Below are positions 1 to 64,000 of a stretch of DNA of 64,000 nt, one piece after another. The DNA comes from a virus: IMG/VR virus record IMGVR_UViG_3300037010_001749, positions 21,896 through 85,895 of that record; one strand, 5' to 3'. Numbering within the stretch: the stretch's first letter is position 1; every line of letters begins with the position of its first letter. The position numbers were made by a program, and so were the translations under genes. The notes beneath the pieces are model-generated. The model ran no database searches. It saw nothing but the letters and a program-made list of their open reading frames with translations, and was not told where the DNA came from.

Positions 1-31
1 TCTTCGCTGCTTTTGCCGCGGTTGGCTTCAC
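1..31 (-). CDS. Start of an unidentified gene, cut by the window edge
   Basis: A GTG start at 29-31 overlaps the TGA stop of the upstream gene (28-30) in a GTGA arrangement, the same coupling used by many genes here. Only ten codons are inside the window (Lys/Ala-rich, beginning MKPTAAKAAK). Function cannot be assigned. Confidence 0.5.
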   Translation of the reverse strand, partial: MKPTAAKAAK

Positions 32-276
32 TCCTCGTCGCCACGGGATTGCTCCTTGCGTTCCCGGATCGTGGCCGAGATGTTGAGATGGATATAGGTG
101 CTCTGCAGTTCGTCCTCGCTGAGGCTCATGACCCGCTGTAGAAGGCGCGCACGCTGCAGCGTGATGACCCCGGCGAGCTCGACGCGAAAGCCCCCTTGCG
201 TCTTGTAGGACAAGACCGCGTGGGCCTGGCCTCTCGGTGCCGAATCCTTCGGTAGCTTTGCTTTCCAGTCGCTCAT
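28..276 (-). CDS. Hypothetical protein, 82 aa
   Basis: An 82-residue charged protein without recognised domain or membrane segment. It starts with ATG at 274-276 a few bases after the zinc-ribbon gene (stop at 284), so both are probably on the leftward replication transcript. The C-terminus is rich in Glu/Arg. I do not recognise the family. Confidence 0.7.
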   Translation of the reverse strand: MSDWKAKLPKDSAPRGQAHAVLSYKTQGGFRVELAGVITLQRARLLQRVMSLSEDELQSTYIHLNISATIRERKEQSRGDEE

Positions 277-283
277 TTGTTCC

Positions 284-601
284 TCAAAAGGGGGTCGTGT
301 CCCCTGTATGTGATTTCAGTCGCAAGCCCAGCCAGGCAACTGCGCCTTCGTCTTCCCCGGCTCGAACTGCTCTGTTGGCCTCGCCTTCAGGGTGCTGGTC
401 ACAGAGGGCTGAGCCCTTTCGGTGTGGCCCCCAGAAGTAGGCCCCGGCACACCTGCAAGGTACGCGATGGATACGCTCAAGATCGAGGTAAAAGCGGTCA
501 TAACCGCAGTCCCGGCACTTGCGTTTTCGCCTGTACCACTGCAGGGAGTGCTTGAAGGTGTTGCGTGTTCTGCATCGGCTGCAGCGGTAGATGTGGGCCA
601 T
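284..601 (-). CDS. Zinc-ribbon protein, 105 aa
   Basis: The N-terminus holds two CxxC knuckles (CSRC near residues 7-10 and CRDC near 30-33) plus further Cys in CRC and a late CDQH, so it probably binds zinc. Such small zinc-ribbon proteins beside HNH genes are common in phages and may act in nucleic-acid binding. Its ATG (599-601) lies inside the HNH reading frame that continues to 316, so the two genes overlap extensively in different frames. Function beyond metal binding is inferred. Confidence 0.65.
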   Translation of the reverse strand: MAHIYRCSRCRTRNTFKHSLQWYRRKRKCRDCGYDRFYLDLERIHRVPCRCAGAYFWGPHRKGSALCDQHPEGEANRAVRAGEDEGAVAWLGLRLKSHTGDTTPF

Positions 602-819
602 AGTGCGGCTTGCTCCATGAAGATATTTCCTTTGGCTAGGTTAGCCGCCATCGGCAGCACTCGCAAGTTGTAGTGAACGTGCAGGCCGCAGACCAGATCG
701 CCTTTGAGCGGGATGATGTGATCCACGCTGTGTAGCGTGCCTGTCTCTTTGGTGAGACGCTTAGCGTCTCTGTAGAGCCTACGGATCAGGGCTTTATCGG
801 CCCAAGGCGGTGTCGCCAT
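316..819 (-). CDS. HNH endonuclease with long overlapping C-terminus
   Basis: From ATG 817-819, preceded by a GAAGGTGAAG Shine-Dalgarno-like stretch, the first ~75 residues are a clear HNH core: HSVDHIIPL, then VCGLHVHYNLRVLP and N..KGN, the usual His-Asp-His plus Asn metal-site pattern. After residue ~75 the frame stays open to 316 but runs over the zinc-ribbon gene, and the composition there looks like a shadow frame, so the natural C-terminus may have been lost by frameshift. It probably nicks or cuts DNA as a homing or packaging-type nuclease. It lies directly downstream of the polymerase gene, a common spot for free-standing HNH genes. Confidence 0.6.
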   Translation of the reverse strand: MATPPWADKALIRRLYRDAKRLTKETGTLHSVDHIIPLKGDLVCGLHVHYNLRVLPMAANLAKGNIFMEQAALWPTSTAAADAEHATPSSTPCSGTGENASAGTAVMTAFTSILSVSIAYLAGVPGPTSGGHTERAQPSVTSTLKARPTEQFEPGKTKAQLPGWACD

Positions 820-913
820 CTTCACCTTCAGCCGGTAGACTTTTCCGCGGAAGTTCCCTCGGCTGATGCGCAGTGGGCACCCAGGCCTGAATAACGGTCC
901 TGGGTGCTGTCCA

Positions 914-3900
914 TCAAGCTGCAGCGATAGCTGTTCTGCTCTTGGCACGAGTCTCTTCCAGCTTTGCCATGCCGTAGGCCACAGCCTCGGCCGTGGGCTG
1001 CTCACCGATCTCGATCTGCTCGCCGAACGACGGGCCAAAGCTGATCGACGACTCGATGGGGATGGCCATGCCGCCATACGGCTGCACCATACAAGCGTGC
1101 ATCTCCTGCAGGAATGGCAGCAGATCTTTGGTCGCCACGCTCCACACGACTTCGTCGTGGATGGGACCGATGAACACGCAGTCGTACTTGAAGATCAGCC
1201 GGCGCTTCCAAGCCGCACCGTAGGCGCGCTTGGTTTGCTCTGCGGCAGACCCCTGTACCTTGAAATTCACAGCCTGGCGTTCAGCCTTGCTGGCCACATA
1301 GCCGTCGCCGCTGTTGAGCGCTGCCTGCAGGTGCCGCACCGCGCCACCCATCGTCCGCACGAAGCCCTTGTTGCTGGCTTCGCTGATGACGTCGTCCTTC
1401 CAAGCCGCAGCCACGGGGAAGGCTTCTTCCTTCGCAGCCACGAAGACTTCAGCGTCCTCCAGCGGGATCAGCAGCGTCTCGGCGACCTTCTTGGCCATTG
1501 CGCCGTACTCGGTCGTGAAGTTGACCTTCTTGCCGTAGACCCGAGAGTCCTTCGCTTCAGTATGCAGCGGGCTGGTCTTGTCTTGACGGGCGGCCTCAAA
1601 GGCCTCGTAGCTCCACTCATGCGCCGGGTACTTCCACTTCGCGATCCCGAGGCCAGTCAGCGAGTGCATGTCGCGCTTGTGCTCGCCAACGTAGCAGGCC
1701 ACCATGGCCGGGTCCTTGCTGTAGTCCGCGATGATGCGGAGTTCCTGCGAGGACTCGTCAAGTGAGGCGATGACCGCATCTGCGTGGTGGGGCACGATCA
1801 CTTCCCGGAACCGGGGAAGCTGACCCTCGATCTTCGGGTGCTTTGGCAGCTGCTGCTTGTTCGGCCCGCTCTCGCTTGACCTCCGGGTATTGGCTTCGCA
1901 CTGGTTCAGCGAAGAATGGAGCTTGCCAGTCTTCCAGTGCAGCAGGCCGGGGTACTTGTTGTAGTACAGGCTGCGCCGAGTCTCGACCATCTGCATCAGC
2001 TTCATCGCATTGAGGGCCTGCTTGTCATCCTCCTTAGCGTCGAACTTCAAGGCCCAATCGATGGCCAGCACGTCGGTCTTGGCCGACCCTTCACGCTGGC
2101 CGGCGGCCTTCATCACGTCCGTTGGCTTGTTACGAATGCGGATAGGCAGGCCCATCACTTCGTACATCAACCGGGCCTTCTGCTGCGGAGACCCACCATT
2201 GAACTTCGGTTCACCCTTGAAGTGGTTCTTGACGTAGGTGTTGAACGCAACCCAGGCCTGTGTCATCGAGCCGTCGTCGTTGTAGGCCGGCAGCTTGTAG
2301 CAGTTCAGAAGCAGCGCCGCCAAGGTGTCTTCCCCTTCAGCCGCCATCAGCGCCGCGAGCTTCTCGGACTTACGCGCCTGGGTGTCCAGGACCTTGTCTG
2401 TCACCAGGCTATAGGCCAGCTTCAGATCCGACGGCGTGCTCTTGGAGTCGAACACCGGGCAGACCGAGCCCTCCCAGCCGCGCTCCATGAGGTATCCACG
2501 TAGGATCGCCCAGGCCTCGTCGTAAGTCTTGTCGTCTTCCTTCGAAAGTTCCCGCATCTTCCCAGCCGAGAAATCAGTGCCCTGCAGGAACCCGGCGGCG
2601 CTCATGTAGGCCGCATCGATCTCTGTCTCGAGGTAGCACTGCCATGTGTGTTCGAGTTCCATCACAAGTCGGTAGAAGACGTGCAGCGCCGCAGTGCAGA
2701 TAGTGTCATCAGCGCCGTAGCTGAAGACCTCCGTTGCTGGCAACTCGTTAATCTTGTAGAGCCGAGTCACGGTGGCCGGGGTGTACGAGGCGGTCTCGCC
2801 GGCAGCGTCAAGTTCCAGCGCCTGCTCTTCGGTGATCTCGTTGTTGCCCGCGTCGTAGTAGGCCGCCGGGATGTTGACCCTGACGAGGCGGCCGCCCTTG
2901 CGCATCTCGTCTTCCGGGCCGGTGCGGCTGCAGGTTTCCTTGTACGTTTGCTGCTTGTATCCCAGGTGGTAGTCAGAGCGGAACTTGAGCCCGTTCTTCA
3001 GGTTCTCGTCCACGTAGGACGCTTCAATCTTGGTATCGAGGCAGTTGGTCAGAAAGCCGTCGGCGCCGTTGTCCTCCTGCTGCGCGGACCACTCCTGGTA
3101 CAGCACCGTGAGTTCGAAGCTCAGGTTCTGGATCACCTTCTCGGGCTTGATCTGGGCAATCAGCTGCCGCACAGCTTCGCTGGGCACGTTGCGGGTCTCA
3201 GCGTGGTCCACACTGATGTAGACCGTGTACTGCAGGTTGTCCCCGAACGTGAGGCTCAAGCCTGTCAGCGTGCTGCCCAGGACGTCGACGCCGTCCGGGT
3301 CTGGCGGCTGCTGGTTCTGCAGCCACTCATCGGACTCGGGCGGAGTCGATGTCTCGATGTCCAGTGCCACGAACGGTGAGCGCTGGCACTGCTGCAAGCA
3401 GAAGTCGCGCTGGGCTTCCCAGTTGTCCGTAGTCACGAGCCAGGACTGGCCGGCGTAGCGCTCCAAGCGCTCGTCGGTCACGCCGCGCACGAAGGTCTTC
3501 ACCTTACCTGGGCGCCACTTCAGCTGGAAGCTCCGGCTATTGACCCACTCCGGGTGCAGCGATGCGAGCTTGAAGCTCTGCATCGTGCGCTCGGCGTTCT
3601 TGCAGATCAGCGCGATGGCCTTGTCTTCCTCGGCCTGGGCAAACAACGGGCCCAGCGAGCCGGCCTGCATCAAGTCCAGCAGGTGCTGCAGGCCTTCGTT
3701 GTCATACACCAGGCGGAAGCCGTCCCAGGTCTTCTCACCGAAGCCCGGGCAGCCTGGGATGTTGTCGCTGTCATCACCCACAAGCGACTTGTAGACGGTA
3801 ATGAGGTGGAAGGGAAAATCGCCGTACTTGTTGTGATTGACCTTTCCGTTGATCCACACGTGGACCTTGGCACCCTGCTCGTTCGTGCCCACCAACGCTG

Positions 3901-4345
3901 CCATGTCGTTGTCGTGGGTGGCGATCAGGATGTCACGCTCGGAGTGCTTAGCTAAGTAGGCCAGCACGTCGTCGCCTTCGACCGTGTCCTGACTCACCGC
4001 AGTGGCGCCCACGTCACGCCAGGTCTGCTCGAGCATGCCCAGCATCTTCTGGAACTCGGCGTAGGCTTCGGGCGGCCGCGCATCGCGCTTACCCTTGTAC
4101 TTCGGGTCAATGGCCAGCCGGCGACGCTTGCTGTTCTGGCCTTCGAAGACCAGGATGCATTCGTGGGGCGTAGCGCCTGCCGCCTTCATCGCACCCAGCA
4201 TCGAGTTCATGGTGTTCTCGTAGCCATACGGTGCGGTGTTGATGTGGACTTCTTTCTCTTCGTGGAGAACCTTGTAGCCCTCCTTGTCTTTCGAGACCAG
4301 GAGGCCATTCCAGCCGAAGCTGGACATATCAAATGCGAGTTGCAT
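914..4345 (-). CDS. polA: DNA polymerase I with 5'-3' exonuclease, 3'-5' exonuclease and polymerase domains
   Basis: 1143 residues replicating phage DNA. Residues ~1-290 are a FEN/5'-nuclease domain, with VEGDDV near 122-127 and GDDSDNIPG near 190-198. Residues ~320-560 are a DEDD proofreading domain: D329/E331 in DIE, N407..E411 where Pol I normally has Asp424, and YGADD at 543-547. Residues ~700-1120 are the family A polymerase: motif A DESSQELR (863-870), O-helix R935/K939/F943/Y947, motif C HDE (1063-1065). All classical catalytic positions are present except the Asp-to-Glu change in Exo II. Phage family A polymerases more often lack a fused 5'-nuclease, so the full cellular-type architecture is notable. 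ATG at 4343-4345 directly follows the diphosphohydrolase gene. Confidence 0.96.
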   Translation of the reverse strand: MQLAFDMSSFGWNGLLVSKDKEGYKVLHEEKEVHINTAPYGYENTMNSMLGAMKAAGATPHECILVFEGQNSKRRRLAIDPKYKGKRDARPPEAYAEFQKMLGMLEQTWRDVGATAVSQDTVEGDDVLAYLAKHSERDILIATHDNDMAALVGTNEQGAKVHVWINGKVNHNKYGDFPFHLITVYKSLVGDDSDNIPGCPGFGEKTWDGFRLVYDNEGLQHLLDLMQAGSLGPLFAQAEEDKAIALICKNAERTMQSFKLASLHPEWVNSRSFQLKWRPGKVKTFVRGVTDERLERYAGQSWLVTTDNWEAQRDFCLQQCQRSPFVALDIETSTPPESDEWLQNQQPPDPDGVDVLGSTLTGLSLTFGDNLQYTVYISVDHAETRNVPSEAVRQLIAQIKPEKVIQNLSFELTVLYQEWSAQQEDNGADGFLTNCLDTKIEASYVDENLKNGLKFRSDYHLGYKQQTYKETCSRTGPEDEMRKGGRLVRVNIPAAYYDAGNNEITEEQALELDAAGETASYTPATVTRLYKINELPATEVFSYGADDTICTAALHVFYRLVMELEHTWQCYLETEIDAAYMSAAGFLQGTDFSAGKMRELSKEDDKTYDEAWAILRGYLMERGWEGSVCPVFDSKSTPSDLKLAYSLVTDKVLDTQARKSEKLAALMAAEGEDTLAALLLNCYKLPAYNDDGSMTQAWVAFNTYVKNHFKGEPKFNGGSPQQKARLMYEVMGLPIRIRNKPTDVMKAAGQREGSAKTDVLAIDWALKFDAKEDDKQALNAMKLMQMVETRRSLYYNKYPGLLHWKTGKLHSSLNQCEANTRRSSESGPNKQQLPKHPKIEGQLPRFREVIVPHHADAVIASLDESSQELRIIADYSKDPAMVACYVGEHKRDMHSLTGLGIAKWKYPAHEWSYEAFEAARQDKTSPLHTEAKDSRVYGKKVNFTTEYGAMAKKVAETLLIPLEDAEVFVAAKEEAFPVAAAWKDDVISEASNKGFVRTMGGAVRHLQAALNSGDGYVASKAERQAVNFKVQGSAAEQTKRAYGAAWKRRLIFKYDCVFIGPIHDEVVWSVATKDLLPFLQEMHACMVQPYGGMAIPIESSISFGPSFGEQIEIGEQPTAEAVAYGMAKLEETRAKSRTAIAAA

Positions 4346-4780
4346 TTACTTGTTGTCCTTGATCGTGTAGTGGTGCGGCTGCTTGCCCTTGTGCAGCTCG
4401 AGGATGGCCGCCGCCTGGCTGTTCAACTCGGCAAGTTCAAAAGAGACGCCGTTCATCGGACGGTCGTCAACCATGTTCCCCTGCAGCATAGAGTCGCGCA
4501 GCACCATGAGGCTTGCGATGGCCTTGTCCAGGTGGTGCATGCCGCTGTCAGGGTCGATGTCTTGGCCTTCCCACCATGGGACGATGTGCCGGGCGACCGT
4601 AGCGTCGAAGTAGACCGAGGCTCGAACGCCGGCGCCGCGGTAGTTGTGCCGGCCGTACTTCGCAGCGCCTTCGAGCATGGCCAGGCCTATGCGCCACAGC
4701 ACACGCATAGGCAGGGTAGAGAAGGGCACCTTGGCAGTGCCAATGGCGTCCTTCGGGTTGGTCTCTTTACGCTCGCCCAT
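4346..4780 (-). CDS. dATP/dGTP diphosphohydrolase-like protein (DUF5664 type)
   Basis: 144 residues with the hallmark run of the phage dGTP-diphosphohydrolase N-terminal family (MazZ relatives): ETNPKDAIG, LAMLEGAAKYGRHNYR, GVRASVYFDA, RHIVPWWEG, DPDSGMHHLDKAIASL, DDRP. Characterised members remove pyrophosphate from dGTP or dATP and shape the phage nucleotide pool; MazZ takes part in 2-aminoadenine synthesis. Here it abuts the polymerase gene with no gap and overlaps the upstream gene by 14 nt. I saw no PurZ-like gene in the window, so a role in base replacement is not supported by this window alone. Confidence 0.8.
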   Translation of the reverse strand: MGERKETNPKDAIGTAKVPFSTLPMRVLWRIGLAMLEGAAKYGRHNYRGAGVRASVYFDATVARHIVPWWEGQDIDPDSGMHHLDKAIASLMVLRDSMLQGNMVDDRPMNGVSFELAELNSQAAAILELHKGKQPHHYTIKDNK

Positions 4781-5792
4781 TCTCAGCCTTGTTGATCTCG
4801 AATTTGAGTGTGTTGACGATCCGGCTTTCCACTCGGCGACTCAGCACCGCAGGCAGTATCCGACGTGGGTCGTAGACCCGTTTGGCAAAGTCTTCCAGGC
4901 GCATGTGAGTCGGCACCAGGATCTCCACGAGCATCGAGACTTTGAGGCGATCCACGTACTGCCAGTCCTCCATAACGCCCAAGGCCTCCTTGAACGCCGC
5001 CACCCGCGCCTTGCGCTTGAAGGCCTCGACTGACATGCGCTCCACCGCTTGCACAAGCTCCTTGCATAGCTGACCGTCAGACAAGATACGCAGCGTCTGC
5101 AGCGCGTAGTCCACACCTTCGAACTCTGGAAACTTCTCCAGGTTCTCGTGCAGCACGGAGCGCAGCCTGGCGATGAGGTCGTAGTGGCAAGTCATGGAGA
5201 TGATGCCCCGGGGCATCTCCAGCATGCCTGCCACAGCGTTGGAGCAGTCAGCGTCCCAGGCCTCGGCGTACACCGAAGGGAAGCCGGAGACGACACCGAT
5301 CTGGCCCCACTGAGTCTCAGCGTAGTAGTTGCTTGCGTCTTCGACGAAACCTATGATGCCGGCACAGGAGGTGCGGAATACCCGGGCCACTTCCATGGCA
5401 AACATGGCGCCAGTTGCGTGCGTGCCTACCGGCCAGTCCTCGGGTAGCGGAAACGCCATCTTGCGCTCGCCAACCGGGACCTTCTGAAAGACCAGGGCCA
5501 TGCCGCGGTGGCCATCCAATGTGCTGAACTCTTCCGGAGCAAAGCGAAGAAGCTCCAGGCCTCGACGGTAGAAGGCGTGGAGTTCCTCAGCGTTAAGGGG
5601 CAACGGATAGTCCAGGTACTCGTGCAGAGGTACGCCCAGAAGCATCTGCGGGGCCTTCAGCGGTGGGGCCTGCCAGGGCAGGTCCGTGATGCTGATAGGC
5701 CCCTGCAACAAGTCCGCTGGGCTATAGCCAGCGTTGCTGAAGGAGGTGGCTATGGCCTCCGACAGTACGCGGGTTCTATTGAGCCTGGCCAT
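4767..5792 (-). CDS. Unidentified 341-aa protein in nucleotide/replication cluster
   Basis: A soluble, mixed alpha/beta-looking protein of 341 residues without a motif I can name. It overlaps the MazG-like gene by 17 nt upstream and the diphosphohydrolase by 14 nt downstream, so the four genes from polymerase to MazG are translationally linked. The context suggests nucleotide metabolism or replication. It does not show the GDEGKG signature expected of adenylosuccinate-synthetase-like PurZ. Confidence 0.75.
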   Translation of the reverse strand: MARLNRTRVLSEAIATSFSNAGYSPADLLQGPISITDLPWQAPPLKAPQMLLGVPLHEYLDYPLPLNAEELHAFYRRGLELLRFAPEEFSTLDGHRGMALVFQKVPVGERKMAFPLPEDWPVGTHATGAMFAMEVARVFRTSCAGIIGFVEDASNYYAETQWGQIGVVSGFPSVYAEAWDADCSNAVAGMLEMPRGIISMTCHYDLIARLRSVLHENLEKFPEFEGVDYALQTLRILSDGQLCKELVQAVERMSVEAFKRKARVAAFKEALGVMEDWQYVDRLKVSMLVEILVPTHMRLEDFAKRVYDPRRILPAVLSRRVESRIVNTLKFEINKAENGRA

Positions 5793-6378
5793 TCCCCGCG
5801 CCCGCCTCCAGAACCGTCCGCTCGTTGGTCAGATCGCGGTCCAGCGTGGCCTGCAGGTCGAAGACCGCGCCACCGTTGCGCGCCGCGAGCTTGGCGTCGT
5901 TGACCATCAAGCACTGGCGCATAGTGAAGCCATGGCGCTGCAGCAAGACAACCAGGAGCAGCATGCTCGCTTCGAGGCCTTCCAGCAGGTCGTAGTCACT
6001 GATACCCAGTTCAGCCTGGGCTGACACAGCGGCCAGCCCGGTGTTGAGTAACTTCACCAACCGCGGGCCAGCGTATTCGGCCTCTCTGGCCTCGGCTTTC
6101 GCCAGAGACTTCATGGCCTTCTCGACCCAAGAGTCCAGCTTGCTCATGCTGATTTCTCGCTCGTCGCAGAGCAATGTGAAGTACCACAGCACGTCGCCGA
6201 TCTCTTCGAGAAGGTTGACGGCGTCGAACGGCCGGCCGTAGGCCAGGCAGCGCTTGTAGATATTGGCGATCTCTCCGGACTCGGAGATGATGCCCAGTTG
6301 GGCGTGCTCGATCTGGGCGTCATGATCCAACTTTGCCGCGCGATTCCGCACAGTCACAAGGTATTCGGTGAAGTTCAT
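5776..6378 (-). CDS. MazG-like nucleotide pyrophosphohydrolase
   Basis: The N-terminal third has the all-alpha NTP-PPase signature: E33-S-G-E36 followed after about 22 residues by LLEEIGD (E58/E59, D62), the EXXE...EXXD magnesium site. The family hydrolyses (d)NTPs or ppGpp-like molecules to monophosphate and PPi. At 200 residues it is longer than minimal MazG domains; the C-terminal half is helical and of unknown role. It lies between the 341-aa gene (overlap) and the exonuclease gene (TGAATG junction). Confidence 0.82.
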   Translation of the reverse strand: MNFTEYLVTVRNRAAKLDHDAQIEHAQLGIISESGEIANIYKRCLAYGRPFDAVNLLEEIGDVLWYFTLLCDEREISMSKLDSWVEKAMKSLAKAEAREAEYAGPRLVKLLNTGLAAVSAQAELGISDYDLLEGLEASMLLLVVLLQRHGFTMRQCLMVNDAKLAARNGGAVFDLQATLDRDLTNERTVLEAGAGNGQAQ

Positions 6379-7047
6379 TCAGATCTCCGCAGCGCGAAGC
6401 TGCATGAGTGAGTAGCGAAGGTCGTCGTCGATGCTGGCTTCCAGCAGTAGCCATGTGCGGTACTGCCTCGGCAGGCTCTCCAGTGGCCGGTCTTTGTGCT
6501 CGCCGAAGGGCATGGTATAGATCGTGTGGCGCGGCACGTTGAGCAGCGACAGCAAGTCGCGGCCGTCAAGCCTGAGCATCTGGCGCAAGCAGGCCTGCAC
6601 CGTCAGCACGTCGTCCATGGCCCTGTGGGCGGATCCCGGGTCCACACCGAAATGCGTGGCCATCGTGCCCAGCCGGTGGTTCTCCAGCGCCGGCAGCAAC
6701 CGGCGAACGTGCTGCAAGGTGCAGAAGGTTCGCTCGATGTTCAGTATCGGCGCGAAGAACGGCTTGTCGAACTTGACGTTGTGCGCGATGAAGGTGCAAG
6801 GATCCTCGATCCTGCCGCCCATCACGACCGAGACGTACTCTTCGATCGTCGGCTCGGTCAGCACGTGGTGGTCGTGTATCCCATGGATCTCCGTGGCCCC
6901 CGGAGAGATGGGCATCTCCGGGTCGATCAGGGATTGCCAGGACCGCAAGGTGTCCAGGCTGTAGGGGTCGATCTCAATGAAAGCGACCTCCACCGCTTTC
7001 GCTTTGTGGAGGCCGGTCGTTTCGGTATCACCGATGAAGTAGCGCAT
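6379..7047 (-). CDS. DnaQ-like 3'-5' exonuclease with C-terminal DUF3820-like domain
   Basis: 222 residues from ATG 7045-7047 (Shine-Dalgarno GGAG eight bases upstream). ExoI GDTETTG gives D7/E9, ExoII is FIAHNVKFDKPFF, and ExoIII HRAMDDV supplies the His/Asp pair of DEDDh exonucleases. After residue ~170 comes TMPFGEHKDRPL...PRQYRTWLL, a DUF3820-type tail often fused to phage exonucleases. It probably trims DNA 3' ends or acts in host DNA turnover. An upstream in-frame extension to 7410 is a shadow of the neighbouring gene. Confidence 0.88.
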   Translation of the reverse strand: MRYFIGDTETTGLHKAKAVEVAFIEIDPYSLDTLRSWQSLIDPEMPISPGATEIHGIHDHHVLTEPTIEEYVSVVMGGRIEDPCTFIAHNVKFDKPFFAPILNIERTFCTLQHVRRLLPALENHRLGTMATHFGVDPGSAHRAMDDVLTVQACLRQMLRLDGRDLLSLLNVPRHTIYTMPFGEHKDRPLESLPRQYRTWLLLEASIDDDLRYSLMQLRAAEI

Positions 7048-7085
7048 AACGCTCCAGAAGGAGGAGCCCCGTAGGGCCCCTTGGC

Positions 7086-7904
7086 TTAGGTTGCTGCCGG
7101 GGTGCGGGTGAATACCAAGGCGGTGTAGTCCTTGTTGGCCTTCTTCTGCGTCTCGGCCGAGCAGGTGGCCCGGATGAAGCGCAGCTGGTCGAGCATCATG
7201 CGCTCCTTGGCCACGTCGAACGCCGACTGGTTCGTATAGCGCTCGAAGTTGGAGCGCGTCGTCGGCGGGACGTCGATCTGGAATAGTTCGCCCTCGTCCA
7301 CGTCTGCGTCCTTGTCGCAGTCCAGCAGAGAGACCACCAGGACCATGCGCTGGCTCAGGCGCGCATCCGGGTAATCGAGCTTCTTCAGGTTGGCGATGTA
7401 CTCGGAGCACAGTTCGCCGGAGCCCTTGACGTGCACACCGTCGTCGGAGTAGCGGGCCAGGTCGCGGGCTTCGTCGGTGTCCTTGCCCGGGGAGATCATC
7501 CAGTTGTCCTGGTAGGACAGCAGTTCGAAGTCGATCCAGTCACCGAAGGTGCGCTTGCCGTCAGCGGTCTTGATCTTGCCGCTGTTGAACTTCAGGCGCA
7601 CCAGCGTGTCCCAGTCGACGCGCAAAGCGTCCTTGATGGAACTGATGGCGGCCTTGACCTCGGCGATGCGGGCCACTGCGCTGTTGGTCGGCATGACCAG
7701 GCCGGTGCTGGTGGGCTTCGCCACCAGGCTGGAAGCGGCGGGAGCCGCCGCCGAAGCAGGAGCGGCGGCAGGTGCCGCGGCGGGAGCGGGAGCCGAGGCT
7801 TGAGCCTCGGCCGGGGCTGAGGCCACACCAACAGCAGGGGCAGATGCGTCAGGGCTCGGCTCGAAAGGAGCGGAGGCGGCGGAGGCGCGGCGTGTGAGTG
7901 CCAT
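7086..7904 (-). CDS. Replication-module protein with Ala/Pro-rich N-terminal linker
   Basis: 272 residues. The first ~70 are a low-complexity Ala/Pro/Ser tract and the rest is a compact domain with FGDWIDFELLSYQDNWMISPG and CSEYIANLKKLDYPDAR. The position between primase-helicase and exonuclease, plus the aromatic-rich domain, would suit a single-stranded-DNA-binding or recombination accessory protein, but I do not recognise a family and this is inference. A 78-bp gap with an 8-bp hairpin separates it from the primase-helicase gene. Confidence 0.75.
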   Translation of the reverse strand: MALTRRASAASAPFEPSPDASAPAVGVASAPAEAQASAPAPAAAPAAAPASAAAPAASSLVAKPTSTGLVMPTNSAVARIAEVKAAISSIKDALRVDWDTLVRLKFNSGKIKTADGKRTFGDWIDFELLSYQDNWMISPGKDTDEARDLARYSDDGVHVKGSGELCSEYIANLKKLDYPDARLSQRMVLVVSLLDCDKDADVDEGELFQIDVPPTTRSNFERYTNQSAFDVAKERMMLDQLRFIRATCSAETQKKANKDYTALVFTRTPAAT

Positions 7905-7946
7905 GTGAGTTTGCTTTCGTTACGATCAATGTTGACGTTGAGATGG

Positions 7947-7965
7947 CCTACCTGACCCAGGTAGG
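7947..7965. other. Short hairpin between primase-helicase and next gene
   Basis: Perfect 8-bp inverted repeat CCTACCTG / CAGGTAGG with a 3-nt loop in the 7905-7982 gap. It could be a processing or attenuation element for the leftward transcript; no T-run follows, so it is not a classical terminator. Confidence 0.4.
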
Positions 7966-7982
7966 AGATTGCGATTATGTCA

Positions 7983-10937
7983 CTAAGCTTTGAAAGGTTC
8001 AACCCCCATTCTTGCAAGCTCGTCTAGGTCGAAGATGAACGCTCCGCCTGGGATGTTCAGTTCCTGGCCAGGCCCATGGGAGATGAGCGCAGGGCAGTCC
8101 TTCAAGCCATGGAGAAAGGCATGGTCGCCAGGAAAGAGCGGCCGTTCAGAGGTCGACCGGCAGTAGGCGCGGTAGCGGTGATAGATCGCCCGGGCCGACA
8201 GCTCAATGACGGTCTTGCCGTTCACCGTTGCGTAGGCGTACTCCTGCTTCAGGCGCACCGCCATCGGCGATGAAGGGTCAAGGCTGACCGACATCGTGGC
8301 CACCTTGTTCAGCACCTTGATCCACTCAGCTTGAGTGGAGGGCAGCAGGTCGGACATGCGGTCGTAGACCGAAGCCTCCAGCTCGTCGAACTTCGCGTCG
8401 AACTCCTTGTCAAAGATGTCAGCAACCAGTTTGCGGAACCTCTGCAAGCCGAAGCGCACCACCGTGTAGTTGAACACCGTGCGCTCCTTGGCGCCCTGCT
8501 TGGCTTGCAGTTCCTGGTCCGACAGGCCGGCAACCAGGTCCTTCTCGTTGAGCATGTACTTGGCCTGGGCCGCATCGAGCAAGGCGTCGAACTCGGTGGT
8601 CAGCTTTTCGAAGCTGTAGTCGAGCACGATGTCGGAGGCCAGGTAGTGCCCAAGAGAAGACAGCACACGCTTGTGGCGCTCCGCGATATGGAAGCGGGTG
8701 CTCCACTTCATGGCCACACTGGCCGGTGGTCTCACCACTGTGCAGAGTACCACCCGCTCCATGACCGCAGCTTCCTCTTCGGCTGCTTCGGCGATCACCA
8801 CCATCGGTGCAGCAAGCTGTGTGGTGTAGAGCGCTCGGTAGTCGTCGTTGTCCCGAGTGCCACCGCCCCGGGTGACGTCCCGGCAGTTGTAGGCATCCCG
8901 CATCATGAGCTTGAGCTTGCCGTGGATCTCAGTCGGCATCTCGTGTGGCTTGTACTCGTCGATGATGAGAGGAATCGAGGCCGATCCGGCCAAGTGCTGC
9001 TGCAGGGCGAAGAGCGTGGAGCCAGGGGTCAGTGTCTTCGCCTCCTGCTGGTAGAAGAACAAGGACATCAGCATCCTGTTCATCTCGGTCTTGCCAGCGC
9101 CTGCTGCGCCGTTGACGTGCAGAATCGGGAACTTGGTGTAGACCTTGTGGAACAGCATGCGGTAGAAGCTGGCGGTGTACCAGCCCACCAGCTTGGCGAT
9201 CACGTTCGGCTGCTGGCAGCCCAGGAAGTTCTCCAGCACAACACGCAGCGTCTGCTTATTGTCTGCAGACTCTATCCAGTCGACCAGCTTGGGCGCGTCG
9301 CTGATGTCTGTCCGGAAAGACCCACGGGGATCAGGGTAGCCCTGGAAAGAGAACTCGTAGCCCTTGGCCGCGATCCGCGGCTCGAGCACCACACCTTTGC
9401 CGTCAGCCCAGACCATGAAGGGCTCGCGCATCTCAGGGTCTGTGTGGTTGACGATGTTGATGATGTCCAAGCCCTCACGGTTCAGGACGTACAACTCCTT
9501 GCCCTCCTTGCGGCCCTTTTCTGCGACTCGCATCATCATCCCTCTCACGTGTTGATCGCTTCCCTGCAGGGCATGCGAATGGCGGCTGGCGAACTTGTTG
9601 AAAGCCTGCAGGCCGCCGAAGATGTCAAGCTCCAGGGTCTGTCGGCCTTGCGGCTTGCCGTTGATGAGCACGTCGGCCTCGTAGCAGGAGACTTGCCCCG
9701 TCTGTGGTGAGCGCAGAATGTGGACCTTGTCAAACGAGATCGCGCAAACGCGCTTCTTCCCTTCCTCGGTGTTGGCGTACAGGCCGTACTTCGTCAACTG
9801 CACACTTGCGGCAACATCGGAGTACTCGTCCAGAGCTTCCTCTGTTGCCTGGCTGTCTGGGGCTGTGCCGTCCTCAGCCTTCTTGATATTCTCTTCGACC
9901 TCGGCCTTGCTGACCGGGATGCCATCCAAGTCCGGCGCGTCGTGGTTGAGCAAGGACTTGAGTCCACCGATCGAGAACTCGTAGCACGGGTTCCCTTCGA
10001 TGTACCGGTGCATGCGAATCAACTCAGCCCGGCGCTTCTCCGGCGTGTTGTACCGATGGCCGTCGCTGCTGTGCACGCTGCAAAGGCCCTCAGCCTTCTC
10101 TGCAAGCTGCTGCTCAGTCCAGCCCATAGCCTCGGACACGATGGCAAGCTGCAGCGCGATGGGGTGGAAGCCTGCGTCCGACTTGACTCCCCGGCCTTCC
10201 AGCAGCGCCTGCAAAGATGGCAGGTCGGTCTTCCTCAGCACTGAAGGGTCGGTGTTCTTCTTCTTCCGCTTGGCCAGCCGGTCAGCCACGTCCTGCTGCG
10301 CCTTGTCGAACATGACCATCAACTCCATGCAGAGCTTCGGAGTCTGCGCAGCAGGCAACAGCCGCGGTTCTGCGGTCAGCACGCTGTAGGACTCAACGGT
10401 GACGCCCTGCAGTTCCTCGTAGGTGATAGGCACTTTGTAGTGCCCGTTCTCCCGCTTGACACCCGGTGAACGCCACATACGGCCGCGGCCGCCGGAGTAG
10501 ACCCGAAAGTCCAGGTGGTCAACGGCAAGTGCAAAGGCCAGCTGCTTGTAGACCGTGGGCAGGTACTGCACGCCCTCCTTCGGGATCTTGGCCATGAAGC
10601 AGGCCATGGGGATCTCCAGGTGAAAGCCCCGGCCGCCCGTGGCGTACAGCTGGGCGCTGCCCATGTCGAAGCCCTTCTCCTCGAGCATCAGACAGAGCTT
10701 ATGCACGTCCTCCGAGACGGCGACCATGTCGGTCCCGTCCCAGTCGAAGTACAGCGGGCCGCTGTACTTGAGCTTGTGCCGATCTTCGCTCGGCAGTTCG
10801 TCGGCCAGCTGGCTGACTGCCAACACCGTGAAGAACGCCGGATGCTTCTCTTCGGTGAGTTGAGCCTGGTAGGCGAGCGGGCACGGCTTCCACGTTTCCT
10901 CTCCGCCCGTCTCCTGGTAGTACCTGTATTTGCTCAT
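7983..10937 (-). CDS. Primase-helicase (archaeo-eukaryotic-type primase plus SF3/AAA-type ATPase)
   Basis: 984 residues that would prime and unwind DNA at the fork. The N-terminal ~200 residues carry AEP primase marks: YFDWDG with D65/D67, GGRGFHLEIP (H106), and DFRVYSGGRGRMWRSPG around 143-159. A second half contains an ATPase with Walker A GAAGAGKT (610-617) and Walker B LIIDEYKP (D660/E661). The fusion is typical of phage replicative primase-helicases. It ends in TAG at 7983 and starts 14 bp after the SNF2-like helicase gene. Confidence 0.9.
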   Translation of the reverse strand: MSKYRYYQETGGEETWKPCPLAYQAQLTEEKHPAFFTVLAVSQLADELPSEDRHKLKYSGPLYFDWDGTDMVAVSEDVHKLCLMLEEKGFDMGSAQLYATGGRGFHLEIPMACFMAKIPKEGVQYLPTVYKQLAFALAVDHLDFRVYSGGRGRMWRSPGVKRENGHYKVPITYEELQGVTVESYSVLTAEPRLLPAAQTPKLCMELMVMFDKAQQDVADRLAKRKKKNTDPSVLRKTDLPSLQALLEGRGVKSDAGFHPIALQLAIVSEAMGWTEQQLAEKAEGLCSVHSSDGHRYNTPEKRRAELIRMHRYIEGNPCYEFSIGGLKSLLNHDAPDLDGIPVSKAEVEENIKKAEDGTAPDSQATEEALDEYSDVAASVQLTKYGLYANTEEGKKRVCAISFDKVHILRSPQTGQVSCYEADVLINGKPQGRQTLELDIFGGLQAFNKFASRHSHALQGSDQHVRGMMMRVAEKGRKEGKELYVLNREGLDIINIVNHTDPEMREPFMVWADGKGVVLEPRIAAKGYEFSFQGYPDPRGSFRTDISDAPKLVDWIESADNKQTLRVVLENFLGCQQPNVIAKLVGWYTASFYRMLFHKVYTKFPILHVNGAAGAGKTEMNRMLMSLFFYQQEAKTLTPGSTLFALQQHLAGSASIPLIIDEYKPHEMPTEIHGKLKLMMRDAYNCRDVTRGGGTRDNDDYRALYTTQLAAPMVVIAEAAEEEAAVMERVVLCTVVRPPASVAMKWSTRFHIAERHKRVLSSLGHYLASDIVLDYSFEKLTTEFDALLDAAQAKYMLNEKDLVAGLSDQELQAKQGAKERTVFNYTVVRFGLQRFRKLVADIFDKEFDAKFDELEASVYDRMSDLLPSTQAEWIKVLNKVATMSVSLDPSSPMAVRLKQEYAYATVNGKTVIELSARAIYHRYRAYCRSTSERPLFPGDHAFLHGLKDCPALISHGPGQELNIPGGAFIFDLDELARMGVEPFKA

Positions 10938-10951
10938 GGTCCTTCTTGGGG

Positions 10952-12358
10952 CTAGCGGCCGTGGATCGCATCACGCAGATCTTTGAAGCCACCTTGAACT
11001 TTGTTCGCAAGGGCGTCGTTGTGCAGCAGGTTCTGGTGGAGCCTTACCTGGATGGTGTCTTGAGCGATCGCTAGCCGGATGTTGGGCACATAGAGTTGCC
11101 CATCACGGGCCACTCGGCCCACACCTTGAACGAACGGCCAAGGAACCACGGGTTCCTCAATCCACAGAACTTCCTTGCACACGTGCTGAGGGTTCCAGCC
11201 TGCCCCACCGGACCCCGGCTGGGCGATGATGGCCCGGCATTTCGGGTCGTCGAGAAAGCGGGCGATGTTACGCGCCTGCTGCGCTCCTGACACCTCTGAG
11301 TAGCAGGCTACCGTGTCGTACTTGGCCATGAACTTCGTCACAGCGCGGCTCGTCATGATGTAGTAGGTGAAGATGATGAGCTTGCTAGCTGCGGGGTTGA
11401 GCAAGTCGATCTCGTCAGCAACTGCCTCGATCAGGTCGAAGACCGCTGGCACGCACTTCTCGTCTCCGCTGAAGTGTGACCAGTTGCAGATGATCTGCTG
11501 CGACGCGTTGTACAGACGGCCGGCTGACGTGGCGTCGATCTTGCCACCGTCCGGGAGCAACAGAAGCTGCTCGTCGACCAGCTGGTTGTATAGGCCCAGG
11601 TGCTCCGGAGCCAGGTCGTAGTGGATCGGGATGTAGTTTGGCTGCTTGAGATCCTTCAGCACATCGCCGCTCAGCCGGCGTGACGCCTGCAGCATCAGGT
11701 TGCTCTGCATCATCTCCAGGTTCTGCCACTCCTTGACGTTGCCGAAGAAGTCACGATCTGCCACGTGCAGGTTCTCAAAATGCGCCTGGCTTCGGTACAC
11801 GCTCGGGGTCTTCAGCTTCACGTAGCCGTAGGCGTCACCAGGTGACGAGATGGGAGTGCCTGTCAAGACCTGCAGCTTCTCACCCTCAGAGAACTCCTTC
11901 ACAGCCTTGTAGTTGGCCGTGCCTACGTTCTTGACCGAGTGGCCCTCGTCCACCGTGAGGTTTTTGCTACGCCCTTGAAGCTGGCGTTGGATGTGAGGCA
12001 AGTCGCTCTTGAACATCTGGATCGACGTGAGGATCCACTTGTACGCCTGCAGGTTGATCGCCTGCCGCTTCACAGGTGCGCCGCGGTAGGCCACGACCGC
12101 ACCGACGTCGTGCAGCGACTCGAGCCAGCGCTTCCACTGAGGCACCAGGATAGGAGGCATCAGGACGATGTTGTGGGCACAGTCCCAGGCCAGGCTCAGG
12201 ACTGTGCTCGTGGCGGTCTTGCCTGTGCCCACCTCGTTGAACAGGCCGACGCGGTCGAACGGGTAAAGCTCCTCCACGTCTTCGACCTGGTCAGCGCGGA
12301 GTTCGAAAGGGATCTGGTGGTACTTGAGCAGATCTCCGAGGTTGTCAAAGTCAGGCAC
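10952..12358 (-). CDS. SNF2/DEAH-type superfamily 2 helicase
   Basis: About 468 residues. Motif I EVGTGKT near residues 42-48, motif II DEGH near 137-140, motif III LTGTPI, and motif VI QGVGRVARDGQ near the C-terminus identify an SF2 helicase/translocase. Likely roles are origin remodelling, recombination or fork restart. I prefer GTG 12356-12358, which overlaps the upstream stop (GTGCCTGA) with AAGGTG upstream; a TTG at 12385 is the longer alternative. Confidence 0.88.
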   Translation of the reverse strand: MPDFDNLGDLLKYHQIPFELRADQVEDVEELYPFDRVGLFNEVGTGKTATSTVLSLAWDCAHNIVLMPPILVPQWKRWLESLHDVGAVVAYRGAPVKRQAINLQAYKWILTSIQMFKSDLPHIQRQLQGRSKNLTVDEGHSVKNVGTANYKAVKEFSEGEKLQVLTGTPISSPGDAYGYVKLKTPSVYRSQAHFENLHVADRDFFGNVKEWQNLEMMQSNLMLQASRRLSGDVLKDLKQPNYIPIHYDLAPEHLGLYNQLVDEQLLLLPDGGKIDATSAGRLYNASQQIICNWSHFSGDEKCVPAVFDLIEAVADEIDLLNPAASKLIIFTYYIMTSRAVTKFMAKYDTVACYSEVSGAQQARNIARFLDDPKCRAIIAQPGSGGAGWNPQHVCKEVLWIEEPVVPWPFVQGVGRVARDGQLYVPNIRLAIAQDTIQVRLHQNLLHNDALANKVQGGFKDLRDAIHGR

Positions 12359-12698
12359 GCTTCGGCACCTTGGGTAGTGTGGCAATCACCTTGGGCTTCC
12401 AGGCCCGTCGCTTGAACTCCTCCAGGTTCACACGGAAGGCCAGGTCTGTCAGAGGCTCACCGCCAACCGTGATGTTCGGTGCGACGACGAAGGCCCACTG
12501 AGCCGTGGCGGTGTGCTGGCCGAGCGGTGGCACACCTGACGGCTCCCCGGCGGCCAGCCAGGCAAGATTGAACATGCCTGGGTGGGTGTCAATGAGGTTT
12601 GCCCACCCACGGCCATCTTCGTCGAGGTAGCCCCAGAATGGAACGGAGGACCACCACCAACGGCGGCGGCAGTGCTGCAAAAAGTCAACGGGGGTCAT
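12351..12698 (-). CDS. Hypothetical protein, 115 aa
   Basis: Trp-rich soluble protein (RRRWWWSSVPFWGYLDEDGRGW at residues ~11-32 is the most distinctive part; no membrane segment). Its ATG (12696-12698) lies at the end of the CTG/CAG trinucleotide run, with no Shine-Dalgarno, inside the 3' end of the preceding gene, so translation is probably coupled. Overlaps the helicase start. Family not recognised. Confidence 0.65.
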   Translation of the reverse strand: MTPVDFLQHCRRRWWWSSVPFWGYLDEDGRGWANLIDTHPGMFNLAWLAAGEPSGVPPLGQHTATAQWAFVVAPNITVGGEPLTDLAFRVNLEEFKRRAWKPKVIATLPKVPKRA

Positions 12699-12963
12699 CT
12701 GCTGCTGCTGCTGCTGCTGCTGCTGCTACTGCTACTACTGCTCTTGCGGCGGCCAGGGCTAGCCTGCCGCTCTTGTTGATGCTCTGGTGTTCGATGATCT
12801 TGCCTGTGCTATTCTGGTACGGACTCGGGCGTCCGACCGTGTCCACAAGGCCGAGACCTTCCATGCTGCGGTTGACACCTGGGTTGAACTGGTTCCGGGG
12901 CAGTGGCCCAGGCATCAGTCTGGCCAGCGCGTCACGTACTGCCGGAGTGATCTTTGGTGGCAT
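12685..12963 (-). CDS. Small DNA-binding-like protein ending in a poly-Ala tract, 92 aa
   Basis: The N-terminus (PAVRDALARLMPG, then NRSMEGLGLVD) resembles a small winged-helix-like domain. The C-terminal ~25 residues are a poly-alanine tail encoded by a GCA/GCT repeat (12699-12743). The tail length would change with slippage of the trinucleotide repeat without breaking the frame. Function unknown. Confidence 0.6.
   Translation of the reverse strand: MPPKITPAVRDALARLMPGPLPRNQFNPGVNRSMEGLGLVDTVGRPSPYQNSTGKIIEHQSINKSGRLALAAARAVVAVAAAAAAAAADDPR
12699..12743. repeat. CTG trinucleotide microsatellite
   Basis: Nine perfect CTG units followed by CTA/CTG/CTC variants. On the coding (minus) strand it encodes the Ala tail of the upstream gene and lies against the next gene's ATG. 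Confidence 0.9.
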
Positions 12964-13216
12964 TCAAGCGGCTCCACTTGTTGCAGGTCCCGGTACGCTT
13001 CACGGGAAAGCCTCCGAGGCCGCATCGCAGCCCCACATCCACAGCGCTGGCTTTCAGCCGCGCTGGGTCGTCAGGATACAGCTTCAGCGCCCAGTCTGGG
13101 GGCTGGCGTTGATATTGGAAGTGCCTACAGCTGGAGCAGACTTCGCGTTTCACGCGGTAGTTCTGCTCCAGCATGGCGTCATGGTGCGACGCCTTCGGCC
13201 GGCCTCGGTCAGCCAA
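12932..13216 (-). CDS. Cys-containing hypothetical protein, ~94 aa
   Basis: Contains CSSCRHF and later C..G...C residues suggesting one metal site. TTG 13214-13216 overlaps the upstream stop (TTGGCTGA) after an AGGAAG stretch; ATG 13172-13174 (MLEQNYRVKREV) is the shorter alternative. Overlaps the following gene by 32 nt. Unknown role. Confidence 0.55.
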   Translation of the reverse strand: MADRGRPKASHHDAMLEQNYRVKREVCSSCRHFQYQRQPPDWALKLYPDDPARLKASAVDVGLRCGLGGFPVKRTGTCNKWSRLNATKDHSGST

Positions 13217-13448
13217 CGTCGAACGGGACTTCCTGGACCCGGACGCAGTCGCCTTCCGGACCCACAGCAGCAAACCACACGTAGCCAGCGGCCTGCTGGT
13301 TCCTGTTCAGGCTGATGCTGATGTCTTCCAGCCGGTCACGTGACATGATGCTGGCAGCCTTCGACGCACTGCTGAGCGCCCGGCTCAGCGTACCGTCGCC
13401 GGCAAAGACCCTGACCTCGACGTCGGCGTGGCGGTCATCGACCACCAT
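13209..13448 (-). CDS. Hypothetical protein, 79 aa
   Basis: Small soluble protein from ATG 13446-13448 (MVVDDRHADVEVRVFAGDG). No strong Shine-Dalgarno; the start is about 20 nt past the stop of the 100-aa upstream gene. The longer open frame to 13829 is a shadow of that gene. Family not recognised. Confidence 0.55.
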   Translation of the reverse strand: MVVDDRHADVEVRVFAGDGTLSRALSSASKAASIMSRDRLEDISISLNRNQQAAGYVWFAAVGPEGDCVRVQEVPFDVG

Positions 13449-13468
13449 AACCAGACATTTGCCCGGAC

Positions 13469-13771
13469 TCACTTGGCGTCCTTGATCGCCGCGATTGCGG
13501 CATCCTGCACCAGTTTGCGGATGCTCTCGTGGCGGTCGTATCTTTGGTTGCCGAGCACCTCGTTGAATGCTTCGTCGACCTTGCCTTTCAGCAAGCTGCG
13601 GGCCTCGCGCTCGGCGGTACCCGTCCAGTCGATGCGCTGCAGAGCCTTGCTGATGACCTCCTTGGCGTCGGCTTGAATGATCTCTCGGCTCAGCGCTGCG
13701 ATGGCGGCGTCGCATTGCGACTTGACGGCGTTGCGCAGCGCTTCGTCGTTGATCTCGATGACGAGCTTCAT
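13469..13771 (-). CDS. Hypothetical helical protein, 100 aa
   Basis: Mostly alpha-helical, charged (MKLVIEINDEALRNAVKSQC start). ATG overlaps the stop of the membrane-protein gene (ATGA at 13768-13771), so the two are coupled. Function unknown. Confidence 0.75.
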   Translation of the reverse strand: MKLVIEINDEALRNAVKSQCDAAIAALSREIIQADAKEVISKALQRIDWTGTAEREARSLLKGKVDEAFNEVLGNQRYDRHESIRKLVQDAAIAAIKDAK

Positions 13772-14133
13772 TTGGTATCCCTTTCCAGTGCTTCTTTGGC
13801 GTCGATGGCTTCGCGAAGCCAGTCAACATCTTGGCGGTGGATGTAACTTGTCTCGATTCTCACGCCTTTGCCGCGCAGCCTGTAAAGCTGGGCTATCAGC
13901 CGTTCCGGCTGGTCGTGAATGCAGAGGCCGTCCAGCATCGCACGGATCTCCTTGTGCTCGACGGTCAACTTCCTCGTGTTGAGCCAGCCAAACAGCTGGC
14001 CCAGACCAAAACGGATGACCCCATACACGGAGCCCACCACGGCAACTTTGTACACCAGGTAGCCGCACAGCACCCATACCGCCAGCGTTGGTAGATTGGC
14101 CACTGCATCGATCAGAAACTTGATATCTTCCAT
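13768..14133 (-). CDS. Membrane protein, 121 aa
   Basis: Residues ~10-50 form two closely spaced hydrophobic segments (LPTLAVWVLCGYLVYKVAVV and the GSVYGVIRFGLGQLFGW region), followed by a charged cytoplasmic-looking tail rich in Arg/Glu. Probably an inner-membrane protein; role unknown. It sits one base from the next gene. Confidence 0.7.
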   Translation of the reverse strand: MEDIKFLIDAVANLPTLAVWVLCGYLVYKVAVVGSVYGVIRFGLGQLFGWLNTRKLTVEHKEIRAMLDGLCIHDQPERLIAQLYRLRGKGVRIETSYIHRQDVDWLREAIDAKEALERDTK

Positions 14134-14134
14134 G

Positions 14135-14344
14135 TCACACCCTCAGGCCGAGTTCGGCCTCACGTTCCTTGTTACGGACAGGCAATGGCGCCCACCCCCA
14201 GAAGTGCTCCCCGTACGCTCCGTACCAGTAGCCCTTGACGCACACACCGTGCTTGGTCAGGAGCAAGACGGTCTTCCCCTTCGGGGCGACCTCGTATGCA
14301 TAGGCACCGCCGCCGGCGATGTACCCCTTGGCGCTCCCGGTCAC
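14135..14344 (-). CDS. Hypothetical protein, 69 aa
   Basis: Gly/aromatic-rich protein (GYWYGAYGEHFWGWAPLP). Starts with ATG/GTG-type overlap against the upstream gene at 14341. No domain recognised. Confidence 0.6.
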   Translation of the reverse strand: MTGSAKGYIAGGGAYAYEVAPKGKTVLLLTKHGVCVKGYWYGAYGEHFWGWAPLPVRNKEREAELGLRV

Positions 14345-14592
14345 GTGTCGTCCGACACGTAGACGCCCACGATGGGGTGGGTCTGCCCCACCACCTGCAG
14401 GACCACCGGAGCACCGCGCAGGATTGCCGCGATCTCTTCGGCATCGGGCTTCCAGAAACTGGACATCACCGTCAGGCCATCTTCACCCTTGCTGATCGTC
14501 ACCGGCAACGCCCCAACGTCAAGCGCCTTCTGGTCCCACCCCTTCGGGGCGCCAAAGACGTGGTTGTTGGTTTTGTGTTGGATGAACCTCAT
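14341..14592 (-). CDS. Hypothetical protein, 83 aa
   Basis: Soluble alpha/beta protein (MRFIQHKTNNHVFGAPKGWD start). Overlaps neighbours by four bases at both ends, so it belongs to the same coupled string. Unknown function. Confidence 0.6.
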   Translation of the reverse strand: MRFIQHKTNNHVFGAPKGWDQKALDVGALPVTISKGEDGLTVMSSFWKPDAEEIAAILRGAPVVLQVVGQTHPIVGVYVSDDT

Positions 14593-14780
14593 ACGGGAAA
14601 GGCCACGAGCTGAAGGCTGTCAGCGAAGCCCAGAAGCCCTCTGGGCTGATCCTGATGCTCCCAGGTGTTCATGGCTCGGTTCAGCAGGCTACAAACTTCG
14701 CTGGCTGTCAGCGACACAGTGGCAACGACTTTGCCTCCATGCGTGAACTGCAGCAGACCAGGTTGTTCGTCTGTTCGCAT
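14589..14780 (-). CDS. Hypothetical protein, 63 aa
   Basis: ATG 14778-14780 shares one base with the upstream TGA (TGATG). A TTG three bases earlier is an alternative. Small soluble protein, no recognised family. Confidence 0.6.
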   Translation of the reverse strand: MRTDEQPGLLQFTHGGKVVATVSLTASEVCSLLNRAMNTWEHQDQPRGLLGFADSLQLVAFPV

Positions 14781-15145
14781 CAATTCGCTCCTTCGGTAGA
14801 GACCATGTCATCCGCCGCGGTGTGGATTTCGTCGTACAGGTCCTGCTCCAGGACCAGCTTGGCCACCTTGCGGAAGGCTTGGTCGAAGCTGAGCGTCGAG
14901 GCCACTGCCCGGCGCTCAGCCTTGCGCTTGGCTAGCGCAGTCTGGATGGCCCGCAGGGCTCGATTCACGCCCAGTTGCTTCTCGACCAAGGCGTCGTACT
15001 CGGCCACAGGCAAGTGGCCCTGACCCATGGCCACGCGCCGCCGGGCCTTGGTCATCTCAGCCTTGATCGTCTGCGACTGGCCATCCATACGGCCCTTGAC
15101 CTCCAAGAGTTCCTCTCGGGTCATGTCTTCCCAGTTGCGTTTCAT
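14780..15145 (-). CDS. Coiled-coil-like hypothetical protein, 121 aa
   Basis: Highly charged helical sequence (MKRNWEDMTREELLEVKGRM start; later KRKAERRAVAS), consistent with a coiled coil. ATGA overlap with the upstream gene at 15142-15145. Function unknown. Confidence 0.7.
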   Translation of the reverse strand: MKRNWEDMTREELLEVKGRMDGQSQTIKAEMTKARRRVAMGQGHLPVAEYDALVEKQLGVNRALRAIQTALAKRKAERRAVASTLSFDQAFRKVAKLVLEQDLYDEIHTAADDMVSTEGAN

Positions 15146-15600
15146 GCGGTGTTGGTCCGGTCAGCCAGGTATCGGAAGTAGCCGTCGGTGCACTTCGGGT
15201 CATGCTCGTCTTCGGCGTAGTAGCGCAGCACAAGGTCCCGGAGCGTAGGTTGGGGCTGCCCTTGCGGCCTGGGCGGGACTTCTGGGTCCACCAGGCGGGC
15301 CACGGACACCGCCACGGCTTGGCTGGCGTGCATCGAGGTTGCCCGGGTAGCCCAGAGCGGATCGACCTTCCTTAGGGCTAGGGCGACGCGACGCCACCCC
15401 TGCAGTTCAGTCTTGGGCTCACTTGGCTCCTTCCAGGCAAGATGCAGGTTACGCACCAGGTGGAAAAAGCTGTCATGTGCATCATGTAGTTTGCGCTGCT
15501 GGGCCTTGCTCAAGCGTTTCAGGCTTCCCACTTCGGAGAGCATCAGTTGGAACTGCTGCGCCGCTTCCAGCGTCAGCGTTGTCTCGTCTGGGTTGAACAT
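15142..15600 (-). CDS. Hypothetical protein, 152 aa
   Basis: Helical protein preceded by AAGGAAAGAGG, a good Shine-Dalgarno, before ATG 15598-15600. It overlaps the 3' part of the NrdR-like gene by 119 nt in another frame, which is large even for this region, so one of the two ends may be over-predicted. No recognised domain. Confidence 0.65.
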   Translation of the reverse strand: MFNPDETTLTLEAAQQFQLMLSEVGSLKRLSKAQQRKLHDAHDSFFHLVRNLHLAWKEPSEPKTELQGWRRVALALRKVDPLWATRATSMHASQAVAVSVARLVDPEVPPRPQGQPQPTLRDLVLRYYAEDEHDPKCTDGYFRYLADRTNTA

Positions 15601-15937
15601 ACTCGCCTCTTTCCTTGGCAGCCCGGTCTACGCAGTGCCTGGTGGTTGTGACTGGCATCTTGAACTCTCGCGCCGTCGCCGCAAGTGTGTGGCCTTGCAC
15701 TACATGGTAGATCCAGACTTTGTGATCTCGCTTGTGCCGCTCGCGGCGCTTCTCCGAGACCTTGGCCATGCGCTCGATGCGGTCCGTACCGATGCGCTTG
15801 GTCACAGCCTCGTATACCTCGTAGGTCCTGAAGCGGTGCTCGTTGTCACAGATGCGGTCTCGCCGAGACCGCTCTAACCTGGGCTCGTCTCTAGTGGCAA
15901 GCACGCGCGACAGGGCCCCACACTTCCGGCACCTCAA
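15482..15937 (-). CDS. NrdR-like zinc-ribbon / HTH protein
   Basis: The first ~45 residues (MRCRKCGALSRVLATRD... then RRDRICDNEHRFRTYEVYE) copy the NrdR zinc-ribbon plan: CxxC, R-rich stretch, a further C and the RF.TYE ending. The second half has an HTH-like AATAREFKMPVTTTRHCVD. Likely a small DNA-binding regulator. Start is TTG 15935-15937, overlapping the previous stop (TTGA). Confidence 0.6.
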   Translation of the reverse strand: MRCRKCGALSRVLATRDEPRLERSRRDRICDNEHRFRTYEVYEAVTKRIGTDRIERMAKVSEKRRERHKRDHKVWIYHVVQGHTLAATAREFKMPVTTTRHCVDRAAKERGEYVQPRRDNADAGSGAAVPTDALRSGKPETLEQGPAAQTT

Positions 15938-16113
15938 GGCTGCTGAACGGCCGCCAGCGCCAGGCTGCGTTGGACCAGGTCAACCATGTAGGACTTGGAG
16001 ACTTCCAGGGTCTGCCACTCGTGCAGGCAGTTGACGCAGCTGTAGGTGCGCTCGCCATCGACATGGGCATCAAGAGTGATGGCGTTGCTCTCACACTTTG
16101 GGCAGTGGTGCAT
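15934..16113 (-). CDS. Small zinc-ribbon protein, 59 aa
   Basis: MHHCPKCES...YSCVNCLHEWQT gives two CxxC pairs about 20 residues apart, a classical zinc ribbon. ATG at 16111-16113, overlapping the upstream gene by 23 nt. Probably a nucleic-acid-binding accessory protein. Confidence 0.7.
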   Translation of the reverse strand: MHHCPKCESNAITLDAHVDGERTYSCVNCLHEWQTLEVSKSYMVDLVQRSLALAAVQQP

Positions 16114-16390
16114 TGAAGCTGCTTTCTTTGACAGCGCGTTGCCCACCGACGTGGCGGACTTCGAGGATTTTCTGGGGAGGCGTGTGCGCTCGGATGTTGC
16201 CGGCCTCGTCGACAAAGTCATCCTCGTTGACCAGGTAGAGATCGTATGGCATCTCCTTGCCGGGCTTTTTCGTCAACCTTGGGTAATTCTTGCGTGCAAC
16301 CGCCACGGCCTCGCCGGGCTTCTTGCTCCGCCCCCAGCAGTAGGGGGCGAGGCACAAGAAGATCTTGCCTTCCGGTGCCACCAGGCTCAT
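16091..16390 (-). CDS. Hypothetical protein, 99 aa
   Basis: Contains an aromatic/Cys N-terminal stretch (IFLCLAPYCWGRSKKPGEAV) and LYLVNEDDFVDEAGNIR. ATG 16388-16390 overlaps the 51-aa gene's stop (ATGA). Family not recognised. Confidence 0.65.
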   Translation of the reverse strand: MSLVAPEGKIFLCLAPYCWGRSKKPGEAVAVARKNYPRLTKKPGKEMPYDLYLVNEDDFVDEAGNIRAHTPPQKILEVRHVGGQRAVKESSFNAPLPKV

Positions 16391-16542
16391 GCCGGCGATG
16401 TCCCGTTCAGGAGGGCCAGGAACTCCACCTCGGCCTTCAGGTAGTTCTTGCCCTTGGTAGGCTGGCCTTGAAACTTCACGCGGTCACGCCAGGCCTGCTC
16501 GACCGCCGTGCGGACGGTGACTTGCTTGTCTTCTTGGTTCAT
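16387..16542 (-). CDS. Small hypothetical protein, 51 aa
   Basis: ATG 16540-16542, stop TGA 16387-16389; both ends overlap neighbours in ATGA junctions. The sequence (MNQEDKQVTVRTAVEQAWRD start) looks helical and charged. It fills what would otherwise be a gap in the overlapping gene string. Confidence 0.65.
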   Translation of the reverse strand: MNQEDKQVTVRTAVEQAWRDRVKFQGQPTKGKNYLKAEVEFLALLNGTSPA

Positions 16543-16904
16543 GCGATGCCTAGGCCGCCAGCCCAGGCCTCCCCGTTTCCGTTGGGGACTTCAATCCTCA
16601 CGACAAAGCCGCGAGGGTCGTTCTGCAGGCAGACCTTCGATCCTACCCAGGCCGCGGTGAGTTCCTCACCCATCGCAAGAAGTTCGGCCCTGGTGACTTT
16701 TCGCGCGTCCCCAAACGGAAGTCCGGAGGCCCAGGCATAGTTGCACAGGTCCTCGTCCTGCTTATGCTTGACCATGGCCACAGCGCAGATCTGCGACAGC
16801 AGCGCTATGAACTCCTCAGTCTTGGGCACTGACGGGTCGAGCCGGTGCAAGTTCGCCTGCGCCTGCCGGCCGCGGCCGGTGATCTTTCGGACCCTAGCCT
16901 TCAT
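16539..16904 (-). CDS. Hypothetical protein, 121 aa
   Basis: Basic N-terminus (KARVRKITGRGRQAQAN) followed by a helical core and a C-terminal strand region. ATGA overlaps at the downstream end. May bind nucleic acid because of the basic start; not recognised. Confidence 0.65.
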   Translation of the reverse strand: MKARVRKITGRGRQAQANLHRLDPSVPKTEEFIALLSQICAVAMVKHKQDEDLCNYAWASGLPFGDARKVTRAELLAMGEELTAAWVGSKVCLQNDPRGFVVRIEVPNGNGEAWAGGLGIA

Positions 16905-17382
16905 TGACAGCCAAGGTGTACGTCGTGCCTTCTATGCCGACGGTCTCCCCGCAGGCCAGGGCCTGGATCTTGAGGTGCTGCCCGGCGTTCATGGTGTTGT
17001 CCGGGTCCAGCTTCTCGGCCAGAAACTCACGTGCCGCATCCGCGTCGGTGAATAGCACCGCGTCCTCGGCGTCTGAAGAGAAGGCCATCCAGATTTCCTT
17101 ATCGCTAAGGAAGTACTTGGCCAGTTCTTCCCAGTCGACGGTAGCCATAGCATCTTTGATGATGCCGTCCCACAGGCCGTTAACGACGGGCCTACCGTCG
17201 TTCACGATGGTTTCGATGTCCAAAGCCAGGGCTTCGATTGCGGCATTCCGTGCTGAGGGAGCGTGCGACTCCTTATCGCAGGCAACCTCGAGTGAGTCAA
17301 CGGCCTGTGCTTCGCACAGGCGGTAAAGCCTGGCGTCATTAGCCAGCCACAGCCCAATGCTGCGAGTGATGCTGTTGCTCAT
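16894..17382 (-). CDS. Hypothetical acidic protein, 162 aa
   Basis: Acidic soluble protein (AMATVDWEELAKYFLSDKEI). It and its upstream neighbour share WDKAAQAL/DWEELAKYF-type segments, so they may be distant paralogues arranged in tandem. ATG 17380-17382. Confidence 0.65.
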   Translation of the reverse strand: MSNSITRSIGLWLANDARLYRLCEAQAVDSLEVACDKESHAPSARNAAIEALALDIETIVNDGRPVVNGLWDGIIKDAMATVDWEELAKYFLSDKEIWMAFSSDAEDAVLFTDADAAREFLAEKLDPDNTMNAGQHLKIQALACGETVGIEGTTYTLAVNEG

Positions 17383-17702
17383 GCGCGAACCAGGTAGTGG
17401 TCACCAAGAATGTTGACGGACCGGTAGTCTTGCCGCAGGGCCTGGGCAGCCTTATCCCAGTCGATGCAGTCGTAGGGCCAGCCGACAACCGGCCCCAACT
17501 GACGCGCGAGGTCCTCAGCGAAGCCTCCGTAGAAATAGTCTTCGCGAACGAATAGCGCAAATACGTTCCAGTAGGCCTCGTCCAACACCGACTGGAGACC
17601 TTCGGCCTCTTCCACGGCCTCAGCAACTTCCTCAAGGGTGTCATTGCTACCGATCACCTTCTTCAGGTCGAGGATCGCAGCACGGATTTCATCCGAGCTC
17701 AC
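17379..17702 (-). CDS. Hypothetical acidic protein, ~107 aa
   Basis: GTG 17700-17702 after GGGAAAGACA is preferred; ATG 17754-17756 would overlap the upstream gene by 41 nt. Sequence is acidic (DTLEEVAEAVEEAEGLQSVL) with CIDWDKAAQALRQDYRS near the end. Unknown function. Confidence 0.6.
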   Translation of the reverse strand: MSSDEIRAAILDLKKVIGSNDTLEEVAEAVEEAEGLQSVLDEAYWNVFALFVREDYFYGGFAEDLARQLGPVVGWPYDCIDWDKAAQALRQDYRSVNILGDHYLVRA

Positions 17703-17715
17703 TGTCTTTCCCAGG

Positions 17716-18348
17716 TTAGCCAAAGCGCTTCCCTTCCGCGGTAAATGTGTATCCATTGGCCTCGATCGTCTCGGCCACAGCTTCGTCGGAGGTGAGGTAG
17801 TTGTACTCAGCCTCCAACTGACGGTAGATCCATTTGGCGAACGCCCGGAAAGCCTCGGTGATTCGGGCTTCAGCCGCCACCGTCGGCAAGTCGTCCTGCT
17901 CTTCGTCCGGCAGCATCCACCAGAACTCGAAGTCCATCGAGAACTCGTGGCAGTAGTTGCCGCGCTTGGTGATGCTGGCCTGCAGGCCGTGCTTCACTGA
18001 GGCTTGAGCCTCGTCCAGGTCCTGGGCGATGCGGAGCAGGTCCTCGTCCTGCGGCGCCCAGTCCTTGACCTGGGCCAGGGCGCCCTTCGTGCCAGCGTAG
18101 CGGCCCGCAAAGCAGGCTCCATCGCCCTGGGACCCGAAGCCGCTGAAGAAGATGCCACGCTTGTGGTCCTTCGCGTCGAAGGGCTCGATGTCCAGGCCCA
18201 GGCGCTTGGCAATCTCGTAATTATCCTCGAAGCCCCACCAGTCGAAGTCGAGGTCGCCGTCGTCGCGCCACCAGCCGCGGGCCTGAGCCTTCGCGGCATC
18301 ACTCAGTTCGTCGTAGTGGTAGACCGTGGTGGTGATCTGCTCAGGCAT
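17716..18348 (-). CDS. Conserved phage protein, 210 aa
   Basis: Begins MPEQITTTVYHYDELSDAAK and carries FFSGFGSQGDGACFAGRY, a stretch I have seen in hypothetical proteins of proteobacterial phages. Soluble, acidic, Trp-rich. No enzyme motif is evident. Overlaps the next upstream gene by 8 nt. Confidence 0.75.
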   Translation of the reverse strand: MPEQITTTVYHYDELSDAAKAQARGWWRDDGDLDFDWWGFEDNYEIAKRLGLDIEPFDAKDHKRGIFFSGFGSQGDGACFAGRYAGTKGALAQVKDWAPQDEDLLRIAQDLDEAQASVKHGLQASITKRGNYCHEFSMDFEFWWMLPDEEQDDLPTVAAEARITEAFRAFAKWIYRQLEAEYNYLTSDEAVAETIEANGYTFTAEGKRFG

Positions 18349-18727
18349 TGGATGCCTCCGTCAAGGTGTCGCAGAGGCTGTCCAGCATGGAGACGAGGCC
18401 GTCCACTATGGGTTGGCGCATGCCCTTCTCGATCGCCTGCTTGGCCAGGTCGCGGGCAGATCCCAGCACGTCACTGGCCGCCTCGAGGCAGCCCAGGATC
18501 TCCTGCAGCCGGTCGTAGGTGTAGGCGCCCGGCGTGGTGTCCGCCATGGCCTCAGCGTCGTCGGCGATTGAAGAAAGGTCGACCTCGGCATCGCCGATCC
18601 GGTCATGGAGGTCCACGCAAAAGGACTTGTCCATCTCGTTGGTAAACGTGGCCTGCAGCAAGCTGCTCATGGCCCCACACTCAGTTTCGACAGCTAGGAT
18701 CTGGCCGCGGATGTCTTCGATGCTCAT
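18341..18727 (-). CDS. Hypothetical helical protein, 128 aa
   Basis: All-alpha acidic protein preceded by AAGGATCTAC before ATG 18725-18727. Possible coiled-coil dimer; function unknown. Confidence 0.7.
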   Translation of the reverse strand: MSIEDIRGQILAVETECGAMSSLLQATFTNEMDKSFCVDLHDRIGDAEVDLSSIADDAEAMADTTPGAYTYDRLQEILGCLEAASDVLGSARDLAKQAIEKGMRQPIVDGLVSMLDSLCDTLTEASNA

Positions 18728-18736
18728 GTAGATCCT

Positions 18737-18913
18737 TCAGTGAGCGTCGCCGCGTTCTTCGCGGCGAAGCAATTCCTTAACCTTGAGGAGGGAGTAGAGC
18801 CTGCGCCCTGGGTTGGACAGGACCAGGCTCGGTGCCAGACATCGTCTGGCCACCAGGCTCCGCAGAATCTCTGCGGGCTTGCCGACACGCTCCGCAATGT
18901 CGGCCAGGGTCAT
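18737..18913 (-). CDS. Small HTH-like protein, 58 aa
   Basis: MTLADIAERVGKPAEILRSL resembles the helix-turn-helix of excisionase/MerR-type small regulators, followed by a basic tail. ATG 18911-18913. DNA binding is inferred from sequence pattern only. Confidence 0.55.
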   Translation of the reverse strand: MTLADIAERVGKPAEILRSLVARRCLAPSLVLSNPGRRLYSLLKVKELLRREERGDAH

Positions 18914-18926
18914 CTTCGGACCCGCG

Positions 18927-19148
18927 TCAACGCTTGCGGGTCTTGCTTTTGGGAGGTGGGTCACGGCGCAGCGTTTGCATGGCTTCGTATGCCCAGTCCG
19001 TGAACCATTGGAGGTTCCATTCCTGGGCCTGCTGAAAAGTCTGGTCGTCATCGAAGACCACTTCGAAGCCCGAGACGCTCTCGAACCATTGGCACCAGGC
19101 AACCTGATCTTCTGCCAATTCTGGGTAGACCGCTTTGTAGTCGATCAT
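18927..19148 (-). CDS. Hypothetical protein, 73 aa
   Basis: Trp-rich small protein (VAWCQWFESVSGFEVVFDDD) with a basic tail. ATG overlaps the next gene's stop at 19145. Not recognised. Confidence 0.65.
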   Translation of the reverse strand: MIDYKAVYPELAEDQVAWCQWFESVSGFEVVFDDDQTFQQAQEWNLQWFTDWAYEAMQTLRRDPPPKSKTRKR

Positions 19149-19354
19149 GGTGCCTCCTGGCTATTGGGGTTTTCCCTGGGCCACTGCGGAAACGAGGCCA
19201 CGAGCGTGCGCTCCACGCGGTAGACCTCGATCGGGCCATCGGCCTGGTATTGCATCAAGTAGCGGCCCATCTCGGCCATGGCCTCAGGCATCGTCGGGGC
19301 TTCAACCGCAGCAACAAGCTCCCCGTTGCAGTGCATCTCTGCTTCGTATCCCAT
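19145..19354 (-). CDS. Hypothetical protein, 69 aa
   Basis: ATG 19352-19354 shares a base with the upstream TGA (TGATG). MGYEAEMHCNGELVAAVEAP start; soluble. The longer frame to 19558 is a shadow of the upstream gene. Confidence 0.65.
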   Translation of the reverse strand: MGYEAEMHCNGELVAAVEAPTMPEAMAEMGRYLMQYQADGPIEVYRVERTLVASFPQWPRENPNSQEAP

Positions 19355-19641
19355 CAGTGCACCTTCTCCACAGTCCAGCCGCCAAAGCGTTGGTCTTCTT
19401 TCACCACGATCGGCATATCCTTGTATCGAGCGTAGGCCAGGATCACCCACAAGGTTCCGCCGGTGGCACTGAGGTAGTAGCCGTCTTTCTCGAACTGCCT
19501 GGCCAGCTTCTTCGCTGTGGCCCGGCGTAGCGGGATGGGCCGGCCCATCGTCGGCCACTCTGGCCGGGGTTCGATCACGTGGCGCCCGTCGCCCTCGACG
19601 ACGTAGGCAGCATCACTTGTCTTCGAACAGCTTCTCGACAT
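19354..19641 (-). CDS. Hypothetical protein, 95 aa
   Basis: Basic central region (GRPIPLRRATAKKLARQFEK) and a C-terminal WVILAYARYKDMPIVV strand pattern. Overlaps its upstream neighbour by 29 nt because no later start codon exists in frame. Unknown. Confidence 0.55.
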   Translation of the reverse strand: MSRSCSKTSDAAYVVEGDGRHVIEPRPEWPTMGRPIPLRRATAKKLARQFEKDGYYLSATGGTLWVILAYARYKDMPIVVKEDQRFGGWTVEKVH

Positions 19642-19834
19642 GGGTCAAATTACTCCACCGATTTTCGTCAGGCTGCCATTGCAAGCAAGAGCAGCTGAAC
19701 CCGTTGAGATGCTCACGCATGACCCAGCGAAAGCCGTCGCCTGTATCCTGGTATACCGTGCGCAGGACGCGCCCAATGCTCACGGGAGCCGGAGTGCCTT
19801 CAGGCATGCCTGGGTTCTCCAAATTCACTTCCAT
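19613..19834 (-). CDS. Hypothetical protein, 73 aa
   Basis: Contains FSCSCLQWQPDENRW. The ribosome binding site is the AAGGAG arm of the repeat copy at 19841-19856, seven bases before ATG 19832-19834. Confidence 0.65.
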   Translation of the reverse strand: MEVNLENPGMPEGTPAPVSIGRVLRTVYQDTGDGFRWVMREHLNGFSCSCLQWQPDENRWSNLTHVEKLFEDK

Positions 19835-19836
19835 GC

Positions 19837-20586
19837 CTACTCCTTAGCCCTAGAGAAAAGCCTGGGCGCCGCAAACTTGCGCGCCTTCCGCCCGTGGACT
19901 GTGATGACCACTGAGGCCCTATTGCTTCGGCCGTCGGCCGTGCCGTTGCATGCACCGCACGCGATGCACGTGAGGCGCTTGCCCGCCTCTTCGCTGGCCG
20001 GGCAGACCATCTCACGCACTCCGGCCCCAGCCTTGGGCGTGCGCACACGGAAGTAACGCAGCCCCAGAGTCTGGGCCAGCGTAGCTTCAGCATCGCTGTC
20101 GACGCTGGCCATGCAGAGTTCGGTGACACCTTGCCACTGCTCCAGGGGCAAGTCTCTGTTCTGCCACTGGTGCGTGTAGCCTGTGTGGCCTGCGGCCTTG
20201 GACACCAGGGCCTGCCAGACCCTGGCAGGCACAGCCATCGGGTCCCCATAGGAGCCCAGGCGGACCATTCGGCCCTCACCCAGCACCGAGGGGTCTTCGT
20301 GCAGAGGGTAGCCGCCGCGGCGCCACTTCTTGTAGACCACGGCAGGCCCACGGTCTACCAGCACATAGCAGGCACCGCCGCGGCTGGGGCGCCAGGCACA
20401 CTCTCCGCACACAGAGACATCTGCGCCCGAGGCTACAGCCTCAGCCGGGTGCATGTCCTGGCGCAGGATGTATGTCTGCACCATGTTGCCTGTCTTCACG
20501 TTGGCGCTCGCCTTCAGGGCAATGGCCATGATGGGCGCCGCGTCAAGCAGCGACGCCCCTTGCCAGATGACGTGGCCCGTCGTCAT
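19837..20586 (-). CDS. Conserved phage protein with Cys pairs, 249 aa
   Basis: ATG 20584-20586 overlaps the upstream stop (ATGA). MAIALKASANVKTGNMVQTY and the following YILRQDMHPAEAV are typical of a hypothetical family in phages of Burkholderia-like hosts. CGECAWRP and a late CIACGACNG suggest metal binding. The last codons (FSRAKE) are encoded by the palindromic repeat at 19841. Confidence 0.75.
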   Translation of the reverse strand: MTTGHVIWQGASLLDAAPIMAIALKASANVKTGNMVQTYILRQDMHPAEAVASGADVSVCGECAWRPSRGGACYVLVDRGPAVVYKKWRRGGYPLHEDPSVLGEGRMVRLGSYGDPMAVPARVWQALVSKAAGHTGYTHQWQNRDLPLEQWQGVTELCMASVDSDAEATLAQTLGLRYFRVRTPKAGAGVREMVCPASEEAGKRLTCIACGACNGTADGRSNRASVVITVHGRKARKFAAPRLFSRAKE

Positions 20587-21167
20587 GTGGGTTCGTCGGC
20601 GAGCCAGCTTCGCGGCACGCAGTAGCATGCAACCATACCGCCTATAGTCGGCATCTCTTCGCCTTCCAAGTAGAAACCCCCATCGAGGTCAGCCGCCCCG
20701 GGCACGTAGGGACTGCAGGCCCTGTTGGCATGACCGGCTGGCCCGGCGAACACCCACAGCAGCGGCGCACCACCCAACCAGTCAATCCGATAGTTGACGC
20801 CGTCATAGACGCCTTCGATGATCGGCTCGCTGATATCGATGTTGTCTCGCCGGCGCTCGACGTGTTCCTCGACAAAGGCATCCTTGTCCGGCTCCTGATT
20901 CTTGAACCCGAACCAGTTTTGCTGGAAGATCTCGGAGTCGAAGCCCACCTCTCGGTCAGCGCCGCTCTCAGCGGCGCTAATGCAGCACTCCTCCGTCAAG
21001 GCTTCGTATTCGCCCTCGGCCTCGGCCACCAGTTCAGTGACGGCCGCCTCGTAGCTGACGTCCTTGGCGTGCTGGCCATAGAACAGGTCATCCAGGCACC
21101 AGGGCTGTAACGAGTTGAAAGAGATCACGCCGTAGGCGAGACCAGTGGTGGGGTTGTAGTCGGGCAT
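20583..21167 (-). CDS. Hypothetical protein, 194 aa
   Basis: Acidic soluble protein starting MPDYNPTTGLAYGVISFNSL. Its Shine-Dalgarno is the AAGGAG of the repeat copy at 21174, seven bases before ATG 21165-21167. No family recognised. Confidence 0.7.
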   Translation of the reverse strand: MPDYNPTTGLAYGVISFNSLQPWCLDDLFYGQHAKDVSYEAAVTELVAEAEGEYEALTEECCISAAESGADREVGFDSEIFQQNWFGFKNQEPDKDAFVEEHVERRRDNIDISEPIIEGVYDGVNYRIDWLGGAPLLWVFAGPAGHANRACSPYVPGAADLDGGFYLEGEEMPTIGGMVACYCVPRSWLADEPT

Positions 21168-21237
21168 CGTTGCTCCTTAGGGCTAGGTACGCTCACACCT
21201 CAAGCCACCACGCGGCCCGAGGCTGAGAAGAAATATG

Positions 21238-21318
21238 TCAAGCAAAACTTGTCATCTTCGAGCCGCGCAACCGCCGGATGTGCAGCCACTCGCCGTCTGT
21301 GAGACTGCGTAGCTTCAC
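21238..21318 (-). CDS. Possible tiny peptide, 26 aa
   Basis: GTG 21316-21318 overlaps the upstream TGA (GTGA), giving MKLRSLTDGEWLHIRRLRG and a short tail ending 21238. It fills part of the gap before the repeat at 21174. It may be a remnant; support is only the coupled start. Confidence 0.35.
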   Translation of the reverse strand: MKLRSLTDGEWLHIRRLRGSKMTSFA

Positions 21319-21521
21319 AGCGTCACCCGCTCAGCCAGCGCCTGGCTGATCTCACCATTCCGGGACAAGCTGTCGACGTAGTCCGAGAAGGCGCAGCGTG
21401 TGTCGGTCACGTGCATGGTGCCGTTGCCGCTGTAGTCGGGGGTCTTTTTGCGCTCCGCGTCGGGGTGCGCTTCCCAAAAGGCAGCGCGAACCTCACGCTG
21501 CGCGGTGTAGGTAGGCTTCAC
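21315..21521 (-). CDS. Conserved small phage protein, 68 aa
   Basis: The pattern VRAAFWEAHP...TRCAFSDYVDSLSRNGEISQALAERVTL matches a widespread phage hypothetical family of about this length. GTG 21519-21521 overlaps the upstream stop (GTGA). Role unknown. Confidence 0.75.
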   Translation of the reverse strand: MKPTYTAQREVRAAFWEAHPDAERKKTPDYSGNGTMHVTDTRCAFSDYVDSLSRNGEISQALAERVTL

Positions 21522-21607
21522 AGCGGGTAGCCCACCCGCTTCACGACCTTGCAGTTCACCACCTCGACCGTGTCTCCGACACGGATGACACCCTCCCGCC
21601 GGCTCAT
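21518..21607 (-). CDS. Very small protein, 29 aa
   Basis: ATG 21605-21607, stop TGA 21518-21520; both ends overlap neighbours. Sequence MSRREGVIRVGDTVEVVNCK followed by a GYPL ending resembles the N-terminus of a longer phage protein family, so it may be a shortened version. Unknown role. Confidence 0.55.
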   Translation of the reverse strand: MSRREGVIRVGDTVEVVNCKVVKRVGYPL

Positions 21608-21822
21608 ACCAGGTTCAAGGTAGTGACCCACCAACTGTTGCAAGCCAGGTAGGCGTCGTAATCCTGGTAGAGATCCTTGGTGCCTTCGTAGTGGCTCACG
21701 CGGAGCCGGTACAGCTGCCGCTCCGCGTGGAGGTTTGCGTTACCGTGGTCCACCAGCACAGCCGCGACGCACTCGCTGTTGTTCTTGATGACGATGACCT
21801 GTGTAGCTGCGTTGGGGCTCAT
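21604..21822 (-). CDS. Hypothetical protein, 72 aa
   Basis: Soluble beta-rich protein (TQVIVIKNNSECVAAVLVDH). ATGA overlaps at both ends. Not recognised. Confidence 0.65.
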   Translation of the reverse strand: MSPNAATQVIVIKNNSECVAAVLVDHGNANLHAERQLYRLRVSHYEGTKDLYQDYDAYLACNSWWVTTLNLV

Positions 21823-22115
21823 GCTTCGAACCCCGCCTGGAAGCCGAAGTAGGCGATGTCCACGTGGCCACGGCTGCAGAAGACCATGTCGAAGTCGCAG
21901 GGATTGACGAGGCCTTCGATGTACCCCTGCGCCTTCCGGTCTTCGCGCCAGGCTTTGGCCACTTCAGCCCGCGCCTTCTTCAGTGCAGCCAAGGCCTCGG
22001 TGTAGTTGTCGCCAGCCGGCACAGACACCAGTGCCACATGGAAGGGCCAGGCGTGCACCCAGTCGGGCGGGAACCTGTAGTGGAGCACCACCGTCCAGGG
22101 CTTGCTGGCCCTCAC
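21819..22115 (-). CDS. Hypothetical protein, 98 aa
   Basis: GTG 22113-22115 overlaps the previous stop. Begins MRASKPWTVVLHYRFPPDW, contains a helical Lys/Ala segment and FCSRGHVDIAYFGFQAGF. Unknown function. Confidence 0.65.
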   Translation of the reverse strand: MRASKPWTVVLHYRFPPDWVHAWPFHVALVSVPAGDNYTEALAALKKARAEVAKAWREDRKAQGYIEGLVNPCDFDMVFCSRGHVDIAYFGFQAGFEA

Positions 22116-22309
22116 GACAGCGTCTCCGACTTAGCCTCTTCACCCAGGGCGCGCAACGTGGTGGCCAGCAAGGTACTGGCACGGATCGGGCTCATGCCCG
22201 AGGCGATGAGCAGGCGCTTCGCGTCCTGCATGGCCTGCAGCCCCTGTAGATTGGTCTGGCGCACGGCACTGCTGAAGGTGCGGATGATTTCGTGTTCGAT
22301 ATCGTTCAA
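22112..22309 (-). CDS. Hypothetical helical protein, 65 aa
   Basis: TTG 22307-22309 four to five bases after AAGGAAG from the repeat copy at 22316, and overlapping the upstream TGA (TTGA). IRTFSSAVRQTNLQGLQAMQ is helical. Start codon is unusual but well placed. Confidence 0.6.
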   Translation of the reverse strand: MNDIEHEIIRTFSSAVRQTNLQGLQAMQDAKRLLIASGMSPIRASTLLATTLRALGEEAKSETLS

Positions 22310-22461
22310 ACGTCTTCCTTAGGGTTGGGGAAAGGCTTGCGCTCCAAGGGGAACGAGGCTAGTCGGATCTGGCCCATGCCCTTGCGAATGTAAATATGCT
22401 GGCGGTGATCAAAACGAAAGGCCAGCATGTCACTGGCCAGGTTGGCCTTCAGGATCGCCAA
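22306..22461 (-). CDS. Possible 5'-truncated gene, ~51 aa from TTG
   Basis: The frame reads ...DMLAFRFDHRQHIYIRKG...PFPNPKEDV and looks coding, the last residues being encoded by the repeat at 22316. The frame is open back to TAG 22525-22527 and residues upstream of the first possible start (TTG 22459-22461) also look like protein, so the gene probably lost its 5' end or was frameshifted. Confidence 0.4.
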   Translation of the reverse strand: MAILKANLASDMLAFRFDHRQHIYIRKGMGQIRLASFPLERKPFPNPKEDV

Positions 22462-22538
22462 GTCTTCGGTGTGATAGAACGCCCATCGGGCGGCCTTGAT
22501 GGCGCGGCCAAGGTCGCGCCAGGTCTAGCGCAGCGGGG

Positions 22539-22700
22539 TCACCCCACCACCGCCATGTCGCGCTCGCAAGTATTGAACTCCAGCCCGTGCTCCACGGCTA
22601 GGTCTTCGGCCTTCTGCAGAGCATCCTGCTCCGACTCGGCTTCGATTTCCACCATCGTGGCGTACGTCTCCGTGACGGCCACTTTGTACATTTTGGTCAT
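22539..22700 (-). CDS. DpnD/PcfM-like small protein, 53 aa
   Basis: MTKMYKVAVTETYATMVEIE and AESEQDALQKAEDLA fit the DpnD/PcfM-like family, short beta-alpha proteins of unknown role common on phages and plasmids. ATG 22698-22700 lies just outside the left half-attC (22715-22733) and is the first gene beyond the cassette array. Confidence 0.6.
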   Translation of the reverse strand: MTKMYKVAVTETYATMVEIEAESEQDALQKAEDLAVEHGLEFNTCERDMAVVG

Positions 22701-22714
22701 GCTATTGTCTCTAG

Positions 22715-22733
22715 ATTAGCTCGAACGTTATGC
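22715..22733 (+). repeat. attC right half (array left end)
   Basis: ttagctcgaacgttatgc is identical to the L'-R' half of the complete site at 24967-25036. The left half is absent. Confidence 0.75.
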
Positions 22734-22849
22734 GCCTGTCTCGGAATGGGTGAGCTTCACCGCATGCCAAGTGCCTAAAACCTCGTCTGCCGCCGTCAGC
22801 CAGTCTTGCGGCAGCGGGTGCGCTTCAGCAGGGCCAGCGCAGCGGCACC
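22734..22849 (-). pseudogene. Gene remnant at the 3' end of cassette 1
   Basis: A minus-strand frame reading LPQDWLTAADEVLGTWHAVK and on to THSETGA stops at TAA inside the half-attC (22730s). It is open upstream but has no start codon before its convincing part, so it looks like the 3' remnant of a lost gene. No other gene is seen in this stretch. Confidence 0.35.
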
Positions 22850-23563
22850 CTACTCCACCGGGTTCACTGCGCTTCGCGCAATCTCAATGAGCAAGTCTCG
22901 GAACTCAGGCGGTGTACCGTTGCGGATCGCAGTCTTATCCTTGCCGCCCACCATCGCCATCATTCCAATGCGCCGCGCTTTCGCGTATCCGGGCAACTCC
23001 ACGGCGCGCGGGTGTAGCCGCTGCGGTGTCTTGCCCCAGCGCAGTTCGGGCAGCAGGCGCTTTTGCACGCCAGCCACAAGCAGCCATGTTCCTTTGCCGG
23101 CAAGGTGCCCGTAGTGGCCTTGGTACACGCAGCACGTCCACAAGCCTGGCGCGGCCTCAACCCACCCACCTTTGCGCGGCGGCTTCTTCAGCCTGAAGTA
23201 CGCCCACGCATGCGAGTCCATCGGGTGTTCAAGCACGCCACCGTTCAGACGCAGCGCCGCCAGTGCGGTAGCAAAACACCCATCGTCGGCGCCCAGCTTG
23301 TACTGGTGCGGCTTGCGCGTGCTGCCGTGCCAGAACCTGCCCCAGCGCTGGCAGGGCAGGTGCGCCACTACCGGGTGCGGGCCTGCATAGGTACGGGCAT
23401 CGCGGGCTTGGTCCCACGGGTCAACGCCCGGCACGCCTACATAGCAGCCCTTCGGCTCAACGTAGAGGGCCGCCACCGTACGGAAGCTCTCCACCTGGCG
23501 CATAACCCCTCGCACAAGCTGAGAGCCAACGGCGGGTGTAATGGGTGCTTCAGGTTTGGTCAT
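22850..23563 (-). CDS. Cassette 1: conserved phage protein, 237 aa
   Basis: The core YVEPKGCYVGVPGVDPWDQA, YAGPHPVVAHLPCQRWGR, GGVLEHPMDSHAWAYF and QGHYGHLAGKGTWLL matches a phage hypothetical family (annotated as unknown, about 200 aa). The first ~20 residues (MTKPEAPITPAVGSQLVRGV) are translated from attC1 itself. ATG 23561-23563 overlaps the stop of the cassette 2 HTH gene (ATGA) inside the attC, so translation is coupled across the recombination site. A second in-frame ATG is at 23501-23503. Confidence 0.78.
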   Translation of the reverse strand: MTKPEAPITPAVGSQLVRGVMRQVESFRTVAALYVEPKGCYVGVPGVDPWDQARDARTYAGPHPVVAHLPCQRWGRFWHGSTRKPHQYKLGADDGCFATALAALRLNGGVLEHPMDSHAWAYFRLKKPPRKGGWVEAAPGLWTCCVYQGHYGHLAGKGTWLLVAGVQKRLLPELRWGKTPQRLHPRAVELPGYAKARRIGMMAMVGGKDKTAIRNGTPPEFRDLLIEIARSAVNPVE

Positions 23564-23596
23564 GCCGTTGGTTCCAGCTTTGCTTGGTCATTAGGC
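23500..23596 (+). repeat. attC1
   Basis: R'' gcataac 23500-23506; R' attaggc 23590-23596 (first core base A rather than G). Arms GAGCCAACGGC / GCCGTTGG. Nearly identical to attC5. On the minus strand it encodes the start of the cassette 1 gene and the stop of the cassette 2 gene. Confidence 0.8.
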
Positions 23597-23784
23597 GGCT
23601 TGCGCAACTCGAACATCACAACCCGCCGCAGACCCAGGCGCCGCAGGTAGTCGGCGCTCGGGTTCACCTTCTCGCCATCACGCAGCCGCGACAGGTAGCC
23701 GCAGTCAATCTCGGTCACGCGGGCCACGGCGCGCAGGCTGCCGTGCTGCGAGACGAGTTGGTCAATGCGCTCTGCCAGCGTCAT
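23560..23784 (-). CDS. Cassette 2: small HTH regulator, 74 aa
   Basis: LAERIDQLVSQHGSLRAVAR followed by VTEIDCGYLSRLRDGEKVNP has the Cro/XRE-like HTH arrangement. ATG 23782-23784 overlaps the stop of the second cassette 2 gene. The last ~10 residues (ending KLEPTA) are encoded by attC1. It might regulate nearby genes; no operator is recognised. Confidence 0.7.
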   Translation of the reverse strand: MTLAERIDQLVSQHGSLRAVARVTEIDCGYLSRLRDGEKVNPSADYLRRLGLRRVVMFELRKPPNDQAKLEPTA

Positions 23785-24125
23785 GACTGATACCCGGCCA
23801 GCGCGTTGGCTAGCGCGGCATCCGCTTCGCCGAGAAAATCGTCCGGCACAATGAACGACACCCACGCGGGAGCGTTCGGCGTTGCTGGATGCCTCGCGTA
23901 TTGCAAGAGCGTCGCAAGCAGCACGGCACAGCGCTTCGGCGCAGCCCGCACCAGCACTGCAAACCGCTCCAGGTGCTCCTGCGTCACGCCGTGGCAGCCT
24001 TCGCTGTACACGCACGAACCGCTGCCGTGGTTCAGCACGTTCACCATTCCAGCAGCCTCCACCAGCGGGCCTAACCCCTCTGTCGAGCCGAGTGCCAACG
24101 GCTGGCTGGTTTTGGTAGTGTTCAT
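23781..24125 (-). CDS. Cassette 2: hypothetical protein, up to 114 aa
   Basis: The native-looking start is MVNVLNHGSGSCVYSEGCHG after GGAGG, but an in-frame start ATG 24123-24125 lies inside attC2, nine bases after AAGGAG, adding MNTTKTSQPLALGSTEGLGP. Core (VTQEHLERFAVLVRAAPKRC, FIVPDDFLGEADAALANAL) is unknown. The same attC-encoded leader recurs in cassette 8. Confidence 0.7.
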   Translation of the reverse strand: MNTTKTSQPLALGSTEGLGPLVEAAGMVNVLNHGSGSCVYSEGCHGVTQEHLERFAVLVRAAPKRCAVLLATLLQYARHPATPNAPAWVSFIVPDDFLGEADAALANALAGYQS

Positions 24126-24173
24126 CGTTGCTTCTCCTTGGCCGTTGTCACCGGCTCAACTCCAACGTTAGGC
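24069..24173 (+). repeat. attC2
   Basis: R'' gcctaac 24069-24075, R' gttaggc 24167-24173. The spacer contains, on the minus strand, AAGGAG (24134-24139) and ATG (24123-24125). Almost identical to attC8. Confidence 0.85.
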
Positions 24174-24174
24174 C

Positions 24175-24468
24175 TCACACCAGCCACGATGCAGCGGCAG
24201 CTTGGCGAGAGGCTGTGTCGCGTGCCTTGATGCCCGCCAACAAGTCGGCGGCCAGCAGCGGGTATTCGGCGGCGCACGATTCTACGTATGCGCGCAGGGC
24301 CGCCGCAGCGTGCTTATCATGCGTCAGGTCCAGCACAAAGTAAACGCAGCCGCAGTGCTTGCCGCCCGGCGCGCTACTGCCGTCCGTTCGCGTCACGTTG
24401 AATCTGCTGTACAGCCCACGATTCCTGTCACAGGGCATTGGCTCGCCGCACAGTTCACACTTGCTCAT
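24175..24468 (-). CDS. Cassette 3: Cys-rich hypothetical protein, 97 aa
   Basis: MSKCELCGEPMPCDRNRG plus GGKHCGCVYF offer a zinc site; the rest is helical and Ala-rich. ATG 24466-24468 has AGGAAAAGC up front. The frame is also open upstream into attC3 (GTG 24547-24549). Function unknown. Confidence 0.72.
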   Translation of the reverse strand: MSKCELCGEPMPCDRNRGLYSRFNVTRTDGSSAPGGKHCGCVYFVLDLTHDKHAAAALRAYVESCAAEYPLLAADLLAGIKARDTASRQAAAASWLV

Positions 24469-24491
24469 GCTTTTCCTCGCTCCGGCACCAG

Positions 24492-24592
24492 GCCGAACCA
24501 TTCGCACAAGCTGCGCCCCAACGGCGGGGCACAGCAACTCGGTAGGCACCGCCTGCGCGGCCGTTGGTGCCAGCTTTCCTCAATCGTTAGCC
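24492..24592 (+). repeat. attC3
   Basis: R'' gccgaac 24492-24498, R' gttagcc 24586-24592; arms CCCCAACGGC / GCCGTTGG. L'' gcacaagctg against L' cagctttcc. Confidence 0.75.
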
Positions 24593-24605
24593 AGCGCCAA
24601 AACCA

Positions 24606-24926
24606 TCACGCCGGCTCGTAGGTGGCTGCGAAGATGTCCGGTTTGCATGGATAGTGCTCGCCGGCCACGCCGCGAATGATCCAGTCGCCTGGGCTAGCGA
24701 CATGCTGGCCTTCAAGCGTCGGAACCATGATGTTGTTGTTGTGCCATTGCGCCAGCTCGCGCCCGATGGCGTGCTGTCCCTCGTTGATCCAGAGAATCAG
24801 CGCATAGCTACTTCCGTCGTTGCGGAACTGGCGTGCTTCAATCACGATAGGTTTCTTCCTGAAGCGCGTTGTCTGTTCGGTTGTTGCCGCGTCCAGCTCA
24901 TGGCCGGCGCTGAGAAATGTTTGCAT
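24606..24926 (-). CDS. Cassette 4: conserved phage protein, 106 aa
   Basis: TTRFRKKPIVIEARQF at the start and PGDWIIRGVAGEHYPCKPDI near the end identify a widespread phage protein family of unknown function, at its usual length. AGAAGGAACCGTC precedes ATG 24924-24926, so this gene has its own ribosome binding site outside the attC. Confidence 0.82.
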   Translation of the reverse strand: MQTFLSAGHELDAATTEQTTRFRKKPIVIEARQFRNDGSSYALILWINEGQHAIGRELAQWHNNNIMVPTLEGQHVASPGDWIIRGVAGEHYPCKPDIFAATYEPA

Positions 24927-24966
24927 GACGGTTCCTTCTGTGTTGTGCCAGCATGGGTCGGGCGCT

Positions 24967-25036
24967 GGCTAACCCCTCGCTCAAGCGGATTTGCCACGGA
25001 GTACCATGTCAAACGCGCTTAGCTCGAACGTTATGC
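24967..25036 (+). repeat. attC4
   Basis: R'' ggctaac 24967-24973, R' gttatgc 25030-25036, only 70 bp. Left GCTCAAGCG pairs with right CGCTTAGC leaving an unpaired C (24982) on the left arm, fixing plus as the top strand. Near-copy of attC11. Confidence 0.88.
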
Positions 25037-25542
25037 GCCTTGAGGCACGCCACCATTTGCCGCGCCGACTGTCTCGCGTCCATCAACGGGTGGTGCGCCG
25101 GTAGTTCGTCCGGCAAGCGCTCGGTCAGTTCCAGCGCGTTGCCGCCCAGCGCCAGGATCACGCTTGCCAAGTCGTGCAGCGGGTACGGGCCTTGCCACTC
25201 GCGCTCGGCGTGGTTCAGCTTCACGCACGCGCTCAGAAAGTTGGCTTCCACCGGCCAAGCGCAGTCAGCCACCAGCACCGCGCCCTGGTCGGCCCAGCTT
25301 CGCCACTCATGCCAAAAGTGGTTCCGCAGGTGCTGCTTCGTTGGGCTTGTCACCGGCAGCGCCGGCACATGCTCGCCCACCCACAGCCGGCTTTCGGCGG
25401 TGCCGGTGCAGTCGGCGGGGTCGCAAGCAATGCAGCCTTCGTCCAGCCGCTCGCCTTCTCGGTTCACCACTACCCAGGCCACTGCAAAGCCCTCGCCATG
25501 CAGGCCAATGCTTTCCACGTCAAACACCATAAATTTGTCCAT
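25009..25542 (-). CDS. Cassette 5: DEDDh exonuclease-like protein, 177 aa
   Basis: MDKFMVFDVESIGLHGEGFA gives ExoI (D8/E10), VLVADCAWPVEANFL fits ExoII, and HHPLMDARQSARQ the ExoIII His/Asp. It may be a 3'-5' exonuclease of the RNase T/DnaQ fold used in host DNA or RNA turnover. ATG 25540-25542 follows GAGAGG by six bases; the frame is also open up to ATG 25633-25635 inside attC5. The C-terminal NVRAKRV is encoded by attC4. Confidence 0.82.
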   Translation of the reverse strand: MDKFMVFDVESIGLHGEGFAVAWVVVNREGERLDEGCIACDPADCTGTAESRLWVGEHVPALPVTSPTKQHLRNHFWHEWRSWADQGAVLVADCAWPVEANFLSACVKLNHAEREWQGPYPLHDLASVILALGGNALELTERLPDELPAHHPLMDARQSARQMVACLKAHNVRAKRV

Positions 25543-25571
25543 CACCATCCTCTCGTTTCTCGCTGCAGGCG

Positions 25572-25668
25572 CCGTAACACCTCGCACAAGCTGAGAGCCA
25601 ACGGCGGGTGTAGTGGGTGCTTCAGGTTTGGTCATGCCGTTGGCTCCAGCTTTGCTCGATCGTTAGGC
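25572..25668 (+). repeat. attC5
   Basis: R'' ccgtaac 25572-25578, R' gttaggc 25662-25668. Left arm has an unpaired C (25587) and A (25594) against the right arm, corresponding to the extrahelical G and T of a canonical attC bottom strand. Best single site for orientation. Confidence 0.88.
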
Positions 25669-25968
25669 GCTTACCGCAGGGCCAGCAGGCAGCGGCATCC
25701 AGTGCGTCACACGTCTCACCAGCGCTGGCGGCAGCGGCCAGTTGTGCTGGTCCACCTCCCACCGAGGGCCCTCACCAGTAAGCCGGAACTTCGTGATGTG
25801 CGCGTGTCCAGGAGTCAGCCGGTCAAAGACCCCGCGGCGCCACACCAGCACGGTGGCGTTGTGACTGGGCAAGCGCTCGCCAGTCGGCACCCACGCGCAT
25901 AACCCCTCACTGCAACCGAGCCCCAACGGCTGGCCCGTGCTGCTGTCATCGGTAGTTTCAGTGGTCAT
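25663..25968 (-). CDS. Cassette 6: DUF551-like protein using an attC-encoded start, 101 aa
   Basis: WVPTGERLP, ATVLVWRRG and the terminal VTHWMPLP are hallmarks of DUF551, a small phage/prophage family that normally begins right at the W(I/V) residues. Here the Trp follows attC6 directly and the only well-placed start is ATG 25966-25968 inside attC6, seven bases after AGAGGA; it adds MTTETTDDSSTGQPLGLGCS and a few more residues. The stop TAA is formed by the R' core of attC5. It is the clearest case of a gene depending on its attC for initiation. Confidence 0.8.
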   Translation of the reverse strand: MTTETTDDSSTGQPLGLGCSEGLCAWVPTGERLPSHNATVLVWRRGVFDRLTPGHAHITKFRLTGEGPRWEVDQHNWPLPPALVRRVTHWMPLPAGPAVSA

Positions 25969-26017
25969 CGTGTTTCCTCTCGTGCCGTTGTGTCCGGCTC
26001 ACCTCGAACGTTAGGGC
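25897..26017 (+). repeat. attC6
   Basis: R'' gcataac 25897-25903, R' gttagggc 26010-26017. Minus strand spacer carries AGAGGA (25975-25980) and ATG (25966-25968). The longest site, about 121 bp. Confidence 0.8.
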
Positions 26018-26184
26018 GCAGGGCCACGCTTGCGGTTCTCGCGGCGCTGCAACTTCGCTTCCAGCGCCCTGACCTCTGGCACGTACTCCGGGCGCACATG
26101 CACTGTCACCGCAGTGCGCCCGGATTCCTTGTGGCGCTGCCGCTCGTCGGCCTTGCGCTCTGCTGCTGTTTTCGCTGGGCTCAT
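26011..26184 (-). CDS. Cassette 7: small basic protein, 57 aa
   Basis: MSPAKTAAERKADERQRHKE then VRPEYVPEVRALEAKLQRRE; highly basic, helical, likely nucleic-acid-binding. ATG 26182-26184 overlaps the upstream gene (ATGA). Stop TAA is the R' core of attC6. Confidence 0.68.
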   Translation of the reverse strand: MSPAKTAAERKADERQRHKESGRTAVTVHVRPEYVPEVRALEAKLQRRENRKRGPAP

Positions 26185-26474
26185 GCCAGCGTGGCGCCGG
26201 CCGCTAGGTAGTGCGCCAGCTCGCTGTCCGGGATCGAAACGAACCTGTAGCCCATGCGGTGCGCAGTGGAGCCATCAGGAATGGTCACAACGCTGAACGG
26301 CTCACCCTTCATTTCGGCAATCTGCTTTGCGTAGGCACGCACTGGCTCGGCCTGCGAGTGGATCGGTTCCACTTGCAGGGCTGCGCGCTGGCGCTTCAGT
26401 GTCTTGGTCATCTCAGCTTGCATCTCTTGCTCCTTCTGCTGCACTGTAGCCGCAGTGGCTACAGTATCGCTCAT
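26181..26474 (-). CDS. Cassette 7: hypothetical protein, 97 aa
   Basis: Helical N-terminus (VQQKEQEMQAEMTKTLKRQR) then YAKQIAEMKGEPFSVVTIPD and SIPDSELAHYLAAG. ATG 26472-26474 lies outside attC7. Forms a coupled pair with the 57-aa gene. Not recognised. Confidence 0.68.
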   Translation of the reverse strand: MSDTVATAATVQQKEQEMQAEMTKTLKRQRAALQVEPIHSQAEPVRAYAKQIAEMKGEPFSVVTIPDGSTAHRMGYRFVSIPDSELAHYLAAGATLA

Positions 26475-26505
26475 CGTGACACGTCACGCAAGCATTCTCG
26501 CGTGC

Positions 26506-26612
26506 GCCCTAACCCCTCGTTGCAACCGAGCCCCAACAGGCTGCGGTCAGTTGTGGCCTTTCGGCCTGCTTATGCACGGCCTGTTGGGGCCGGCTGAACT
26601 CGAACGTTAGGC
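26506..26612 (+). repeat. attC7
   Basis: R'' gccctaac 26506-26513, R' gttaggc 26606-26612; R'' complements the R' of attC6. Contains an internal AGGCCGAAAGGCC-type stem. Near-copy of attC9. Confidence 0.82.
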
Positions 26613-26911
26613 CCTTCAATGCCGCGAGCAATCTTGCTGGCGGCATTCCGCGCGTTCACCGTCACGCCGTCAGCGTGCGTCTCGCCCCAGCGGCGGGCAA
26701 TGGCGGCGCAGCGTGCGCGCTCGGCGGCCACGGCCTTGTCAATGCGCCACTGCACATGCGCCGGGCTTGACCAATGGCCGCACTCGGCGGGGTCATCGTT
26801 TGTGCCGCAGATTGTCATGGTCAGGTATTGGCCCTCGCGCTGCGGTGGCAGCGGGCCTAACCCCTCTGTCGAGCCGAGTGCCAACGGCTGGCTGGTTTTG
26901 GTAGTGTTCAT
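26570..26911 (-). CDS. Cassette 8: hypothetical protein with attC-encoded ends, 113 aa
   Basis: ATG 26909-26911 in attC8, nine bases after AAGGAG, encodes MNTTKTSQPLALGSTEGLGP before the core MTICGTNDDPAECGHWSSP and VQWRIDKAVAAERARCAAIA. The internal ATG lacks a good Shine-Dalgarno. The last residues (NVRVQPAPTGRA) come from attC7. So both tails of the protein are attC sequence. The core resembles small phage proteins with an RARCA(A/V)IAR helix. Confidence 0.72.
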   Translation of the reverse strand: MNTTKTSQPLALGSTEGLGPLPPQREGQYLTMTICGTNDDPAECGHWSSPAHVQWRIDKAVAAERARCAAIARRWGETHADGVTVNARNAASKIARGIEGPNVRVQPAPTGRA

Positions 26912-26959
26912 CGTTGCTTCTCCTTGGCCGTTGTCACCGGCTCACATCGATCGTTCGGT
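26855..26959 (+). repeat. attC8
   Basis: R'' gcctaac 26855-26861, R' gttcggt 26953-26959. Same spacer, AAGGAG (26920-26925) and ATG (26909-26911) on the minus strand as attC2, but a different last ~20 bp. Confidence 0.82.
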
Positions 26960-26966
26960 GTGTTGC

Positions 26967-27197
26967 TCACCGCGAGCAACCCAAATGCTTGCCGTCGCTC
27001 GTCATGCGTGGCGTGAGTCCGCCGGCCGAAGTGCGCAGATACTGGCACCCGGTCAGCGCGTCGGTGCTGGGCACCAAGCCGCTGCGGGCGCCCCACGCGC
27101 CGGGGTCCGTGTCATCGCGCCCAATGGGCAGCAGGCCCACAACCAGCATCATGGCCACGCCAATCAGCAGGTACTTCCCGCACCAGCGGGCGAACAT
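26967..27197 (-). CDS. Cassette 9: DUF6440-like membrane-anchored protein, 76 aa
   Basis: An N-terminal hydrophobic helix (YLLIGVAMMLVVGLLPI) is followed by GARSGLVPSTDALTGCQYL and SAGGLTPRMTSDGKHLGC, a small phage family I know as DUF6440-like. ATG 27195-27197 with GAAGCAAAA upstream; the frame continues into attC9. Probably inner-membrane anchored or exported. Role unknown. Confidence 0.72.
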   Translation of the reverse strand: MFARWCGKYLLIGVAMMLVVGLLPIGRDDTDPGAWGARSGLVPSTDALTGCQYLRTSAGGLTPRMTSDGKHLGCSR

Positions 27198-27218
27198 TTT
27201 TGCTTCTATCAACGACAC

Positions 27219-27324
27219 GCCTAACCCCTCGTTGCAACCGAGCCCCAACAGGCTGCGGTCAGTTGTGGCCTTTCGGCCTGCTTATGCACGGCCTGTTGGG
27301 GCCGGCTGAACTCGAACGTTCGGC
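27219..27324 (+). repeat. attC9
   Basis: R'' gcctaac 27219-27225, R' gttcggc 27318-27324. Shares nearly its whole sequence with attC7. Confidence 0.82.
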
Positions 27325-27325
27325 A

Positions 27326-27628
27326 TCAATACCGGCTTTCGAGTTTCGCCAGCGCCGCTTTGATGATCGACTGCATCACCTCATCGGTCATGTGCTTGGC
27401 CATTGCGTCCTTGATGCCGGTTTCCAGCAGCGGCGCGTAGGTGGCCAGCACTTCCTTTTCGATCAGTTCGCGCACGTACCGCTTGACGACATCATCGAAT
27501 GGGTTGTTGTAGCTCTTGGACAGTTCAGCGATGCTGCGCTGAACGGCACCCTTCACTACTTCACCGATCTGGCTGTCCATCACAGTCTTGGCGATGAACT
27601 CGTTAATTTGCTGCGGGGTCAGTTCCAT
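27326..27628 (-). CDS. Cassette 10: hypothetical helical protein, 100 aa
   Basis: MELTPQQINEFIAKTVMDSQ start; entirely helical and charged, ending AALAKLESRY. AGAAGGAAACGAC before ATG 27626-27628 is its own ribosome binding site. No family recognised, but the composition is that of a real protein. Confidence 0.75.
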   Translation of the reverse strand: MELTPQQINEFIAKTVMDSQIGEVVKGAVQRSIAELSKSYNNPFDDVVKRYVRELIEKEVLATYAPLLETGIKDAMAKHMTDEVMQSIIKAALAKLESRY

Positions 27629-27651
27629 GTCGTTTCCTTCTGTGCGTTGAT

Positions 27652-27756
27652 GCCGAACTGGCAGTTCAAGCAGAGCCCCAACGGCGGCCTGCTTTTGTGG
27701 TTAAAAACTCCGGCGTCCGTGGCGCCGTTGGTACCTGCTTAACCTAAACGTCAGCC
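27652..27756 (+). repeat. attC10
   Basis: R'' gccgaac 27652-27658 complements the R' of attC9; R' is gtcagcc 27750-27756, departing from GTT. Arms CCCCAACGGCG / CGCCGTTGG. Confidence 0.72.
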
Positions 27757-27780
27757 GGCACCAATACCCTCGGTGCCGGC
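27754..27780. other. Hairpin at start of cassette 11
   Basis: Perfect 9-bp inverted repeat GCCGGCACC / GGTGCCGGC with a 9-nt loop, just 3' of the Acb2-like gene and overlapping the R' of attC10. Could stabilise the mRNA end. Confidence 0.4.
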
Positions 27781-27792
27781 ATACTCGTGTTG

Positions 27793-28071
27793 TCAGAACG
27801 TGGTGGGCTGCGCAATGCCGCGAATCAACTTCATGAAGCCCACTTGCAGGTCAGTGGCTCCCATGCTGACCCACCGCTGGTCAAGGTCCAGTGACAGCGG
27901 CCTGCCATCGGCCACAGGCGTATCGGTGCGCGTGATGTCAGGGTGTTGACGCAGTTTCGCCACAAAAGCGCCGCACTGCTCGGCCAGCGCCTTGCCCTCG
28001 TTCATCAGCGCTACTTCAGCACCGCTCAGTTGACGGTAGCCCGTCACTTTCGGTTGAATCATCGTTTCCAT
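27793..28071 (-). CDS. Cassette 11: Acb2-like anti-CBASS cyclic-nucleotide sponge, 92 aa
   Basis: KVTGYRQLSGAEVALMNEGK, then RPLSLDLDQRWVSMGATDLQ and GFMKLIRGIAQPTTF match my recollection of the Acb2 / T4 Vs.4 family (Acb2/Tad1 hairpin domain), including length and the conserved DxRW...G.TdlQ.GFM.L.R.IA.P ending. Acb2 proteins form hexamers that sequester cyclic di- and trinucleotides and so block CBASS (and some Thoeris) defence. AAGGAACCAC precedes ATG 28069-28071. It is the only cassette gene for which I can name an anti-defence function. Confidence 0.8.
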   Translation of the reverse strand: METMIQPKVTGYRQLSGAEVALMNEGKALAEQCGAFVAKLRQHPDITRTDTPVADGRPLSLDLDQRWVSMGATDLQVGFMKLIRGIAQPTTF

Positions 28072-28111
28072 GTGGTTCCTTAAGTTGCATGCCAGCGTTG
28101 GTGCGGGTGCT

Positions 28112-28181
28112 GGCTAACCCATCGCTCAAGCGGATTTGCCACGGAGTACCAAGTCAAACGCGCTTAGCTTGAACGTTCGGT
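28112..28181 (+). repeat. attC11
   Basis: R'' ggctaac 28112-28118 (complements the gtcagcc side of attC10), R' gttcggt 28175-28181; 70 bp, near-copy of attC4 including the unpaired C on the left arm. Confidence 0.85.
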
Positions 28182-28415
28182 CCGTTCATTCGCCACCGCC
28201 ACTGCATCAAGCACACCCGGCTTCATCGCCAGTTCCAGCAGGCTGCCCATCATGCGCTTGCCGTGCGCCCGGTTGGCATCCAGTAGATCGATGTACTTCT
28301 TGCGATACTGGTGAAGTTCTTCGTTTTCCTCGCGCAGCCGCTCTAGTTCGTGATGCATGTCCAGCACGTCGGCGGCCATCTGCACAGCCAGGGGCACTTT
28401 GTAGTCTCGCCTCAT
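28164..28415 (-). CDS. Cassette 12: coiled-coil protein, 83 aa
   Basis: MRRDYKVPLAVQMAADVLDM then HHELERLREENEELHQYRKK is a strong coiled coil; similar short proteins occur in many phages. ATG 28413-28415 after GGAGAAACGAG. The last residues (ERSS) and stop TAA lie in attC11. Confidence 0.75.
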   Translation of the reverse strand: MRRDYKVPLAVQMAADVLDMHHELERLREENEELHQYRKKYIDLLDANRAHGKRMMGSLLELAMKPGVLDAVAVANERTERSS

Positions 28416-28434
28416 CTCGTTTCTCCACCAACGG

Positions 28435-28478
28435 GCCTAACCCGTCGCTCAAGTTGAGAGCCAACGGCGCCAGCAGGC
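28435..28478 (+). repeat. attC left half (array right end)
   Basis: R'' gcctaac 28435-28441, L'' and the ccaacggc arm are present, ending about 28478 against the phage gene's stop. The right half is absent; it would match the right half of attC10. Confidence 0.72.
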
Positions 28479-28482
28479 ACCG

Positions 28483-29394
28483 TCATGCCGCCTCCTTAGC
28501 CTTGAGGAGGCCCAGTTGGTGGGCGATACCTTCGATCTCATCGAAGGCGATGTCATGGCAGCCGACCACGATATTGCCGTTGGTGCAGATCTTCGTCAAC
28601 TCGTAGTGACCCAAGGTCATGCCTACCTCGTAGTCCTTCTTGCCCTTCATGACGCGCTGGATGACCGGCCAGAGCTTCTTCGCGTCTTCGACGGGGATGC
28701 TGGCGTGGCGGCTGGTCTGGATCATGAACGACGGCAAGTCCAGCCGCAGCATCGTCGGAAGATCCCGGCTGAGCGCTGGGCTCCCACTCCGCCGCCAGGC
28801 TGTAATGGCGACGGCCTGCAGCCTCCGAAAGGCCTTGGCCTGCGACACTGCGCGGCGTTTCTCCGAGACGGCTTTCTTGGCCAGGTGCTCGCGGTGCTGC
28901 TCCGGGCTCCACGTCGCCGCATCGATCGGCTTGATACGGGCCTTGTGCTTCAGCAGCTTCGCAAACTGGTTGAAGTCGGCGGTGATCTGCGCCGCTTGGC
29001 TGAGGTAGACAGGCCGATTGCCGTCGGCCTTGGCGCGTAGGGCCTTGGCCAGCAGGTTGTCGACGAGGGCCTGAGTGCCTTCCGTGTCCGGCGCGTCGTG
29101 CTCCGGGTTCAGCACGGACACCTGCTTCAGGTGCCTGGTGGCGTGTCGTGCCTCCCAGACGTGCCTGTTTGTCGTGGAAGAATTCTTCTCCAGGTTGATG
29201 GCCACCCAGCCGCCGGGTAAGTGGCGACCGATGCAGTAGTGCTTGCCGTAGCTGTAGAAGTAGTCGCCTTCGACGAAGGCCTGGATGACGCGGCCGCCGT
29301 TCATGCCGGGACGCTCGGGCATCCGAGCTTCAGCCTGCCGTTTGTGGGCCCAGATGTGGGCCAGTTCTTCCGAGTGGTTGTACACCGTCTTCAT
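28483..29394 (-). CDS. Hypothetical protein, 303 aa
   Basis: From ATG 29392-29394 (MKTVYNHSEELAHIWAHKRQ). Central region is basic (KKAVSEKRRAVSQAKAFRRL). Contains FVEGDYFYSYGKHYCIGRHL, reminiscent of phage proteins of unknown role. The last residues LLKAKEAA are encoded by the repeat at 28493, and the stop abuts the half-attC, so it marks the right boundary of the array. Confidence 0.75.
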   Translation of the reverse strand: MKTVYNHSEELAHIWAHKRQAEARMPERPGMNGGRVIQAFVEGDYFYSYGKHYCIGRHLPGGWVAINLEKNSSTTNRHVWEARHATRHLKQVSVLNPEHDAPDTEGTQALVDNLLAKALRAKADGNRPVYLSQAAQITADFNQFAKLLKHKARIKPIDAATWSPEQHREHLAKKAVSEKRRAVSQAKAFRRLQAVAITAWRRSGSPALSRDLPTMLRLDLPSFMIQTSRHASIPVEDAKKLWPVIQRVMKGKKDYEVGMTLGHYELTKICTNGNIVVGCHDIAFDEIEGIAHQLGLLKAKEAA

Positions 29395-29645
29395 GCGATG
29401 AGTCCTCGTTGTCTTGCGTACTCGACCAGATGGGGTTGCCACTCAGCTTCGCTGTTGGCTGACCGACTATTGAAGCCGGCGAGGCGTGGAGCGGTCAGGT
29501 AACCCGACTCGATCTCCTCGTTGATGGCCTCGACATCAAGGCTGAAAATCTCGCGCCCCCTCGGGGTGCTGAGGCTGGCGTATCCGTCGCCTCGTTCAAA
29601 CCACACGCTGGCCACGTACTCGTGGTCAGCGATCTTCTTTGCCAT
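29391..29645 (-). CDS. Hypothetical protein, 84 aa
   Basis: Soluble acidic protein (FERGDGYASLSTPRGREIFS). Shine-Dalgarno from the repeat at 29652; ATGA overlap downstream. Unknown. Confidence 0.7.
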   Translation of the reverse strand: MAKKIADHEYVASVWFERGDGYASLSTPRGREIFSLDVEAINEEIESGYLTAPRLAGFNSRSANSEAEWQPHLVEYARQRGLIA

Positions 29646-29660
29646 GGCGGCTCCTTAGGG

Positions 29661-29708
29661 CTAGAGAACCCGGCCGATGCGGTCCTGGCCTTTGATCTTG
29701 ATGGCCAT
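29661..29708 (-). CDS. Possible 15-aa peptide
   Basis: MAIKIKGQDRIGRVL, starting two bases after the upstream gene's stop and ending inside the repeat at 29652. Could be a real tiny ORF or the leftover of a larger gene. Confidence 0.3.
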   Translation of the reverse strand: MAIKIKGQDRIGRVL

Positions 29709-29709
29709 G

Positions 29710-29985
29710 TCAGTACAGGTTCTCGCTGTACAGCGTCCCATCGTTGGCATCGTCGCCACCGCAGCGGCGGACGATCTGGCCTGCCGCTTCGGCAACCTTC
29801 CAGGCCACCGTCCGAGACATGAACACACCGTGCTGGTCGATGAAGCCCTGCTCCTCTTTCGGGTCATGCGGAGTGAAGGCCTGCACGAGTCGCCACTGGT
29901 CGCGCATCACCAGGTCCCAGTGCCGGGCGCCGACCAGCATGTGGTAGTCGCCGATCTTGGTGGCCGCGCAAACGACGCGTCTCAT
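29710..29985 (-). CDS. Conserved small phage protein, 91 aa
   Basis: MRRVVCAATKIGDYHMLVGA and RHWDLVMRDQ then EQGFIDQHGVFMSRTVAWKV match a phage family of this length annotated only as hypothetical. ATG 29983-29985 overlaps the previous stop. Confidence 0.78.
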   Translation of the reverse strand: MRRVVCAATKIGDYHMLVGARHWDLVMRDQWRLVQAFTPHDPKEEQGFIDQHGVFMSRTVAWKVAEAAGQIVRRCGGDDANDGTLYSENLY

Positions 29986-30197
29986 CGCACACCTGACAGG
30001 TTCTCGTACTCTTCGACGCCCATGATGACGCACTCGATGACAGCCAGGCCGTCTCGAAGCCACATCGGGCACTCGCGCTTGGCCTGCTGCCCGTCTTCCT
30101 CCGTCAGGTGGAACTGGTTCGCACCCTTCTCGAAGCCCAGCGGCTTGCCGGCGCGATCCTTCTGCATGGCCACCCACACTTGAGTCGGCGCCGTCAC
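29982..30197 (-). CDS. Hypothetical protein, 71 aa
   Basis: GTG 30195-30197, overlapping the previous stop (GTGA). Soluble, one WLRDGLAVIECVIMG strand-like stretch. Unknown. Confidence 0.65.
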   Translation of the reverse strand: MTAPTQVWVAMQKDRAGKPLGFEKGANQFHLTEEDGQQAKRECPMWLRDGLAVIECVIMGVEEYENLSGVR

Positions 30198-30376
30198 TTC
30201 AGCACACCTGCAATCTTGGCGTACTTCTCGAGCAGTTCCGGGAACGCATCTTCGATGCGCCGGATGCTGTCGTCGTCAGCCACGAGGTAGGCCTCGGCCA
30301 ACTTGGCGGCGAACCCTCCGCCGTAGGCTCGCATCACCCGGATGATGTCCAGGCGGTCGTTCAGTTCGTAGTGCAT
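30194..30376 (-). CDS. Hypothetical helical protein, 60 aa
   Basis: MHYELNDRLDIIRVMRAYGG start; amphipathic helices. Ribosome binding site GGAGG from the repeat at 30384. Confidence 0.68.
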   Translation of the reverse strand: MHYELNDRLDIIRVMRAYGGGFAAKLAEAYLVADDDSIRRIEDAFPELLEKYAKIAGVLK

Positions 30377-30385
30377 GACGCCTCC

Positions 30386-30649
30386 TTAGCGCTGAGGAGC
30401 CAAGGTATAGAAGCGGACCGCCGCATCGCGGCGCCAGGCATCCAGCAGTTCACCGTCAGCGCCGGGATACTTCTGGACCTTGTCGCCCACCCAGGCCCGC
30501 TGCAGGTTCTCCTTCAGACGTTCCGCCTGAACTGGGTCAGCAAAGCGCGACACCGTGAGCAACTCGTTGGGCGGGTCGCACACGACGGTGTACAGCGTCG
30601 GGTGGTAGAGCGGCGGGATACCCGCCTTCTGCTGATGCCACGTGCTCAA
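30386..30649 (-). CDS. Hypothetical protein, 87 aa
   Basis: TTG 30647-30649 lies seven bases after GGAGG of the repeat at 30659 and overlaps the upstream TGA. Ends APQR* with the TAA inside the next repeat copy (30384). Core VGDKVQKYPGADGELLDAWR. Unknown. Confidence 0.65.
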   Translation of the reverse strand: MSTWHQQKAGIPPLYHPTLYTVVCDPPNELLTVSRFADPVQAERLKENLQRAWVGDKVQKYPGADGELLDAWRRDAAVRFYTLAPQR

Positions 30650-30858
30650 GCTCGATCCTCCTTAGCGTTGAGGGCGTTGGCGATAACCTGGGCCTGCCCC
30701 ATGCCGGAGCACTCGCAGACGACCTGGTTTCCGTACCAGTCGTCGCCTGCCTCTCGTGCGTACGGCGGCGGGTCGATGTTCGTGTCCACCACTGAGGCAT
30801 CAAAGCAGCAGGCATGGCCGAGGATGCTGCGCTCCACAGCCTTGTACCGCGGCGTCAT
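30646..30858 (-). CDS. Hypothetical protein, 70 aa
   Basis: Four Cys residues (HACCFDAS, VVCECSG). C-terminus ANALNAKEDRA is encoded through the repeat at 30659. ATGA overlap upstream. Unknown. Confidence 0.68.
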   Translation of the reverse strand: MTPRYKAVERSILGHACCFDASVVDTNIDPPPYAREAGDDWYGNQVVCECSGMGQAQVIANALNAKEDRA

Positions 30859-31229
30859 GTCACCTCCCGCAAGGTGGCCTTGTCGCGCAAGTCAGCACGC
30901 CACTGCTCGGCCCAGCTGGTCAAGTCTGGGATGTGCTCACGGACAAGCTCGCACACCATGTCCGCGAAGTAGCCTGCGGCGCAGCGCTGCCAGAACTCAT
31001 CGGCGTTGCCGTAGCAACACGCGCCCAGGCTTTCCTCGCCCAGCATCTCGCCACGGTGCCATAGGCTCACGTCGGCGTTGAACCAGGCGAAGTCCTCGAT
31101 CTCGCGGTACTGCTGCGGCGTCCACCCGCACTCCTTCACGAAATGCCGGTGCATGCTGACCGACTCTTCCGGAGGAGCATCGAAGCAAATCATGTAGTCG
31201 GTGCCAGGGATCACAAGCACTGGTTTCAT
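30855..31229 (-). CDS. Hypothetical protein, 124 aa
   Basis: Soluble, acidic, Trp/Cys-containing protein (MKPVLVIPGTDYMICFDAPP start). Four-base overlaps at both ends. No family recognised. Confidence 0.7.
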   Translation of the reverse strand: MKPVLVIPGTDYMICFDAPPEESVSMHRHFVKECGWTPQQYREIEDFAWFNADVSLWHRGEMLGEESLGACCYGNADEFWQRCAAGYFADMVCELVREHIPDLTSWAEQWRADLRDKATLREVT

Positions 31230-31477
31230 TTCTGCCTTTCAGCGAGGCCAGAGGCTGCGGCGGCTTCCGCATGCTCCAGCGAACCCAGGTAGCTGCGGCC
31301 TTCAATGGCGCGCAGTTCGGTCAGGCGGTCGCCCAACTCCTTAGCCCTGAGGAATTCGTCCCCGGCCAGCCGGCTGCCCAGCGCCTTCAGGATCAGCAGT
31401 GTGTCGAACTTGTTGAGTTCGAAGATCCAGTTGGGCTTGAGGTGCAGTTGCGGCTTGTCGATTCGTTCACCGTTCAT
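31226..31477 (-). CDS. Hypothetical protein with in-frame repeat copy, 83 aa
   Basis: Helical protein; residues around GDEFLRAKELGDRLTE are encoded by a full copy of the palindromic repeat (31338-31353) in the middle of the gene, not at a junction. No new gene starts there, so the copy works as coding sequence. Confidence 0.7.
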   Translation of the reverse strand: MNGERIDKPQLHLKPNWIFELNKFDTLLILKALGSRLAGDEFLRAKELGDRLTELRAIEGRSYLGSLEHAEAAAASGLAERQK

Positions 31478-31818
31478 CGGCTATCCCTCATCTTGTCCAC
31501 GTTGAAGCGCTTGATCCAGCGCTCGATGATCGTGTCGCACACGCCCAGGCCATCCAGCAGCCCATCGAGGTCTTCCGCACGCAGGCATAGGCTGACGTGC
31601 CCGTAACTCTCGTGGCTTTCGATACCCCGCTCCGGATCACCCTTGAACGCCTCGTCGAGCATGTCAATCAGCTGAGTGACGTAGTAGCCACCTGGCTGCT
31701 GATTGCGCTCTTCGGCGTCACGCAGCACAAACTCCAGCCGGTGCCCATGCCAGGTCTTGACGTTGAGCCAGCCGTCGACGTGGGTCAGCTCAGCATAGAT
31801 GTCGTCGTCGTCGCTCAC
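31474..31818 (-). CDS. Hypothetical protein, 114 aa
   Basis: Begins with four Asp (MSDDDDIYAELTHVDGW) from a GTG start overlapping the upstream stop. Soluble alpha/beta. Unknown. Confidence 0.68.
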   Translation of the reverse strand: MSDDDDIYAELTHVDGWLNVKTWHGHRLEFVLRDAEERNQQPGGYYVTQLIDMLDEAFKGDPERGIESHESYGHVSLCLRAEDLDGLLDGLGVCDTIIERWIKRFNVDKMRDSR

Positions 31819-32021
31819 AGCTTCTCCGCCACCAAGCCAGCGAGCATCGTGCGCATGGCCTGGGTGTAGCCCATCAGGTAGAGATCGCCGTTCTCCTTAG
31901 CGTTGAGTATGATGTTGTCCAGGCCCTGGAACATCGATTCGATGCGGTAGTCATCGACTAGCCGGTTGCGCCGTCGGCGGTCAGGCCGCTCGATCCCTTG
32001 ATTGTCGGTGTAGTAGTCCAT
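31815..32021 (-). CDS. Hypothetical protein with in-frame repeat copy, 68 aa
   Basis: MDYYTDNQGIERPDRRRRNR start; LDNIILNAKENGDLYL is encoded across the repeat at 31894-31909. ATG 32019-32021 follows the upstream stop by one base. Unknown. Confidence 0.66.
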   Translation of the reverse strand: MDYYTDNQGIERPDRRRRNRLVDDYRIESMFQGLDNIILNAKENGDLYLMGYTQAMRTMLAGLVAEKL

Positions 32022-32022
32022 G

Positions 32023-32277
32023 TCAGGTCTCCACGATTCGTGCGTCCCAGCCGTAGGCGATACTCTCGCCTCCCTTGGACAGCATGTTGAACATCTGCTT
32101 GATGTCATCGAGCACGTCATTTGGGTCACGCAGCATCTCGCCTTCCTCGGACGGGAGAAGCGTGACCATGATGTGCACGGGCTTCGCCCGCGGCTCGCCA
32201 TCATCGGGGCCATCGGCCCCGGCACGCTCGAAAGGCTCGTGGCTGTCGCAGCCGTCGTCGTACTCTTCAGGGAGCAT
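32023..32277 (-). CDS. Hypothetical acidic protein, 84 aa
   Basis: Acidic N-terminus (EEYDDGCDSHEPFERAG) and a helical second half. TGATG junction upstream. Unknown. Confidence 0.66.
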   Translation of the reverse strand: MLPEEYDDGCDSHEPFERAGADGPDDGEPRAKPVHIMVTLLPSEEGEMLRDPNDVLDDIKQMFNMLSKGGESIAYGWDARIVET

Positions 32278-32531
32278 CAGCTTTCCTCGGGTGCAGCGTA
32301 GAGCTGCTCAACGACAAGGTCCTGGGGCCGGGCCAGCGGCGGTTGGGTGTAACGCCAATGTTGCGACTCATCGGAGTTCTTCCAGAACCAGCGCGTGCCT
32401 GCGTAATACGTCAAGGGGCTCGCCTGAAAGGCGGCCTGCAGCATTGCTCCATAACCATCTTCTTCAACCGCCTCCATGGCGTCGAGCATCGCTCGTGTCG
32501 CCACGGTGGGCACCAGCTTCCAGTGGGTCAC
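32277..32531 (-). CDS. Hypothetical protein, 84 aa
   Basis: GTG 32529-32531 overlaps the upstream TGA. THWKLVPTVATRAMLDAMEA start, then YYAGTRWFWKNSDE. Resembles short phage proteins of unknown role. The longer open frame is a shadow. Confidence 0.68.
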   Translation of the reverse strand: MTHWKLVPTVATRAMLDAMEAVEEDGYGAMLQAAFQASPLTYYAGTRWFWKNSDESQHWRYTQPPLARPQDLVVEQLYAAPEES

Positions 32532-32764
32532 AGGTCCACCTCGCGCCCATCGGGCATGATCAGCGTGGTCTCGGTGCTGATACCGAGCACCGCGTCGAGG
32601 ATCTTGAGGCTGTAGCTGGGCAGGGCCGGCGCCACGAGATTTTCGAGCGTCTCGTGCAGGGTTTCCACGTGGTCGTCCTGGTTGGGGTCGAAGTCGTCGG
32701 GCACTTCGACCTCGAACGTCTCGCGCTCCCAGACGGCCTGGTCGCGTTGGATTCGGATCTTCAT
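32528..32764 (-). CDS. Hypothetical acidic protein, 78 aa
   Basis: MKIRIQRDQAVWERETFEVE start, acidic (DDFDPNQDDHVETLHETL). Its ATG follows the stop of a 36-aa gene. Unknown. Confidence 0.68.
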   Translation of the reverse strand: MKIRIQRDQAVWERETFEVEVPDDFDPNQDDHVETLHETLENLVAPALPSYSLKILDAVLGISTETTLIMPDGREVDL

Positions 32765-32875
32765 TCAATGCCTCCAAACAAAGCCGTCTTCGGTGAGGAA
32801 GCCGCCGCCGATGCCACGTTCGGTGTAGGCGCCTTGCAGGGCGTACTCGAGGACGTCAAGCTGGGTGAGTCTCAC
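32765..32875 (-). CDS. Small protein, 36 aa
   Basis: GTG 32873-32875 seven bases after GGAG; MRLTQLDVLEYALQGAYTER with FLTEDGFVWRH at the end. It ends one base from the next ATG. Good spacing at both ends supports it despite its length. Confidence 0.6.
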   Translation of the reverse strand: MRLTQLDVLEYALQGAYTERGIGGGFLTEDGFVWRH

Positions 32876-33062
32876 CGCCCGGCTCCTTCGCGTCCTGGTA
32901 CATCGGGCACGACGGCGTCAGGCCGTCACAGTTTTCGCGAATCAGACGCCGACGGACTTCCGCGTAGCCGTCGCTCATGGCGCAATAGCTGTCGCCGTCC
33001 TGATCTGCGTCTCGGTAGGGGCATCGCCCGCACTCGGTCACAAAGAAGCTGAAGCCCTTCAC
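32856..33062 (-). CDS. Small Cys-rich protein, 68 aa
   Basis: CGRCPYRD, CDGLTPSCPMY: possible zinc site. GTG 33060-33062 overlaps the upstream stop. Unknown. Confidence 0.68.
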   Translation of the reverse strand: MKGFSFFVTECGRCPYRDADQDGDSYCAMSDGYAEVRRRLIRENCDGLTPSCPMYQDAKEPGGETHPA

Positions 33063-33280
33063 AGCAGCCTCGCTACTTCAAGGCGAAACTGGTCAATCAT
33101 CCTGGTAACGTGCCAGGTGATCGGTAGCACGTCATCGACGCGCCACCATGAGCCGGCCCTGATCTTCTTCGGCGTGAAGCCCCAGGCCTCGATGTCCTGC
33201 GCCTTCATCACGAAGGGCAGGGCCGCGTTGAGTTCGGCGGTGCTCACGTAGAGCACACCGTCGATCATTTCAGTCTTCAA
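33059..33280 (-). CDS. Hypothetical protein, 73 aa
   Basis: TTG 33278-33280 four bases after AAGGAGG from the repeat at 33287; the next in-frame ATG is too far from it. VSTAELNAALPFVMKAQDIE looks like a small wHTH. Function unknown. Confidence 0.62.
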   Translation of the reverse strand: MKTEMIDGVLYVSTAELNAALPFVMKAQDIEAWGFTPKKIRAGSWWRVDDVLPITWHVTRMIDQFRLEVARLL

Positions 33281-33302
33281 AGGACCTCCTTAGGGCTGAG
33301 GA

Positions 33303-33473
33303 TCAGGCAAAGCGCTGGGCGCTCTCTCGGTACCAGACATACTCTTCTTGGGCCCAGATCCAGTCTGGGTAGCCAAGGCACTTGACGGCTTGCCAGATTT
33401 CCTCGCAAGCCCCGGCCTGGCCTTCAGCGTAGGCCTTGACGTATTCGGCGTACACCTCCTCGGGTACGTCCAT
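33303..33473 (-). CDS. Hypothetical protein, 56 aa
   Basis: ATG 33471-33473 in a TGATG junction. EEIWQAVKCLGYPDWIWAQE is Trp-rich and helical. Unknown. Confidence 0.65.
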   Translation of the reverse strand: MDVPEEVYAEYVKAYAEGQAGACEEIWQAVKCLGYPDWIWAQEEYVWYRESAQRFA

Positions 33474-33679
33474 CACTGCAGTTTCGCCAACTGTTGCTTG
33501 CCCAGCGTAGTCAACCACAGCTTGCCCGCTGAGTCCACCGTGATGTACCTCAGGTCATCGAAGTAGGTGGCCCACAGCCGCGGGCCCACCGGATCGAAAT
33601 CGTCGAAGAAGATGACCTTGGTGGCACCGCCACCAGTGTTGTGCACGTACTGCAGCACCTGCTTTTGGAATGTGCTCAT
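33473..33679 (-). CDS. Hypothetical protein, 68 aa
   Basis: MSTFQKQVLQYVHNTGGGAT start, ending LTTLGKQQLAKLQ; winged-helix-like. Ribosome binding site from the repeat at 33686. Confidence 0.68.
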   Translation of the reverse strand: MSTFQKQVLQYVHNTGGGATKVIFFDDFDPVGPRLWATYFDDLRYITVDSAGKLWLTTLGKQQLAKLQ

Positions 33680-33915
33680 CCCGCCTCCTTAGCGTTAGGG
33701 AGCCGCCGGTGCTCCTGCCGGTCGTCTTTCAGCCGCTTCTCGACCCGGTCACCAGTCCCGCCGTTGACGGCGATGTGCACAAGGCCGTCGACCCAGGGCT
33801 CGCAGTAGAAGCTGACCGTGTTGGCCACCAGGATGGCGGCCAGGCGTTGGGCCGTGGCCTCATGCATCTCGAAGATGGCGACCCCATCGGGACCACCCTT
33901 GATGAGCAGGGCCAC
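33676..33915 (-). CDS. Hypothetical protein, 79 aa
   Basis: GTG 33913-33915 just after the upstream TGA (33917). C-terminus RLPNAKEAG is encoded by the repeat at 33686. ALLIKGGPDGVAIFEMHEAT core. Unknown. Confidence 0.65.
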   Translation of the reverse strand: MALLIKGGPDGVAIFEMHEATAQRLAAILVANTVSFYCEPWVDGLVHIAVNGGTGDRVEKRLKDDRQEHRRLPNAKEAG

Positions 33916-33916
33916 G

Positions 33917-34357
33917 TCAGTCCCCCGGCGTGTCGCTGCTGGGCGCGTCGTAGCTGGCGTCGGCACCACCGCCGCCGAAGTCACCACCGCCGCCGGACTC
34001 AATTCCGTCGGTGCCGCCGAAGCCCACGGTCGGACGGCCTGTGCCCTCGGGAATCTCGGGGCTGTCCTGGATCGCATCGACGATCAAGCTGCCCACAGCC
34101 ATGGCCTCGGTAGGCAGTGCGCCGACTGCCGGCGGCGCCCAGTGAAGCTCCAGCGCCTCGGGGTAGAAGGTTCTGCCATAGCATTCGGCATAGTGCGTCA
34201 CGTAAACACGGCCCGAACTGCTGGCGTTGTTCGGCGCGCTGGCGTCGTCCAGGCGCCAGACGTCACCCCACTTGTCAGTGATCCGCTGGCCGGCCACAAC
34301 AGGCTTGAACCACTTGTCCAGCAGCGTATAAGTGCCGTTGTACCCTTGCTTTTCCAT
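33917..34357 (-). CDS. Hypothetical protein with Gly-rich tail, 146 aa
   Basis: VVAGQRITDKWGDVWRLDDA and VTHYAECYGRTFYPEALELH form a beta-rich core, followed by a Gly/Asp/Ser-rich tail (ESGGGGDFGGGGADASYD). Ribosome binding site from the repeat at 34367. The tail suggests a flexible or surface-exposed end. Unknown. Confidence 0.7.
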   Translation of the reverse strand: MEKQGYNGTYTLLDKWFKPVVAGQRITDKWGDVWRLDDASAPNNASSSGRVYVTHYAECYGRTFYPEALELHWAPPAVGALPTEAMAVGSLIVDAIQDSPEIPEGTGRPTVGFGGTDGIESGGGGDFGGGGADASYDAPSSDTPGD

Positions 34358-34369
34358 GTCTGACTCTCC

Positions 34370-34524
34370 TTAGTCCTGGGGAACGTAATTCTTGAAAAAG
34401 ACCCGGCCATAGCTCTGACTCGGGACCTCATCGGGAAACGCGCTGCGGCTTCCGCAGCGATCTTGGTTGGGTAGAGCACGTCGCGCAAGTCTTGCACGCG
34501 CCAAAGATCCACGACATCAGGCAT
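34370..34524 (-). pseudogene. Frameshifted small phage gene
   Basis: MPDVVDLWRVQDLRDVLYPT and KIAAEAAARF from ATG 34522-34524 match the first half of a common ~50-aa phage protein. The expected second half (FPDEVPSQSYGRVFFKNYVP, stop TAA in the repeat at 34367) is present in another frame. Re-reading one base near GCAGCGCG (about 34440) would join them, so a one-base deletion, a programmed -1 shift or a sequencing error is likely. Confidence 0.6.
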
Positions 34525-34548
34525 CGCCTACGTGGCGCAAGTAATCAG

Positions 34549-34755
34549 TCACTTGGTTTCCTTTGCCAGTGAGCGGGCCACACGTGCCCGCAGCTTCTCA
34601 AACTGCACCATCTCATCGGTAATCTCGTCGAGCACCTCGTCGTAATAGTTGACATCGGGGCAGGTGGCGATCTGGTTGTGCAATTCCGCGATGGCCAGGC
34701 CCAGGCCCTCGTGGACCATCTTCAGGTTCTTGCCTGTGAAGATCACGGAGCGCAC
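34549..34755 (-). CDS. Hypothetical helical protein, 68 aa
   Basis: GTG 34753-34755. MRSVIFTGKNLKMVHEGLGL and EITDEMVQFEKLRARVARSL; helical. Overlaps the next gene upstream by 13 nt. Unknown. Confidence 0.65.
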   Translation of the reverse strand: MRSVIFTGKNLKMVHEGLGLAIAELHNQIATCPDVNYYDEVLDEITDEMVQFEKLRARVARSLAKETK

Positions 34756-34928
34756 CCCATGATCTGCTTGCGCACCCAGACATCCTGCTCGCGCCGGTCG
34801 ATCAGTTCCTTCAGCGCGTCAGCCAGATCCTGGCTGTCCACGTGCTCGAAGTCTCCAGTGGGTAAACGCGCTCCGCGGTTGGCTGACAGGCCCCCCTCGT
34901 GGCGCATGCGGCGCAGCTTGCTGTGCAT
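34743..34928 (-). CDS. Hypothetical basic protein, 61 aa
   Basis: MHSKLRRMRHEGGLSANRGA start; charged helix LADALKELIDRREQDVW. Shine-Dalgarno GAGGAG comes from the flipped repeat copy at 34939-34954. Confidence 0.65.
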   Translation of the reverse strand: MHSKLRRMRHEGGLSANRGARLPTGDFEHVDSQDLADALKELIDRREQDVWVRKQIMGCAP

Positions 34929-34954
34929 CGTGTGCAACTCCTCAAGGCTAAGGT

Positions 34955-35443
34955 TCAGTACGGTCCCCAGTCGTATGAGTAGGGCACGTCGAACCAGGCC
35001 TGCTGCGGCGACATGCCTGCTTCGAAGCGGCTCTTCCATGCCTGGCGTTCTTCCAGCGGGCCGGACTCCGCGTCATAGTGCGCCAGCTTCTTCTCGGCGG
35101 CGATGCGCTTGAGTTCGGCAAACCACACAGCCTTGTCCCAAGGCAGGCCCACCAGGTGCTTGTGGCGGTTCACCACGTTGAAGTAGATGCCGTCCTCGTC
35201 ACTGGCGAAGTAGCCGACGATGCGCTTGCCTTTGTGCTCGGTCACGGCCGGCACGCTGAAGTAGGTGTCAGCGTAGCCGCTGGCGTAGCAGGTGAGTCTC
35301 AGCTGCGTGCCGGCGATGGGGCAGTTGCGGACCTTGGCGTAGGGGCCGAGGCAGTCGAACGAGCCGCCGGGTCGGTGACCCACCGCACCGTTGGGCCAGG
35401 TGAACGTGTCGGTCGGATGTGCGTAGAACTTCTGTCCTGCCAT
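34955..35443 (-). CDS. Hypothetical protein, 162 aa
   Basis: Beta-rich, aromatic protein (MAGQKFYAHPTDTFTWPNGA start; QQAWFDVPYSYDWGPY end). Ribosome binding site from the repeat at 35450. Could be structural; not recognised. Confidence 0.7.
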   Translation of the reverse strand: MAGQKFYAHPTDTFTWPNGAVGHRPGGSFDCLGPYAKVRNCPIAGTQLRLTCYASGYADTYFSVPAVTEHKGKRIVGYFASDEDGIYFNVVNRHKHLVGLPWDKAVWFAELKRIAAEKKLAHYDAESGPLEERQAWKSRFEAGMSPQQAWFDVPYSYDWGPY

Positions 35444-35452
35444 GACCTCTCC

Positions 35453-35692
35453 CTAGCGGCTAAGGAACCGCGGCTTCTTCTTGCCGATGAAGTTGGCCAG
35501 GCGTTCCACCTGGTCAGTGACAGGGACAGGAACCGGCTTGGGCATCGGCGCCGGCGGCTTGGCCAGCAATGCTGCCTGCACTGCGTCCGCGCCCTCGCCC
35601 TGCTTGGGCAAGGCCGGGCGGATAGCGCTGCCAATACGGGTCGGGCTCCAGTCCTTCTGCAGCGTCACAAGGCTGCCAGTGCGCTCCAGCAT
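35453..35692 (-). CDS. Hypothetical protein with Pro-rich linker, 79 aa
   Basis: Contains KPPAPMPKPVPVPVTDQVER linker and a basic end (GKKKPRFLSR), the stop TAG being part of the repeat at 35450. Unknown. Confidence 0.65.
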   Translation of the reverse strand: MLERTGSLVTLQKDWSPTRIGSAIRPALPKQGEGADAVQAALLAKPPAPMPKPVPVPVTDQVERLANFIGKKKPRFLSR

Positions 35693-35937
35693 CAGTCGTA
35701 CTGCGCGCCGCTGGGGCGCAGCCGGCCGTGCTCAATCAGAACCTGGATGATGAGGTTCATCTCGGCCCGGCTCGGGATGCCGAACTGTTCGTTGCGCCAG
35801 CCCTGCGCACCGTAGACGAAACGACGGACCGCGCTGCGGTGCAGCAGCTTGTCCAGCCAGTTCAGTTCATACTCGACCACGACTTCTTCGTAGCCGGAAG
35901 GACCCTTCGACCAGAAGGTAACGGAGCGGACTTGCAT
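35692..35937 (-). CDS. Hypothetical protein, 81 aa
   Basis: ATG 35935-35937, TGATG junction. VRSVTFWSKGPSGYEEVVVE then LNWLDKLLHRSAVRRFVYGA. Unknown. Confidence 0.66.
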   Translation of the reverse strand: MQVRSVTFWSKGPSGYEEVVVEYELNWLDKLLHRSAVRRFVYGAQGWRNEQFGIPSRAEMNLIIQVLIEHGRLRPSGAQYD

Positions 35938-36155
35938 CAGGAGTTGTCCATTTCTTTGAAAGCCGCAGCAAGAAAGTCGACGGCGTCGGCCACGGCCTGG
36001 TCGTAGGTGTCGAGAACCGGACCGACCACGCACTCTTTGGCAAGTTGCCACCAGTGGCCGCCGTTGAGATCATCCTGGCGGAACTCGAAGCCTGCAGCCT
36101 GCAGGTGATGCACCGGAATCATGGCCACGGTGCGGACGATGGGTAGGTCTTGCAT
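35937..36155 (-). CDS. Hypothetical protein, 72 aa
   Basis: MQDLPIVRTVAMIPVHHLQA start; soluble. Ribosome binding site from the repeat at 36162. Confidence 0.66.
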   Translation of the reverse strand: MQDLPIVRTVAMIPVHHLQAAGFEFRQDDLNGGHWWQLAKECVVGPVLDTYDQAVADAVDFLAAAFKEMDNS

Positions 36156-36164
36156 GCCTTCTCC

Positions 36165-36584
36165 TTAGTCCTGAGGAATCACGCAGTTGGCCACGTACAG
36201 GTCCAGCTGCGGGTTGAGGTAGTGCGCCCCTTGTGCCTCGGTCATGGCGATCTGCATGAGCAGGCCGCCGATGGAGTCTTCGATATAGGTCGACAGGAAC
36301 CACGGTGTGCGCAGGCGCTCGCATTGCGCCTCGGCCTTGGCCACCCCGTCCTTGATAGCCGGGTCTCCGAAAGTGACGTGGCCTTCGGCGACCTCACGCA
36401 GCAGGCCCTGATAGTGCCACTGCCTGGCGTAATCCCGCTGTTTGGGCGACAGCTGGTCGTAGGTCAGCAGAGCCTGGTCCAGGCCGGCGTTGAAGGCCTT
36501 GCGAGAGAACGTCGCAGGCGTCACCAACAATTCCCGGTCCCGTGTTGAAGGCTCGAGGCTTTCGTACCACGCGTCAAAGTCCAT
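36165..36584 (-). CDS. Hypothetical protein, 139 aa
   Basis: ATG 36582-36584 seven bases after AAGGAAAA. Helical (KAFNAGLDQALLTYDQLSPK), ending CVIPQD with TAA inside the repeat at 36162. Unknown. Confidence 0.7.
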   Translation of the reverse strand: MDFDAWYESLEPSTRDRELLVTPATFSRKAFNAGLDQALLTYDQLSPKQRDYARQWHYQGLLREVAEGHVTFGDPAIKDGVAKAEAQCERLRTPWFLSTYIEDSIGGLLMQIAMTEAQGAHYLNPQLDLYVANCVIPQD

Positions 36585-36745
36585 CACTTTTCCTTCCAGT
36601 TGGCGCAGCAGCGCTGCGAGATCCAGTAGTCCGCTGAGGTGTCGCAGATCAGGTACTCCTGCAGCGCCTTTCGGGCTTCAGCCCGAGTCTCGAACTCGTC
36701 GACCGTTTCGGTGTGGCCCTGGCCACGTCGGTTGATGTAGGTCAT
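36584..36745 (-). CDS. Conserved small phage protein, 53 aa
   Basis: MTYINRRGQGHTETVDEFET then RAEARKALQEYLICDTSADY and WISQRCCANWKEK: matches a short phage family with the ETVDEF(D/E)TR.EA pattern. Ribosome binding site from the variant repeat at 36746; TGATG junction at its end. Confidence 0.7.
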   Translation of the reverse strand: MTYINRRGQGHTETVDEFETRAEARKALQEYLICDTSADYWISQRCCANWKEK

Positions 36746-36748
36746 TCC

Positions 36749-36928
36749 CTAGCCCTGGGGAATTTCGGCAACCGAGGCAAACCAGCACTCGGTCAATGAC
36801 TCGTCGTCGTTGAAGGTCTCGAACAGGTACTCGCAAGCGGCTTCGCCGATGCCCTGCGCCGTGAACGCGTTCTCCGCCTGGACGGCGATCTTGACTGTCA
36901 CGACAAACTCTCCCGGTTTCGTAGCCAT
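36749..36928 (-). CDS. Hypothetical protein, 59 aa
   Basis: ATG 36926-36928 nine bases after GGAG. TVKIAVQAENAFTAQGIGEA is beta-alpha; ends PQG with TAG in the repeat at 36746. Resembles small phage proteins of the same layout as DpnD-like ones. Confidence 0.65.
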   Translation of the reverse strand: MATKPGEFVVTVKIAVQAENAFTAQGIGEAACEYLFETFNDDESLTECWFASVAEIPQG

Positions 36929-37272
36929 GCTTTGGTTCTCCAATCGTTGGGCAAGCGCTGCACGCGCTGCAGCCGCACCCGCGGCTCAACGCTGGCGCAG
37001 AACGCTTCGTACTGCTTGAACAAGGTCTCAGCCTGCTTGGCGTAGGCGTGCGGGGGCTTGGTGCCCCAGTAGAACTCCAGCGAAGCCTCGCTGTGCCCTT
37101 CGCTCGGGTGCCAGCAAGCGATGTAGCCGCGGTTCACCTCGTCGTAGGGCAGGAACAGTTCCAGCTCGCGCCCCTCGGGCAGACTGCGCTCCTTCAGCGT
37201 CTTGGGCGGGATGCACCGGATCAGGACCGGCACCGTGATGAGCCAGTCGGTGATGGCGTAGCGCGGTCTCAC
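36898..37272 (-). CDS. Hypothetical protein, 124 aa
   Basis: GTG 37270-37272, overlapping the upstream stop. Beta-rich with GREELFLPYDE-like and CWHPSEGHSEASLEFYWG. Unknown. Confidence 0.66.
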   Translation of the reverse strand: MRPRYAITDWLITVPVLIRCIPPKTLKERSLPEGRELELFLPYDEVNRGYIACWHPSEGHSEASLEFYWGTKPPHAYAKQAETLFKQYEAFCASVEPRVRLQRVQRLPNDWRTKAWLRNRESLS

Positions 37273-37508
37273 TTCAGCCGCTCCGCACGGCGCGCCATCT
37301 TCGCCGCCAGCTTCTCGCGCTTGGCCGCTTCGACCTCGCGGTTGTGCTTGGCGATTTCCATCTGGAGGAGAGCCTGCTGCGCCCTGTTGGCGGTGCTGTT
37401 GCTGCGGTTCGGCCGACCAGTCTTTGACGCCTTCATGCCGCTGCTCGCGGCAGCTGCCATGAGCATAGCGCTGAGGCTAAGGCTGAATTTCTTGAGTCCG
37501 TTGAACAT
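37269..37508 (-). CDS. Exported or membrane-associated basic protein, 79 aa
   Basis: The N-terminus MFNGLKKFSLSLSAMLMAAA is a possible signal peptide or membrane helix, followed by a very basic helix (QMEIAKHNREVEAAKREKLA). ATG 37506-37508, Shine-Dalgarno from the repeat at 37516. Confidence 0.65.
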   Translation of the reverse strand: MFNGLKKFSLSLSAMLMAAAASSGMKASKTGRPNRSNSTANRAQQALLQMEIAKHNREVEAAKREKLAAKMARRAERLK

Positions 37509-37518
37509 GGAGTTCTCC

Positions 37519-37731
37519 TTAGGGTTGGGGAGCCGCGTAGTGCCGCGCAGCTTCCAGTTCGACAAGTGCTGTGATGGTGCGGTGCTTCTCGGTTTCTGCC
37601 ACATCAATCTCGAAGAGCGTGTCTCCCGCTTTGCCGCACTGCACGACGTAGGCGTCACGCCAGGCCTCGGAGTAGAACCACTGCGTCTTTGGGTTTGTCG
37701 GGCTGTTGAGCGCGACGACGTAGATCTTCAT
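37519..37731 (-). CDS. Hypothetical protein, 70 aa
   Basis: MKIYVVALNSPTNPKTQWFY start. AAGGAG of the repeat at 37738 is five bases before ATG 37729-37731, and its stop TAA is in the repeat at 37516, so it is bracketed by two copies. Confidence 0.68.
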   Translation of the reverse strand: MKIYVVALNSPTNPKTQWFYSEAWRDAYVVQCGKAGDTLFEIDVAETEKHRTITALVELEAARHYAAPQP

Positions 37732-37746
37732 GGTCACTCCTTAGGG

Positions 37747-37980
37747 TTAGGCAAAAGGTAGGTTCAGCATGGCGCCAGCGCCGTGCAGGATGCTGATGAT
37801 CTTCTCGCCGGCGCTTCGCGTCGGCAAGGGGCCGGATATATGCTGCTGGCCGTCCACGTCGAAGACGTAGAAGGGCGGATATCGCCCTTCGGTCTCGTTC
37901 GTAGACTGCACGCCGCTGCCATCTGGTGTGTCTTCGCCATCAATGGCAAGCCACCTGCGTGTCAGGTCGGGAGTGGTCAT
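37747..37980 (-). CDS. Hypothetical protein, 77 aa
   Basis: ATG 37978-37980 in a TGATG junction. FYVFDVDGQQHISGPLPTRS; ends FA with TAA in the repeat at 37738. Unknown. Confidence 0.66.
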   Translation of the reverse strand: MTTPDLTRRWLAIDGEDTPDGSGVQSTNETEGRYPPFYVFDVDGQQHISGPLPTRSAGEKIISILHGAGAMLNLPFA

Positions 37981-38492
37981 CACGCCCCCACCAGGTGGGC
38001 ACGCTTTTCCAGCTCGAACAGGTGGCGATCACGGCCAGGCTCCAGCACCACGCCGCGGGCACGCTCCCGGGCCCGGTCGGCTTCCAGCGTCGTGTCGCCA
38101 GTCTTCGGGCCGCTGGCCAGCGCCGCGGCCGCAGCCACACGCTCAGCCGCCTTGGCCTTGCGCTCCATGCGCCTGGTGTAGTCCAAGCCACGAATGATCT
38201 CGTCGCCCCAGGCTTCAGCATCAGCTGCGCCCAGGAACTCGACATCGAAGCCGCCCATACGGGCTGTGGCAAGTGTGTAGCGGCTGGCCCGGTCGATGAT
38301 TTCCTGGCCGTGCCGGAACTGGTCCAGGTACTGGGCTGGGCAGACGAAGATCTGCTGCACAGGGCTGGCGCCGAGGGCAATGGCCGTGATGTCGTTCAGG
38401 GTGGCGCCTTCGATGATGGCGTCGACCGTGTCAGGGTGCCGCAGCACGACCGTGAACAGGTTCGGGGGCAGGTAACCGGTTTGCTGGTTCAT
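37980..38492 (-). CDS. Hypothetical protein, 170 aa
   Basis: ATG 38490-38492 six bases after AAGGAG of the repeat at 38500. VVLRHPDTVDAIIEGATLND and EWGDEIIRGLDYTRRMERKA-like helical segments. Much longer open frame to 39080 is a shadow of the genes upstream. Unknown. Confidence 0.68.
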   Translation of the reverse strand: MNQQTGYLPPNLFTVVLRHPDTVDAIIEGATLNDITAIALGASPVQQIFVCPAQYLDQFRHGQEIIDRASRYTLATARMGGFDVEFLGAADAEAWGDEIIRGLDYTRRMERKAKAAERVAAAAALASGPKTGDTTLEADRARERARGVVLEPGRDRHLFELEKRAHLVGA

Positions 38493-38557
38493 CATGAACT
38501 CCTTAGTCCCTAGGGACCGCTTGGTTGACGGCTGGGGCACTCCCCAGCCGGGTTGTT

Positions 38558-38740
38558 TCACCGGCCGTCGGCCGGTGTCTTCTCGCCGCGGATGTCCACA
38601 AGGCCGAGAGCCTCGCCGTACGTCCAATGGGCTCTGACTTCGTGTACCAGGAAGCCCTGGTCTCGCGCCTGGTAGATCAGGTCCACCATCTTGCGCTGGA
38701 TGTCTTTCAGCGCGAGCGGCAGAGGGGTGTAACTGGTCAT
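38558..38740 (-). CDS. Hypothetical protein, 60 aa
   Basis: MTSYTPLPLALKDIQRKMVD then LVHEVRAHWTYGEALGLVDI. Overlaps the small membrane-protein gene (ATGA). The 38493-38557 gap behind it holds a GGCTGGGG/CCCCAGCC hairpin (38531-38550). Confidence 0.66.
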   Translation of the reverse strand: MTSYTPLPLALKDIQRKMVDLIYQARDQGFLVHEVRAHWTYGEALGLVDIRGEKTPADGR

Positions 38741-38892
38741 GGGTGTTTCCGCGGCTGGGGCAGGTCGCCTTCTTTGGGCAAAGCATTCCAGGCCTTGCGC
38801 TCGGCGTAGCCGCCGAGAAGGTAGCCAACAGCGAAGAGGGCGAGACCGAGAGCCACGAAGATGCCGGCCGACAGAGCGATGAACATGTCCAT
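38737..38892 (-). CDS. Small membrane protein, 51 aa
   Basis: One transmembrane helix near residues 3-28 (FIALSAGIFVALGLALFAVG), then a basic/polar tail. ATG 38890-38892 with Shine-Dalgarno from the repeat at 38899. Inner membrane; function unknown. Confidence 0.66.
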   Translation of the reverse strand: MDMFIALSAGIFVALGLALFAVGYLLGGYAERKAWNALPKEGDLPQPRKHP

Positions 38893-38901
38893 GTGGGCTC
38901 C

Positions 38902-39108
38902 TTAGGGTTGGGGAAGGTCGAGCTTGAAGACGGCGTGCTGCGTGGCAAGACACGCAAGGTGCCCGGCGTCCACGCTGGCCCGGCAAGCGTGGTACGGCTG
39001 CGCCCGTTCGTCGAAGAACAGGCACTGGCAACAGTGCGGATTGCCTGGGTGTTCCTCGGGGTGTGCAGGAACAACGACAAGTCGAACAGGAAAGCCCAGG
39101 ACGTTCAT
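38902..39108 (-). CDS. Hypothetical Cys-rich protein, 68 aa
   Basis: HCCQCLFFDERAQPYHACRA plus CLATQH: likely metal-binding. Stop TAA lies in the repeat at 38899; ATGA overlap upstream. Confidence 0.66.
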   Translation of the reverse strand: MNVLGFPVRLVVVPAHPEEHPGNPHCCQCLFFDERAQPYHACRASVDAGHLACLATQHAVFKLDLPQP

Positions 39109-39188
39109 AGCACGCGCTCCAAGAGGTGTTTGCGCTCCCGGTCGGCGTAAGCGATCAGCTGCGCCATCTTCGAGAGCTTGTCGGCCAT
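39105..39188 (-). CDS. Very small protein, 27 aa
   Basis: ATG 39186-39188 in a TGATG junction, stop overlapping the next ATG. MADKLSKMAQLIAYADRERK then HLLERVL: one amphipathic helix. Coupled at both ends, hence probably real. Confidence 0.55.
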   Translation of the reverse strand: MADKLSKMAQLIAYADRERKHLLERVL

Positions 39189-39343
39189 CAAAAACCTCCA
39201 GTGATTGAAAGAGCCACTTGTCGGCCCCATCGGTAGGCAGTCGGGCTGCCCTGCGGGTCCCGCAAGTTGTCGACGATGTAGTCGACGAAGCCCAAGCAGA
39301 AGTATTTCACAGCTTGCCAGGTTTGCAAAATGTGATCAGTCAC
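39188..39343 (-). CDS. Small hypothetical protein, 51 aa
   Basis: GTG 39341-39343, six bases after AAGGAGG of the repeat at 39352. MTDHILQTWQAVKYFCLGFV start. Unknown. Confidence 0.6.
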   Translation of the reverse strand: MTDHILQTWQAVKYFCLGFVDYIVDNLRDPQGSPTAYRWGRQVALSITGGF

Positions 39344-39782
39344 CGTAGGCCTCCTTAGCATTGAGGAGCCAGAGGATCATCGGCTCGGGGTCCGGCGGAT
39401 TGCCGTTGGTTCCCTTGGAGTAGGGGCTGTGGTGCTCGCCGCTCATGAGGCGGTCACAAGCCGTGTTGCCGCGCACCTCGTGCAGCGGGCACTCCTCGCA
39501 CTCCGGAGTGCCGGACCAATCCGGGTCGTCCACTTCACGCTCCTCCGCGTCGGTGTCGTAATGCTTCGCGCACAGCGCGCAGCTTTTGGCATCGATTCTG
39601 AGGGCAGATTCGCGTCCCTCCCCGGTAACAACGCCATCTGTGAAGCTGACGCCGTGCTTGGCCAGATTCTCGGGCCGCAGGCCGATCCACTTCTGCAGGC
39701 TGTGCGCCGTGGGCTTGGCCCTGGCCTCAGGCGAGTCGGCACAGCAGGGGTAGAACTCCTTTGACCAGGTTTTATAGCTCAT
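39336..39782 (-). CDS. Cys-rich hypothetical protein, 148 aa
   Basis: Several Cys pairs (YPCCAD, SCALCAKHYD, ECEECPLH, ACDRL) suggest metal binding. C-terminus WLLNAKEAYGD is encoded through the repeat at 39352. Ribosome binding site from the repeat at 39792. Unknown. Confidence 0.7.
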   Translation of the reverse strand: MSYKTWSKEFYPCCADSPEARAKPTAHSLQKWIGLRPENLAKHGVSFTDGVVTGEGRESALRIDAKSCALCAKHYDTDAEEREVDDPDWSGTPECEECPLHEVRGNTACDRLMSGEHHSPYSKGTNGNPPDPEPMILWLLNAKEAYGD

Positions 39783-39794
39783 TTCAAGCTCTCC

Positions 39795-40349
39795 TTAGCG
39801 TTGAGGACGGGCGTTCTTGCCCTTGGTGGTGATAGCGCCCTGGGCGTTGAGATAGCCCAGGGCGATAAGGGAGCGCTTCGCAAGCGCGAAGCGCTCGGTC
39901 GAGATGCCGCGGCGCCGCAGTTCGTCGGCCCGTGCGAAGCTCTTCAGCCCACACGTCACGTCAAGCACCTGCAGTTCGTCGGCCGACAGAGTCGGGCCCG
40001 GCGCCGGCAGCAAAGGCGCCGCGTTGTCCGGATGAACGTAGACCGTCGGGTCCATGTACTTGCCGCAGAAGCAGCACGACTCAACGATGGCGAAGCCTGG
40101 CTTCAGGTGGATGTTCTTGTCCTTGCGACAGCTGAACCAGGGCGGGCTCCACGCATCGGTGACGCTGGCCATGCGGCCCGTGGCCAGTTCCAATGCGTCG
40201 TACTGGTAGCGAGTGCCACCGTCCCACACGCCAGCGTATGCCGGGATGTGCACTTCCGTGGTGGCGTGCAACTTGACAGACTTTCGTCCTGTGATGCCGC
40301 GCAAGTGCAGCGGCAGTTCCTTGGTGTCAACGTGAATGGCTTGGCTCAT
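39795..40349 (-). CDS. Hypothetical protein, 184 aa
   Basis: SCRKDKNIHLKPGFAIVESC followed by CFCGKY provides a Cys cluster; a C-terminal wHTH-like region (DELRRRGISTERFALAKRSL). AAAGGAGAAGTTAGCC before ATG 40347-40349. Stop TAA in the repeat at 39792. May be a DNA-binding protein. Confidence 0.7.
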   Translation of the reverse strand: MSQAIHVDTKELPLHLRGITGRKSVKLHATTEVHIPAYAGVWDGGTRYQYDALELATGRMASVTDAWSPPWFSCRKDKNIHLKPGFAIVESCCFCGKYMDPTVYVHPDNAAPLLPAPGPTLSADELQVLDVTCGLKSFARADELRRRGISTERFALAKRSLIALGYLNAQGAITTKGKNARPQR

Positions 40350-40383
40350 GGCTAACTTCTCCTTTGACTGACCACTATGGCCA

Positions 40384-40407
40384 GTGGCAAGCGTTGGCGC
40401 TTGCCAC
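40384..40407. other. Perfect hairpin in intergenic gap
   Basis: GTGGCAAGCG / CGCTTGCCAC, 10-bp stem, 4-nt loop, between the 131-aa and 184-aa genes. No T-run on the leftward side; a pause or processing site is possible. Confidence 0.45.
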
Positions 40408-40434
40408 TACCCACGAGGGATAGCGGTGCGTGCT

Positions 40435-40830
40435 TTACTCCGCAAGGTTCGTGGCGGGCATCTCCTTAGTACTAGGGACCGGAGCAGGCAGCACTCGCCG
40501 CGCCAGGTCATCGATGAGTTGGGCCACGACCGTCGGCACGCTGTCAAGGGTCTGGTCGTCGTCCAGGCGCCTGAGCCTGCGGTCGCGCTTGATGGCGATG
40601 GTGTGCTTGGCTACCGTTGTCGTGCCGTTCGCGTACACCTTAACGGTCATGGGGCGGCCGCTCAGGCTCTGTACGATCCAGGAAGGGTGCTTCAGGGCTC
40701 GGCTGTTGGCCCGGCCAGCCAGAAGCCTTGGGTCTGCTCCGGCCTTGGGGCGGTCAAGCACCAGGACGACAGCTCCGGCGTCATTCCCGGAAATAACAAG
40801 GGCTTTGCAGCCCGGTTCGATCGGTTTCAT
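40435..40830 (-). CDS. Hypothetical protein, 131 aa
   Basis: MKPIEPGCKALVISGNDAGA start, then AIKRDRRLRRLDDD. PVPSTKEMPATN near the end is encoded across the repeat at 40463, another in-coding copy. Ribosome binding site from the repeat at 40837. Confidence 0.7.
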   Translation of the reverse strand: MKPIEPGCKALVISGNDAGAVVLVLDRPKAGADPRLLAGRANSRALKHPSWIVQSLSGRPMTVKVYANGTTTVAKHTIAIKRDRRLRRLDDDQTLDSVPTVVAQLIDDLARRVLPAPVPSTKEMPATNLAE

Positions 40831-40845
40831 GCTGGCTCCTTAGGG

Positions 40846-41229
40846 TTAGGGAGTCAGGCTGCGCCGCTTGGCGCAGCCACGTGCGTACTCGGTGCCGGCC
40901 GCGTCCGTGGCCAGCGTGATGAGACCGTGGGCCATCTGGTTGTGGTCGAACCAGAGGAATAGCCAGGCACGCTGGCCGTACACCACGCAGGCCTCACCAT
41001 CGGCCGGCGTCTCGCTCCGGCACAGCTCCGTGTAGAGGACAGGGCGGCAGCCGTGCGGCATCTCGCCCAGGTCGTGAGCCGTCAGCGGGTCGCGGCAAGC
41101 CACAAGGTCGGGGGCCTGGGCCATGCCTGCGCAGGCCGCTACTGCGCGCTCGGCCTCAGCGTGGAAGTAGACGCCAGACCAGAAGCAGTCGGCCATGGTG
41201 GCATGGGCATGGCCAAAGAAGTTGTGCAT
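40846..41229 (-). CDS. Hypothetical protein, 127 aa
   Basis: Six Cys residues spread over the chain; AWLFLWFDHNQMAHGLITLA. Two stops in a row, the second inside the repeat at 40837. Ribosome binding site from the repeat at 41236. Unknown. Confidence 0.7.
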   Translation of the reverse strand: MHNFFGHAHATMADCFWSGVYFHAEAERAVAACAGMAQAPDLVACRDPLTAHDLGEMPHGCRPVLYTELCRSETPADGEACVVYGQRAWLFLWFDHNQMAHGLITLATDAAGTEYARGCAKRRSLTP

Positions 41230-41238
41230 GGCGGCTCC

Positions 41239-41700
41239 TTAGGCGTTAAGGAGAAAGGAGAGGACAGCGACCATCTCCCGGGCCTGGTCGGGCATCACGT
41301 AGTCGATGCCCGACTCACCGGGCCTGACGTCGGCCATGAGGTCGATCGACACCCGCTCGAAGGCAAGCAGGCGCAGATGGCTGCGTATGGCCGACTCGTT
41401 CCGGGCGGTCACCCACATAGGTGGCGCGCTCGGGCTGTCGTCGATGGTCAGCTGATAGACCTTGGGGCTCCGCTGGGCCCGGTCCTCGGGCCAGCCGAAA
41501 ACCTTGGCCGCCTCGTGGGCCAGCCAGCATTCGAAATCGCTGCAGCTGCCGTCCAGGGTCTTGCGGCCCTCCAGGTAGGCCCAGACAACCTCGAGGGTGC
41601 GGGCAGCGAAGTCGCGGGGGTCGGGGCAGAAGTTGGGCTCGCGGTCCATGCGCTCTGCGCAGGCACCGCGGACGAACATGCGGAGATGGTTGAGTTCCAT
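41239..41700 (-). CDS. Hypothetical protein, 153 aa
   Basis: ATG 41698-41700 after AAGGAG of the repeat at 41709. PDPRDFAARTLEVVWAYLEG and DFECWLAHEAAKVFGWPEDR; ends SFLLNA with TAA in the repeat at 41236. Unknown. Confidence 0.7.
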   Translation of the reverse strand: MELNHLRMFVRGACAERMDREPNFCPDPRDFAARTLEVVWAYLEGRKTLDGSCSDFECWLAHEAAKVFGWPEDRAQRSPKVYQLTIDDSPSAPPMWVTARNESAIRSHLRLLAFERVSIDLMADVRPGESGIDYVMPDQAREMVAVLSFLLNA

Positions 41701-41728
41701 GTAGATGCTCCTTAGGGTTGGGGAAGGG

Positions 41729-41965
41729 TCAGCGCAGGTTGATGTAGCCGGGCATGCCCACAGCTCGGGCGAACAGGTTTGCGTCGTGCCTGTTCGCAAG
41801 GTGTTGGATCAGGTACTTGGACAGGCTCACGGCTTCGTCGCTGAGCCGGCGTGCCTCGATGAACTGCTCCATGGTGACCTGGTCAAAGTGACCGGTCATC
41901 GGCACGTGCTTGCCTATACGTGCTCTGAGCGGACGCGCCATGCGGCAGATCGTTTTTGGGTGCAA
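41729..41965 (-). CDS. Hypothetical protein, 78 aa
   Basis: TTG 41963-41965 six bases after AAGGAG of the repeat at 41973. VTMEQFIEARRLSDEAVSLS is helical. First gene of the main leftward block before a 660-bp non-coding gap. Confidence 0.62.
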   Translation of the reverse strand: MHPKTICRMARPLRARIGKHVPMTGHFDQVTMEQFIEARRLSDEAVSLSKYLIQHLANRHDANLFARAVGMPGYINLR

Positions 41966-42412
41966 GGTTCTCTCCTTAGGGGCTAGGGAAGGGGCTGGTT
42001 CGGTGGGTCTACGTGTTGCTGGTCGTAGGAGTCTCCTTAGGGTTGGGGAAGTAACTTAGTTACGGGGTTGGGCGAAACTGCGGAACAGAGGCGGTTACAA
42101 CTGCGTTTTTGCAGATGTACTACAGATGACAAAATTCTGGTGATTTTGCTTTTGTCAACTTGGATCCGGATTTAAGAAAAAAATAGGGGGTGGGGGGGCA
42201 GCTCCAGAGCGCTTTTTGGCGCGTTTTCAGGCGTTTTGGGCATGGGTGGGGGGTATGCCTGAAGGACAAAACACGTGAAAAAGCCAGCTTATTACGAGGG
42301 TTTCCCTGTAGGTGTAAGTAAATCTACATAGGGTCATCTAAGATCATCTGATGCTGAGTTACAGCCGTTTTCCGAATCTGTGTGTGATTTACTGCACACT
42401 TGCGCTCTGGCC

Positions 42413-42426
42413 TGTGACTTCCGTCA
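42413..42426. other. Small hairpin
   Basis: GTGAC-TTCC-GTCAC directly beside the stronger hairpin at 42435. Confidence 0.35.
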
Positions 42427-42434
42427 CGGCTCAG

Positions 42435-42462
42435 CCCCGGGACACTTGCGAGTGTCCCGGGG
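42435..42462. terminator. Strong 12-bp hairpin, possible terminator
   Basis: CCCCGGGACACT / AGTGTCCCGGGG with a TGCG loop, followed on the plus strand by TTCCTTCTGTCTT. The T-run is imperfect and there is no rightward gene before it, so it could instead stop leftward RNA or be an operator-like cruciform. Confidence 0.5.
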
Positions 42463-42626
42463 TTCCTTCTGTCTTGCACCGTTTTACGCGTTATCCAAGA
42501 CTCCACCGGGCGGCCAGACCCGGCTTCAAGACATAGCCCGCGAGTGAACCCTGTGCAGGCATGCATGCCTGCTCCCTAGGGGTAGGGAACACTGGCCAGC
42601 CCACAAAGTGGGCTGGGCGCTGTTCC

Positions 42627-42830
42627 TTACGCTCCGTACTGCAGAACCCGGAGCGTGTCGGCGTCATACCTGACTCCGGGCTCGCAGTTCACGCCGGTCT
42701 CGTCCATGTGGGTGAAGGCGGCTTCGCGGTTTTGCCCGTCCAGCTCATGCCAAGCCGCCGCGCTATCTCGCGGTGCCGCGGTTTGAATGGTAGGCCTCAG
42801 CCAGCCCTGGGCCTGGTGATAGCGCCTCAT
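42627..42830 (-). CDS. Hypothetical protein, 67 aa
   Basis: MRRYHQAQGWLRPTIQTAAP start, EAAFTHMDETGVNCEPGVRY. ATGA overlap with the membrane-protein gene. Followed (leftward) by the variant repeat at 42573. Confidence 0.65.
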   Translation of the reverse strand: MRRYHQAQGWLRPTIQTAAPRDSAAAWHELDGQNREAAFTHMDETGVNCEPGVRYDADTLRVLQYGA

Positions 42831-43006
42831 ACTTGCTCCGCGCAGTCAAGGCACAGAGCCGCAAGGCAGGCGCAGATCACCGCGCCACCAAGCGCTGCCG
42901 CAGGGTGCAAGCCGTGCCCGATGTCCACGTAATCGGTCGCGAGACTTGCGAAAATGCCGATACAGGCAAGCATGCCCGTGAAAAACGCCAGAAAAACTGT
43001 GCGCAT
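42827..43006 (-). CDS. Small membrane protein, 59 aa
   Basis: Two hydrophobic helices (VFLAFFTGMLACIGIFASLA and AALGGAVICACLAALCL) with a short His/Gly loop. ATG 43004-43006. Size and topology are like small holins or inner-membrane superinfection proteins, but I cannot choose. Confidence 0.62.
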   Translation of the reverse strand: MRTVFLAFFTGMLACIGIFASLATDYVDIGHGLHPAAALGGAVICACLAALCLDCAEQV

Positions 43007-43008
43007 GA

Positions 43009-43182
43009 TCAGACCTTTGCGGGTTGCAGGTTACGAATGGGCGCGGGCTTGATGGCCGCGAAGCGCTGGGCAAGGGCCTGGTTTTCCTTAGCGCTGAGGA
43101 AGCGGGCTTCCGCTTCGCGCTGCAGTTGCTCAGCCAGGCTCATGTGGGCCAGTCGGTCACTTTTCACTTTGAGCCCTTCCAT
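43009..43182 (-). CDS. Hypothetical helical protein with in-frame repeat copy, 57 aa
   Basis: ATG 43180-43182 (MEGLKVKSDRLAHMSLAEQL). EARFLSAKENQALAQRF is encoded across the repeat at 43085-43100. ATG 43141-43143 is a shorter alternative. Unknown. Confidence 0.6.
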   Translation of the reverse strand: MEGLKVKSDRLAHMSLAEQLQREAEARFLSAKENQALAQRFAAIKPAPIRNLQPAKV

Positions 43183-43487
43183 GTGCGGATGGTCGAAGAT
43201 GTGTAGGCCGTGCCGATGACGTGGACCTTGGCAGGCGGCCACCTGCTAGGCTGCTGTGCCACGGGCGCCGGTCCCTTGGCCTTTGCCGTCGAATGCCACC
43301 ATGGCCGGACCGGGTCTGGTTCCCCCATGCACGTGCCCAGCGCCCACACAACCTGTAGCGTGCCCCAAATGCGAACTTCAGCGCCGGGAGTCAGCTTTGC
43401 CCTTTCGATAGCCCTGTGCATGCTTTTGGTGCGCCGGCCATAGGCACACAGAACCCCGTCGCTGGGGCAGAAAGTTTGGTAGAACAT
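43164..43487 (-). CDS. Hypothetical protein, 107 aa
   Basis: ATG 43485-43487 seven bases after AAGGA. MFYQTFCPSDGVLCAYGRRT start, later RIWGTLQVVWALGTC. Unknown. Confidence 0.66.
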   Translation of the reverse strand: MFYQTFCPSDGVLCAYGRRTKSMHRAIERAKLTPGAEVRIWGTLQVVWALGTCMGEPDPVRPWWHSTAKAKGPAPVAQQPSRWPPAKVHVIGTAYTSSTIRTWKGSK

Positions 43488-43517
43488 CCGTTCGTCCTTT
43501 TCGCAGGCACCATGCCT

Positions 43518-43578
43518 ACGGGCTTCCCTAGTGCACTGGGGAAGCCCGTAGATACGGGGCCCCGGGAGCGTCCCGGGG
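43518..43578. terminator. Two adjacent GC-rich hairpins
   Basis: ACGGGCTTCCC/GGGGAAGCCCGT around the variant repeat at 43525, and GCCCCGGGA/TCCCGGGGC at 43558-43578. They fill the 43488-43585 gap behind the 216-aa gene; no T-run, so termination is only possible, not certain. Confidence 0.45.
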
Positions 43579-43585
43579 CAGGCCC

Positions 43586-44236
43586 TCAAGCGGCAAGGGC
43601 CAGACCGTCGGCGCGTTCGGCCATCGGTGTGACCTTTGTAGCTGGGCGGATGCTTGCCAGCGCTTCGACTTGCGCTGGGGTCAAGGCGTCAGCCTTGTGC
43701 ATGGCGCACAGCTGGGCGATCACTGCATCTACGTTCAAGCCGCCGGACTCGGTGCCGGACTTGGCGCCGGACTCGGTGCCGGACTTGGCGCCGGACTCGG
43801 TGCCGGACTTGGCGCCGGACTCTGATGCTTTTGTCAACCGCTCGGCTTCGGCTTTCAGCGCCGATTGGTTTGACGTAGCAACGCTGGCAGTGATGCGGCC
43901 AAGGTCGAAGGGTTCCAATGTCACGACTCGTGCAGGCCCTTTGCCGCTAGCCACGTAGTAGTTCACGACTCCACTGCGGGCTCTGGCGAACTTCCGTAGG
44001 GTGAGAATGTAGACGTACAGCGTCTTTACCGGGCCGGACAATGACTTGTCCAACGTGGCCCACCCCGTAGCCGCAGGAAGCTCGTTTCGTTCGCAGACGA
44101 GCTGGCGGATCTCCTCGGCCAGTACTTCCATGGTAACGAAAGATTGTAGTGCTGCTTCTTGTAGCAGGGCAAACGCGGTGCCTTTGCCTTGAGCTGCAGC
44201 GTAAACGGCGATAGCTTTTTCGGAGAATTGGCGCAT
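43586..44236 (-). CDS. Protein with tandem SGAKSGTE repeats, 216 aa
   Basis: ATG 44234-44236, first gene of the leftward set. The N-terminal half (QFSEKAIAVYAAAQGKGTAF and YVYILTLRKFARARSGV) is followed by three 8-residue ESGAKSGT repeats and a helical C-terminus (NVDAVIAQLCAMHKADALTP). It could be an early regulator or DNA-binding protein because of its position next to the divergent region, but I do not recognise it. Confidence 0.72.
   Translation of the reverse strand: MRQFSEKAIAVYAAAQGKGTAFALLQEAALQSFVTMEVLAEEIRQLVCERNELPAATGWATLDKSLSGPVKTLYVYILTLRKFARARSGVVNYYVASGKGPARVVTLEPFDLGRITASVATSNQSALKAEAERLTKASESGAKSGTESGAKSGTESGAKSGTESGGLNVDAVIAQLCAMHKADALTPAQVEALASIRPATKVTPMAERADGLALAA
43744..43820. 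repeat. 24-bp tandem repeat, three copies, in coding sequence
   Basis: Unit close to ggactcggtgccggacttgg plus cgcc, encoding ESGAKSGT. In-frame (24 = 8 codons), so copy number can vary without frameshift. Confidence 0.8.
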
Positions 44237-45280
44237 GGTATCGATCCTTAAGACTAGGGTAAATGCGGCCCGATTATTCGGGCCGGTAATCCGAAGGATT
44301 ACCCTAATGGGCGGCCATTAGGGAAACCCTCGTGAGGGTTTCGGTTTCACAAGCCGCGGGTTAGGCCCTAAACCTTACCGCGGCTAGAAACCATGAGCGC
44401 TAAGACAATGCGCATGCCTCAAAAAGTTAGCCGGGTTCTCAATTTTGACCCGTGGCTAACTTCGCTGCTATCAAAACCCGTTACAGGGTGCCTGTCTGCA
44501 CTATGCATATACATCCGCGCCTTTCGGCTGCTAATCGGGGTCATTCTTTCGCTTTTCGAATGGTTTGCACGGCGGCTATGTTCGGGGTTTTCTTTCGCAT
44601 CCTTTCCCTCGTTTGTTTCTCTTGGCACAAGGTGGCCTCACGTCCTATCTCACCGCCTAGGTGGGCGCCGGGCCCGCTATCCCGGCCGCGCCTCACGGCG
44701 CGGATTTCTGGCCTAACCCTGCCAGTCTGGTGCGCAAACCCCTAGGGGCTCACCCTAGAGATAGCGCGCTTGAGTTGTTAAAGAGCGCTGCCGGAGCCTA
44801 CCGCCGGACTGCGCCGCGGGCTTACCGCCCGGGGCTTGCATCTATCGTTTCCTCTAGTGCATGGCTAGTAATGTATCCCTAAGCGCTAAGGAACCAATCA
44901 GGACAAACCCTAATAGGGTTTACCCCACATATAACTTCGGTGCGCGACGCATGCACGCGTTAAATAGATTCGGAATTAGCGAAACGCAATAGGGGTTTAC
45001 CCTAATGTTCTGCATTCGCTGTTTTTTCAGACCCCCATAGGGGTTAGGTACCAAAAGGCAAAAAAGGCCATAAACGGCCGTCTGATGCTTTCCAGCGGCA
45101 AAGGGTTAACCCCTAGTCTAGCTGGCCTGGTTTTTGACGGCATGTTTGTTGCCTGTTACAATTACACGCCCATTAGTAACACACTGATACGCACGCATCG
45201 GCTATTCGGCCCATGCCAGCAAGCACGCACATCCTTAGCCCTAAGGGCCATGCGGGTATCACTGGGCCATGCCCAGCGCT
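44237..45280. promoter_or_regulatory. Divergent non-coding region rich in CCCTA/TAGGG palindromes
   Basis: Separates leftward and rightward genes; no convincing gene seen. Hairpins include GGCCCGA/TCGGGCC (44267-44284), CCCTAATGG/CCATTAGGG (about 44300-44322), GCCGCGG/CCGCGGC (about 44355-44385), and AAACCCTA-AT-AGGGTTT (about 44904-44920). Further CCCTA or TAGGG half-sites occur near 44740, 44985, 45035 and 45108, and repeat copies at 44245, 44876 and 45232. Likely contains early and late promoters and operators. Confidence 0.5.
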
Positions 45281-45668
45281 CGACCCGGGGCCATGACCCG
45301 GGCCCATGCCCAGCGCTCGACCCGGGGCCATGGCAAGGGCTCGACCCGGGCCCATGGCAAGGGCTCGACCCGGGCCCATGGCAAGGGCTCTACCCGGGGC
45401 CATGGCAAGGGCTCTACCCGGGGCCATGACCCGGGCCCATGCCCAGCGCTCGACCCGGGGCCATGGCAAGGGCTCGACCCGGGGCCATGGCAAGGGCTCG
45501 ACCCGGGCCCATGGCAAGGGCTCGACCCGGGGCCATGACCCGGGGCCATGCCCAGCGCTCGACCCGGGGCCATGGCAAGGGCTCGACCCGGGCCCATGGC
45601 AAGGGCTCGACCCGGGGCCATGACCCGGGGCCATGCCCAGCGCTCGACCCGGGGCCATGGCAAGGGCT
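45281..45668. repeat. Tandem repeat block of 24- and 37-bp units
   Basis: Ten short units (24 bp, CGACCCGGGGCCATGGCAAG plus ggct, with variants) and four long units (37 bp, in which CATGACCCGGG and CATGCCCAGCGCT replace the short tail), order L-SSSS-L-SSS-L-SS-L-S, with partial long units at both edges. Every unit holds CCCGGG and a CATGG or GGGCCC palindrome. It sits 170 bp before the rightward operon that begins with HTH and terminase genes. Plausible roles are replication origin iterons, terminase recognition or an enhancer. Confidence 0.9.
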
Positions 45669-45843
45669 CGACCCGGGGCCATGACCCGGGCCCATGGTGG
45701 CCGCCGAATCCGCGCCCCAGGGAGTGTCAGGGCCCCAGGTACACTTTGCGCCATGGGCCTGGTCCTGGGCCACGGCCCTGGGCCCCTCCCCCTTCGCGAA
45801 ATTTTTGGTATCTTTTCGGCCAGTTTTGCAAGACAATACCCCC

Positions 45844-46155
45844 ATGACCATTCTGGATCGCGCTCAGCCCTACATCCCGACCCTGGAGGCCCGGGAGATC
45901 ACCATCCGCGCCCTGGCCAAGATCCTCGGATGCCACGAGTGCTACCTCTCCAGGGCACTCCAAGGGCACTTGAACCGGGTCGAAAGCAGCACCAAACTCC
46001 GCAGAAAACAAGCAAAGTTGCTCGAATCTCGCAAAGAAATGCGCCAAAGACACGCGCTTTTGGTGAAAAGCGGGGCGAAAAGCCTCAAAAAAGGCGCCGC
46101 AGACGCGAGATGCAGCGAAAGAACCATTCGGCGCTATGTTGCCAACCTATCCTGA
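45844..46155 (+). CDS. HTH DNA-binding protein at head of late operon, 103 aa
   Basis: ITIRALAKILGCHECYLSRA is a clean helix-turn-helix; a second one may be GAADARCSERTIRRYVANL at the end, with a basic helix between. It immediately precedes the terminase genes, so it may be a late regulator or an additional terminase-recognition protein. ATG 45844; upstream -10-like GACAAT is weak. Confidence 0.72.
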   Translation: MTILDRAQPYIPTLEAREITIRALAKILGCHECYLSRALQGHLNRVESSTKLRRKQAKLLESRKEMRQRHALLVKSGAKSLKKGAADARCSERTIRRYVANLS

Positions 46156-46157
46156 CC

Positions 46158-46613
46158 ATGGCCCTCAAAGACCACAGCCTCAGCGGCGTTCCACGTGAAA
46201 CCGCCCTCGTCAATCTCGACATCCTGGACGAGCTCGAGCTCCTCAGCCTTAGGGCCCAGATCGACAGCCGACTGAACCTAGGCACCATCCGGGAAATCGA
46301 CCTCGGCCACGAGTTGACGCTACAGTTGCGCACCGTAAAGGCCTTGCAGCAGGCCGCCAGCGACGACCTCGACACGCCTTTCGGCCAGAAGGCCCAGACG
46401 GCCATGGCTGTGCAGCGCTTGCTGCAGGACCTGGTCAAGATGCAGACCGAAATCCACAACTCCGAGTTCGCCAAGGCGCTCGAAGGTATGGTCATCAAGG
46501 CCTTCGCCCTTTGCGAGGCTGCGGCCGACCCAACACTTGCGGGCGTGCTCAAGCAGGTCAAGGACCTATTCTTCGAGCAGTACGAGTCGCTGCAGGCCTC
46601 AGCAAGTGAGTGA
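46158..46613 (+). CDS. Putative terminase small subunit, 151 aa
   Basis: Helical, acidic protein (ILDELELLSLRAQIDSRLNL, QKAQTAMAVQRLLQDLVKMQ) directly upstream of and overlapping the large-subunit gene by 8 bp. Position and size fit TerS; I see no strong HTH, so the call depends on context. Confidence 0.6.
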   Translation: MALKDHSLSGVPRETALVNLDILDELELLSLRAQIDSRLNLGTIREIDLGHELTLQLRTVKALQQAASDDLDTPFGQKAQTAMAVQRLLQDLVKMQTEIHNSEFAKALEGMVIKAFALCEAAADPTLAGVLKQVKDLFFEQYESLQASASE

Positions 46614-48297
46614 GCACTCACTTACGCCGGCGGCAAGCCTTGCCAGGCTAAAGGCGGGCGTCTACGCCACCTATAGCCTGAGCCAGATTCCGACCTGGAT
46701 CACAGAAAAGACGTTCCTGCATGGCCGCCGGTACTCGTTCAAGGGCCACGAGTTCCAGCACCAGGTCGTTCAGGATGAAAGCCAAGAGGTCAACTGCCAG
46801 AAGTGCAGCCAGATCGGCATGACCGAGGCCCAAGCCCGGTGGAGCATGGGGATCTGCAAGGTCTTCCCCAACTTCTCGCTGATCTACACGATGCCCTACA
46901 GCAACGACGCAGAGATCCTGTGCCGGACCCGGGTCGACCCTATCATCGCCAGCAGCCCCGAGCTTGCGCAAGCGATGAACCCCGACATGAACAACTCCCA
47001 GATCAAGCAGATCGGGAACTCATTCATCTACTTCCGGGGCACCCAGGGCAACACCCAGGCCATCTCGATCCCGGCCGACTGCATCATTTCCGACGAGATC
47101 GATCGGTCATCAGCGCATATCCTAAGCCAGTACACCAGCCGGCTGACCCATAGCCCGTGGAAGCTGCGGCGCAACTTCTCGACGCCTACGATCGACGGGT
47201 TCGGCATCGCCGGCAAGATGGAGACTTCAAGGCGCTTCCGTAACGTCTGCAAGTGCCACCACTGCAGCCACACCTTCGTGCCGGACTACTATCAGCACGT
47301 GGTGATTCCCGGTTTCGCCGGCAAGCTCGAGGAAGTGACGAAGCCACTGCTGGCGCGCATCCGGTGGAAGGAGGCCAAGCTGCTATGCCCGCGCTGCGGC
47401 CAAGTGCCCAGCCTGCTACCGCAGCACCGGGAGTGGGTCCAGGAGAACACCCTGGATCTTCATGACGCCGCGGGCTACTACGTAAGCCCGTTCGACGCTC
47501 CGCTGCTCATCACCGTCACGAGCCTTGTGAAAGCGAGCACGGAATACGCCCGGCTGTCCGAGTTCAAGAACCAGAACCTGGGCATCACCGCCCAGGAGGC
47601 CGAGGATGTCCTCACGCTCGATGACTTGCGCAAGAGCCTGGTCCAGGGCGACCTCAAGGACAGCGGGCTGTACGCCATGGGCGCGGACATGGGCCTAATC
47701 TGCCGCATTGTCATCGGCCGCCTGGACGCCAACGGGGTCCTAGTGGTAGTACACCGGGAGAAGGTGCCACTGGGCAACTTCGAGAACCGGTACAGGGAAC
47801 TCACGAGCGAGTTTCGGTGCCTGATGAAGGTGTTCGACAGCCAGCCGTACGTCGACCTTGTGATGCGGCTACAGAGCCAGGACCCTAACCTCTATGCCGG
47901 CGTATTCGTCAAGAGCAAGCGGGTCGAGGTCTTCCGCGCCCAAGAACAGAAGGAAGATCCAGAGGCCGGAAAGCTGGACATGCGCCAGGTGCAGATCAAC
48001 CGAAACAAGGCGCTCGACGAGCTTGTGGGGCACATCAAACACCAGGGCCTAGCACTTCAGGCCAACCCGAACGAGGATGAGGACTATGAGAAGGAGTGCC
48101 TCGACCTCAAGCGGGTGCAGGTCCGCGATGAGTCCGGCGACCTCACGTTCAGCTGGGAGAAGTCCGCCCAGGGCAACGACCACTACCTATTTGCCACCCT
48201 TTACCTGTATGCTGCGGCCCGGCTGCGGGGCATGGCCAGCAGTAGCTTCATGCCGACCAGCATACTGAGCACCTTTGCTCTCAAACGAGACGTCTAG
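46606..48297 (+). CDS. terL: Terminase large subunit (GpA-type ATPase/nuclease)
   Basis: 563 residues from GTG 46606. The ATPase has a GpA-style nucleotide loop CSQIGMTEAQAR (~67-78) and Walker B ADCIISDEID (157-166). A zinc-finger-like CKCHHCSH and later CPRCG follow, and the C-terminal part (MGADMGLICRIVIGRLDANG) has the RNase H-like nuclease start. It packages DNA into the prohead. The start overlaps the TerS stop inside the palindrome AGTGAGTG-AG-CACTCACT. Confidence 0.85.
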   Translation: MSEHSLTPAASLARLKAGVYATYSLSQIPTWITEKTFLHGRRYSFKGHEFQHQVVQDESQEVNCQKCSQIGMTEAQARWSMGICKVFPNFSLIYTMPYSNDAEILCRTRVDPIIASSPELAQAMNPDMNNSQIKQIGNSFIYFRGTQGNTQAISIPADCIISDEIDRSSAHILSQYTSRLTHSPWKLRRNFSTPTIDGFGIAGKMETSRRFRNVCKCHHCSHTFVPDYYQHVVIPGFAGKLEEVTKPLLARIRWKEAKLLCPRCGQVPSLLPQHREWVQENTLDLHDAAGYYVSPFDAPLLITVTSLVKASTEYARLSEFKNQNLGITAQEAEDVLTLDDLRKSLVQGDLKDSGLYAMGADMGLICRIVIGRLDANGVLVVVHREKVPLGNFENRYRELTSEFRCLMKVFDSQPYVDLVMRLQSQDPNLYAGVFVKSKRVEVFRAQEQKEDPEAGKLDMRQVQINRNKALDELVGHIKHQGLALQANPNEDEDYEKECLDLKRVQVRDESGDLTFSWEKSAQGNDHYLFATLYLYAAARLRGMASSSFMPTSILSTFALKRDV

Positions 48298-48306
48298 GAG
48301 GACGCG

Positions 48307-48561
48307 ATGACCCAAGTACGTGCCAAATTCCGAGTCAATCTGGTGACCCCTTACCTGGACGTGGGCGGCAAGCCCAGCGGGTGGCGTATCAGCCTGGCGC
48401 CGGTCTACGACAGTAACCCGCAGTCGGAGAACGGCCAGTTCTACCAGCAGACCCCTTGGGGTGACATCACCCTGGGCACGGTCAACTCCGCGGCCTCTGA
48501 GTTTTTCAAGAGTGGCGCTGAGATCTACGTGGACTTCACCCCCGTGCAGCCGGCGGATTGA
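48307..48561 (+). CDS. Hypothetical protein, 84 aa
   Basis: AGGAGG five bases before ATG. Beta-rich (RAKFRVNLVTPYLDVGGKPS and YQQTPWGDITLGTV). Between terminase and portal, so possibly a small head-associated protein. Not recognised. Confidence 0.72.
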   Translation: MTQVRAKFRVNLVTPYLDVGGKPSGWRISLAPVYDSNPQSENGQFYQQTPWGDITLGTVNSAASEFFKSGAEIYVDFTPVQPAD

Positions 48562-48568
48562 CAGCCCT

Positions 48569-48591
48569 GCGGAGTCTGACTTAGACTCCGC
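48569..48591 (+). terminator. Hairpin after the 84-aa gene
   Basis: GCGGAGTCT / AGACTCCGC with a 5-nt loop, 7 bp after the stop. No T-run; may protect or attenuate the RNA. Confidence 0.45.
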
Positions 48592-48593
48592 GT

Positions 48594-48722
48594 CGTCGAG
48601 AGAGCTTGGGCCGTGGGTCAGCAATGTGGCCTCCCTGCTGACATCTGGACCAGCACGCCGTGGAGTCCTCCCTGCTGGTGAATAACTGAGGACCAGGGGC
48701 CACGCCCCAAGCTCTCTCGACG
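48594..48722 (+). ncRNA. Candidate branched structured element before portal gene
   Basis: A 23-bp outer arm (48594-48616 with 48700-48722, one mismatch) closes two inner hairpins: GTCAGCA/TGCTGAC (48617-48642) and CCAGCA/TGCTGG (48650-48678). Both inner loops end in CCTCCC just before TGCTG. There is no ORF. It could be a structured RNA, a leader for the portal mRNA, or a DNA cruciform used in packaging. Confidence 0.55.
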
Positions 48723-48754
48723 GCGCGGCGCGCCACAGGCACAATGGGGGACCC

Positions 48755-50266
48755 ATGAAGACGCCCATCGACATCTTCGAGACCCCCCTCTGGAAGGCTG
48801 CCACCTCTGTGGCACCGGTCCAGATGCCCAAGGTCAGCCCGAAGCAACAGAGCTACCCGGGCTTTGCCGTGGGACTCACAGCCAGCACGTCCGTGCTTCG
48901 CCGCGAAGACCTGGGGCTGGCCAGCACCGACATTCTGTCGTTTCGGTCAGAAGGTGATAGCCGAAAGATGCTGGCCAAGCTGGCTCGGGCCAATCCGGAC
49001 CTGGGCGCAGCTGTCAATGCCTACCTCCGGGTGGGCCTGACACAGTCGGCCAAATGCTGGGCCATCAACATGGCGGACGGCAGCTTCAACCGTGATGCCA
49101 CCATCCTTGCGCACACCCTGGTGCGCCGCTTCGACCTGGTACCCGACTACGTGGCGGACGGCTTCAGCCAGACGGCCAGCATTCGCTCTTTCGCGGAGTC
49201 CGCGGCACTTGAGATCCTGTTCAATGGCGCGGCCTGCTCCGAGCTTGTGCTGGACAAGACCCGCTTGCCTGGCAAGCTGATGCTGGTGCCTGTCGTCAAC
49301 ATCAAGTTCTACCAGGACGACAAGGGCGTCCGGCCTGTGCAACTTGTGGGCGGCCAGGAGGTTGACCTCGACTTTCCGACCATCTTCTGGACCAGCGTGG
49401 ACCAGCCGGTGCTCAGCGCCTACGCGCACAGCCCGCTGGAGGCCAGCATTCAGCCTGTGCTGGCCGACAGCGAGTATCTGAACGATCTTCGTCGCGTGCT
49501 CAAGCGCGCTGTGCAGCCGCGCCTGCAGGCCCTGATCGATATGGATGTGGCCAAGAAGATGGCGCCTCCTGAAGTCCAGGTGGACCCAGCCAAGATGGAA
49601 GCTTTCCTGGTCCAGATCCGCGCCGACGTGGAACGGACGCTGAACGGGCTGAGCCCGGAAGACGCTCTCGTGGCGTTCAACATGATCAACTTCAGCTATG
49701 TGTCAGGTGGCACGGGCGACGTGCCAGACGTCATCACGGTCATCCAGCAGCTGCTGAACGCCAAAATGTCGGCCGGGTCCAAGACGTTACCGTCTGTGCT
49801 CGGCCATGGCTCTGGCAGCCAGAACATCGCCAGCAGTGAGACGCTGCTCTTCATGAAGTCAGCCGACGGCATCGTGCGTAGCAAGCTCAACGAGATGCTC
49901 TCGAAGATGCTGACACTGGGCGTGCGACTGTTCGGCCAGGACGTTGCAGTCTATTTCGAGTACGACCCCATCCAGTTGCGGCCTGCAGATGAACTGGAGG
50001 CCTTCAAGGCCATGCAGCAGGCCAGGGTGCTGGAGCAGTTGAGCCTTGGCTTTCTGGAAGACGACATGGCGGCGATCCTCCTGACAAGCCGTGTCACTCC
50101 CAACGGCTTCAAGCCACTATCCGGCACCCAGTTTTATGGCGCCAAGTCGGTAGACCCGGCAGGCAACGGCTACTCGGGCACCAGCAACGGTGGCGCGGGT
50201 GGCGGGGCGCTGAACCAGAGCCTCAAGCCTGGCACGCCCAAGAAGGCAGGGGGCAAGTCGCAGTGA
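48755..50266 (+). CDS. Portal protein
   Basis: 503 residues, preceded by GGGGGACCC. The pattern KMLAKLARANPDLGAAVNAYLR, a central LMLVPVVNIKFYQDD beta region, TVIQQLLNAKMSAGSKTLPS and a C-terminal helical clip/crown part with ELEAFKAMQQARVLEQLSLG follow the usual portal plan. It would form the dodecameric ring at the capsid vertex. The Gly/Ser-rich C-terminus is flexible. Confidence 0.82.
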   Translation: MKTPIDIFETPLWKAATSVAPVQMPKVSPKQQSYPGFAVGLTASTSVLRREDLGLASTDILSFRSEGDSRKMLAKLARANPDLGAAVNAYLRVGLTQSAKCWAINMADGSFNRDATILAHTLVRRFDLVPDYVADGFSQTASIRSFAESAALEILFNGAACSELVLDKTRLPGKLMLVPVVNIKFYQDDKGVRPVQLVGGQEVDLDFPTIFWTSVDQPVLSAYAHSPLEASIQPVLADSEYLNDLRRVLKRAVQPRLQALIDMDVAKKMAPPEVQVDPAKMEAFLVQIRADVERTLNGLSPEDALVAFNMINFSYVSGGTGDVPDVITVIQQLLNAKMSAGSKTLPSVLGHGSGSQNIASSETLLFMKSADGIVRSKLNEMLSKMLTLGVRLFGQDVAVYFEYDPIQLRPADELEAFKAMQQARVLEQLSLGFLEDDMAAILLTSRVTPNGFKPLSGTQFYGAKSVDPAGNGYSGTSNGGAGGGALNQSLKPGTPKKAGGKSQ

Positions 50267-50589
50267 GCGCTCAACCCATTGTCATCGAGTGGAAGCGCGG
50301 GGACTTCTTCAGCGTCGCCTGCCAGTATCGGGATGACGCCGGCGTCAACACTGACTTCACGGCGCTTGGCATCTCGGTACGCAGCCAGGTGCGGCGGCCG
50401 GACGGAAGGCTTGTCGCCGAACTTGCTGTGGCTTCTGGCGCCACGGGGGCCTACCTCCTTGAGCAAACGACGGCCGACTGGCCTCTCGGCGACTTGCTCT
50501 GGGACATCCAGTACACGCTGGCGACGAAGCCCTTCTCGACTCAGAACATGACCATCCGCGTTTTTCGCGGCGCGACGGAGCCGAATTGA
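50263..50589 (+). CDS. Beta-sandwich fibre/baseplate-type protein, 108 aa
   Basis: GTG 50263 overlaps the portal stop. VIEWKRGDFFSVACQYRDDA, ISVRSQVRRPDGRLVAEL and PLGDLLWDIQYTL fit the Ig-like domain seen at the N-terminus of BppU-type baseplate and fibre proteins. Probably part of a fibre complex. Confidence 0.65.
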   Translation: MSAQPIVIEWKRGDFFSVACQYRDDAGVNTDFTALGISVRSQVRRPDGRLVAELAVASGATGAYLLEQTTADWPLGDLLWDIQYTLATKPFSTQNMTIRVFRGATEPN

Positions 50590-51032
50590 GCACGACCGAG
50601 ATCATCGTTCGAGCCGGATCCGGGACCGCGGTCAGCCAGGTCGTCTACCAGACAGTCCTGAACCAGGCCCTGCTCATCGCCGGGCCGCCTGGGCCAGTCG
50701 GGCCGCCAGGCGGCGCCGTACCGACCCTTGCGTTCTCGTACGGAGACGCAACGCCGGAACTTGTGGCAACCCTGTTGGCCGGCCAGCGGCTTGTTGAAGT
50801 TCGGTTGTCGGTCGAGACGGCGTTCAACGGTAGCGGCGCCAGGCTATCGGTGGGCACCACGGCAGACCACAATGCTTTTGCGGACGAGTCCGTCGTGGAT
50901 CCTACGACGGCCGCGGTGTTTGAGTTCTCGCCGCAGACCGTGTTTTTGGTGGATACTCCGGTGTATCTTTTCATTACCCCTGGCAGCGGAGCTTCCGCAG
51001 GCAAAGGGAGTGTCATTCTTCAACGTCAGTAG
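50586..51032 (+). CDS. Collagen-like fibre protein, 148 aa
   Basis: TTG 50586 overlaps the previous stop (TTGA). An N-terminal helix is followed by a short Gly-X-Y stretch (GPPGPVGPPGG) and a beta domain (VEVRLSVETAFNGSGARLSV) that resembles the C-terminal part of the next protein. Likely virion surface. Confidence 0.7.
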   Translation: MSTTEIIVRAGSGTAVSQVVYQTVLNQALLIAGPPGPVGPPGGAVPTLAFSYGDATPELVATLLAGQRLVEVRLSVETAFNGSGARLSVGTTADHNAFADESVVDPTTAAVFEFSPQTVFLVDTPVYLFITPGSGASAGKGSVILQRQ

Positions 51033-51044
51033 GGAACCTACGTC

Positions 51045-51731
51045 ATGGGCATCTATCAGGACCTGGTTGGCACACTCCGTGCCGCTCTCAAGATCGGTGG
51101 CACCGCAGGCGTGGTGCTGAAAAACTCGGCTGGCAACCTGCTGGTCCGCAACACCGGCGACAGTGCCGACGCTGCGGTCACAGCCAGCAAGGTCAGTGTG
51201 TCAGGCGAGGTCCTGGAGTTGAACTCTGACGCCGCGGGCTCAGGCGCCGACTGGAAGACGACCATTCAGCGCCCGGCCAGCGGCCAGGCTGCTGCGCTGA
51301 CTTTGACCTTGCCGGTCAATGCGGGCACTGCCGCCCAAGTGCTGTCCACTGACGGCACGGGCGTGCTTTCCTGGGTCAGCGCTGGCTCGAATGCCTCCAG
51401 CGACAAGATGGACACGACCGGCTTGGCCTTCGGCACTGCCAGCCCTCTGACCCTGTTCAGCACAGGTGCTGCCGACATCATCGAGAAGGTTCAGGTCGTC
51501 ATTGACACGGCCTTCAACGGTGCGCCTACCCTGTCGGTTGGTGTTTCCGGCACTACCAGCAAGTACATGAGCGCCACCGACGTGGACTTGACGGCTGCTG
51601 CCGGCACCGTATTTGAGGTCCACCCAGGCCTGACCGCTGCCGGCGTCGAAGCCCTGATTGCCACCTACGCTGCTGGCGGTGCCTCAGCAGGCGCCGCTCG
51701 CATTCTCGTCTTCTTCGGCTCACCGGCCTAA
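51045..51731 (+). CDS. Tail/head fibre protein A, 228 aa
   Basis: Starts MGIYQDLVGTLRAALKIGGT, shared with the next gene product, followed by repetitive Thr/Ala-rich beta sequence and a C-terminal domain (VQVVIDTAFNGAPTLSVGVS) paralogous to that in the 148-aa protein. The common N-terminus may be an attachment domain. Confidence 0.7.
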   Translation: MGIYQDLVGTLRAALKIGGTAGVVLKNSAGNLLVRNTGDSADAAVTASKVSVSGEVLELNSDAAGSGADWKTTIQRPASGQAAALTLTLPVNAGTAAQVLSTDGTGVLSWVSAGSNASSDKMDTTGLAFGTASPLTLFSTGAADIIEKVQVVIDTAFNGAPTLSVGVSGTTSKYMSATDVDLTAAAGTVFEVHPGLTAAGVEALIATYAAGGASAGAARILVFFGSPA

Positions 51732-51749
51732 GCGACCAGGGGCCCCTAG

Positions 51750-52097
51750 ATGGGGATCTTTCAAGACCTCCTGGGCACGCTTAGGGCGTCGTTCAAGATC
51801 GCTAAGGCCACTCTCTCGACGAGTGGCCTTACTGCTGCCCGGACGTTTAATTTTCCAGACGTTGGCGGCACTGTCGCGCTCAACTCGCAATACCGCTTGC
51901 TCATCCAGGCGACCATTGCCGAGGGTGCGACGACGCCAGACCCCGGTGCCACCGGTTGCTGGGCGTGGTCAACCACGCTCTCATCCATCGTCTTTTGGGA
52001 TGGCACCCGCTGGCGCGCAGCGACGCCCGGCATTACAGTTGGGACCACAGCACCAGCCAACCCCGCCGTGGGCCAGATCTGGGTAGATACAAACTGA
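51750..52097 (+). CDS. Fibre protein B, 115 aa
   Basis: MGIFQDLLGTLRASFKIAKA mirrors the N-terminus of fibre protein A. The C-terminal SSIVFWDGTRWRAATPG and QIWVDTN are typical of fibre tips with chaperone-like or receptor-binding folds. Preceded by GGGGCCCC hairpin-like sequence. Confidence 0.7.
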   Translation: MGIFQDLLGTLRASFKIAKATLSTSGLTAARTFNFPDVGGTVALNSQYRLLIQATIAEGATTPDPGATGCWAWSTTLSSIVFWDGTRWRAATPGITVGTTAPANPAVGQIWVDTN

Positions 52098-52104
52098 GGT
52101 AGTC

Positions 52105-52305
52105 ATGCCCGCGAACAAGATCCCCCGTAAAGGCTGGCAGGAAACTCGAAGGCCCGGGACCTGGTCGTCTAGAGGCAGAGAGGTCGTCACCGACGCTTCA
52201 GTACGGGAGGACCTCTGCAGTCTCATGGCCTTGATGGGCCCAGGTAACAAGGTGCAGAGCCTTGGGCAGGCTTTCGTACGGATTGGCCCGCACCTGTATG
52301 CTTGA
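52105..52305 (+). CDS. Hypothetical protein, 66 aa
   Basis: MPANKIPRKGWQETRRPGTW start; small basic protein in the fibre cluster. Overlaps the following small gene by 8 nt. Confidence 0.6.
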   Translation: MPANKIPRKGWQETRRPGTWSSRGREVVTDASVREDLCSLMALMGPGNKVQSLGQAFVRIGPHLYA

Positions 52306-52504
52306 GCCGGCTAGACAGCAGCTGGCCCGAAAGGTCAGTAGCCTTGAACGGAGATTGTCTCAGGCTGAACGGGACAGCTTCGGGGCGCTGGCCGAGTCAT
52401 TCAAAGCTGAAATCTCCCGAATCACTCACGCGCTACGGGGCATGCCGCACCAGCGCAAAACACCGAAAGCTGAACCACCATGTCACTCTCTCCCGCCCAA
52501 CTGA
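52298..52504 (+). CDS. Small coiled-coil protein, 68 aa
   Basis: ATG 52298. QLARKVSSLERRLSQAERDS is a strong heptad pattern. Overlaps neighbours at both ends. Could trimerise fibre parts. Confidence 0.6.
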   Translation: MLEPARQQLARKVSSLERRLSQAERDSFGALAESFKAEISRITHALRGMPHQRKTPKAEPPCHSLPPN

Positions 52505-53007
52505 CCACCCTGCAAGCCGCGATCCAGGCGGACCCCACGGCCAACGTGATGTTTCTGGCCCAGAACACGCCTGACCTGACGACCTGGTGCAACGCCCAGA
52601 AACCCGGGTCAACCGCGTGGGCCACGTCCATCACACCCGAGAGCCTGGACAGCGCGGCCACGTACCTGAATTTCGACTCGCTGGTTGCGGGTAAGCGGGA
52701 CTCCTGGAAGATGCTGGTGACGTTCAACCGCGACCCCTCTTTGCTGAAAATCCGCAACTGGGTTGCCGACGTGTGGGGGGCGAACGACACCGCGTCCGTT
52801 ACGGCTGACGTGCTGGCCGCCTGCACGGAGTTGGCTACGAACGCGCAGACCGCTCTGGGCCTCACACAGCCTGCCACCGTGACGGGCGCCACCCGGGTGG
52901 GCACCAGCACGCTGACGGCTGGCAAGCGCAACTTCACGGGCTCTGTGACGCAAGACGAGATCAGCCGCATGGTTGCCGTCGCCGCAGCGGCGCGCATGGG
53001 AGGCTGA
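52480..53007 (+). CDS. Hypothetical protein, 175 aa
   Basis: MSLSPAQLTTLQAAIQADPT start, similar in style to virion accessory proteins; mostly helical. Located within the fibre cluster. Not recognised. Confidence 0.7.
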   Translation: MSLSPAQLTTLQAAIQADPTANVMFLAQNTPDLTTWCNAQKPGSTAWATSITPESLDSAATYLNFDSLVAGKRDSWKMLVTFNRDPSLLKIRNWVADVWGANDTASVTADVLAACTELATNAQTALGLTQPATVTGATRVGTSTLTAGKRNFTGSVTQDEISRMVAVAAAARMGG

Positions 53008-53008
53008 G

Positions 53009-53488
53009 ATGGCTGGCGAGTTTCGCGCCCAAGGCCGGTCTATCGTGACGTTGACCACGGCTGGTGCCGCCCTGTCCAACAACAGCGCGGCGGTCGCCAA
53101 CGCCACGGCAGACCTGGATGCCCGCAACACGGGTAATGCTGGAGAGGACTTCCAGTGCGTGTTTGAACTCACCTGTCAGTGGGCGACGGTGGCGGGCATC
53201 CTCAAAGACATCGTGGTGGCGGAACTCTACTTGGTGCCTCTGCTTGACGGCACGAACCTGCCCGACATTGACCTGACGGCCGGAGCGAGCGTGCTGCCAC
53301 AGGCAACCTACGTCGGGCCGTTCGTGGCGACCAAGGCCCCCACTGTGAACGTCGATGCTAGGTTCCCGTCGCCGGTCGTTTCGCTCATGCCGCTGCTCTA
53401 CAGGCCCTACATCCAGGACCGCAGCGGTCAAGCCATTTCGGCCAACTGGACCCTCAAGGTTGTGTCGGCTCACGGTCAGTACACCTGA
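53009..53488 (+). CDS. Virion-associated hypothetical protein, 159 aa
   Basis: Beta-rich (IVTLTTAGAALSNNSAAVAN, AELYLVPLLDGTNLPDIDL). ATG 53009 one base after the previous stop. Likely structural; family unknown. Confidence 0.7.
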   Translation: MAGEFRAQGRSIVTLTTAGAALSNNSAAVANATADLDARNTGNAGEDFQCVFELTCQWATVAGILKDIVVAELYLVPLLDGTNLPDIDLTAGASVLPQATYVGPFVATKAPTVNVDARFPSPVVSLMPLLYRPYIQDRSGQAISANWTLKVVSAHGQYT

Positions 53489-53491
53489 GCC

Positions 53492-54340
53492 ATGCTGCTG
53501 CCTGCCTCACCCTGGTCTCGCCAACCGACGCTGCAAAGCGGGCTGGTGCTGCGGCCGGGGATCAACTGGTCGGCGGGAATCCTTGCCCGGGACTGGACGC
53601 TGCGCAGCGGGCGCCCCACGCGCATAGGCACGGTGTCACTTGCTCGCAACGGGCAAGGGGAGGCCGCATCGTTCAGCGGCACAGGCACCAATGCCGTCAG
53701 AACGTCGATTCTTGGGGGTGTTGCGCTTGGCGCGGGCCCCCTTGCACTACTTGCCGTTTTCAGAACGCTGAACACCACGGCCGACAAGACGTTTGTCGGG
53801 CTCGGGTCAGAAACAGGGGGCACGGGCAACTCGGTTTTTGCTATTGCTTGTAGTGCGACAAACGCGGCGCAGATTCGGCTGATCGCTGGCGGCTCCAGCA
53901 GCAACGGAGATGGCGGTGGGGTCGCAGGAACGGTCATCAATGACGGCGCGGTCCACGCGGCGCTGTTGGCTGTTGACAAGTTCAGCACCTCCGTGGCCAG
54001 CAGTGCCCGGTTGTTTCTCGATGGGCGTCTTGTGCAGACGTATGCCACGCCCGCAATCGGGCTGAGCAACTACACCAGCTTGGTGTCGGGCGGGTTCCGG
54101 CGCGCAGCCACTGACTTTGCGGGAGGGGCGTGCGACGTACTGTGGGCCCAACTCCTCGTTGGCGGCGTCACCGACGCCGTCGGTAACGACTTGACGCGCA
54201 CCCCGTGGGCGAGTTTTCAACAGCCGGGCCGCCGAGGGTGGGGTCTTCCCTCTGCGGCCAGCACCCCCACGCTCTCCGCAGCCACGGTCTTCAACATCAC
54301 GTCCACGACGGTCAGACCGCGTGTGACAATCACGTTCTGA
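53492..54340 (+). CDS. LamG/concanavalin-like fibre protein, 282 aa
   Basis: LFAIACSATNAAQIRLIAGG-like strands, VHAALLAVDKFSTSVASSAR and LFLDGRLVQTYATP follow the laminin-G/concanavalin A pattern used by carbohydrate-binding fibre proteins. Would act at the virion surface in host recognition. Confidence 0.68.
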   Translation: MLLPASPWSRQPTLQSGLVLRPGINWSAGILARDWTLRSGRPTRIGTVSLARNGQGEAASFSGTGTNAVRTSILGGVALGAGPLALLAVFRTLNTTADKTFVGLGSETGGTGNSVFAIACSATNAAQIRLIAGGSSSNGDGGGVAGTVINDGAVHAALLAVDKFSTSVASSARLFLDGRLVQTYATPAIGLSNYTSLVSGGFRRAATDFAGGACDVLWAQLLVGGVTDAVGNDLTRTPWASFQQPGRRGWGLPSAASTPTLSAATVFNITSTTVRPRVTITF

Positions 54341-54347
54341 GGCTCCC

Positions 54348-54641
54348 ATGGCAACTGGGCAAGGCACCGTTACCTTCGACTTTGGCTCCGCGCCAGGGAC
54401 GAACATCGTCCAGGCCACCGTGATCGGCCAAGGCGCCATCGGCGCAGGCAGCAAGGTCGATTTCTTTTTGATGGGCACGGACTCCACGGTGAACCACAAC
54501 GGTTACGAGCACGCGCTGCTCTCGCTGTTCATGGGCTTTGCCTGCATGTCCATCACCCCGGCCTCTGGGTTTGTCGCCCAGGCCATGTCGAACTTGAGGC
54601 TCACGGGCCTCGTAACCGCCCGCTTCGTCTGGGCCGATTGA
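54348..54641 (+). CDS. Hypothetical beta protein, 97 aa
   Basis: FDFGSAPGTNIVQATVIGQG and DSTVNHNGYEHALLSLFMGF; looks like a small virion Ig-like domain. Unknown. Confidence 0.65.
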   Translation: MATGQGTVTFDFGSAPGTNIVQATVIGQGAIGAGSKVDFFLMGTDSTVNHNGYEHALLSLFMGFACMSITPASGFVAQAMSNLRLTGLVTARFVWAD

Positions 54642-54651
54642 GGAGTACAAA

Positions 54652-56154
54652 ATGGGTCTGCAAGTAGAAGGTTTTGCCGTCGCAAACGGCATGAATGTTG
54701 ACGCTGCAAACAACGCGCGGGTCAACACCCCGGGCTACAACTCGGCCGGAGTCGCTGTCGGGGGCGGTGACATCAACGGCCCAGCGGTCTTCAGCGAGGT
54801 TGACAGCGGGACGATCACCGCCGCGCGTAGGGTGCTGTCCCCTGAAGTTGACGATGACTACCGCTTCCGTGTTGCCACAGACACCATGCTGGACGAGTAC
54901 GCGTTTCTCGACGTGGTGCAGAACACGGCGAAGTTCAAGCACGACTTCCTGACGTTGACGGCCACTGCCTCAGCCGCTGGCCTCCTGTGCAACAGCGGGG
55001 CCATCACGACCACGACCACAGGTATGACGTTCGGCACGTTCGCCATGTTCCCCTGCGGCGGAACGCAGTCGCTGATCACTTGCCAGGAATTTGCGATGTC
55101 GGCCCAGCCGAGCGCCAACCAGGTGTTTGACATCGGCCCGTTCCAGCGTGGCGCGGCCAACCCGTTCTTGCCGCTGGACGGCGCGTATTTTCGAATTTCC
55201 GCTGCCGGTGTGCAGGGCGTGGTGAACTTCAACGGCACCGAGACCTCCTCTGGCGTGTTCACGAACGCCGGGAACACTGGCACTTTCGCCTACGCCAACA
55301 ACCAGGTATACCACTGGCTGATCCAGGCTAACGCCCTGAAGACGACGTTCTGGATTAACAACATCCTGTACGCGGAAATCCTCACGCCGATTGGTCAGCA
55401 CGCGCCCTTCATGTCCCGGGCTTTGCCGTGGTCCCTCCGAGACTCAATCGTGGGCGGCGCGGCCGGCTCTGCCCTACAGCCGTTGGTCAAGTCGTACCAG
55501 GTCTACACGCGAGGGGCGGTCTCCGCCGAGCCTCTGAGCGCCATGCGCAACCGTGTGGACGGCAGCTACCAGCGGCCTGACGCAGCAGTGCTTGGCAGCC
55601 TGGGCACTTACGCGAACAGCACCAATCCAACAGCAGCGGTGCCGAGCAACACGACGCTGACAGTCGGCGCGGCGGGTCTGCTCAATCAAGCGTGGGAGAC
55701 TTTCAGCTTGGCGGTCAACACCGACGCTCTGCTGGCGAGTTACCAAGTCCCTGCAGGCTCAGCCACGGTCCCAGGCAGGCGCTTGAAGGTCATGGGCGTG
55801 AAGCTCTCCAGCTACGTCCAGACTGTGCTCGTGGGCGGCCCGTGCGCCCGAACCTTTGGCTTGGCTTTCGGTGGCACGGCCGTATCGCTGGCCCAAGGCG
55901 AGTCAGCCTCGTTCGCCACGGGCACGACCAAGGCCCGGCGTGTGGTGCTTCTCCCTGAACTCACCCAGATCATCACGGCGGCGCAGGTCGTGAGCACCAT
56001 GATTTCGCAACCCCAAGGCAGCGTGTCGATGTTTCCTGCCCCGGTGTACGTCAACCCGGGCGAATTCGTCCAGGTGTTCGAAAAGATCGTCGGGACTGTG
56101 GGCACCAGCGGCACCATCGTCAACCACATCCAGATCATCGCCGAACCGGAGTGA
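54652..56154 (+). CDS. Large virion fibre-type protein, 500 aa
   Basis: Starts MGLQVEGFAVANGMNVDAAN; long beta-rich Ala/Thr/Asn sequence without transmembrane parts, with NFNGTETSSGVFTNAGNTGT resembling glycan-binding fibres. Largest gene of the cluster between portal and protease; probably the main spike or fibre shaft. The exact role is inferred from context. Confidence 0.7.
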   Translation: MGLQVEGFAVANGMNVDAANNARVNTPGYNSAGVAVGGGDINGPAVFSEVDSGTITAARRVLSPEVDDDYRFRVATDTMLDEYAFLDVVQNTAKFKHDFLTLTATASAAGLLCNSGAITTTTTGMTFGTFAMFPCGGTQSLITCQEFAMSAQPSANQVFDIGPFQRGAANPFLPLDGAYFRISAAGVQGVVNFNGTETSSGVFTNAGNTGTFAYANNQVYHWLIQANALKTTFWINNILYAEILTPIGQHAPFMSRALPWSLRDSIVGGAAGSALQPLVKSYQVYTRGAVSAEPLSAMRNRVDGSYQRPDAAVLGSLGTYANSTNPTAAVPSNTTLTVGAAGLLNQAWETFSLAVNTDALLASYQVPAGSATVPGRRLKVMGVKLSSYVQTVLVGGPCARTFGLAFGGTAVSLAQGESASFATGTTKARRVVLLPELTQIITAAQVVSTMISQPQGSVSMFPAPVYVNPGEFVQVFEKIVGTVGTSGTIVNHIQIIAEPE

Positions 56155-56159
56155 ACTGA

Positions 56160-56597
56160 ATGGCCCTACTGCTGGCGCTCACGGGCGGCCCGGCAGTCCC
56201 GGCGATTTACTACGTCATCGGGCCTGCTGCTGGGTGGGTAGACCCGACTGACGACGAGGTAGTTGCCGGGCAACTCAGCGGCGGCGGGACCGCGACCGCC
56301 CAAGGCAGCCAAGCATCGGCAACATCCACCACGACGGTGGACTTTGCCCTTGATGCCTTCGGGCTGACCCCGGGCGGAAGCTACAAGATAGCCTACGTCT
56401 GGTGGGATGGGGTGGCCCCCATAGCTCCCCCGGACAGCAGCAACGTCCAGGTTTCTGCCGCGTTCACCATGCTCGGCGGCAACCGGTTCAAAGTCTGGAG
56501 CGGCTCAGCCTGGACCGCCAAAATCTTGAAGTTCTGGAACGGCACGGCTTGGGTGCCCAAGCCCGGGAAGTTCTGGAACGGGACGACCTGGGCCTGA
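56160..56597 (+). CDS. Fibre protein with W-N-G-T repeats, 145 aa
   Basis: The C-terminus has three repeats of a (F/V)W(N/S)G(T/S)xW motif (FKVWSGSAWTAKILKFWNGT, then AWVPKPGKFWNGTTWA). Such repeats suggest carbohydrate or trimer contacts. Surface protein by inference. Confidence 0.65.
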   Translation: MALLLALTGGPAVPAIYYVIGPAAGWVDPTDDEVVAGQLSGGGTATAQGSQASATSTTTVDFALDAFGLTPGGSYKIAYVWWDGVAPIAPPDSSNVQVSAAFTMLGGNRFKVWSGSAWTAKILKFWNGTAWVPKPGKFWNGTTWA

Positions 56598-56624
56598 TAG
56601 CGCACCAACGACTTGCGAGGTATC

Positions 56625-57155
56625 ATGAAAGGATCGTTTGACCAAGTCCTGGCTGACCCCTTCCTCGGCCTTCAGGAGACCTTCATGAGTACAGCGCTGC
56701 CCGCCTCCCCTGAGCTACTAGATCCCGCGCCGGCGCCTCCGCCCACCGAAGCCTGGAGCCTGGCGGATCCGCCTGCTGGCGCGGTGGCCAACGTCAGCTA
56801 CGTTGTGGTGCCGGCCGAGCAAATTCGCGAGTGGCAGGCTAGCGTCGCTTGGATGCAGCAGCAGGCGCAGATCTTTGATCGTGCCACGTTGGCGGCTGAG
56901 AGCAATGCCCAGACGTTCCAGCAGCAAAAGGTTGCGATGGAACGCCACGCAACCGCGGTCGAGAACCTGGTCAACGGCCTGTCAGCTACGATGTCTCAGC
57001 CGGTGGCGCAAGCTCCGAGGACCACGCTACAGGTTGCTGACGCCCTGCTCGCGGTGCTTGCCCCTATCATGCAGGACAAAACACCGCTTGCTGTGTTCCA
57101 GCGCGTGAAGGCCTTGACCGACATGCGCAAAGCCTACCTTTCTGCCTTCCAATGA
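56625..57155 (+). CDS. Hypothetical protein, 176 aa
   Basis: ATG 56625 six bases after GAGG; ATG 56685 with GGAG seven bases upstream is an equally good shorter start. Pro-rich N-terminus (LDPAPAPPPTEAWSL) and a helical Gln-rich core. Unknown. Confidence 0.65.
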   Translation: MKGSFDQVLADPFLGLQETFMSTALPASPELLDPAPAPPPTEAWSLADPPAGAVANVSYVVVPAEQIREWQASVAWMQQQAQIFDRATLAAESNAQTFQQQKVAMERHATAVENLVNGLSATMSQPVAQAPRTTLQVADALLAVLAPIMQDKTPLAVFQRVKALTDMRKAYLSAFQ

Positions 57156-57487
57156 TCGGACCACTCACTATGACCAAGAACCTCCTGATCTCGATCGAAA
57201 ATTCAGTCGAGACGCCGCTGCCCGACAGCGTGACCTTCGCGGGCTTCAAATTCACGCTGCGGTCGATGCAGCCTGGCGTGGCCGACAGTGCCTCCAGCGT
57301 GGTGGCCGAGACCGTGTACACGTTTCCCGACGTGGCTCTCGGCAGCTATGTGGCTGAGGTGGTAGCCATGGGGTCGAACGACCAGCCCCTCGGAACACCG
57401 GTGTCGATCAAGGTCGAAGTGGCTGATGTACCGCCGCCGGCCCTGACGTACCCCCAACCTGCAGTCCTTGCTTTCTCCGTGTTCTGA
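57152..57487 (+). CDS. Hypothetical beta protein, 111 aa
   Basis: ATGA overlap with the upstream gene. ISIENSVETPLPDSVTFAGF and SYVAEVVAMGSNDQ suggest a fibronectin/Ig-like fold. Likely virion decoration. Confidence 0.68.
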   Translation: MIGPLTMTKNLLISIENSVETPLPDSVTFAGFKFTLRSMQPGVADSASSVVAETVYTFPDVALGSYVAEVVAMGSNDQPLGTPVSIKVEVADVPPPALTYPQPAVLAFSVF

Positions 57488-57618
57488 GGCTGGCGGTGTA
57501 CTATCCAGCCCAAAGTGCCGGCGCTGTGAAGGCGCTGTCTGGCGATCACCCGAAAAGCCAGGCTGGGCGCTTGAATCCTTCAAGCACAGCCCAGCTCACC
57601 GGGCGTGGAGTCAAGCGC

Positions 57619-58044
57619 ATGCGCAACCCCTACACCACCCTGGGTGTCCTCAAGCTCTACGCCTGCCTTGCGGCAGGTATCACTGGCTGGGAAGGCCTGG
57701 CCACGCAACCAGCAGTGCCTTTTGCCCATCTGCTGGCTTTCGGCCTGCTGCTGAGCGTGGCGATGGTTGGCCTGGTTGACGCGGTGGTGAACGATATGCT
57801 GCCGGCTCACTACGAAGCGACGTGGACAGCCACCTACCGCTACTTCATTTTCGTGGCGTTGGCCACTGGCCAGTTGTCAGTTCTGCACGCCTACGTGGTG
57901 GGTGAGCACATCAGCTACTCAGCAATCCGGTATGCTCTCGATGCCGCGGCGGCTGTCTCAGTTGCCGTTCTTGACATCGGACTCAGGCGCCACCATGCAA
58001 AAAATCGAAGTGCCGAATCTACGCTACCAGCTGGTGTTGCTTAG
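57619..58044 (+). CDS. Membrane protein, 141 aa (holin-like)
   Basis: ATG 57619 eight bases after GGAG. Four hydrophobic helices (e.g. VLKLYACLAAGITGWEGLAT, LLAFGLLLSVAMVGLVDAVV, YFIFVALATGQLSVLHAY) and a basic C-terminus, a multi-span plan seen in some holins or inner-membrane superinfection proteins. An upstream GTG at 57496 is a longer alternative. Confidence 0.65.
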   Translation: MRNPYTTLGVLKLYACLAAGITGWEGLATQPAVPFAHLLAFGLLLSVAMVGLVDAVVNDMLPAHYEATWTATYRYFIFVALATGQLSVLHAYVVGEHISYSAIRYALDAAAAVSVAVLDIGLRRHHAKNRSAESTLPAGVA

Positions 58045-58435
58045 GAACCTGGCGCTACTCCTGGGGATCCTGCCGGCGGTGGCCTGGGGCTTTGCTGAAC
58101 CACTCACGATCGACAATCAACTGGCGGTGATACCCACCGTGGTGTACATCATCACGATGGTTTCGGCCTCTCTTGGCGGTTTGGCCGGTACGCTCCACAG
58201 AGTGTCAAAACACCTCGAGCCCACCGAGACGGTCATCAGGCACCCCAAGATCTTCGTGGCCGCCAACATGCTTGGCGGCCTTGTTGCTGGATGGGTGATG
58301 TTCTTCATGAGCACCCATGCCGGCACGCCGACGCTGCTGGTCCAGGGCTTTGTGCTCATGTGCTCGTTCGGTGGCGCTGCGCTGGTCGAGCGCTTTGTCG
58401 ACCGCTACTTCCCGGCTCCGGGCGAAAAGGGTTGA
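57995..58435 (+). CDS. Putative holin, 146 aa
   Basis: MQKIEVPNLRYQLVLLRNLA, then three or four transmembrane helices including VVYIITMVSASLGGLAGTLH and FVAANMLGGLVAGWVMFF. Similar in plan to LydA-type holins. ATG 57995 overlaps the previous gene by 50 nt. No endolysin follows within the window, so lysis function is only inferred. Confidence 0.58.
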   Translation: MQKIEVPNLRYQLVLLRNLALLLGILPAVAWGFAEPLTIDNQLAVIPTVVYIITMVSASLGGLAGTLHRVSKHLEPTETVIRHPKIFVAANMLGGLVAGWVMFFMSTHAGTPTLLVQGFVLMCSFGGAALVERFVDRYFPAPGEKG

Positions 58436-58437
58436 CC

Positions 58438-59253
58438 ATGTTCCAGCTGCCTTCTTTCTGGGCTGGCGACGACCAGTCCCTTGACCTCCTTGCCTCGGCG
58501 ATGGAGTCGGTCTACGCTATGACCGAGGCGCGGGCAGGCAAGTCTTCCAGCCCATTCGAACTGCCCCCGCTGGTCAACGTGCAGGACGGCGTCGGTGTGG
58601 TCAGTCTGAAGGGCTCCCTCGTCGCCGGCTCTGCGGGCCTCATGCGCCTATTCGGAATCACGGGCTACACGGACTTCCAGGAGGCATTGCTCGAGGCGGC
58701 CACTGACAAGTCGGTCAAGTCCATCATGCTGGACGTGGCCAGTGGCGGCGGCGACGTGAACGGTGTGGACGAGACCAGCGACATCCTGAAGCAGATTGCT
58801 GCGCTCAAACCCGTGATGACCTACGCTAGCGGCCTGATGAACTCAGCTGCGTACTGGCTGGGCTCGGCCGGCACGCGCCGCCTGGCCAGCCAGACCTCCC
58901 AGGTCGGCTCCATCGGCGTCATCGCCGTGCACATGGAGCGGACCAAGCAGATGGAGAAGGATGGCGTCACACCGACGGTTGTACGCAGCGGCAAGTGGAA
59001 GGCCCTTGGCGGCCCCTACGAGAAGCTCTCCGCACTTGCGGAAGCGGAAATCACCAAGCAGGTGATGGCCATCAGCGGTATTTTCGAGAACCGCGTGGCC
59101 AGCAACCTCGGTACGACTCAGGCCAAGGTGCACGACCGCATGGGTCAAGGCCGGGTATTTCTCGGCGCTGAAGCCGTTGATGTTGGCCTTATTCACGGCA
59201 TCGCTACCCACCAGCAGGCGTTCCTCGCTGCAAAAGCGATGGCACGTAGTTGA
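58438..59253 (+). CDS. S49-family prohead protease
   Basis: 271 residues. MLDVASGGGDVNGVDETSDI, GLMNSAAYWLGSAGTRR (catalytic Ser136 in NSAAYW) and QVGSIGVIAVHMER (156-169), with a lysine of SGKWKALGG (186 or 188) as the general base, fit SppA/S49 peptidases used as head-maturation proteases. Lies upstream of scaffold and capsid genes in the usual order. Confidence 0.88.
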   Translation: MFQLPSFWAGDDQSLDLLASAMESVYAMTEARAGKSSSPFELPPLVNVQDGVGVVSLKGSLVAGSAGLMRLFGITGYTDFQEALLEAATDKSVKSIMLDVASGGGDVNGVDETSDILKQIAALKPVMTYASGLMNSAAYWLGSAGTRRLASQTSQVGSIGVIAVHMERTKQMEKDGVTPTVVRSGKWKALGGPYEKLSALAEAEITKQVMAISGIFENRVASNLGTTQAKVHDRMGQGRVFLGAEAVDVGLIHGIATHQQAFLAAKAMARS

Positions 59254-59304
59254 CACTGAGTTAGTGCTCACTCACAATCCCGCAACTTTCGAGGACTACA
59301 CCAA

Positions 59305-59859
59305 ATGGGCAAGAAGATCGTTTTGGACGATGCCACCCGGGCCCTGATCCTGGCCGGCGGCACCGAGATCGAAATCGAGGAGACCACTCCGGCACCTGCC
59401 ACTGGCGCCGCGCCGGTGACGCCTCCCGTTTCGGCTGCTGCCCCTGCCGCTGCCCCTGCGGCCGCGCCTGTCGCCCCGGTGGCCCCTTCTGCTGATCTGG
59501 TCGCCAACCTGATGAGCCAGATCAGCGCGAAGGACACTGCGCTGGTAGAAGCCAACGTCAAGATTGCCACGCTGACCGCTGCGTCCAAAGACGCCACCGA
59601 CAGCCTGCCCGGTCTGCTGGCCATCGCCCAAGGGGTGATTGGCAACATGCAGGTGGCCCTCGGTGCCAGCAGCACAGCTGCCGCCTTGAGCGCTGCTGAT
59701 GCTGTCAAGGAGCACGCACGCATCTCCCCGCTCTACACCGAGAAGTTCAAGACGGGTGGCATCGCCTCCCCCCAGGCTTCCACGGAAGAACCGGGTGCCG
59801 GCAACGTCACCATCCACCCCGCATTTGCCCAGCGCCTCGCTGCGGCCAACGCTAAGTAA
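59305..59859 (+). CDS. Scaffold-like protein, 184 aa
   Basis: Acidic start (IVLDDATRALILAGGTEIEI), a long Ala/Pro linker (AAPAAAPAAAPVAPVAP) and a helical second half (LVANLMSQISAKDTALVEAN), properties of capsid scaffolds. Position between protease and capsid supports this. No specific family recognised. Confidence 0.62.
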   Translation: MGKKIVLDDATRALILAGGTEIEIEETTPAPATGAAPVTPPVSAAAPAAAPAAAPVAPVAPSADLVANLMSQISAKDTALVEANVKIATLTAASKDATDSLPGLLAIAQGVIGNMQVALGASSTAAALSAADAVKEHARISPLYTEKFKTGGIASPQASTEEPGAGNVTIHPAFAQRLAAANAK

Positions 59860-59868
59860 GGAGCTCCC

Positions 59869-60360
59869 ATGAGCCGCGACCACCGCATCGTCCCCACCGC
59901 GCCGACTGAAGCCAGCAAGACCGTGCGTCTCGGCGCCGGCACCGGCGCAGCCAACAACTTTGACCTGAAGGAGCAAGGCAAAGCTGTCAAGCTGGTTGCT
60001 GAATCCCGCTACGACCTTTGCGCCGCCGGCGACGAGATCGAGGGCTTCATCACTTCCGTCGAAGGTGCCACGCAGAACGGCTACAGCATCGGCGGCATTG
60101 CCCAAGAAGACCTGCAGTGGGCTACGGCCGACGGCCTGCAAGGCACCCTTGGCGTTGGTGTGATCGCCGTTGGTGACTACATACTGGCCGGTACCCTGAC
60201 GGCCAAGGGTACTGCCCTGCTGCAGTACCAGAAGGTGGCCAAGGCCACCACGCAGGCCAACGTCAAGGCTTCGCCTTTCAGCTGGCGCGTCGAGTCTCTG
60301 GGCCCGGCTGGCACCGGTGCCGTCGGTACCGCCATCGTCATCCGCCGCCAGGCCTGCTGA
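59869..60360 (+). CDS. Head decoration-like protein, 163 aa
   Basis: Small beta-rich protein directly before the capsid gene, with GDEIEGFITSVEGATQNGYS and VIAVGDYILAGTLTAKGTAL, resembling capsid-stabilising proteins of other phages. Context-based call. Confidence 0.65.
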   Translation: MSRDHRIVPTAPTEASKTVRLGAGTGAANNFDLKEQGKAVKLVAESRYDLCAAGDEIEGFITSVEGATQNGYSIGGIAQEDLQWATADGLQGTLGVGVIAVGDYILAGTLTAKGTALLQYQKVAKATTQANVKASPFSWRVESLGPAGTGAVGTAIVIRRQAC

Positions 60361-60384
60361 TCCCTCACCCTCACGGAGAATCCA

Positions 60385-61602
60385 ATGAGCGCATTTCTGA
60401 ACCACAAGGGTGAGCCGGAGCAAGTCCAGCTGACCCCGGAAATCTACCGCGCCGCGCATGACGCCAACCTGTCTGTGCCGGCCTTCCTGAACCGTGAGTA
60501 CGGTTCGAAGACGGATCGGGCCAAGCACGGCGACATCTTCAAGCAGATGTGCGTGTCGGAAGGCATCTACATCCCCGGCCGCGACGGCATGGACTTGCGC
60601 GCCGCCACCGTGGGCGACATCCTCGACGGCAAGGCCTCCTTGACCATGGGGGCTGCCACGACCCAGCAGCGCAACACCGACTACGGTGGCACGCAAGCCC
60701 GGATCTTGTTCCCCGCCGCGGTGGTGGACATCATCGAGTCCACGCTGAAGAAAGACCTGGTCACTGACCTGAACCTCTTCAACAGCATGATCTCGCTGCG
60801 CCTGGGTGTCGCCAGCGACACGTTCGAGCAGCCGATGATCAACTACCAGACCAACAACGGTCCGGATGGTGCTGCTCGGGCAACCGCACAGCGCGTTGCT
60901 CAGCTGGCCACACCACCCGCGATGGCTGTCTTCACGACCAGCCAAACCCCCCGTCGGCTGCCGACCTTCTCCATGGGCGCCGAGTTCTCTCAGCAAGCCC
61001 TGAAGACGGCCACGCTGGACCTGGTGGCCCTGAGCTTGGCGCGCTTCATGCAGGTGGAAGAAGACGCCCGCGTGTACGAGTGGCTGTCGAATTTGTGGTC
61101 CGGTGACCTCGACTTCAACATGGCTGCCATCAGCGCTGTGACCACGACTTCCCTGGACGCCCTGGCCACCGGTGGCGTGTTGACGCACAAGGCCTGGGTC
61201 AAGTGGCTGTACCGCCAACGCAAGTACCGTCGCCTCACGCATGCGGTCTGCGACATCGACACGTACTTCAAGATCGAAGGCCGCACGGGTCGCCCGGGCG
61301 CCATCGGCCTGCTGGACCCGACGCTGCCGAAGATCGCACCGGAAGGCATGGCGCAAAACCCGTACGTCGACAACGTGAAGATCATGCTGGTCGACGCGGC
61401 TATCGACGGCGGCCCGGTGCCGGCCAACACCATCTGGGGCGTGGACTCACGCTTCGGCATCGTCAAGGTCAGCAACACCAGCGCGGCCTACAGCGCTGCC
61501 GAGACCTTCGCGATGAAGCGTTCGGAGGCCTTCCGCATCGACACCTCGGAGTCGGTGTACCGCCAGTGGGACGCGGCGTTCGATGTCCTGACGATCGCCT
61601 GA
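60385..61602 (+). CDS. Major capsid protein
   Basis: 405 residues in the protease-scaffold-decoration-capsid order. YGSKTDRAKHGDIFKQMCVS and DGKASLTMGAATTQQRN form an N-arm; a central RLPTFSMGAEFSQQALKTAT and RFMQVEEDARVYEWLSNL fit an HK97-fold spine helix; the C-terminal VSNTSAAYSAAETFAMKRSE is typical. Preceded by GGAGAATCCA before ATG 60385. Confidence 0.82.
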   Translation: MSAFLNHKGEPEQVQLTPEIYRAAHDANLSVPAFLNREYGSKTDRAKHGDIFKQMCVSEGIYIPGRDGMDLRAATVGDILDGKASLTMGAATTQQRNTDYGGTQARILFPAAVVDIIESTLKKDLVTDLNLFNSMISLRLGVASDTFEQPMINYQTNNGPDGAARATAQRVAQLATPPAMAVFTTSQTPRRLPTFSMGAEFSQQALKTATLDLVALSLARFMQVEEDARVYEWLSNLWSGDLDFNMAAISAVTTTSLDALATGGVLTHKAWVKWLYRQRKYRRLTHAVCDIDTYFKIEGRTGRPGAIGLLDPTLPKIAPEGMAQNPYVDNVKIMLVDAAIDGGPVPANTIWGVDSRFGIVKVSNTSAAYSAAETFAMKRSEAFRIDTSESVYRQWDAAFDVLTIA

Positions 61603-61604
61603 GC

Positions 61605-61832
61605 GTGGCTGAAATCACTGTCGTCGATGTGGACGGGCGCTGGGTACTCAACCCCAACGCCTTTCCCTTCGCGGATCCGGAGACCAGAGTGGTCTTCGTC
61701 CCTGGCCAGGTCTACAAGGTGAAGTATGCCGAGGAGTCCTGGATTCACCAGCAGGTGGCGGCAGGCGTGCTTGCCAAGGCCCCAGACCCGATGAAGCCGG
61801 ACAAAGCCGCACCGGCCGAGTCCAAGACCTGA
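61605..61832 (+). CDS. Hypothetical protein, 75 aa
   Basis: GTG 61605, three bases after the capsid stop. AEITVVDVDGRWVLNPNAFP start, ending PMKPDKAAPAESKT. Small capsid-proximal protein of unknown function. Confidence 0.65.
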   Translation: MAEITVVDVDGRWVLNPNAFPFADPETRVVFVPGQVYKVKYAEESWIHQQVAAGVLAKAPDPMKPDKAAPAESKT

Positions 61833-61845
61833 CCCGGCAAGACAG

Positions 61846-61870
61846 AAAGGGCCCCTCACGGGGCCCTTTT
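61846..61870 (+). terminator. Rho-independent terminator after capsid gene
   Basis: AAAGGGCCCC-TCAC-GGGGCCCTTTT: perfect GC-rich stem, 4-nt loop and a short T-run on the plus strand. Would cap the highly expressed capsid transcript. Confidence 0.85.
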
Positions 61871-61884
61871 CACTGGAGCACCTG

Positions 61885-62373
61885 ATGCTTGCGGACTACA
61901 CCACTTTCGACGAGATCCGCGCTGCCCTCGGGGTTTCCGATGAGGAGATCACCGACGAGACCCTGGGGCTGGAGATCCACGAGATCCGTTTCGAAGAGGA
62001 CCTGCGCAGTCTCTCAACACTTGCGTTGAGCACTTGGCTCGCGCTGCCCGGGATCGATAGCCGGTCAACTGCTGAGGTGCGCTTCGGCAAGCTGCTCAAG
62101 CTCTACGCCACCTACTCGGTGGCCTACGCTTTGACCGACAGCGCGGAACTTTTCGGCTTCCTGAAGGTGGCGGACGGCCGGGCGTCCACAGAGCGCACTG
62201 CGCAGGCTTTTGCCAATCTTCGTGGCAGCCTGGCCGGCCGAGTCCGGTCCTTCGGTGACCTGATGCTTGAAGCCTTGAGCGTCATCGTCCCTGACGTGCC
62301 GGCGCCGACTGGCGAATTCCCACTTTGGGTCTCAGCTGTCGGCGGAGCCACCGACCCGGTGACCGACACATGA
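61885..62373 (+). CDS. Head-tail connector protein, 162 aa
   Basis: YTTFDEIRAALGVSDEEITD then LSTLALSTWLALPGIDSRST; helical, acidic, at the connector-gene position. Resembles gp15/gp6-type adaptors in layout only. Confidence 0.65.
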   Translation: MLADYTTFDEIRAALGVSDEEITDETLGLEIHEIRFEEDLRSLSTLALSTWLALPGIDSRSTAEVRFGKLLKLYATYSVAYALTDSAELFGFLKVADGRASTERTAQAFANLRGSLAGRVRSFGDLMLEALSVIVPDVPAPTGEFPLWVSAVGGATDPVTDT

Positions 62374-63200
62374 AGCTCAAGAGCGCGGCGCGCTACTACG
62401 ATGACACACCGGTGGCCGACGGCTACACCGGTGACTATCTGTGGCGGTGCCAGTTCTCCAGCTTCAACGACGTGAATGCGGTGGGCTCGACGTCCACTCG
62501 CCGGATCCTGTCCATCGCACCGGACCTACAGCTGCCGGCGCGCCGTGTCGTCAAGGTCTTCGACGACCGGTGGCTTGTGGGCGACGGCAATCCGGACTCC
62601 TGGCGCGGCGAGGTCATCCGCCAATCCTTCAACATGAAGAAGGCCACGGCGCTGGCCCAGATGCTCACGCCAGCGCAAGCCTGCCTCAGCCAGGCCGGCA
62701 CCGAGGCGTATACCCAGGCCATCTACTTCAAGGACACGGTCAACTCGCTCAACAACGCAGATTACGACCCGTTCTGGAACTACTTCTTTGCGCCGACTGA
62801 GCCAGTGGGCAAGGGTTCGTTCATCCGCGACGGTACGCGGCTCCTCCGCGTACGTAGCAGCTACGTCCCGCTCGAGGACTTGCGCATCTGCCAGAGCGAC
62901 GAGATTGACATGCTGCCCCAGGCCGCGGTGTTCGGCACAGGCGCCTACGACCCGGCCTCCGATAGCTTCGGCGCCGGGACCGTGGCGACTCCGGTCATCC
63001 TCTTCGACACGGTGAAGGCGTACACCAATGTTACTCAGGCTACAGCCTCGGTGGCCAAGGGCGACCTAAGCGGGTTGGTGGCAGCTTCAGCCGTCACGCC
63101 GGCCGTGGGCAAGACGGTGGACATCGCGGGCACTGCCTGGCGAATTCTGGGCAGCACCGCTGATCTCGACGCCTGGCTACTGCACTTGCGTCGTGCTTGA
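62370..63200 (+). CDS. Head-completion/neck protein, 276 aa
   Basis: ATGA overlap with the connector gene. LWRCQFSSFNDVNAVGSTST and DDRWLVGDGNPDSWRGEVIR are beta-rich; located between connector and tail-completion genes. Function by position. Confidence 0.65.
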   Translation: MKLKSAARYYDDTPVADGYTGDYLWRCQFSSFNDVNAVGSTSTRRILSIAPDLQLPARRVVKVFDDRWLVGDGNPDSWRGEVIRQSFNMKKATALAQMLTPAQACLSQAGTEAYTQAIYFKDTVNSLNNADYDPFWNYFFAPTEPVGKGSFIRDGTRLLRVRSSYVPLEDLRICQSDEIDMLPQAAVFGTGAYDPASDSFGAGTVATPVILFDTVKAYTNVTQATASVAKGDLSGLVAASAVTPAVGKTVDIAGTAWRILGSTADLDAWLLHLRRA

Positions 63201-63729
63201 GATCGACACGTCAGGAGTGGAAGCGTACGCGGCCTGGCTTGAGCAGGAAGCCGCCCGCATCACGCTCGACTTTCGCCAGTTCCTACACAGCTGGGCGCTG
63301 TTCGTGCACGCGGACATCACGAGCTTGACCCCGCAGTGGTCAGGCAACCTGGCGGCCAACTGGGCACTTGACGTCGGCGCAGAGACCACCGCCGCCACGA
63401 CCTTTGCCGGTCCGGCCGGGGACCAGCCTTTCAAGGGCGGCCGCGGTGGTGGCCCAATGTACTCTCGCGGCATGCAGCCGGCGGTGGCCATTTCGCTGGC
63501 CCGGGCCCGGCAGGCCCGGTTGCCAGAATTGAGTGAGACGGTGTACATCCACAACCCGGTGGAGTACGCTGAGGCTGTTGAGAACGATTCGGGCCCACTG
63601 CGCGTCCGGGCCATCAACCGTTTGCCTCGCACCGAGGCTGGTAAGATCGCCATGGTACTGCATGCTTACACCAAGTATTCGCAGACTGCCGACTTCAGCT
63701 ACTTGGCGGAGCCCTATGGAAGATCTTGA
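63193..63729 (+). CDS. Tail-completion protein (HK97 gp10-like), 178 aa
   Basis: GTG 63193. LHSWALFVHADITSLTPQWS then GNLAANWALDVGAETT, later YIHNPVEYAEAVENDSGPLR: the pattern of HK97 gp10/lambda Z-type neck proteins, which start with a helix and carry TPVxTGxLRxSW-like and NxxxYAxxxExG-like stretches. Would join head to tail. Confidence 0.75.
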   Translation: MLEIDTSGVEAYAAWLEQEAARITLDFRQFLHSWALFVHADITSLTPQWSGNLAANWALDVGAETTAATTFAGPAGDQPFKGGRGGGPMYSRGMQPAVAISLARARQARLPELSETVYIHNPVEYAEAVENDSGPLRVRAINRLPRTEAGKIAMVLHAYTKYSQTADFSYLAEPYGRS

Positions 63730-64000
63730 ACCCTGGCTTGTTCGCGCTGAAAACCTTCTCCGTTTTGATCCGGAAACGGGCTACTTCTATTGGAGGCAGA
63801 GCCGAGGTGGCACTGCTCGGGCCGGGGAAAGGGCCGGGGGGATCGACGCCTACGGCTACTGGGTTGTGAAGCTAGAAGGTAAGAGCTACAAGGCCCACAG
63901 ACTTGCTTGGGCCTTCATTCATCGGGCATGGCCGGCCGGAGATTTGGACCACAAGTTCAGTTCTCACCAAGACAACCGTGTAGCCTTTTTGCGCCCGGCC
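63716..64000 (+). CDS. HNH endonuclease, cut by window end
   Basis: Starts ATG 63716 inside the previous gene. The first 95 residues contain DAYGYWVVKLEGKSYKAHRL, AWAFIHRAWPAGDLDH and DNR, the HNH layout of free-standing phage homing nucleases. C-terminus lies beyond 64000. Placed between neck and presumably tail genes. Confidence 0.8.
   Translation, partial: MEDLEPWLVRAENLLRFDPETGYFYWRQSRGGTARAGERAGGIDAYGYWVVKLEGKSYKAHRLAWAFIHRAWPAGDLDHKFSSHQDNRVAFLRPA

Follow-up and report, generated by a model that had tools for sequence, protein, structure and literature searches.

Within the 64,000-nucleotide window analysed here (positions 21,896 to 85,895 of IMG/VR virus record IMGVR_UViG_3300037010_001749), direct reading of the sequence between 22716 and 28470 distinguishes 11 complete attC sites, plus a half-site at each end, around 12 cassettes (Table 1). 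The phage is large and tailed, and the array is set in its leftward early operon, enclosed by approximately 44 kb of leftward genes, with the terminase module to one side and the DNA polymerase/primase module to the other, both belonging to a single phage. The cassette genes are all on the minus strand, and the attC sites all on the plus strand.

Table 1. Half-sites, attC sites and cassette genes of the array. Positions are those of the window; each complete attC site is listed from the start of its R'' box.
Feature	Position	Strand	Basis and remarks
Left half-site	22716..22733	+	L'-R' remnant, TTAGCTCGAAC GTTATGC; attI-proximal array end; direct reading
Cassette 1 gene, 217-237 aa	22850..23503	-	phrog_12600, E 1e-60
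attC site 1	23500..23596	+	R' mutated to ATTAGGC; near-identical to site 5; missed by covariance model
Cassette 2 second gene, 74 aa, HTH-type regulator	23560..23784	-	phrog_8, E 0.0013
Cassette 2 gene, 114 aa	23781..24125	-	RBS and start codon within attC site 2
attC site 2	24069..24173	+	41.8 bits, E 4e-8 on +; 18.2 bits on -
Cassette 3 gene, 97 aa	24175..24468	-	phrog_9572, E 2e-20
attC site 3	24492..24592	+	Direct reading and alignment; missed by covariance model
Cassette 4 gene, 106 aa	24606..24926	-	phrog_419, E 1e-29
attC site 4	24967..25036	+	Covariance model, E 5e-4
Cassette 5 gene, 177 aa	25009..25542	-	89% to attC-bounded cassette of viral contig L009
attC site 5	25572..25668	+	Covariance model, E 0.002
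Cassette 6 gene, DUF551	25663..25968	-	PF04448, E 1e-7; longest ORF begins within attC site 6
attC site 6	25897..26016	+	Covariance model, E 0.018
Cassette 7 gene a, 57 aa, weak regulator match	26011..26184	-	phrog_536, E 6e-4
Cassette 7 gene b, 80 aa	26181..26423	-	Gene calling
attC site 7	26507..26612	+	Covariance model, E 3e-5
Cassette 8 gene, 113 aa	26570..26911	-	Start within attC site 8; N-terminus common to cassette 2
attC site 8	26855..26959	+	Covariance model, E 3e-5; near-identical to site 2
Cassette 9 gene, 76 aa	26967..27197	-	phrog_14094, E 4e-12; 88% to attC-bounded cassette of viral contig L038
attC site 9	27219..27324	+	Covariance model, E 0.004; near-identical to site 7
Cassette 10 gene, 100 aa	27326..27628	-	Gene calling
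attC site 10	27652..27756	+	R' = GTCAGCC; alignment and fold; missed by covariance model
Cassette 11 gene, 92 aa, putative Acb2/Tad1-type cyclic-nucleotide sponge (anti-CBASS)	27793..28071	-	PF24729, E 2.7e-12
attC site 11	28112..28181	+	Covariance model, E 0.003
Cassette 12 gene, 83 aa	28164..28415	-	Weak relative in array of viral contig L017
Right half-site	28435..28470	+	R''-L'', GCCTAAC ... CTCAAGTTGAGAGCCAACGGC; direct reading

The inverted R''/R' and L''/L' boxes of these sites fit known attC profiles. A covariance model built solely from the attC sites of 14 plasmid resistance cassettes, and hence independent of the window, recovered eight of the 11 above background, all on the plus strand (E 4e-8 to 0.018), with no significant score outside the array, where the top match had an E value of 0.25. 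The three that it missed are clear homologues of other sites by alignment. Hence the count of complete sites and half-sites made in an earlier, sequence-only reading is borne out, as is its claim that the left R' of each cassette complements the right R'': at the four variable bases, the pairing was perfect in seven of 12 cassettes, compared with one of 11 sites (permutation p=0.0015), and imperfect in five cassettes. This matching by cassette, rather than by site, agrees with the prediction of cassette shuffling, and identifies the R'-to-R' recombination unit. The bottom strands also fold as expected of attC. They form hairpins with paired R boxes and an L-box bulge, like the aadA1 control, the bulged G of which has a counterpart in site 1; the best folds were those of the sites at 24069 (z -4.5) and 26507 (z -4.2), but the short sites 4 (z -1.7) and 11 (z -0.8) folded weakly. 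The left half-site and site 4 have 22 nt in common (TTAGCTCGAACGTTATGCGCCT). An arrangement of the two half-sites as a single attC, with the rest of the phage genome in its loop, was considered and discarded, the L boxes being too generic to support it. Rfam and tRNA scans returned no matches, and comparison of the array DNA with plasmids gave only short matches, all to the cassette 4 gene.

Neither an integron integrase nor any other tyrosine recombinase was detected in the whole 85,895-bp record (PF00589, TIGR02249), and no attI was seen, meaning this is not a complete integron. Rather, with 11 sites in 4.7 kb and no intI in the record, it is a CALIN, defined as at least two attC sites close together with no intI nearby, and the earlier description of a true attC array of this type carried by a phage stands. 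The array may also be partly decayed, given the lack of intI, the two mutated R' cores, the imperfect core pairing in five cassettes and the half-sites at both ends. Both intI and attI are present in the related phages G007, G015 and G020.

The cassette 1 gene resembles one of Pseudomonas phage Persinger, and is 66% identical to a cassette of viral contig L007, while the cassette 4 gene has DNA relatives among myco- and gordoniaphages. The product of cassette 5 looks, by eye only, like a DEDD exonuclease, with no profile or PDB match to one. The cassette 11 protein scored 47.1 bits against PF24729, relative to a curated cut-off of 27, and aligned to the p26 chains in PDB 8h2j/8ixz with almost all of its length covered (E 4e-9). 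It is therefore a predicted member of the Acb2/Tad1 hairpin family and, like phage Acb2 (p26), a likely anti-CBASS protein, but apparently one carried as a mobile attC cassette. Another viral array also gave a candidate Acb2, which was discounted, as the match was weak (E 1e-4) and not recovered with the window protein as query. Viral cassette cargo elsewhere includes methyltransferases. Most cassette genes are without known function, and we infer a counter-defence role for the cassettes.

In integrons generally, a cassette gene usually reads toward its own attC, an orientation that is common without being a strict requirement of the family. In the window and in other viral arrays, the genes instead face the opposite way, which the sequence-only reading had overlooked; homology backs the reversed gene calls. 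Using our own gene caller, and viral contigs that are mostly metagenomic fragments, the ratio of reversed to same-facing cassette genes was 330:34 on virus contigs, compared with 33:115 in integrons of Burkholderiales that carry this attC family (p=2e-52). Relatives of the integron integrase are carried by 84 IMG/VR contigs, and a test independent of attC hits found the gene adjacent to intI to be co-directional with it in 68 of 70 testable viral contigs, against 11 of 38 bacterial ones. These viral integrases form virus-only clades and keep their catalytic residues; IntI1 is approximately 53% identical to one phage IntI. Judged from sequence, the inverted layout is the mark of a wide class of integrons encoded by phages, in many of which an integrase is also present, and its recurrence across dozens of phages suggests that phages run a dedicated version of the integron. 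The array described here is very probably an integrase-less form of this phage-specific, inverted-cassette type.

Exchange of these cassettes is evident among phages. Near-identical phages differ by exact cassette insertions or deletions at the AAC/GTT crossover, and otherwise unrelated phages have cassettes in common, with edges at core sites. For cassettes 5 and 9, it is the gene that is common to another phage, and not the attC body. The window phage itself had no close relatives in IMG/VR by its array-flanking protein or DNA polymerase, and the polymerase query did not link it to any of 37 array contigs; its top GenBank relatives, Vibrio phages, are about 30% identical or less.

These observations, with the mirror geometry of the layout and the continuity of the operon, suggest how the system could operate. 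Each phage cassette consists of a small gene and an attC, with the gene flipped relative to the attC when compared with bacterial cassettes. All the genes read toward the attI/intI end, and so would be expressed with the leftward early operon of the phage. Each cassette supplies its own start region, beside or within an attC hairpin, and the gene typically ends with a stop codon in the GTTA that belongs to the R' core. In related phages, the integrase is the co-directional gene that follows the array, whereas the window phage has lost it or never had it, and its array is probably served in trans by an integrase from either a host integron or a prophage in the same cell. Recombination would occur at G|TT on the bottom strand of the folded attC, such that cassettes would be gained and lost as units. 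With a pool enriched in putative counter-defence genes, the array could provide phages with a shuffling anti-immunity module.

Phage CALINs and integrons, including those of Tetrasphaera phage TJE1, Shewanella phage M16-3 and Vibrio phages, have been described, and phage attC sites recombine with IntI1 (Qi et al. 2023, PMC9892861). As in the window, the arrays of attC sites lie within phage genomes, in some cases with no integrase, and methyltransferase cargo is common to them and the inverted phage integrons. However, TJE1 and M16-3, when tested here, were classical, with genes sharing the orientation of their attC sites, whereas those of the window are all reversed; the inverted phage arrays are also longer, and the viral integrases fall in clades of their own. 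The GenBank virus Rctr41k has an IntI-like gene, and was left out of the count because its attC sites are weak and in the classical orientation. The model derived from cassettes of class 1 mobile integrons recognises the phage attC structure, but those integrons combine a divergent intI, an outward Pc promoter and resistance cargo, whereas in the phage type a co-directional intI ends a phage operon.

It is very unlikely that a phage captured, by chance, a piece of a host chromosomal integron with ordinary bacterial cassettes, as in Vibrio anguillarum phages. Some published phage CALINs are host-derived (PMC9892861), and the same attC family is abundant in Burkholderiales chromosomes, where the sedentary integrons of Rubrivivax and its relatives also have the same intI-attI-attC geometry. 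Yet bacterial cassettes of this family have the opposite gene orientation, and the integrases fall in separate clades. In the sample compared, none of 200 viral cassette proteins matched any of 99 bacterial cassette proteins, whereas 46 matched another viral array, and several window cassette genes fall in phage protein families. A false join during assembly, or a bacterial sequence filed among viruses by mistake, is extremely unlikely; although IMG/VR records derive from metagenomes, the array lies inside the long leftward gene block of a single phage, and the same layout occurs in other, independent phages that carry genes for terminase, portal and capsid proteins.

The sites might instead be attC-derived hairpins that no longer recombine in the window phage, and act only in RNA or translation, through RBS presentation, processing or attenuation. 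This is unlikely, even though site 2 and site 8 (perhaps site 6 as well) contain ribosome binding sites and start codons, and the two mutated R' cores, the lack of intI and the half-sites at both ends fit a loss of recombination: core complementarity persists within cassettes, cassettes 5 and 9 occur elsewhere with edges at core sites, and related phages show exact and recent cassette indels. Alternatively, it could be the attC polarity that was flipped and not the gene, with phage integrases using the top strand, and the mobile unit comprising a gene and its left-hand site. The phage layout is an exact mirror of the bacterial one, with the stop codon in the core box, and R'/R'' pairing does not discriminate between a flipped attC and a flipped gene. 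This reading is nevertheless very improbable, as all 89 attC sites near a viral intI are in the canonical orientation toward intI and attI, and the site travelling with the gene is the right-hand one (0.99 vs 0.66 for L027/L042; 0.97 vs 0.61 for the duplicate in L021).

Integrons are gene-capture devices of bacteria, the cassettes of which spread antibiotic resistance between them. The phage cases published to date look like incidental captures. Phages probably own a long-established integron branch, with virus-only integrases, and a separate pool of inverted cassettes that is wired into operons, carries anti-immunity cargo and is exchanged site-specifically. If so, phages would exchange cassettes through site-specific recombination in parallel with the bacterial exchange of resistance genes, gaining a modular, recombinable store of accessory genes, plausibly directed against defences such as CBASS and restriction. 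The origin of the fixed gene orientation in cassettes becomes testable, as does the role of phages as a source or sink of bacterial cassettes, and the inverted layout predicts that the newest cassettes should be promoter-distal, opposite to bacterial integrons. The same inverted layout is seen in a Burkholderiales contig that resembles a prophage end.

The genes and attC sites of ordinary integron cassettes share an orientation; in the window, every cassette gene lies on the minus strand and the attC sites on the plus strand. The eleven complete attC sites and two half-sites claimed by the sequence-only reading were borne out by sequence reading, alignment and an independent covariance model, built from 14 plasmid-integron attC sites chosen to avoid circularity. 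This model found 8 of the 11 complete sites, all on the plus strand (best 41.8 bits, E 4e-8), with a single array site also scoring on the minus strand at a far lower 18.2 bits, and a best match outside the array of just E 0.25. Folded as single-stranded DNA, the better sites paired their R boxes and bulged at the L box, like the aadA1 control, with the bulged G visible in site 1; two short sites folded weakly. The proposed complementarity of each cassette's left R' and right R'' also stood: it was perfect at the four variable bases in 7 of 12 cassettes, compared with 1 of 11 sites (permutation p 0.0015), and in other viral arrays in 85% of cassettes, compared with 33% of sites (p < 2e-4). The R' cores of sites 1 (ATTAGGC) and 10 (GTCAGCC) were mutated, and sites 2 and 8 give two unrelated genes the same ribosome binding site and start codon, along with the coding sequence of the N-terminus (MNTTKTSQPLALGSTEGLGP). 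Both ends of the array are half-sites, as if it had been transplanted, or its outer attC halves deleted.

The array is embedded in ~44 kb of small leftward genes; DNA polymerase A, primase and helicase are encoded on its left, and the terminase and structural genes lie on its right. In agreement with the earlier impression that no integrase was visible, no tyrosine recombinase was found in the entire 85,895 bp IMG/VR record, of which the window covers bases 21,896-85,895. Scanning IMG/VR for the window's attC family identified 37 contigs, in which the plasmid-derived model detected large attC arrays. Three encoded an integron integrase (TIGR02249, E 1e-120 to 1e-130): G007, with terminase, portal, capsid, tail fibre, primase and its own phage integrase; G015, with portal and tail genes; and G020, with a serine integrase, ParB and primase. 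They share an attI-like sequence (GCGAATTGAAG|TTAGGC in G015). Searching with these integrases identified relatives in 84 viral contigs, of which 80 were kept, with catalytic residues retained in 77-79 of 79 viral integrases. All 89 attC sites near viral intI point away from it, the canonical integron geometry. Two label changes sufficed for a tree that combined 46 viral integrases with 49 bacterial ones, against a shuffled mean of ~32, and virus-only clades contained 20 (SH-aLRT 98) and 16 (99) members.

Reversal of cassette genes extended across these viruses. Genes opposed their attC sites at 214:21 in the 37-contig set (window included, one gene caller), and at 116 to 13 near viral intI, versus 33:115 in bacterial genomes with the same attC pattern, mostly Burkholderiales. 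The combined viral-bacterial test gave p 2e-52, although cassettes of the same locus are non-independent and a few contigs are present in both viral sets; the per-locus tally, in which reversed genes were the majority at 66 of 68 loci, is therefore the safer figure. Two viral contigs (L032 and L036) lacked the reversal, having mixed counts, and may be miscalls or genuine exceptions. Independently of attC, the first gene upstream of intI was co-directional with it at 68 of 70 viral loci, versus 11 of 38 bacterial loci (p 2e-14). Bacterial stop codons lie at R'' (median +2) with starts ~46 nt past R', whereas viral stops lie in R' (median -5) with starts ~20-23 nt from R''; the viral geometry is the mirror of the bacterial. 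Genes beyond the attI-distal end were co-directional with the cassettes at 69:6 and 62:10 in viruses, against 8:16 in bacteria. One Burkholderiales genome has the inverted layout, its seven attC sites and seven genes lying on opposite strands, adjoining a phage integrase and chromosomal genes, which is consistent with a prophage end; the integrase of this array shares 82% identity with one from a virus.

Phage CALINs, and phage attC recombining with IntI1, are already known (PMC9892861). Genes and attC share an orientation in Tetrasphaera phage TJE1 and Shewanella phage M16-3, the two published cases tested, unlike the window and other viral arrays. Literature searches, preprints and subscription papers aside, turned up no earlier description of cassettes inverted in this way or of integrase clades specific to viruses.

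These cassettes appear to move. Two phages with no other relationship to the window phage carry cassettes that match window cassettes 5 and 9 at 88% identity, the similarity both starting and stopping at the core sites; as the shared genes are flanked by differing attC bodies, attC and gene are separable. Near-identical phage pairs differ by exact indels with junctions at AAC, which is complementary to the G|TT crossover: ~1.8 kb adjoining intI in L260 relative to L257, between flanks 99.6-100% identical; ~541 and ~337 bp (L222 and L223); ~552 and ~443 bp (L225 and L226); and 304 bp (L249 and L251). One phage array contains the same cassette twice. In those cases where an attC accompanies its gene, it is the right-hand site, therefore the mobile unit is a classical cassette with its gene flipped inside.

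Coordinates of the window array and related features
Feature	Position	Observation
attC array	window 22,716-28,470	sites on plus strand
Left half-site	window 22716-22733	L'-R'
Right half-site	window 28435-28470	R''-L''
Cassette 5	window 25036-25572; viral contig L009 8171-8706	gene common, attC bodies on both sides unlike
Cassette 9	window 26959-27219; viral contig L038 3718-3978	gene common, attC bodies on both sides unlike
attC pair	window 24069-24173 and 26855-26959	near-identical, beside different genes
attC pair	window 26507-26612 and 27219-27324	near-identical, beside different genes
24-bp tandem repeat units	window 45267-45683	GACCCGGGGCCATGGCAAGGGCTC; between early and late regions
IntI-like gene	L361 (Virus Rctr41k, KX853513) 4680-5678	published record, annotated xerD; weak attC-like sites downstream

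The window array would be mobilised in trans, and its cassettes expressed from an upstream phage promoter, with the array probably benefiting the phage. None of 200 viral cassette proteins matched any of 99 bacterial ones, although absence of sharing is unproven because this bacterial sample was restricted to Pseudomonadota; 46 of the 200 matched another viral array. Several window cassette genes matched phage protein families, those of cassettes 1 and 4 resembling Pseudomonas phage and mycobacteriophage genes respectively. Among 114 viral cassette proteins, DNA methyltransferases were the commonest recognised families, alongside PAPS reductase, HNH, NinX and queuine tRNA-ribosyltransferase. 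This cargo, together with the Acb2/Tad1-type product of window cassette 11 (PF24729, E 2.7e-12; PDB p26 chains, E 4e-9), suggests that the viral cassette pool is a counter-defence store.

What the first reader, a model, noticed from the sequence alone, without database searches (positions are those of the whole stretch)
48594..48722. Branched inverted-repeat element upstream of the portal gene
A 23-bp outer stem encloses two hairpins whose loops share the CCTCCC-TGCTG ending. No ORF fits. Compact multi-branch folds in phage head operons are rare; a packaging-type RNA, a translational leader for portal, or a recombination/processing site are possible.
Basis: partly seen in the sequence, partly recalled or inferred. 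Interest (0 to 1): 0.75.

Follow-up and report, generated by a model that had tools for sequence, protein, structure and literature searches.

The report
New double-pseudoknot RNA in phages
The folded element just upstream of this phage's portal gene belongs to a widespread family of about 100-nucleotide phage RNAs with two interlocked pseudoknots, often carrying a self-cleaving hammerhead ribozyme in other phages, that I could not find in Rfam or in the open literature I could search.

Summary
The long outer stem is confirmed (48588-48613 with 48703-48728). Inside it lie two covarying pseudoknots (P1/P2 and P3/P4), not two simple hairpins. The "shared loop ending" consists of strands that pair elsewhere. 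A covariance model built without the window finds it at 83.6 bits, E 7e-23. About 77 distinct relatives occur in unrelated phages: Mycobacterium phage Gaia, Arthrobacter phages Constance and Karkharias, Microcystis phage Mwe-JY26, and many IMG/VR contigs. All P4 helices pair perfectly, and P1 and P3 covary through compensatory changes. Forty of 65 carry an embedded hammerhead ribozyme; the window's copy does not. Eighteen of 57 lie within 1 kb of tRNA genes, always on the same strand. Rfam 15 has no such family. None of 65 searched records, nearly all terminase/portal relatives, has it, so it came in horizontally and is not a portal-specific leader or packaging RNA. Here it starts at a predicted promoter (48558-48587). 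Best guess: a structured RNA embedded in a longer transcript, bounded by its outer stem and acting in trans. Fold and family are secure; function is inferred.

The parts
48558..48587 (+). predicted sigma70-type promoter TTGACA-18-TAGACT; predicted transcription start about 48594, the foot of the outer stem
   Evidence: consensus scan, 10 of 12 matches; only 3 sites of this quality on both strands of 64 kb, about 0.005 expected per intergenic stretch of this length. Not proved to be used.
48569..48591 (.). 23-bp dyad GCGGAGTCT-n5-AGACTCCGC covering the -10 box and the foot of the outer stem; possible operator or alternative hairpin
   Evidence: pattern search: the only copy in the window, 0.08 expected with up to 3 mismatches
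48588..48613 (+). outer stem P0, 5' strand (26 nt, pairs with 48703-48728, one mismatch)
48612..48709 (+). conserved core of the RNA family (CGUGGG...P2')
   Evidence: covariance model R1 trained without the window: 83.6 bits, E 6.9e-23
48618..48641 (+). helix P1: 48618-48623 with 48636-48641
   Evidence: 98.8% paired and covarying in 52 members
48626..48703 (+). helix P2 (pseudoknot with P1): 48626-48631 GUGGCC with 48698-48703 GGCCAC; the last pair competes with P0
   Evidence: mean 8.2 bp in 52 members against 4.8 with foreign partners
48649..48679 (+). helix P3: 48649-48655 with 48673-48679
   Evidence: six pairs 100% paired with compensatory changes
48656..48664 (+). linker CGC-CGUGGA between P3 and P4; site of the hammerhead ribozyme in 40 of 65 relatives, absent here
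48665..48693 (+). helix P4 (pseudoknot with P3): 48665-48670 GUCCUC with 48688-48693 GAGGAC; 48680-48687 is the invariant loop GAAUAACU
   Evidence: 100% paired in 65 members, all four Watson-Crick types at three positions; the same in 12 further members
48703..48728 (+). outer stem P0, 3' strand
48755..50266 (+). portal gene downstream (GGGGGA at 48746-48751 as ribosome binding site)
   Evidence: phrog_3753, E 2e-59; sequence

Best explanation
The element is a member, without hammerhead, of a conserved phage non-coding RNA family of about 100 nt whose core is two H-type pseudoknots, one enclosed by the other (P1/P2 enclosing P3/P4), here closed by a 26-bp outer stem (shown by comparison). In this phage it probably forms the first about 130 nt of a transcript that starts near 48594 and runs into the portal gene (inferred from the promoter match). 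The outer stem is long enough to be an RNase III substrate, which would cut the core out of the precursor, as in ribosomal RNA maturation; in many relatives a hammerhead inside the RNA would cut the chain next to the conserved CGYGGAGU (both inferred). The released, compact RNA then most likely acts in trans, through its invariant single-stranded stretches, on a host or phage protein or RNA. The partner is not known. Identity as a family member is about 0.97 certain; the excision and trans-acting steps about 0.45.
For: Leave-one-out covariance model: 83.6 bits, E 6.9e-23. Covariation of P1, P2, P3, P4. Same core in unrelated phages. Absent from the terminase/portal relatives, so it is a separate module. 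Long outer stems of unrelated sequence around the same core in about 20 of 57. Always on the strand of neighbouring tRNA genes, 94 to 0. The nearest upstream gene is co-directional in 39 loci and opposite in 14, the downstream one 28 and 25, which does not fit a leader of the downstream gene. Hammerhead at a fixed place in 40 of 65.
Against: No transcript data. Promoters and terminators of their own are not enriched around members, so most would have to be cut out of longer transcripts. Many members lack a long outer stem, so RNase III excision cannot be general. No partner or phenotype is known.
Confidence: 0.55

Rival explanations
1. Cis-acting 5' leader of the portal mRNA: the folded 5' end protects the message from decay or tunes portal translation.
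For: Predicted start at the foot of the stem and a ribosome binding site 18 nt after the stem. Some relatives have short hairpins at the predicted 5' end of the portal mRNA (read by eye). Another member, in L277, also lies between a terminase and a portal gene.
Against: The RNA is absent from the terminase/portal relatives, many of which look leaderless. The family has no preferred downstream gene or orientation.
Confidence: 0.25
2. A self-cleaving ribozyme of a new kind: the double-pseudoknot core cuts itself near CGYGGAGU, where other members carry a hammerhead.
For: Interlocked pseudoknots and many invariant unpaired bases; a hammerhead occupies the same place in 40 of 65 members, as if cleavage there were wanted.
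Against: No HDV-like P3 or other known active site seen; no activity data; members without hammerhead have only about 3 nt there.
Confidence: 0.12
3. Packaging RNA of the phi29 pRNA type, or a packaging site, acting at the portal.
For: Position between terminase and portal genes in the window and in L277.
Against: Found in tRNA arrays and next to helicase, primase and integrase genes of unrelated phages; absent from this phage's own terminase/portal relatives.
Confidence: 0.03
4. A small transposon-like element (MITE) with terminal inverted repeats.
For: Long inverted ends; the terminase-portal gap takes insertions in relatives (TnpB-like element in L026 and L031).
Against: Outer stems differ completely between members while the core is conserved. 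No flanking duplication seen by eye. No second copy in this record, and none found in plasmids or E. coli genomes.
Confidence: 0.02

Closest known systems
Hammerhead ribozymes of phages and prophages (Rfam clan CL00010; Perreault et al. 2011, PMC3088659)
   Same: 40 of 65 relatives contain a complete hammerhead core at a fixed place; phage setting.
   Different: The window's copy has none, and the double-pseudoknot core around it is not part of any hammerhead model; Rfam hammerhead models stay below cut-off.
Theta ribozymes (HDV-like, next to phage tRNA genes; Kienbeck et al. 2024, PMC10879173)
   Same: Phage RNA near tRNA genes with interlocked pseudoknots.
   Different: No P3 between the P2 5' strand and the P1 3' strand; the paper reports cleavage sites at tRNA 3' ends in gut phages; no Rfam match here.
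GOLLD and ROOL RNAs of phages (PMC12286853)
   Same: Ornate phage RNAs; GOLLD is associated with tRNAs (own knowledge).
   Different: Those are several times larger (own knowledge); no Rfam match.
phi29 pRNA
   Same: Structured phage RNA of similar size; head-gene neighbourhood in the window.
   Different: No sequence or Rfam match; the family is not tied to packaging genes.

Membership tests
Double-pseudoknot phage RNA family described here | conserved CGUGGG, CAUCUGG, CGYGGAGU and GAAUAACUG in order | tested here: met
   model without the window: 83.6 bits
Double-pseudoknot phage RNA family described here | helices P1-P4 form in the window's copy | tested here: met
Hammerhead ribozyme | CUGANGA ... 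GAAA ... UH core | tested here: not met
   the linker is only CGC-CGUGGA in the window; present in relatives
HDV-like / theta ribozyme | nested double pseudoknot with P3 and J4/2 | tested here: not met
   two pseudoknots, but only about 4-6 nt where P3 should be; no Rfam match at E 10
HDV-like / theta ribozyme | self-cleavage | not testable with these tools
   needs in vitro transcription
GOLLD / ROOL | match to Rfam models | tested here: not met
phi29-type pRNA | match to Rfam model, or linkage to packaging genes across relatives | tested here: not met
phi29-type pRNA | required for packaging, binds portal | not testable with these tools
   needs experiment
Portal-gene leader | present upstream of homologous portal genes | tested here: not met
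   0 of 65 records

The most novel reading that the evidence does not exclude
A widespread class of phage RNA, not recorded in Rfam, built from two pseudoknots, one enclosed by the other, moves between unrelated phages (often within tRNA arrays), frequently carries its own hammerhead ribozyme, and provides a trans-acting function during infection, for example binding a host factor.
Probability: 0.55. Interest if true: 0.9.

Novelty: categorically new. Interest (0 to 1): 0.8.

Why it matters
Compact RNAs with many invariant unpaired bases and interlocked pseudoknots are usually ligand-binding, catalytic or protein-binding machines. Finding one in unrelated phages, on the strand of tRNA genes and often with a built-in hammerhead, points to a shared phage need that is met by RNA. 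Members exist in cultured, laboratory-tractable phages (Mycobacterium phage Gaia on M. smegmatis, Arthrobacter phages Constance and Karkharias), so function can be tested directly. It may also give the hammerheads inside it a context, since the role of phage hammerheads is still unclear.

Tried and rejected
Arm 16-mer in viral contigs: three further hits were chance matches that look coding by eye. Relatives of the head operon as a source of covariation: the gap between terminase and portal is filled by unrelated things there (a TnpB-like element, an SGNH-hydrolase-like gene, a PhoH-like gene, other sRNA-like units), none homologous (the gene names are my reading of the sequence). Hairpins in the same gap of Pseudomonas phages Lana, PMBT3 and UAntarctica look like terminator-type stems followed by a promoter and are not members. 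The minus-strand GGGAGG loops (CsrA-type decoy idea) were dropped once P2 and P4 were found. The genome-contig scan: only L211 and L213 are real; the other 15 look like chance. L302 (E 2.7e-5) has no P4 and is chance. The transposon reading was dropped (variable ends, conserved core). A tRNA-like reading (P2 about 8 bp plus P1 5 bp resembling acceptor plus T stem) is only a length coincidence and was not pursued. Dedicated promoters or terminators around the family: not enriched.

Full report
OBSERVATION. The outer inverted repeat is real: 48588-48616 with 48700-48728, 93% complementary, the longest repeat within 300 nt in the window. RNA folding of the stretch is far below shuffles on both strands. 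It lies between an 84-aa gene (48307-48561) and the portal gene at 48755 in an 85,895-base IMG/VR record. The only other copy of the locus that I found, IMGVR_UViG_3300035180_002911, has an identical element, so variation inside the lineage says nothing. Rfam 15 has no match in the window, and none over the element even at E 10.

RELATIVES OF THE HEAD OPERON. Terminase (GpA type, phrog_675) and portal (phrog_3753) have relatives in Vibrio, Pseudomonas, Caulobacter, Achromobacter and Acinetobacter phages and in about 150 IMG/VR loci. The gap between the two genes is variable and takes insertions. Many portal genes follow directly on a sigma70-like promoter with no or almost no leader. None of these loci has the element (covariance model over 65 records, 544 kb; two of the 65 are the rest of the window's own record). 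The window itself has a strong promoter match, TTGACA-18-TAGACT at 48558-48587, whose predicted start (about 48594) is the foot of the stem.

THE TURN. A sensitive blastn of 48565-48755 against phages hit intergenic DNA of unrelated phages: Microcystis phage Mwe-JY26 inside a tRNA array, and Arthrobacter phages Karkharias and Constance. Their alignment shows a common core. Pattern scans of IMG/VR built on that core gave 23 and then 100 stretches, a GTDB scan gave two real hits, and further blastn searches gave Mycobacterium phages Gaia and phiGD24-3 and Enterobacter phage SDFMU_EhYP. After removal of duplicates 65 members were parsed and 12 more found later.

STRUCTURE. The order is CGUGGG - P1 - P2 - P1' - CAUCUGG - P3 - (short linker or hammerhead) - CGYGGAG - P4 - CC - P3' - GAAUAACU - P4' - CYAG - P2' (CYAG is typical, not invariant). 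P1/P2 form one pseudoknot and P3/P4 a second one enclosed by it. P4 is 100% paired over 65 members with all four Watson-Crick types at three positions, P3 100% in six pairs, P1 98.8%; partners dealt anew give 79, 70 and 65% (the 70% includes a seventh, weak P3 pair). P2 averages 8.2 bp against 4.8 for foreign partners. In the second pattern scan three bases on each side of P4 were free, yet P4 is perfect in all 77 members. On the alignment of 22 hammerhead-less members the covariation score is 0.648, shuffles give 0.186, slid partners at most 0.126. A model trained without the window scores it 83.6 bits, E 6.9e-23. Members are not all independent (L225/L280 and L239/L279, for example, are near relatives), so the counts overstate the number of events, but the changes involve all pair types in phages with unrelated genes.

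HAMMERHEAD. In 40 of 65 members the linker between P3 and CGYGGAG is a complete hammerhead core (CUGANGA, stem II, GAAA, stem III, UH), with stem I formed by the CGY of the conserved motif and covarying with it. Some members (L182, L226, L238, L250, L255, L262, L275) show the hammerhead and the 3' module only. Rfam's hammerhead models do not reach their cut-offs, but HH9 aligns exactly there in L199 (16.5 bits). The window has only three bases, CGC, at this place.

CONTEXT. Eighteen of 57 members have tRNA genes within 1 kb, 94 tRNAs on the same strand and none opposite. The nearest upstream gene is co-directional in 39 and opposite in 14; the nearest downstream gene 28 and 25 (simple ORF calls). 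Neighbours with PHROG matches include helicases, primase, terminase, portal, scaffold, integrase and an exonuclease. L277 also lies between a terminase and a portal of another phage type. Own promoters or terminators are not enriched. About 20 of 57 have an outer stem above the control level, mostly 15-26 bp, directly next to the core, and of unrelated sequence.

INTERPRETATION. What is shown: a conserved RNA with two covarying pseudoknots; the window holds a member with an unusually long outer stem and no hammerhead; the RNA is not a property of this phage's head operon. What is inferred: transcription from about 48594; excision at the outer stem by RNase III; action in trans. A cis effect on portal in this phage remains possible. 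A packaging RNA, a recombination site and a transposon are unlikely.

LITERATURE. Ten full-text searches and passages of three papers gave no description of this RNA. Most subscription-journal papers and preprints are not held, so an unseen report is possible; the label 'categorically new' is conditional on that.

NOTE ON SUBMISSION.

Noticed in passing
L178, L185, L191, L192, L198, L199, L219 and about 33 more relatives: Complete hammerhead ribozyme cores embedded at a fixed place in a double-pseudoknot RNA, below the cut-off of Rfam's hammerhead models.
   Followed up: partly
L133, L134, L137, L140, L143-L145, L148, L158 and others, upstream of the portal gene: Portal genes seem to be transcribed from GGATTGACTTT-N17-CAGTAT with the ATG only 6-7 nt after the -10 box, i.e. 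leaderless portal mRNAs.
   Followed up: partly
L026 and L031 2712-3950: TnpB-like insertion of the IS200/IS605 type between terminase and portal genes, with an empty site in L027 and L028.
   Followed up: no
L113, L114, L158, upstream of the portal gene: Other compact sRNA-like units with promoter-like and terminator-like sequences in the same gap, not members of the family.
   Followed up: no
window 45264-45700: GC-rich tandem array upstream of the terminase gene, with copy-number differences against L005.
   Followed up: no
window 63821-64000 and G000:C1:1-180: The two ends of the record overlap by 180 nt at 98.3%, suggesting a circular or terminally redundant genome.
   Followed up: no
L303 1374-1679: Enterobacter phage SDFMU_EhYP (Autographiviridae) has sequence similar to the core between its capsid and tail tubular protein A genes.
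   Followed up: partly
L177:3075-3162: Selenocysteine-tRNA-like hit below its cut-off just after the RNA in the Microcystis phage tRNA array (34.7 bits, cut-off 47).
   Followed up: no
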